Position numbers and translations under genes: made by a program
Assembly: GCA_016193065.1 (NCBI GenBank)
Contig: JACPSX010000243.1
Location: 1 to 17,117, forward strand
Direction of reading: 5' to 3'
Source: Candidatus Tectimicrobiota bacterium
GTDB lineage: Bacteria > JACPSX01
Length of the DNA: 17,117 nucleotides
In this document: piece by piece, positions 1 to 17,117 of the stretch
Position numbering within the stretch: position 1 is the stretch's first letter
How the letters are laid out: every line of letters begins with the position of its first letter
The notes under the pieces: generated by a model
What the model saw: only the letters and a program-made list of their open reading frames with translations
Database searches by the model: none
Told to the model about the DNA's origin: nothing

Positions 1-2504
1 CCCGCAAGGTTGTCCGTGCTGGATCTGGAGAGGGGAATCTGCCGGAGGAGAAGCGTCTTGGCCTGCCGCAGTTCGGCGGCAGTGACCGGAGTCGTTTGCA
101 TCTGGTGCAGATTACGTTCCACCAGGGCGCGGGCTTTCGACACATTGGGCGGATCGCAGGCGTATGAGACCTGATAGAGCGAGCGGGTTTTCCCGGCCCT
201 GAGCCAGGCCTCCACGCTGTAAACCAGACCGCTCCGCTCGCGCAGATCCCGGTACAGGCGCGTTGCGTAGAAGGCACCGGTCAGGACGTGGTTTCCGACC
301 TGGAGGGCGTAGTAGTCCGGATGAGACCGCGTGAGACCCACCGTTTCCGCCAGGGTCACCTCGGACTGCACCCGGCTCGCGTCTGGCACTGCAGTTGCCG
401 ACCGTTTGCTGAGGGGCACGGGAGGAAGGTCCGTCTCCGGTTTGGGTCCCTGAGACTTCCAGCCGCCGAAGTATTTCTCGATGATTCCCCTGGCCTGTTC
501 CGGGGTCACCTGGCCGATGACGACGATGGTCGTCAGATCAGGCCGGAAGACTTTGTTGTAATAGTCTTGGACGTGTTCAAGCGTCAAGGACGCCACGGTA
601 TCCGGAGTGGCTTCGCGCAGCGCCGGATCATCCTTCGGATAGAGCGCCGTGCGCAGCGCACGATTGGACAGGTATGCGGGGCTCTGCAATTGGCCGGCCA
701 CGGTGCTGATCGTCTCCTTCCGCACGATCTTAAATGCGTCTTCTGGAAGCGCCGGATGGAGCAAGTGGTCCGCCAGCAACTGCGCGCCCCGCTCAAAGCG
801 TTCCGCCAGAACTTGCAGCGAAAAACTTGTTCCCGCCGACTCATTGGCGGCAATCTCGTCCAGCGCTTCCTGGAAGGCCAGGCGGTTCAACGTGGCGGTG
901 CCGTAGGAAAAGAGGCCGGCGAGGACATCCGCGACCCCTTCCTGACCTTTCGGCGCTTGTAGGTATGGGTTGTTCTTGACCTGTCCAAAGACGCTGATCG
1001 TCGGGCTGATCGTCTCGGGCTGGACGATCAGGCGCAAACCGTTCGGCAGCACAGTGACGGTCGGTTTCACCGACAGGGCCGGAAGGGCGGGCGGTGCCAT
1101 GGCTTTTTTCGCCCACGAGGGCAGGGCCACGCGCTTGGTCTCCTGGGGGGCAAACGATTCCTTGCCGCGGGAGCCCTTCGATTCGACCGGCTGGCCGGAA
1201 GGGCGCGCAGTCAAGACGGCCTCGACGGCCGTGTCGTTGACCAGATATTCCCTGGCAACGCGATTCACGTCTGCGGGTGTAACCTTCTTGATCGCCTCGA
1301 TGTCGTCCTCGGGGGAGTTGCGGCCTTCCACGGCGAGTGCCTGGGACCATGCGGCGGCCATTCCCGCCACCGAGTTTTTCTGGAATTCGGCATCCGCGAC
1401 CTCGTGATGTTTGGCCGCCTCCACGAGACCCTCAGGAACGCCGTTTTTCACGTAATCAGCGATGATGTCCTTCATCATCGTGACCAGGGCAGAGCCATCT
1501 CCGCCGTGGGGAAACGCCGCCATTGCATAGCCGAAAGCGGCCTTTGGAAGCGCGCTCGCGTTGAATCCGGCAAACAGCGCTTTGCCCTCGGGAACCAGCG
1601 CGTAGAGATTCCCCCTGCGGCTGTCCAGCACGTCCGCCAGGACCTGGCCTGCGGCAAAGTCCGGGCTGCCGTAGCCGGGCAGGCGATAGGCCACGACATC
1701 CAGTCCGTAAGGCAGATCCGTATCGAGGGTGATGGTGGCGGGTTTGGGCGGGGGCAGTTGGACCGCAGGCCGGGGCGGCACAGGGCGCCTGGGAATTGCC
1801 TCAAAGAGCCGTCTGACCTTGGCAAGCGTTCGGTTCGGGTCCACGTCCCCGACGATAATCAGGATGGCGTTGTTTGGTCCGTACCAGGTTTTATGAAACT
1901 TCTTGAGCATGGCGCCCGTGGTTCGTTGAAACGAGGGGCGGGTGCCGAGAGCATCGTGAGCGTAAGGAGTTCCGGCGAACATGGCCTCCAGCAGCCGGGT
2001 GTAGAAGATGTATTGGGGATCGGAGAGATCCTGGGCGACCTCCTGTTCAATCGCTCCCCGCTCCTGCTTCCAGAGCTTCTCCGTGTCCAGGACGTCCCGC
2101 ATCCGGACCGCCTCGATGTGCAGGGCGACATCGAGGGCGTCGGCGGGGACAGTGAAGAAGTACTGGGTCACGGTCTGCTGAGTGTCGGCATTGAATTCGC
2201 CGCCCAGGGCCGCGATGAGGTTGGAAAGCTGGGCCGCCGACAGGCCCGGGCTGCCCCGAAACATCATGTGCTCCTGGGCGTGCGCCATGCCGGGAAAGCC
2301 GGGCGGGGATTCCTTGGCACCGACGAGATAATTGACCTGCGTGGTCACGACCGGTGCCAGGGTGTTTCGCACAATGACCACCCGCAAGCCGTTCTTCAAA
2401 GTGGCCCGGACGATGTCCGCTGCGGCTGCCGTACGTAGGAAACATGCGGACAGCGCGAGGAGAGAACTCACGACGAGAAAAACTTGCCTGGAGAGCGTTC
2501 GCAC
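1..2504 (-). CDS. M16 family zinc metallopeptidase, two-domain, 3'-truncated
   Basis: This open frame runs from a GTG at 2504 to the left edge without a stop (about 834 codons), so the C-terminus lies outside the window. It is an insulinase/pitrilysin-family protein with two M16 domains in one chain. The N-terminal domain carries the inverted zinc motif HAQEH (H75, E78, H79). E148 and E155 sit where the downstream glutamates of pitrilysin are expected, so this half should be catalytic. The second domain starts near residue 480 with VLPNGLRL and lacks HxxEH. It does carry the R...Y pair (RDLRERSGLVY) typical of non-catalytic M16 partners. The N-terminus is a signal peptide whose core ends in LSAC, a plausible lipobox with Cys21; cleavage after the following Ala run by signal peptidase I is the alternative. 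AAGGGG at 2512-2517, seven bases upstream, supports the start. The protein is likely periplasmic or membrane-anchored and degrades peptides; its substrate is unknown. It lies 75 bases after the DUF423 gene, so it may be the tail of the operon or a separate unit. Confidence 0.9.
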   Translation of the reverse strand, partial: MRTLSRQVFLVVSSLLALSACFLRTAAAADIVRATLKNGLRVVIVRNTLAPVVTTQVNYLVGAKESPPGFPGMAHAQEHMMFRGSPGLSAAQLSNLIAALGGEFNADTQQTVTQYFFTVPADALDVALHIEAVRMRDVLDTEKLWKQERGAIEQEVAQDLSDPQYIFYTRLLEAMFAGTPYAHDALGTRPSFQRTTGAMLKKFHKTWYGPNNAILIIVGDVDPNRTLAKVRRLFEAIPRRPVPPRPAVQLPPPKPATITLDTDLPYGLDVVAYRLPGYGSPDFAAGQVLADVLDSRRGNLYALVPEGKALFAGFNASALPKAAFGYAMAAFPHGGDGSALVTMMKDIIADYVKNGVPEGLVEAAKHHEVADAEFQKNSVAGMAAAWSQALAVEGRNSPEDDIEAIKKVTPADVNRVAREYLVNDTAVEAVLTARPSGQPVESKGSRGKESFAPQETKRVALPSWAKKAMAPPALPALSVKPTVTVLPNGLRLIVQPETISPTISVFGQVKNNPYLQAPKGQEGVADVLAGLFSYGTATLNRLAFQEALDEIAANESAGTSFSLQVLAERFERGAQLLADHLLHPALPEDAFKIVRKETISTVAGQLQSPAYLSNRALRTALYPKDDPALREATPDTVASLTLEHVQDYYNKVFRPDLTTIVVIGQVTPEQARGIIEKYFGGWKSQGPKPETDLPPVPLSKRSATAVPDASRVQSEVTLAETVGLTRSHPDYYALQVGNHVLTGAFYATRLYRDLRERSGLVYSVEAWLRAGKTRSLYQVSYACDPPNVSKARALVERNLHQMQTTPVTAAELRQAKTLLLRQIPLSRSSTDNLA

Positions 2505-2579
2505 GACTTTTCCCCTTACCTGAAATGGGATCCTATCTATGCCTGGAAAATGTACCGTAGGATTTGCCGATTGGGCAGC

Positions 2580-2948
2580 CTACCCTCGCCAGGCTCTCCA
2601 GGCCAGGCAGAGCCACCCGGCCAGGAAGGCCAAGCCGCCCACGGGAGTGATCGCTCCCAACCAGCGCAGGCCGGTTAAGCTGAGGCGGTAAAGGCTGCCG
2701 GAAAAGATCAGCGTGCCGGCCACGAAGAGCCAGCCGGCCGCTGCGAGCGCCGGGCCGGGCCAGCGCGTAGCAGCCCAGGCGGCGCCCAGCAAGGCCAGGG
2801 CGTGGTAGATCTGGTAGCGAGCCGCCGTCTCAAAGACGAGGAGCATGTCCGGCGCAAGCCGCCCTCGTAGACTGTGGACGCCCAAAGCGCCGGCGGTTAC
2901 CGCAAGGAAGGCTGAACCCGACCCAAGGATAAAGAACAGGCGCTCCAA
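2580..2948 (-). CDS. DUF423 family small membrane protein (YgdD-like)
   Basis: This encodes 122 residues with about four hydrophobic segments, the usual size and layout of DUF423 inner-membrane proteins such as E. coli YgdD. Family features visible are GALGVHSL near the N-terminus, TAARYQIYHALALL in the second segment, FSGSLYRL, and the C-terminal LGAITPVGGLAFLAGW. The biochemical role of the family is not established. The gene begins five bases after the lpxL-type stop codon, so it is almost certainly co-transcribed with the lipid A genes. A 75-base gap follows before the peptidase gene, with no convincing terminator in it. A link to envelope lipid biogenesis is inference from position only. 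Confidence 0.88.
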   Translation of the reverse strand: MERLFFILGSGSAFLAVTAGALGVHSLRGRLAPDMLLVFETAARYQIYHALALLGAAWAATRWPGPALAAAGWLFVAGTLIFSGSLYRLSLTGLRWLGAITPVGGLAFLAGWLCLAWRAWRG

Positions 2949-2953
2949 TTTCT

Positions 2954-3895
2954 TTACTCCCCGGCCGGACGGAAAGGGGAAGGCGCGGCCGCCGCGACCC
3001 GCGCGGCGTCTGACGGCTGGGTTTTCCAGCGTTGGTGGAGCCAGAGCCAGTGATCGGGATGGGCGCGGATGAAAGACTCCAGGGCCTGGCTGAAGCGGGC
3101 CGTGTTTGTTTCGATGTCCCGGTGCAAGTCTCCGGTAGTAATCACGGGGATCTCATCGCCGATGAACATCCGGTGCTTCCCCTTGCCTAACCGAACAATG
3201 TGCGCTGGGAGGACAGGGGCACCCGTTCGAATGGCGGCCAGAGCGACGCCGATCGTCGTGCTGGCGGGCCGTCCCAGGAAATCGACAAAGACCCCTTCCC
3301 GGGCCACCGTGTTCTGGTCCATGAGGATCCCAATCGCTTCTCCTTGGCGCAGGGTGCTCAAGATGTCCGACATCCCTTGCCACTTGGAGATGAGCTTCGT
3401 GCCATGCATCGATCGTATCTCGGAGACCACCATGTCCAGGGGAGCCCAGTCCATCGGGCGCACAATTACCCGCAGCGGATAGCCCCGCAGGGCCGTGGCC
3501 GGAGGCATGAGCTCCCAGTTGCCGAAATGGGCGGTAATCAGCACCACCCCGCGTCCCTTGGCCAGCGCCTGCACCACTTTCTCGAGCCCTTCGATCTCTA
3601 CCAGCCGGGTGAGATTATTCGAGTTGAGGCGCGGAATCCGGCAAAACTCCATCAACGTGCGCCCCAAATTTTTGTAAGACTCCCGCACGATCCTCTTCTC
3701 TTCTTGGGGTGTCACCTGCGCGCCCAGAGCCTGGTGCACGTTGTCCACAGCAATCTGGCGCCGGCGGCCCATGAGGCGAAATGCCAGCAGTCCCAACCCT
3801 GCTCCCAGAACCAGAGCCGGCCGCAACGGCAGGCGGGAGAAGAACCAGACGGTTTTCTTCAAGACCCGGTACGATAACCGATCCAATGTGTTCAC
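2954..3895 (-). CDS. lpxL: Lipid A late acyltransferase, LpxL/HtrB family
   Basis: This 313-residue protein belongs to the LpxL/LpxM (HtrB/MsbB) branch of the lysophospholipid acyltransferases. These transfer an acyl chain from acyl-ACP to the hydroxyl of a primary lipid A acyl chain on the cytoplasmic face of the inner membrane. The catalytic HX4E motif is visible as HFGNWE (H123, E128), preceded by GRGVVLITA. A later segment with MDQNTVAREGVFVDFLGRPA, and HPDHWLWLHQRWK near the C-terminus, are typical of the family. A hydrophobic stretch at residues 26-41 is the N-terminal membrane anchor. The start is GTG at 3895, and its GTGA overlaps the lpxK stop, which implies translational coupling. 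GGAGG lies about 11 bases upstream. Chain length and acceptor position cannot be predicted. A second acyltransferase of a different family (6351-7004) is in the same operon, so the two probably modify different positions. Confidence 0.9.
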   Translation of the reverse strand: MNTLDRLSYRVLKKTVWFFSRLPLRPALVLGAGLGLLAFRLMGRRRQIAVDNVHQALGAQVTPQEEKRIVRESYKNLGRTLMEFCRIPRLNSNNLTRLVEIEGLEKVVQALAKGRGVVLITAHFGNWELMPPATALRGYPLRVIVRPMDWAPLDMVVSEIRSMHGTKLISKWQGMSDILSTLRQGEAIGILMDQNTVAREGVFVDFLGRPASTTIGVALAAIRTGAPVLPAHIVRLGKGKHRMFIGDEIPVITTGDLHRDIETNTARFSQALESFIRAHPDHWLWLHQRWKTQPSDAARVAAAAPSPFRPAGE

Positions 3896-4986
3896 GAGAC
3901 TCGGGTCCTCCTCTCCACAAGCGACCAGAATTCTTTTTCGGACCGCAGCCGCAGCCCCAGGCGCAGGACCAGGCAGGTCGGGTTCCAGCGGCGCTCCAGC
4001 CCTTCGATCCGGACCCCGTCTTTTTCCGTCGTGACGAGAAACCGGGCGCCACGGGCCCGGGCCTCGACTTCCAGGTCCGCAATCTCACCCGCAGTGTACC
4101 AGTGATGGTCACCAAAATCACGATGACCGATCAGGTTCGCCCCCAGACTTTTCAAAAGAGCCAGAAAGGACGCAGGATCGGCCAGGCCTGAGAAGGCCAT
4201 TACAGGACTCTCCCGCAATAAGTCCACGGGATGCGCGGGCCCGGCGTCGATTTCCAGCAGGGCCTCGGCCGTGTAGTCTACCTCAAACAAGGGCACCTCG
4301 GGGCACAGAGATTGTACGGTGGCCCGGACTTGCGCAAGCCCCGCAGAAAGATTGGCCCGGGTGATGAAGATCCCGTGAGCTCTGCGCAGGGCGCCGGGAG
4401 GCTCCCGCAGAATCCCGCGGGGAAAAAGGCAGCCGTCACCAAACGGGTCCATCCCATCCACCAGAACCAGATCCAGGCAGCGCCGCAAGGCCAGATGCTG
4501 GAAGCCGTCATCCAAGATGAAGAAATCGACCCCACAGTTTTTTCTGGCCCACATCCCACCGCGGTAGCGGTTCTTGTCCACTACAACAGGGACCTCGGGG
4601 AGCCGGCCCGCCAGCAAAAGAGGTTCATCTCCGCACTGGGCGGCGGACAGAGAATTCCCTTGCGCATCCCCGACCCGGAAGGGCACCCCCACCCGCTTCG
4701 CGGGTACCCGGGCTCTGCGGGCTCCATACCCGCGCGTTAAAATGGCTACCTTCTTTCCTCTCCGGCTGAGAGCTTCCGCAAGCCACAAGGAGAAGGGCGT
4801 TTTCCCGGTTCCCCCGAGAGTGAGATTTCCCACACTGATCACCGGGCAGGGTAAAGAGCGGGATCGCAAGACGCCCGCCCGGTAGATCCCGCGCCGTGCC
4901 GCCAGAGCAGCCCCGTACCCCCAGGAAAGAACAGACAGGAGAGCTGACAGCGCTGCCGGGAGCTTGCCTTGTCGCCACTTATGCAC
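3892..4986 (-). CDS. lpxK: Tetraacyldisaccharide 4'-kinase LpxK
   Basis: LpxK phosphorylates the 4' position of the tetraacyl disaccharide 1-phosphate using ATP, giving lipid IVA at the inner membrane. The family signature VGNLTLGGTGKTP contains the P-loop (GGTGKT at residues 58-63 from the chosen start). RGYG, GDEPLLL and the conserved DDGFQH (159-164), which holds the catalytic/metal aspartates, follow in the expected order. A hydrophobic N-terminal segment with LSWGYG matches the membrane anchor of the family. I chose GTG at 4986. It gives an N-terminus (MHKWRQGKLP) like that of E. coli LpxK, and GGGGAGG lies 10 bases upstream at 4997-5003. The frame also opens earlier, with TTG at 5043 and GTG at 5013. 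The TTG start would overlap waaA by 11 bases but has a poor ribosome binding site. The stop overlaps the GTG of the lpxL-type gene. Confidence 0.93.
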   Translation of the reverse strand: MHKWRQGKLPAALSALLSVLSWGYGAALAARRGIYRAGVLRSRSLPCPVISVGNLTLGGTGKTPFSLWLAEALSRRGKKVAILTRGYGARRARVPAKRVGVPFRVGDAQGNSLSAAQCGDEPLLLAGRLPEVPVVVDKNRYRGGMWARKNCGVDFFILDDGFQHLALRRCLDLVLVDGMDPFGDGCLFPRGILREPPGALRRAHGIFITRANLSAGLAQVRATVQSLCPEVPLFEVDYTAEALLEIDAGPAHPVDLLRESPVMAFSGLADPASFLALLKSLGANLIGHRDFGDHHWYTAGEIADLEVEARARGARFLVTTEKDGVRIEGLERRWNPTCLVLRLGLRLRSEKEFWSLVERRTRVS

Positions 4987-5032
4987 GAGAGCGTTGCCTC
5001 CCCGGCCCCGCACTTCGTCGAATTTTTCCGCT

Positions 5033-6370
5033 TCAGATTCCAATTGCTTCTCTCTGGTTCAGGGAGCCGGCGAGAGCTTGCAAAGCCCGCTCCACAGCTC
5101 CCTGGTTCTGGACGACGACTCGATACGCTTTCTCGCCCACATCGAGCCCGAGGGCCGGATTTTCCAGAATCCGGCGGGCCCACGTTTGCAGATCCCCAGG
5201 TGTGCCTACCTGAAGCCCGCCTCCACCCGCTCGGAGGGCTCCGGCAATCTCGGCAAAATTATCGACGTGGGGACCGAACAGAACGGGTTTCTTCCAGGCA
5301 GCCGGCTCCAGGAGATTGTGCCCGCCAAAGGGAACGAGGCTTCCACCCACAAAGGCCAAGACCCCGACCCGGTAGAGAGCGGACAATTCCCCCAAGGTAT
5401 CCACGACGACTACGGGAGAGGAAGCCCGGTCCGTCCCGTCCCGAGAAGGGAAATGGCTTAGCCGAACGCTCCGAAGTCCCCCCCGGCGGACCACCTCCTC
5501 GACCTCCTCCAGGCGTTCCAGGTGCCGGGGAGCCAGGATCAGGAGGCGTCCCGGTCGCTCCTGCACCAGAGGGCCCAAAGCGCTGAGGATCAGTTCCTCC
5601 TCTCCGGGATGTGTGCTGCCGGCCACAATGGCCTGATAGGCGGAAAACTCGCGGCAAAATCTCTCCGACAGTTCCAGTGTGCGGGGGTCTTCTGCAAGAG
5701 CCCCGTCATATTTCAGGTTCCCCTGCACCAGGACCCGCTGCGGGGGAGCACCCAGGTCAATGATCCGGCGGGCGTCCTCCGCCGTTTGCATGGAAAAGGT
5801 GTCGATCCCGGACAAAACAACCCGCATAAAGGGCCGCAAGGTCCGGTAGCGCCGGAAAGAGCGCGGGGAGATGCGGCCGTTGATCATGAGGCTCGGAACG
5901 TTGCGGCGCTTGAGTTCCCGCAGCATGTTGGGCCAGATCTCCGTCTCCATCATGACAAAACAGGAGGGCCGCAGAATTTCAAGCGAGCGCCTCACCGCGG
6001 GGGCAAAGTCAAAAGGGAAAAAGAAGATCCGCTGTGCCTCTGCCAGGCGCTGCCGGGCCACGGCCTGGCCGGTGGGGGTTACCGTGGAGACGGCAATTCG
6101 CAGGTCGGGAAAGCGGCGCGTGATTTCGCGCACCAGAACCTCGCTGGCAGCCACCTCCCCAACGGATACGGCATGCAGCCAGAGAAGGGGGCCCGTCTCC
6201 GGATTATGAACGGGGCCCAGGGAGAAGCCCAGGCGCTGGGCCAGACCCGCCCGGTATTTCTTCCGAGTGGCCAGCCTCCAGGCCAGCACCGGCAGGCCTC
6301 CGACCCCGGCCAGAACCAGGAGGGCATTGTAAGCCAAGTAGGCCAGACGTTCAGCCGCGGCAGAGGGCAT
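5033..6370 (-). CDS. waaA: 3-deoxy-D-manno-octulosonic acid (Kdo) transferase WaaA/KdtA
   Basis: This 445-residue GT30-family protein transfers Kdo from CMP-Kdo to the lipid A precursor. The N-terminal hydrophobic anchor covers roughly residues 11-33. LHAVSVGEVAA follows, with the presumed catalytic base Glu72, then STVTPTG, METEIWPN (141-148), INGRIS and QGNLKYD in the N-domain. The C-domain contains GSTHPGEE (251-258), FVGGSL and GGHNLLEPA (349-357), all conserved in Kdo transferases. The length is usual. The ATG at 6370 has a strong GGAGGAGG (6374-6381), and the start lies inside the last codons of the preceding acyltransferase (20-base overlap). Whether the enzyme adds one, two or more Kdo residues cannot be read from the sequence. 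Confidence 0.95.
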   Translation of the reverse strand: MPSAAAERLAYLAYNALLVLAGVGGLPVLAWRLATRKKYRAGLAQRLGFSLGPVHNPETGPLLWLHAVSVGEVAASEVLVREITRRFPDLRIAVSTVTPTGQAVARQRLAEAQRIFFFPFDFAPAVRRSLEILRPSCFVMMETEIWPNMLRELKRRNVPSLMINGRISPRSFRRYRTLRPFMRVVLSGIDTFSMQTAEDARRIIDLGAPPQRVLVQGNLKYDGALAEDPRTLELSERFCREFSAYQAIVAGSTHPGEEELILSALGPLVQERPGRLLILAPRHLERLEEVEEVVRRGGLRSVRLSHFPSRDGTDRASSPVVVVDTLGELSALYRVGVLAFVGGSLVPFGGHNLLEPAAWKKPVLFGPHVDNFAEIAGALRAGGGGLQVGTPGDLQTWARRILENPALGLDVGEKAYRVVVQNQGAVERALQALAGSLNQREAIGI

Positions 6371-7004
6371 CGACCTCCTCCGTGATCCGGTTCAGCCCCT
6401 CTTCCAAAAGGAGTCGGGTCTCCTGCCCGCGCTGCCGCAGATCTTCCGGGGTGACCCGCAAGAGTCCGCCGAACTGGATGACGACCCGGCTAAACGGCAA
6501 GGGAATCAGGAAGCGGTCCCAGCTCTTGCACACGAAGGCGCGGCGGGCCGCGGATGTGGTCAGGAGCAAGGGCGCTCCGGTTCTCGCCGCCAGATCCAAC
6601 GCACCCTCCTGGGCCTGGAAGCGGGGCCCGCGGGGTCCGTCCGGGGTAATGGCCACGTCATGGCCGGCCTTCACCTCCCGCACCAGCGCCGTGAGCCCCC
6701 GCGCCCCGCCGCGAGAGGAGGAGCCCCGGACCGTGCGGAATCCCAGACGCTGGAGAAACGCATTAATAATTTCCCCGTCCCGGCTGAGGCTCACCAGTGT
6801 GCAGATCTGGCGATGGCTGCGGGACAGGATGGGGCACAGCATGCGGCCGTGCCAGATCGCATAAATGAAAGGCCGGCCGCCGGCCCGCAGGCGCTCCTCG
6901 GCTTCGGAGTTGCGGACCTCGATCCGCAGGGACTTGTAGAGGGCCCAGAGAAGCGGGATTCCCAGACGCGGGATCAGGAATTGAAGAGTGCGCTGCCATT
7001 TCAC
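6351..7004 (-). CDS. DUF374 acyltransferase, LpxJ-type lipid A late acyltransferase candidate
   Basis: This 217-residue protein shows the DUF374 signature blocks: AIWHGRML (49-56), LVSLSRDGE (70-78), RGSSSRGG (93-100) and ITPDGPRGPR (119-128). DUF374 includes Campylobacter jejuni LpxJ, a late acyltransferase of lipid A that is unrelated in sequence to LpxL/LpxM and can act before Kdo addition. The presumed catalytic His52 lies in WHGRML, where the LpxL-type HX4D/E spacing is not kept (Cys at the sixth position). A hydrophobic stretch at residues 8-24 may anchor it to the inner membrane. The gene starts at GTG 7004, overlapping the lpxB stop in GTGA, and sits just before waaA. That order fits acylation between LpxB and WaaA. 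DUF374 membership is secure; the LpxJ role is inferred from family and position. Confidence 0.85.
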   Translation of the reverse strand: MKWQRTLQFLIPRLGIPLLWALYKSLRIEVRNSEAEERLRAGGRPFIYAIWHGRMLCPILSRSHRQICTLVSLSRDGEIINAFLQRLGFRTVRGSSSRGGARGLTALVREVKAGHDVAITPDGPRGPRFQAQEGALDLAARTGAPLLLTTSAARRAFVCKSWDRFLIPLPFSRVVIQFGGLLRVTPEDLRQRGQETRLLLEEGLNRITEEVDALCRG

Positions 7005-8152
7005 TCCAGCGCTCTCCCCGGGCGTTCTTCCAGGAAAGTGGCGATCTCCCGCGCCGCCCGTGCCGCCGCTCCACCGGGTCCCAGCATCCCGGCGATCCGG
7101 CCCAGTTCCTCCTGCAGGCGACGGCGACGATCCTCATCACACAAAAGGGGGACTGCAGCGGCGGCGATTTCCCGGGGGTTGGCCCGGCCCTGCAGCAGCT
7201 CCGGCACCAGCTCCTTGCCGGCCAGGATGTTCACCAAGCCTGCCCAGGAAACCTTCACCAGAGCCTTTGCAAACATCCAGCTCAACGGGTGCAGCTTGTA
7301 AAGGATCACCATGGGAGCTCTGAGCAGCGTCGCCTCCAAGGTCGCCGTCCCCGAAGCCACCAGGAGGAGGGAAGAAAGTCGTATGAGGTCGTGGGTCCGG
7401 TCTTGAACCACGAGGATAGGAACGGGGTTTCCCTGCAGGAGCTCCTGCACCAGCTCATCGGGAATTGTGGCGGCCTGGGCCAGAGCAAAGCGGGCTGCCG
7501 GGACCTGCTCACGGATCAAGGGCAGGGATTCGACCATGAGCGGGAGGAGGGTGCGAACCTCTCTCTCCCGGCTGCCGGGAAGCAGGCCCACCACAGGTCC
7601 GCCCTTCTCCAGGCCCAGCTCCACCGCCAGTTGGGAATCTCCGCCGCCGGTTTCCAGGCGATCCACCAGCGGGTGCCCGACGCACGTGACATCCACTCCA
7701 GCGCGTTTGTAGAGGGGAACCTCGAAGGGAAACAGGACCAGCATTTTGTCCACGCAGCGCGCGATTTGCCGGATCCGTCCGGGGCGCCACGCCCAGATCT
7801 GGGGACTGACATAATAGATGACCCGGATTCCGGCCCGGCGGGCCATCCGGGCCAGGCGCAGGTTAAAGCCGGGGTAGTCGATGAGGATGGCGGCAGCGGT
7901 CGTGCCCTTGCCGATTTCGTATCTCAAGTCCTTATAGACCCGGCGCAAGAGCGGGATCTTCTTCAGAACTTCCGCGACGCCGACCACGGCCATCTCGCGG
8001 GAATCGTGCCGGGTGCGCACTCCTGCGGCCCGCATCTGCGGGCCCCCGACCCCCCAAAACTCCCAGTGGGGCTGCAGCGCCTTCAGGGCCGCCACGAGTT
8101 CGGCCCCCAGCGCATCTCCCGATGCTTCTCCGGCAACTACGAGTAACCTAAT
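7001..8152 (-). CDS. lpxB: Lipid-A-disaccharide synthase LpxB, apparent ATT start
   Basis: LpxB (GT19) condenses UDP-2,3-diacylglucosamine with lipid X to form the lipid A disaccharide at the inner membrane. Family motifs appear in order: VVAGEASGD at the N-terminus, GVGGPQM, IDYPGFN, YVSPQIWAWRPGR (114-126), VGHPLVD, and LLPGSREREV (190-199). The conserved block RLLVVAGEASGDALGA lies upstream of the first usual start codon (GTG at 8095), which would remove it. The frame is open only back to a TGA at 8176, and no ATG, GTG or TTG occurs between that stop and the block. ATT at 8152 follows AAGGGG (8159-8164) by six bases and would give M-RLLVVAGEASGD, the usual N-terminus and a normal 383 residues. 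A one-base sequence error joining the frame of an ATG at 8190 is the alternative. The 3' end overlaps the next gene by four bases. Confidence 0.9.
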   Translation of the reverse strand: MRLLVVAGEASGDALGAELVAALKALQPHWEFWGVGGPQMRAAGVRTRHDSREMAVVGVAEVLKKIPLLRRVYKDLRYEIGKGTTAAAILIDYPGFNLRLARMARRAGIRVIYYVSPQIWAWRPGRIRQIARCVDKMLVLFPFEVPLYKRAGVDVTCVGHPLVDRLETGGGDSQLAVELGLEKGGPVVGLLPGSREREVRTLLPLMVESLPLIREQVPAARFALAQAATIPDELVQELLQGNPVPILVVQDRTHDLIRLSSLLLVASGTATLEATLLRAPMVILYKLHPLSWMFAKALVKVSWAGLVNILAGKELVPELLQGRANPREIAAAAVPLLCDEDRRRRLQEELGRIAGMLGPGGAAARAAREIATFLEERPGRALE

Positions 8153-8158
8153 TGTTCG

Positions 8159-8164
8159 CCCCTT
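8159..8164 (-). promoter_or_regulatory. Shine-Dalgarno sequence deciding the lpxB start
   Basis: AAGGGG on the minus strand lies six bases before ATT at 8152. It is the only good ribosome binding site near the conserved N-terminus of LpxB, and it places initiation at that ATT rather than at the internal GTG at 8095. Confidence 0.55.
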
Positions 8165-8197
8165 ATCAACGGATCAGGGTCTTCAGTCATTCCCAAC

Positions 8198-9022
8198 TTA
8201 TCCGCGAGCTTTGCTTCCGGTCACCGCGACCAGCTTGATGCCGCACTGCTGCGCCCGCTCCACAGCCCGGGGGCGATCGAGAACCAGGGTGCTGCCGGCC
8301 TCCACGGCCAGCACGGAAGCCTTGCCCGCGGCCATTGCTTCCACGGTCCTTAACCCGACCGCGGGAAGATCGAAGCGCAGATCCTGGCGAGGACGGCTCA
8401 CCTTCACCACGACAGCCCCCTCCCCGGCCAGGCGGCAGCCCCTGTCAATGGCGTCGTCTGTCCCTTCCAGAGCCTCGACGGCAACAATCGTTTTCTCTTT
8501 GACCACCACGGTCTGGCCGATGTCGAGTCCGGCCACGGCCTTGGCCAGGCCGAAGCCGAAATCGACGTCTTCCTGTTCCCGGACCGTGAGCTTGCCCCGG
8601 GTCAGGCTCCCCGGCCGTGGAATCAGGTCTCCCAGGAACCGGGACTGCTCCAGGATCTCCATTCCCTCCTTTTCCATTTCCTGAACGATGGCCTGGAAGA
8701 TCGTCATGTCGTTCTGGTTGCGCAGGCGGCGCAGGATCTTGAGGGCCCGCAGGTCGAGGGCAGGGCGGGAAAACAGGAGCCCCTTGTGGATCTTGCCGAT
8801 CATGAGAATTTGCCGGATCTGCTCCTTCTTCAGGCAGGCCAGGATCTTGTTGGCCTGTCCGATGCCGAGGCGATACACCCGGGCGCTTAACGGGGCCAGC
8901 TCTTCGCGGGCAGCGTCGCTGAGGGCAATCCCGATGACTTCGTAGCCCTGGCCGGCCGCGCCGCGGGCGCACAGGGCGGGCAGCGATCCTTCCCCGGCAA
9001 TGAGTCCCAACCTCAGGGTCAT
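8198..9022 (-). CDS. lpxI: UDP-2,3-diacylglucosamine pyrophosphatase LpxI
   Basis: LpxI hydrolyses UDP-2,3-diacylglucosamine to lipid X and UMP, replacing the unrelated LpxH of E. coli. The 274-residue protein has the family layout. The N-terminal domain begins with GLIAGEGSLP and also contains IGKIHKGLLF. The C-terminal domain contains FLGDLIPRPGSLT, LDIGQTVVVK, AVEALEGTDDAI and RQDLRFDLPAVG (212-223). In Caulobacter LpxI a C-terminal-domain aspartate is essential; one of the aspartates in the DLRFD block is the probable equivalent, though I cannot align it here. The ATG at 9022 lies two bases after the stop of the dehydrogenase gene, and the protein then starts at the expected MTLRLGLIAG. 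The frame remains open further upstream, but that part is a shadow of the neighbouring gene. It sits directly before lpxB, the next step in the pathway. Confidence 0.94.
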   Translation of the reverse strand: MTLRLGLIAGEGSLPALCARGAAGQGYEVIGIALSDAAREELAPLSARVYRLGIGQANKILACLKKEQIRQILMIGKIHKGLLFSRPALDLRALKILRRLRNQNDMTIFQAIVQEMEKEGMEILEQSRFLGDLIPRPGSLTRGKLTVREQEDVDFGFGLAKAVAGLDIGQTVVVKEKTIVAVEALEGTDDAIDRGCRLAGEGAVVVKVSRPRQDLRFDLPAVGLRTVEAMAAGKASVLAVEAGSTLVLDRPRAVERAQQCGIKLVAVTGSKARG

Positions 9023-9024
9023 CC

Positions 9025-9987
9025 CTACCGGTCTCTCGCCAGTTGTGCCAGGATATCCAGGGCGATCTGGAGGGAGTAAAGTTCTTCGTCGACGGAAACC
9101 GCCCGCGGGGCGCCGTTCGTGGCGCACTCCAGCAGATGCTTGATTTCGGACTTCAGAGGATTGTCCCGATGGACGAAGATGCGCTCGATGAGCGACTCCT
9201 GCTTGTAGCGCAGCTCGGTGCGGGACAGAACGTGCTCGGAGGAGGCTTGCCGGTAGACCCGAATATCCTGATCGGTGAAATTGAGGAAGATGTAGGCATC
9301 GGGCTGGGTGATGGCCATGCTGCGCACTTTATTCTGGGTGACCCGGCTGGCCGTGATGCTGGCCAGGCAGCCGTTCGCAAACTTCATCTGCACGTTGGCC
9401 AGATCCTCCCGCCGCCCGAGCACCGAAGATCCCACCACGTGCATAGAAGCCACCGGGGATCCCACCAAGTTCAGCACGATGTCGATGTCGTGAATCATCA
9501 GATCGAGGACTACCCCGTCGTCCCGCACCCGCGGCTCGTAGGGCCCCAGGCGGTGGCACTCGATGAAGATCGGATTTGTCACGATCTTCTTCAGTTCCTG
9601 AACGGCGCCGTTGAAGCGCTCCACGTGCCCGACGTGCAGGACGACCCCGCGCTCCTGGGCAATCCGGAACAGGTCCTGCGCCTCTTCCAGGGTGGTGGTG
9701 ATGGGTTTTTCCAGGAGCACGTGGATCCCGGCCTCGAGAAATTGCCGGGCCACGTCGTAGTGCTGGGCGGTGGGCACCGCAATGCTGACCACGTCCACCC
9801 GGCCGATGAGCTCAGCGGGATCTCCGTACGCCGTGGTGCCGTACTGCCCGGCCACCTGTCGCGCCCGCTCCAGGTCCCGGTCCACCACCCCGGCCAGATC
9901 CACGTTGAATAGCTCCGAATAAACACCCACGTGGTAGCGTCCCATGTGTCCGACGCCGACCACTCCCGCACGCACCTTCTCCATCAT
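9025..9987 (-). CDS. Gfo/Idh/MocA family oxidoreductase, GnnA-like UDP-sugar 3-dehydrogenase candidate
   Basis: This 320-residue NAD(P)-dependent dehydrogenase has an N-terminal Rossmann fold (GVGHMGRYH, GxGxxG at 11-16). It has the LLEKP motif with Lys94, then HVERFN (121-126) and the LMIHDIDI block (163-170) with the conserved His-Asp pair. All of these are Gfo/Idh/MocA features. The family covers many sugar dehydrogenases, so sequence alone gives only the class. Position adds more: in Acidithiobacillus ferrooxidans, GnnA lies with lpxA and oxidises UDP-GlcNAc at C3 so that GnnB can aminate it, giving lipid A with a GlcNAc3N unit. Here the gene follows lpxA with an ATGA overlap and precedes lpxI, so a role on the LpxA substrate is plausible. 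No GnnB-like aminotransferase is in the window. The ATG at 9987 was chosen because the Rossmann motif follows at once; the open frame further upstream lies entirely inside lpxA. Confidence 0.88.
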   Translation of the reverse strand: MMEKVRAGVVGVGHMGRYHVGVYSELFNVDLAGVVDRDLERARQVAGQYGTTAYGDPAELIGRVDVVSIAVPTAQHYDVARQFLEAGIHVLLEKPITTTLEEAQDLFRIAQERGVVLHVGHVERFNGAVQELKKIVTNPIFIECHRLGPYEPRVRDDGVVLDLMIHDIDIVLNLVGSPVASMHVVGSSVLGRREDLANVQMKFANGCLASITASRVTQNKVRSMAITQPDAYIFLNFTDQDIRVYRQASSEHVLSRTELRYKQESLIERIFVHRDNPLKSEIKHLLECATNGAPRAVSVDEELYSLQIALDILAQLARDR

Positions 9988-10766
9988 TGCTTCCCCGCTG
10001 ATAAAATCCCGCGCTCGGACTTTTCGATAAACTCCAGCAGATGCCGGATCTCTTCCCCAAGCTCGATTTCGGACCGGATGCGGTCCAGAGCCTGGGAAAC
10101 ATTGCATCCGGAGAGGAACAAGATCTTGTAGGCCCTCTGAATATCCTGGCGCACGGAAGCTGGAACCTGACGGCGCCGAAGCCCGATCGTGTTCACCCCT
10201 CTGGCCACGGCCGGCCTGCCTTCGGCTATGATATAGGGGATCACATCCTTGGTGACCCCGGACATCCCCGCGATGATGGCCAGGCAGCCGATCCGGTTGA
10301 ACTGGTGCACCCCGGCATACCCGGACAGGATGGCGCCGTCCTCCACGGTCACAAACCCCGAAAGGCCCACATAGTTGGTGAGCACGACATCGGATCCCAC
10401 CTGGCAATCATGCCCCACATGGCTGTACGCCATGAGGAAACAGCGCTCGCCGACGACCGTGGCCTCGCCCTCCCGGCTGGCGCGGTGTACCGTGGCAAAC
10501 TCTCTCACCATCGTCCCCGCCCCGATTTTAACACAGGAGGGCGCCCCTTTGTATTTCACGTCCTGAGGGGGGCCCCCCAGGACGGCGCCGGGACCGATGA
10601 GGCAATCCCGGTCAATCTCCGTATACCCCTCGATGACCGCGTGGGGGCCGATCCGGGTGCCGCTGCCGATGCGGACCCCTTCGCCAATGACCGCATAGGG
10701 GCCGATGGAAACGTCTTCCCCGATTTCGCAAGACGGGTGAATGACGGCGGTCGGGTGAATTGCCAT
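9984..10766 (-). CDS. lpxA: UDP-N-acetylglucosamine O-acyltransferase LpxA
   Basis: LpxA transfers a 3-hydroxyacyl chain from ACP to the 3-position of UDP-GlcNAc (or its 3-amino analogue in some bacteria), the first step of lipid A synthesis in the cytoplasm. The 260-residue protein starts MAIHPTAVI and shows left-handed beta-helix hexapeptide repeats through about residue 180. AYSHVGHDC contains the catalytic histidine (His119 here, His125 in E. coli). VHQFNRIG and GMSGVTKDVIPY follow, then NTIGLRRRQ and the helical C-terminal domain. The length is usual. The ATG at 10766 is 12 bases after fabZ, and the stop overlaps the next start in ATGA. Acyl-chain length and amino-sugar preference depend on residues I cannot assign without an alignment. 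Confidence 0.96.
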   Translation of the reverse strand: MAIHPTAVIHPSCEIGEDVSIGPYAVIGEGVRIGSGTRIGPHAVIEGYTEIDRDCLIGPGAVLGGPPQDVKYKGAPSCVKIGAGTMVREFATVHRASREGEATVVGERCFLMAYSHVGHDCQVGSDVVLTNYVGLSGFVTVEDGAILSGYAGVHQFNRIGCLAIIAGMSGVTKDVIPYIIAEGRPAVARGVNTIGLRRRQVPASVRQDIQRAYKILFLSGCNVSQALDRIRSEIELGEEIRHLLEFIEKSERGILSAGKQ

Positions 10767-10778
10767 GTCCCGCTGCTC

Positions 10779-11249
10779 TCAGGATCGGGAGGAGGAATCC
10801 TCTCCGGATCCGATGTTTTCCCCCTCCTGGACCACCATGGCCTCGAGCTCGGCCTCGCACACCAGGCGGTCCTCCACCAAGGCTCTGCCCTGAAACCGCC
10901 AGAAAGGCCCGCGCCGCTTCAGGACCTCCAACTCCAGGCGGAGCTGATCGCCGGGCAAGACCGGCTTGCGGAACCTGGCTTTGTCAATGCCCACGAAATA
11001 AGCCAGGGAGCCTTTCTGATCCATCACCTGCAGCGCCAAGACTCCGGCCACCTGAGCCATTGCTTCCAGGATAAGAACTCCGGGCATGATCGGGTGCCCG
11101 GGAAAGTGTCCCTGGAAAAAAGGCTCGTTGATGGTGACATTCTTGAGCCCCACGATCCTCTTGTCCCCCTCTATCTCCAGAATGCGGTCGACAAGCAGGA
11201 AGGGGTAGCGGTGGGGGAGAGCCCGTATCGCTTCCCGAAAATCCGTCAT
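10779..11249 (-). CDS. fabZ: 3-hydroxyacyl-ACP dehydratase FabZ
   Basis: FabZ dehydrates 3-hydroxyacyl-ACP in fatty acid elongation and so competes with LpxA and LpxD for the same acyl donors, which explains its common place between them. The hot-dog-fold signatures are [11 protein letters not shown] and [20 protein letters not shown]. The latter holds the catalytic His48 and Glu62 (counting from the chosen start). The ATG at 11249 is preferred because GAGG (11256-11259) lies seven bases upstream and [17 protein letters not shown] is a normal FabZ N-terminus. A GTG four codons earlier (11261) is possible. The product is 156 residues, slightly long because of an acidic, serine-rich tail of about 15 residues ([14 protein letters not shown]). 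The gene lies 28 bases after lpxD. Confidence 0.95.
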
Positions 11250-11277
11250 GGCTGACCTCACGTTGTCCCGACCTATT

Positions 11278-12312
11278 TTAGTCTTTTTCCTTCTGCTGTT
11301 CTAGCTGGCGCAAGCGCTTGTCGAGATTCTGGAGCTTGCGCACCATCTCCGGCAACTGGGGCACGCAGGCCTGCACCCTCCGCCACAGGACATGGGGAAT
11401 TGCGGGGGTGCCCGTGAGGACAGAGCCGGGCTCCACGTCCTTGGCAACCCCGGACTGGCCCGCGATCGTGCTGCCGTCGCCCACGGTAATGTGGTCCCCG
11501 AGTCCGGCCTGGCCGGCAATGGTGACCCCCTTGCCGATGGTCACGCTGCCGGAAATCCCCGCCAGCGCCACGATGATCGAGTCCTCACCAACCTTCACGT
11601 TGTGGGCGATCTGCACCAGGTTGTCGATCTTGGTGCCGCGCCCGACTCGGGTCACCCCGAGGGTCGCCCGGTCGATGCAGACGTTGGCGCCGATTTCCAC
11701 ATCATCCTCAATGACGACTCCGCCCACCTGGGGAATCTTCTGGTGCCGCCCCCCCTCGGCGGGCACGAAGCCGAACCCATCGCTGCCCAGAACAGCCCCG
11801 CTGTGAATGATCACCCGCTGGCCGATCGTCACGCCCGGATAAATGCTGACGTTGCAGTGGATGACCGTATCGCGCCCAATCGTCACCCCTTCGCCAACCG
11901 CGACCCCCGCATGAAGGATTACCCCCGCTCCCAGCCGGGCCCCCTTCCCGACCCAGGCAAAAGGGTAAATGGAGACCTCCCCTTCCAGGACCACGCCCTC
12001 CTCCACGAACGCTCTGGGATCCACTCCGGTTCGCGGCGCCGCCGGCGGGTGGAAGTGAGCGAGGATCTTGCTGAAAGCCAGATAAGCGTTGGAAACCACG
12101 AGCGCGGGGCGATCAACGGATAAACCGGGCTCGATGATGACCGCCGAGGCTGCGCTGCGGGAAAGCAGAGGCAGATACTTCTTGCGGGCCACAAACGTGA
12201 TCTCGCCCGCGCGGGCATCTTCCAGGGCAGCCACTCCGGAAAGTTCCAGCTCCGGATCCCCCTGAACCGTCCCCCCGACCAGTGCCGCCAGTTGAGCCAG
12301 GGTCGCCTTCAC
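11278..12312 (-). CDS. lpxD: UDP-3-O-acylglucosamine N-acyltransferase LpxD
   Basis: LpxD adds the N-linked 3-hydroxyacyl chain to UDP-3-O-acylglucosamine. The 344-residue protein has an N-terminal uridine-binding domain of roughly 100 residues beginning [17 protein letters not shown] long left-handed beta-helix of hexapeptide repeats follows (about 100-300). Typical blocks are [36 protein letters not shown] with the presumed catalytic His237 (His239 in E. coli), and ALAGISGSV. The end is a short charged helix ([15 protein letters not shown]) as in trimeric LpxD proteins. The start is GTG at 12312 with GAGAGGG (12320-12326) seven bases upstream, and the ompH stop lies 15 bases before it. The order ompH-lpxD-fabZ-lpxA is the common proteobacterial arrangement. 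Confidence 0.96.
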
Positions 12313-12327
12313 CCCCCAACCCTCTCT

Positions 12328-12885
12328 TCAGCGCTTGCTGGATGCATTCACTCGGCGGATAACTTCGTCGGTGAAATCCGTTCCTTCACCGACATAATAG
12401 ATCCCGTCCCGGCGCTCCGCGATCAGGGTATAGCCCTGCTCCTTGCCGATCTGCTGGATCACCTTGCGGATCTCCACCAGTACTTTCTGGGTTGCATCCC
12501 GCTCCCGGATCCCCAGCTCCTCGTTGGCGTCATCAACGAATCTCTGAGCATCTCGGAGTTTTTTCCGGTAAGTGGTTTCCTTTTCTCTCCGGACCGCTTC
12601 GCTGAGAATGAGCCCTTGGGTGCGGATCTCGTTCTGCAGCCTCCGCACCTCTTCTTCCCGGCGGTCAATCTCGGTCTGGGTCTTTTCTTTTGCGCGCTGC
12701 AGTTCCGCCATGGCCTGTTTGCCGGGGCTGGATTCGTTGAGCACCCGATTCATGTCCACGACGGCGATTTTCACAGGGCGCTCGGCTCCCTCAGCGACTG
12801 CCCCAGGAAGCATGCTGAGGCCCGTGAATCCCGCCAAGGCGCCCAAGAGAAGCGCCGCCTTCCCTACCCTGCCAAGCTGTGTCAT
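12328..12885 (-). CDS. Periplasmic chaperone, OmpH/Skp family
   Basis: This 185-residue protein has a signal peptide: a basic start, a hydrophobic run at 10-28, and AVA as the likely cleavage site near residue 31. The mature N-terminal strand KIAVVDMNRVLNES is characteristic of OmpH/Skp. From about residue 55 to 150 the sequence is rich in Lys, Glu, Arg and Gln with heptad spacing, the coiled-coil tentacles of the Skp trimer. It closes with YTLIAERRDGIYYVGEGTDFTDEVI, the usual C-terminal strand region. Skp-like proteins hold unfolded outer-membrane proteins in the periplasm and deliver them to the BAM complex, which fits its place 48 bases after bamA. GGAGG (12892-12896), six bases before the ATG, gives strong support for the start. 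Confidence 0.93.
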   Translation of the reverse strand: MTQLGRVGKAALLLGALAGFTGLSMLPGAVAEGAERPVKIAVVDMNRVLNESSPGKQAMAELQRAKEKTQTEIDRREEEVRRLQNEIRTQGLILSEAVRREKETTYRKKLRDAQRFVDDANEELGIRERDATQKVLVEIRKVIQQIGKEQGYTLIAERRDGIYYVGEGTDFTDEVIRRVNASSKR

Positions 12886-12933
12886 CTGGTACCTCCAACG
12901 TATTCCAGGTAAGTTAAGCGCCGAGCGCTCTGC

Positions 12934-15204
12934 TTAGAAAAAAGTCCCTACGGCGAAATGATATTCGCTGCTCGTCTCCCCCTCCCGCTTGCCGATCTTG
13001 TGCCCCCAGTCGATGCGGATGGGACCAAAAGGGGTCAGAAACCGGAGCCCCGCCCCCACGCTCTTGCGCAGATCGCCGAGCTGTATCGTCTTCCCCTGCG
13101 CAAACACGTTCCCCATGTCGTAGAAGAGCACGGTGCGGACGACCTCATGGACGGGAATCTGGAACTCCGTATTGAGCAGGAACTCGGAATGGCCGCCGAT
13201 CGGGTCGTTGTTGATGTCCTTGGGACCCACCTCCCGGCGCTTGTAGCCCCGCAGATCCGTCCCCAGCCCGCCCAGGTAAAAGCGCTCGTAAATCGGCACG
13301 TCCTTTTCCCCATAGCCCCGGGCGTAGCCGAGCCGGCTCCGCAGCAGCAGGATGAGCCGTTTTCCCAGGGGAAGGTAGCGGCCGTTGTCGGCAACGAACT
13401 TCACAAAGTCATTGTCGCCGGCAAATGGTCCCCCGGCAATCTCCATGGAGAAGCGGTTGCGCCAGCCGGTGGTGGGGTTGAAGAAATCGTCCCGGGTATC
13501 CCGGTTCACGTAGGGGGTGACGCTGCTGGTCGCTGACCTTCCCTCCAGATCCTTGATGGATTGGGAGGCGGACTCCGCGACGTTCTCGATGCGATCGAGC
13601 TCGTAGCGATACTCGGCGCCTCCCTGCCAGAATTCCCGGAGGTTCTTGCCGCCGCGCAGGACCAGCCCGCGGCTGCCCAGATCATAGGACTCGAACTCAT
13701 TCCTCCGATTGAACAGATCGAAGCCCGCGCTGATGGGCCGGTCAAGGAACCAGGGCTCCGTAAAGGAGAGAGTATACTCGGTCCGGCGGGAGCCCAGCTC
13801 CGCCGATATGGAGGCGCGCTGGCCGCGCCCGAACAGGTTGCGCTCCGAGACGCTGACCAGGCCGATGACATGATCCACGGAACTGTAGCCGGCTCCGAAG
13901 CTCACGGCTCCGGTGGGTCGCTCCTTGACATCCACCTTCAGATCCACCAGATCCTCGCCGGTGTGCTTCTCCGTCCCGATCGTGACGCTTTCAAAATATC
14001 CCAGCCGGTTGAGCATCTGGCGGCTCAGCTTGAGCTTGGAGCTGTCGAACACCTCCCCTTCGTGGAGGCGCATCTCACGGCGGATCACCTTGTCCCTCGT
14101 CTTGGTGTTGCCGCTGATCAAAATCTGACCGAGGTATTGCTTGTTGCCCCGGTTCACGCTCAAGCCCACGTCCACCTGGCGGTTGACATCGTCCACGTTG
14201 GTCGTGGGGATCACGTCTGCAGCGGCATACCCCTTCTCGGCATACAGATCGGTGATGCGCAAGATCCCCTCGCTCAACTTCTGCCGGCTGAAAACCTCTC
14301 CTTCCTGCACCCCCAGGGTGCGGCGCAGCGCCTCGGCGGCAAATACGTCATCCCCCGTGACGCTCAGGTTCGCGATGATGTATTGGGGGCCTTCCCGCAA
14401 GGGGATGACGACCTCCACGCGCCTGGCAACCCGGTCCATGTTGATCTTGGGCTCCTCCACGACCGCCTTCAGGAAGCCCCGGTTCTGGTAGAAGCCCTCC
14501 AGGCGGGCGCGGTCCTGGCGCAGGACTTCCGGGTTATAAGCGCCCGAGCCGGTGATGAAAGACCAAAACCCCTTCTCGCTGGTCTCCATGGCGCTCTTCA
14601 GCTCGTACTCGGAGAAATAGCGGTTGCCCTCGAAGCGAATCCGGGAGATCTTGACCTCCTGACCCTCGTCGATCACGAAATCGATCCGCACCTGATTCCC
14701 CTCCAGGGGAATTACCCGGTGCTCGACCGCGGCGAAGAAGCGGCTCTTTTCCTGGTAGAGAGCCAGGATCTTGTTGTCGCTTTCCCGCAGCGTGGCCTCG
14801 TTGAGAATCGTGTTTACCTTGATGGTCAGAGCTTTTAAGATGTCGTCGGTGCCGATCTCGGAGTTTCCCGTCAGGCGGATCTCGCGGATCCAGGGGTTTT
14901 CCTCCACCAGATACGTGAGCTTGAGCCCCCCCTCAAACGGCTCCGCATCCACCCGGGTGTCACGAAAAAAGCCCAAGTCGTAGAGCCGCTTGATGTCCGT
15001 CTGGATCGAGGAGACCGAAAAAGGATCCCCGACCTTGGTGGTCAGATAGAACCGGATTGTCGACTCTTCAACCCTGACGTTCCCCCGGACAACGATGGCC
15101 CGAATCGGCAGCGGAGGTTGTTCAGCCCCTTCGACCCGACCCGAGAAAAAAATGAAGACGGCAGCCCAGAGAAAGAACCAGCCCCCCATCCACCTTACGC
15201 GCAT
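12934..15204 (-). CDS. bamA: Outer membrane protein assembly factor BamA
   Basis: BamA is the Omp85-family core of the BAM complex that folds and inserts beta-barrel proteins into the outer membrane. The 756-residue product has a signal peptide (residues 1 to about 27, GRVEGAEQ around the cleavage site). Five POTRA domains follow at roughly 33-103, 104-184, 185-273, 274-353 and 354-430. The 16-strand barrel extends from about 433 to the end. Barrel hallmarks are RNLFGRGQ (455-462), RFYLGG (641-646) and the loop-6 motif LRGY (651-654, VRGF in E. coli), FYDMGNVF, and LTPFGPIRIDWG. The chain ends in a phenylalanine (GTFF), as expected for a BAM-recognised barrel. The ATG at 15204 is preferred over the one at 15189 because it keeps the basic n-region of the signal peptide; GGGAAGGG lies about 10 bases upstream. 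It appears to be the first gene of the lipid A operon. Confidence 0.97.
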   Translation of the reverse strand: MRVRWMGGWFFLWAAVFIFFSGRVEGAEQPPLPIRAIVVRGNVRVEESTIRFYLTTKVGDPFSVSSIQTDIKRLYDLGFFRDTRVDAEPFEGGLKLTYLVEENPWIREIRLTGNSEIGTDDILKALTIKVNTILNEATLRESDNKILALYQEKSRFFAAVEHRVIPLEGNQVRIDFVIDEGQEVKISRIRFEGNRYFSEYELKSAMETSEKGFWSFITGSGAYNPEVLRQDRARLEGFYQNRGFLKAVVEEPKINMDRVARRVEVVIPLREGPQYIIANLSVTGDDVFAAEALRRTLGVQEGEVFSRQKLSEGILRITDLYAEKGYAAADVIPTTNVDDVNRQVDVGLSVNRGNKQYLGQILISGNTKTRDKVIRREMRLHEGEVFDSSKLKLSRQMLNRLGYFESVTIGTEKHTGEDLVDLKVDVKERPTGAVSFGAGYSSVDHVIGLVSVSERNLFGRGQRASISAELGSRRTEYTLSFTEPWFLDRPISAGFDLFNRRNEFESYDLGSRGLVLRGGKNLREFWQGGAEYRYELDRIENVAESASQSIKDLEGRSATSSVTPYVNRDTRDDFFNPTTGWRNRFSMEIAGGPFAGDNDFVKFVADNGRYLPLGKRLILLLRSRLGYARGYGEKDVPIYERFYLGGLGTDLRGYKRREVGPKDINNDPIGGHSEFLLNTEFQIPVHEVVRTVLFYDMGNVFAQGKTIQLGDLRKSVGAGLRFLTPFGPIRIDWGHKIGKREGETSSEYHFAVGTFF

Positions 15205-15350
15205 GATCCGGAAACCCTTCCCAATTGAGCAACGTGAGCGTGCAGTTCACGACCCTTCTCCTGCCCCGCAGGGCAGCATACGGCATCCCCGGGAAACACA
15301 CCTGACTCTGAAACGGTGGAAGAGCAAATGGCGTTGAAAAACTTGCGAAA
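15205..15350 (-). promoter_or_regulatory. Leader of the bamA-lipid A operon, with a small hairpin
   Basis: This gap lies between the terminator-like hairpin after clpC and the bamA start, and it is the only sizeable non-coding stretch upstream of the cluster, so the main promoter is most likely here. A hairpin with a six-base stem (CTGCCC at 15261-15266, GGGCAG at 15271-15276, four-base loop) lies about 57 bases before bamA and is not followed by a T-run. I found no convincing -35/-10 pair or sigma-E-type box by eye, so the promoter is inferred from position only. Confidence 0.35.
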
Positions 15351-15381
15351 CCGGGAGGGCCGAGGGATTTCTCCCTCCCGG
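15351..15381 (-). terminator. Terminator-like hairpin after clpC
   Basis: Perfect nine-base arms (CCGGGAGGG and CCCTCCCGG on the minus strand) enclose a 13-base loop, 34 bases after the clpC stop. TTTCGCAAGTTTTT follows, an interrupted T-tract. A competing inner stem, GAGGGA-GAAA-TCCCTC, overlaps the left arm. This is probably an intrinsic terminator or attenuator separating clpC from bamA, but the broken T-tract leaves its strength uncertain. Confidence 0.5.
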
Positions 15382-15415
15382 GCGAGGGCGGTGAGATTTT
15401 GAAGCCCAAGAGGAG

Positions 15416-17117
<1,702 letters not shown>

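Follow-up and report, generated by a model that had tools for sequence, protein, structure and literature searches.

That infC starts at codons other than AUG is well known. Outside infC, we know of only a handful of genes with natural AUU-class starts. Gene callers do not search for such starts, which is why few are known. In E. coli, infC and pcnB have AUU-class starts, and IF3 discriminates against that of infC (PMC9410913). The AUU start of pcnB is credited to Binns and Masters 2002, as cited in PMC9410913 and PMC13009471. In S. aureus, cvfC1 starts at AUU while ccpN and citZ start at AUA; in reporters, these starts give ~10% of the AUG level (PMC13009471). Besides infC, natural AUU-class starts amount, in E. 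coli, to roughly one in several thousand genes (pcnB; PMC9410913) and, in S. aureus, to about three genes (PMC13009471). Here, we analysed lpxB of an uncultured Candidatus Tectimicrobiota bacterium. Judged by its sequence, this gene is a candidate addition to the known, very rare class of genes with AUU-class starts.

lpxB lies in a close-packed operon

The window is the whole stretch of DNA that was analysed (17,117 nucleotides). On its minus strand, close-packed genes follow the order bamA, skp-like, lpxD, fabZ, lpxA, Gfo/Idh oxidoreductase, lpxI, lpxB, acyltransferase-like, kdtA, lpxK and lpxL-like. Some names come from profile matches, the remainder from the genes' own sequences. A search for RNA families across the window found none. 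lpxB and its neighbours are as follows.

8198..9022, minus strand: lpxI, the complete upstream neighbour of lpxB; start ATG 9022, stop TAA 8198-8200
7001..8152, minus strand: lpxB coding sequence from ATT, 383 amino acids plus stop (7001-7003)
6351..7004, minus strand: acyltransferase-like gene downstream of lpxB; its own GTG start overlaps the lpxB stop

The lpxI product aligned with profile NF047836 over positions 1-272 of 275 (2.8e-34), below the curated cut-off of 400 bits. The acyltransferase-like gene had no NCBIfam match and is named from its position and sequence. If lpxB starts at ATT, the gap to lpxI is 45 nt. This is long for the operon, in which most neighbours overlap or lie no more than 16 nt apart.

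The conserved N-terminus of LpxB precedes every canonical start

Translated from ATT, LpxB scored 281.4 bits against TIGR00215, above the curated cut-off of 190.25, and the match spans almost all of the profile (positions 8-376 of 382). The gene also matched PF02684 (8.5e-93) and is present in a single copy in the genome. The sequence-only reading had described the product as of normal length, and 383 amino acids compares well with E. coli LpxB chains of 382 (structures 5w8s and 5w8n). E. coli LpxB aligns from the conserved GExSGD block, which is found here as VVAGEASGD, in frame just 3' of the ATT. Two features delimit the start region.

8174..8176, minus strand: TGA, the upstream closure of the lpxB frame
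8150..8152, minus strand: ATT, proposed lpxB start codon, with no canonical start between it and the closing TGA; the G of GEASGD is 7 codons further on

On the minus strand, the frame reads TGA (8176-8174) TCC GTT GAT AAG GGG CGA ACA ATT (8152-8150), then AGG TTA CTC GTA GTT GCC GGA GAA GCA TCG GGA GAT. No ATG, GTG or TTG lies in the frame between TGA 8174-8176 and GTG 8095, which is the first canonical start. Hence, two statements of the sequence-only reading hold: the conserved N-terminus precedes every ATG, GTG or TTG in the frame, and the closing TGA and the codons listed up to ATT were correctly placed. Reading TGA 8174-8176 as selenocysteine was rejected; a second in-frame TGA lies at 8185-8183, with no start between.

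GTG 8095 lies past GEASGD. A start there would drop RLLVVAGEASGD, including the equivalents of E. coli LpxB E15 and S17, which belong to the same motif and are listed among the active-site residues (PMC5785501). GTG 8095 is a poor start because these residues would be lost. It would nevertheless be the place to begin if lpxB is a decaying gene that has lost its start and is either translated from this GTG or no longer translated. Such decay could draw on the rank of GTG 8095 as first canonical start and on the moderate GGGGG upstream of it. However, lpxB, a single-copy gene, shows no other damage, the lpx operon around it is complete, and the truncated product would have no GEASGD. We consider decay very improbable.

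A Shine-Dalgarno-like element precedes the ATT codon

The sequence-only reading had placed AAGGGG six bases before the ATT. We found this element at 8164-8159, with the spacer CGAACA. The features in this region are listed below.

8160..8166, minus strand: TAAGGGG, Shine-Dalgarno-like; 6-7 pairs, one of them G-U, in a register uncertain by one base (8159-8165)
8157..8180, minus strand: small hairpin; CCCU pairs there with AGGG, part of the ribosome-binding site (RBS)
8137..8190, minus strand: mini-ORF from ATG 8190 (MTEDPDPLIRGEQLGYS), in another frame, stop 8137-8139; its ATG would be the rival start, should a base have been lost between it and lpxB

Each RBS was scored by its pairing to the anti-Shine-Dalgarno and its spacing. 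No 16S rRNA was found in the assembly. Hence, the anti-Shine-Dalgarno was assumed to be canonical. For background, we used 60 contig stretches of the same genome (556 kb, of which 551 kb was unmasked; two stretches were wholly masked), with 406 ORFs called by codon use.

TAAGGGG is spaced 5-6 nt from ATT. By pairing and spacing it is a strong, well-spaced Shine-Dalgarno element; it is weaker by duplex energy alone. The score was 7.65 for ATT 8152, 5.8 for GTG 8095 and 3.3 for ATG 8190. In the same-genome sample, 2.1% of 17,368 background codons scored at least as high as ATT 8152. A near-cognate codon (ATT, ATC, ATA or CTG) with an equally good site occurs by chance in 0.76% of 8-codon start-free stretches. 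The duplex energy at the ATT site was -7.6 kcal/mol, which is equalled or bettered at ~7% of random positions. RBS support for ATT 8152 is real but moderate. The hairpin at 8157..8180 was not significant (-7.1 kcal/mol, z = -1.2; matched or bettered by 25 of 200 shuffles). Weak as it is, it may partly mask the RBS.

The mini-ORF offers one route into the lpxB frame that needs no start at ATT. A programmed -1 shift after its codon CAA would reach that frame. However, the mini-ORF frame contains no slippery X XXY YYZ heptamer from 8190 to 8152, ATG 8190 is a weak start, and there is no notable structure. Frameshifting of this kind seems scarcely credible.

Start positions in relatives of LpxB

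Relatives of LpxB were located by the motif GE(A/P/V/T)SGD, and the block is hence present in all sequences compared. Across the searched genomes and contigs, none exceeded 47% identity. Where the frame could be followed, starts lay mostly 8-14 codons before the G of the motif. ATT 8152 is codon 7 before the G of GEASGD; the same position is ATG at loci L044 and L100, and GTG at L102. ATG 8190, if joined to the frame, would sit at about codon 20, within the range of the relatives and in its tail. A canonical in-frame start was present in the other relatives inspected, all at most 47% identical.

Two loci had no nearby canonical start, the nearest plausible ones being 43 (L067) and 35 (L108) codons upstream. 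L067 is an Omnitrophota lpxB. Its nearest in-frame ATG, GTG or TTG is 43 codons before GEPSGD; in related loci, an ATG stands at codon 11.

Gene breaks in the assembly

The draft genome is a fragmented, metagenome-type consensus of 294 contigs and is 86% complete. Using a frame-change scan with profile searches in the 551 kb sample, we found at least seven conserved genes split across two frames with profile positions missing. This equates to at least one break per ~80 kb. The genes are given with the profile positions between which each is broken.

tgt: break, profile 204 to 256
livH-like: break, 124 to 162 (UrtB profile)
dctM: break, profile 186 to 204
CoA ligase (acyl-CoA ligase): break, profile 562 to 639
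ubiD-like: break, profile 54 to 65
phnD-like: break, profile 117 to 145
parA-like: break, profile 206 to 224

Taken in the order tgt, livH-like, dctM, parA-like, CoA ligase, ubiD-like and phnD-like, these genes are on L170, L145, L115, L114, L139, L119 and L159. A similar-looking split in flgD, on L138, was seen without a profile test. The confirmed breaks are deletions of ~7-77 codons, none a clean one-base indel, and such frame-breaking deletions are probably assembly joins. They are a serious ground for caution over the ATT start.

If a break of this sort lies between the conserved block and ATG 8190, a base, two bases or a longer segment may be missing there. The true start would then be ATG 8190 or a lost codon. 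The seven broken genes lend weight to this explanation. ATG 8190, 7 nt past the lpxI stop, also suits the tight spacing of the operon, and the N-terminal extension that it would add is within the range of the relatives. Against this, all seven confirmed breaks lose ~7 codons or more, and at this junction the ends of both adjoining proteins are intact. A deletion of the observed kind at the lpxI-lpxB junction is unlikely; it would need a much longer original spacer in a compact operon, and it fits poorly because the lpxI C-terminus and the lpxB N-terminal block are both complete. The RBS of ATG 8190 is weak (3.3 versus 7.65). By codon use, the ATG 8190 frame from 8187 to 8160 is below background as coding sequence, a stretch so short that the comparison has little power. 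The well-placed TAAGGGG before ATT would also be left to chance (0.76%). We regard a frame break as somewhat unlikely.

A subtler error would leave the frame alone. The start may truly be ATG, its third base read as T through a consensus error or a minority population variant. The RBS and the N-terminus are accounted for equally well, and such an error might occur in a consensus that is of metagenome type and comes from a fragmented assembly. However, the error must fall on one particular base, and no substitution error has been demonstrated in the assembly. A miscalled ATG is improbable. Taken more broadly, assembly error at the lpxB start, whether a one- or two-base indel or a start-codon substitution, is possible. 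We judge the prior of a small indel or wrong base in the 40-nt leader to be of about the same order as that of an AUU-class start outside infC.

Possible near-cognate starts elsewhere in the genome

The infC gene of this genome (contig C29:4440-4940, minus strand) has no canonical start before the conserved INE-IR block, and its first ATG is inside the block. It reads as an ATC start behind AAAGGGGGTGA. At L141:1865-3839 (plus strand), no canonical start precedes the N-terminal helix of a chemoreceptor-like gene. There, a CTG behind AAAGAGGAGG (GAGGAGG), with 6-nt spacing, looks like the start. Given the infC ATC and the L141 CTG, the organism seems, as far as its genes can be read, to use near-cognate starts.

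Three further loci drew our attention. On the minus strand of L154, at ~10198-10201, a peroxiredoxin-like frame runs through TGA (...VVLLFYMIHT(TGA)DSCRLQLGKLQETVRELTEEGAAVLVISID); it has a UxxC-like motif and is a candidate selenoprotein. A selD-like gene on the minus strand of L125, at ~4853-4856, reads MEASQSIRLTSLSHGAG(TGA)GCKISPQDLAQVLRQLP..., the TGA falling where SelD is expected to have Sec/Cys. This TGA would be supporting evidence for selenocysteine use in this organism. Separately, a type III CRISPR-associated locus lies at L113:984-3672 (minus strand), where RAMP-superfamily and Card1-like CARF/nuclease genes are neighbours.

ATT 8152 as the probable lpxB start

That LpxB is intact, that no canonical start keeps its conserved block, and that the RBS has the placement and strength described are direct observations. 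The ATT is preferred because no canonical alternative keeps the N-terminus, the RBS is well placed and infC of the same genome appears to start at ATC. With the priors of an AUU-class start and of assembly error judged to be of the same order, it is the RBS that tips the balance to AUU. We give a rough probability of 0.55 that lpxB starts at a real AUU codon at 8152. This figure, and the weights that we attach to the four alternatives, are judgements and were not computed. Hence, the proposal of the sequence-only reading that lpxB starts at ATT survives as the best single reading, backed by the RBS, the N-terminus and the infC precedent; with a flawed assembly, it is not established.

Discussion

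The simplest scheme for an AUU start is as follows. Pairing of UAAGGGG to the 16S rRNA 3' end would set AUU 8152 in the P site, where initiator tRNA would read it as Met. This supposes that the assembled base is correct and that the AUU is used. Initiation would be weaker than at an AUG, by several-fold, and IF3 could reject it. LpxB synthesis would thereby be kept low within the tightly packed lpx operon. By analogy with the S. aureus reporters (PMC13009471), AUU at lpxB, if real, would be expected to work at perhaps 10% of the AUG level, and so to yield less LpxB.

In E. coli, LpxC is the main point at which lipid A flux is determined. Limitation of lipid A flux by a rare start is plausible, but a control role for LpxB is speculative because of this dominance of LpxC. 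A further step would be that a true AUU start holds an essential lipid A gene at low, IF3-sensitive expression, and so makes lipid synthesis for the outer membrane responsive to the condition of the translation apparatus. We think this coupling doubtful.

If the start were proven, on an essential envelope enzyme, it would suggest that near-cognate starts can set enzyme levels in metabolic operons. Automatic annotation would also be seen to shorten proteins of this kind, with loss of the catalytic N-terminus in this case. If the ATT is an error, the case urges caution in reading start codons from fragmented assemblies.

The closest parallel is infC, with its AUU, AUC or AUA start and IF3 autoregulation. 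As in lpxB, an AUU-class codon stands behind a strong RBS; the infC of this genome reads ATC. The difference is that the product of infC is IF3 and the start of that gene serves for feedback, whereas we know of no link between LpxB and start-codon selection. E. coli pcnB, like lpxB, is unrelated to initiation, and its translation is described, in the papers citing the original work, as limited by the AUU start. By the same accounts, pcnB is nonessential and its start is experimentally proven, whereas the lpxB case is known from sequence alone. The starts of S. aureus cvfC1, ccpN and citZ were mapped by ribosome profiling and are conserved in relatives (for citZ, in one lineage), which sets them apart from lpxB (PMC13009471). 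Like lpxB, these genes combine a near-cognate start with an extended RBS, and citZ is a gene for a metabolic enzyme (PMC13009471).
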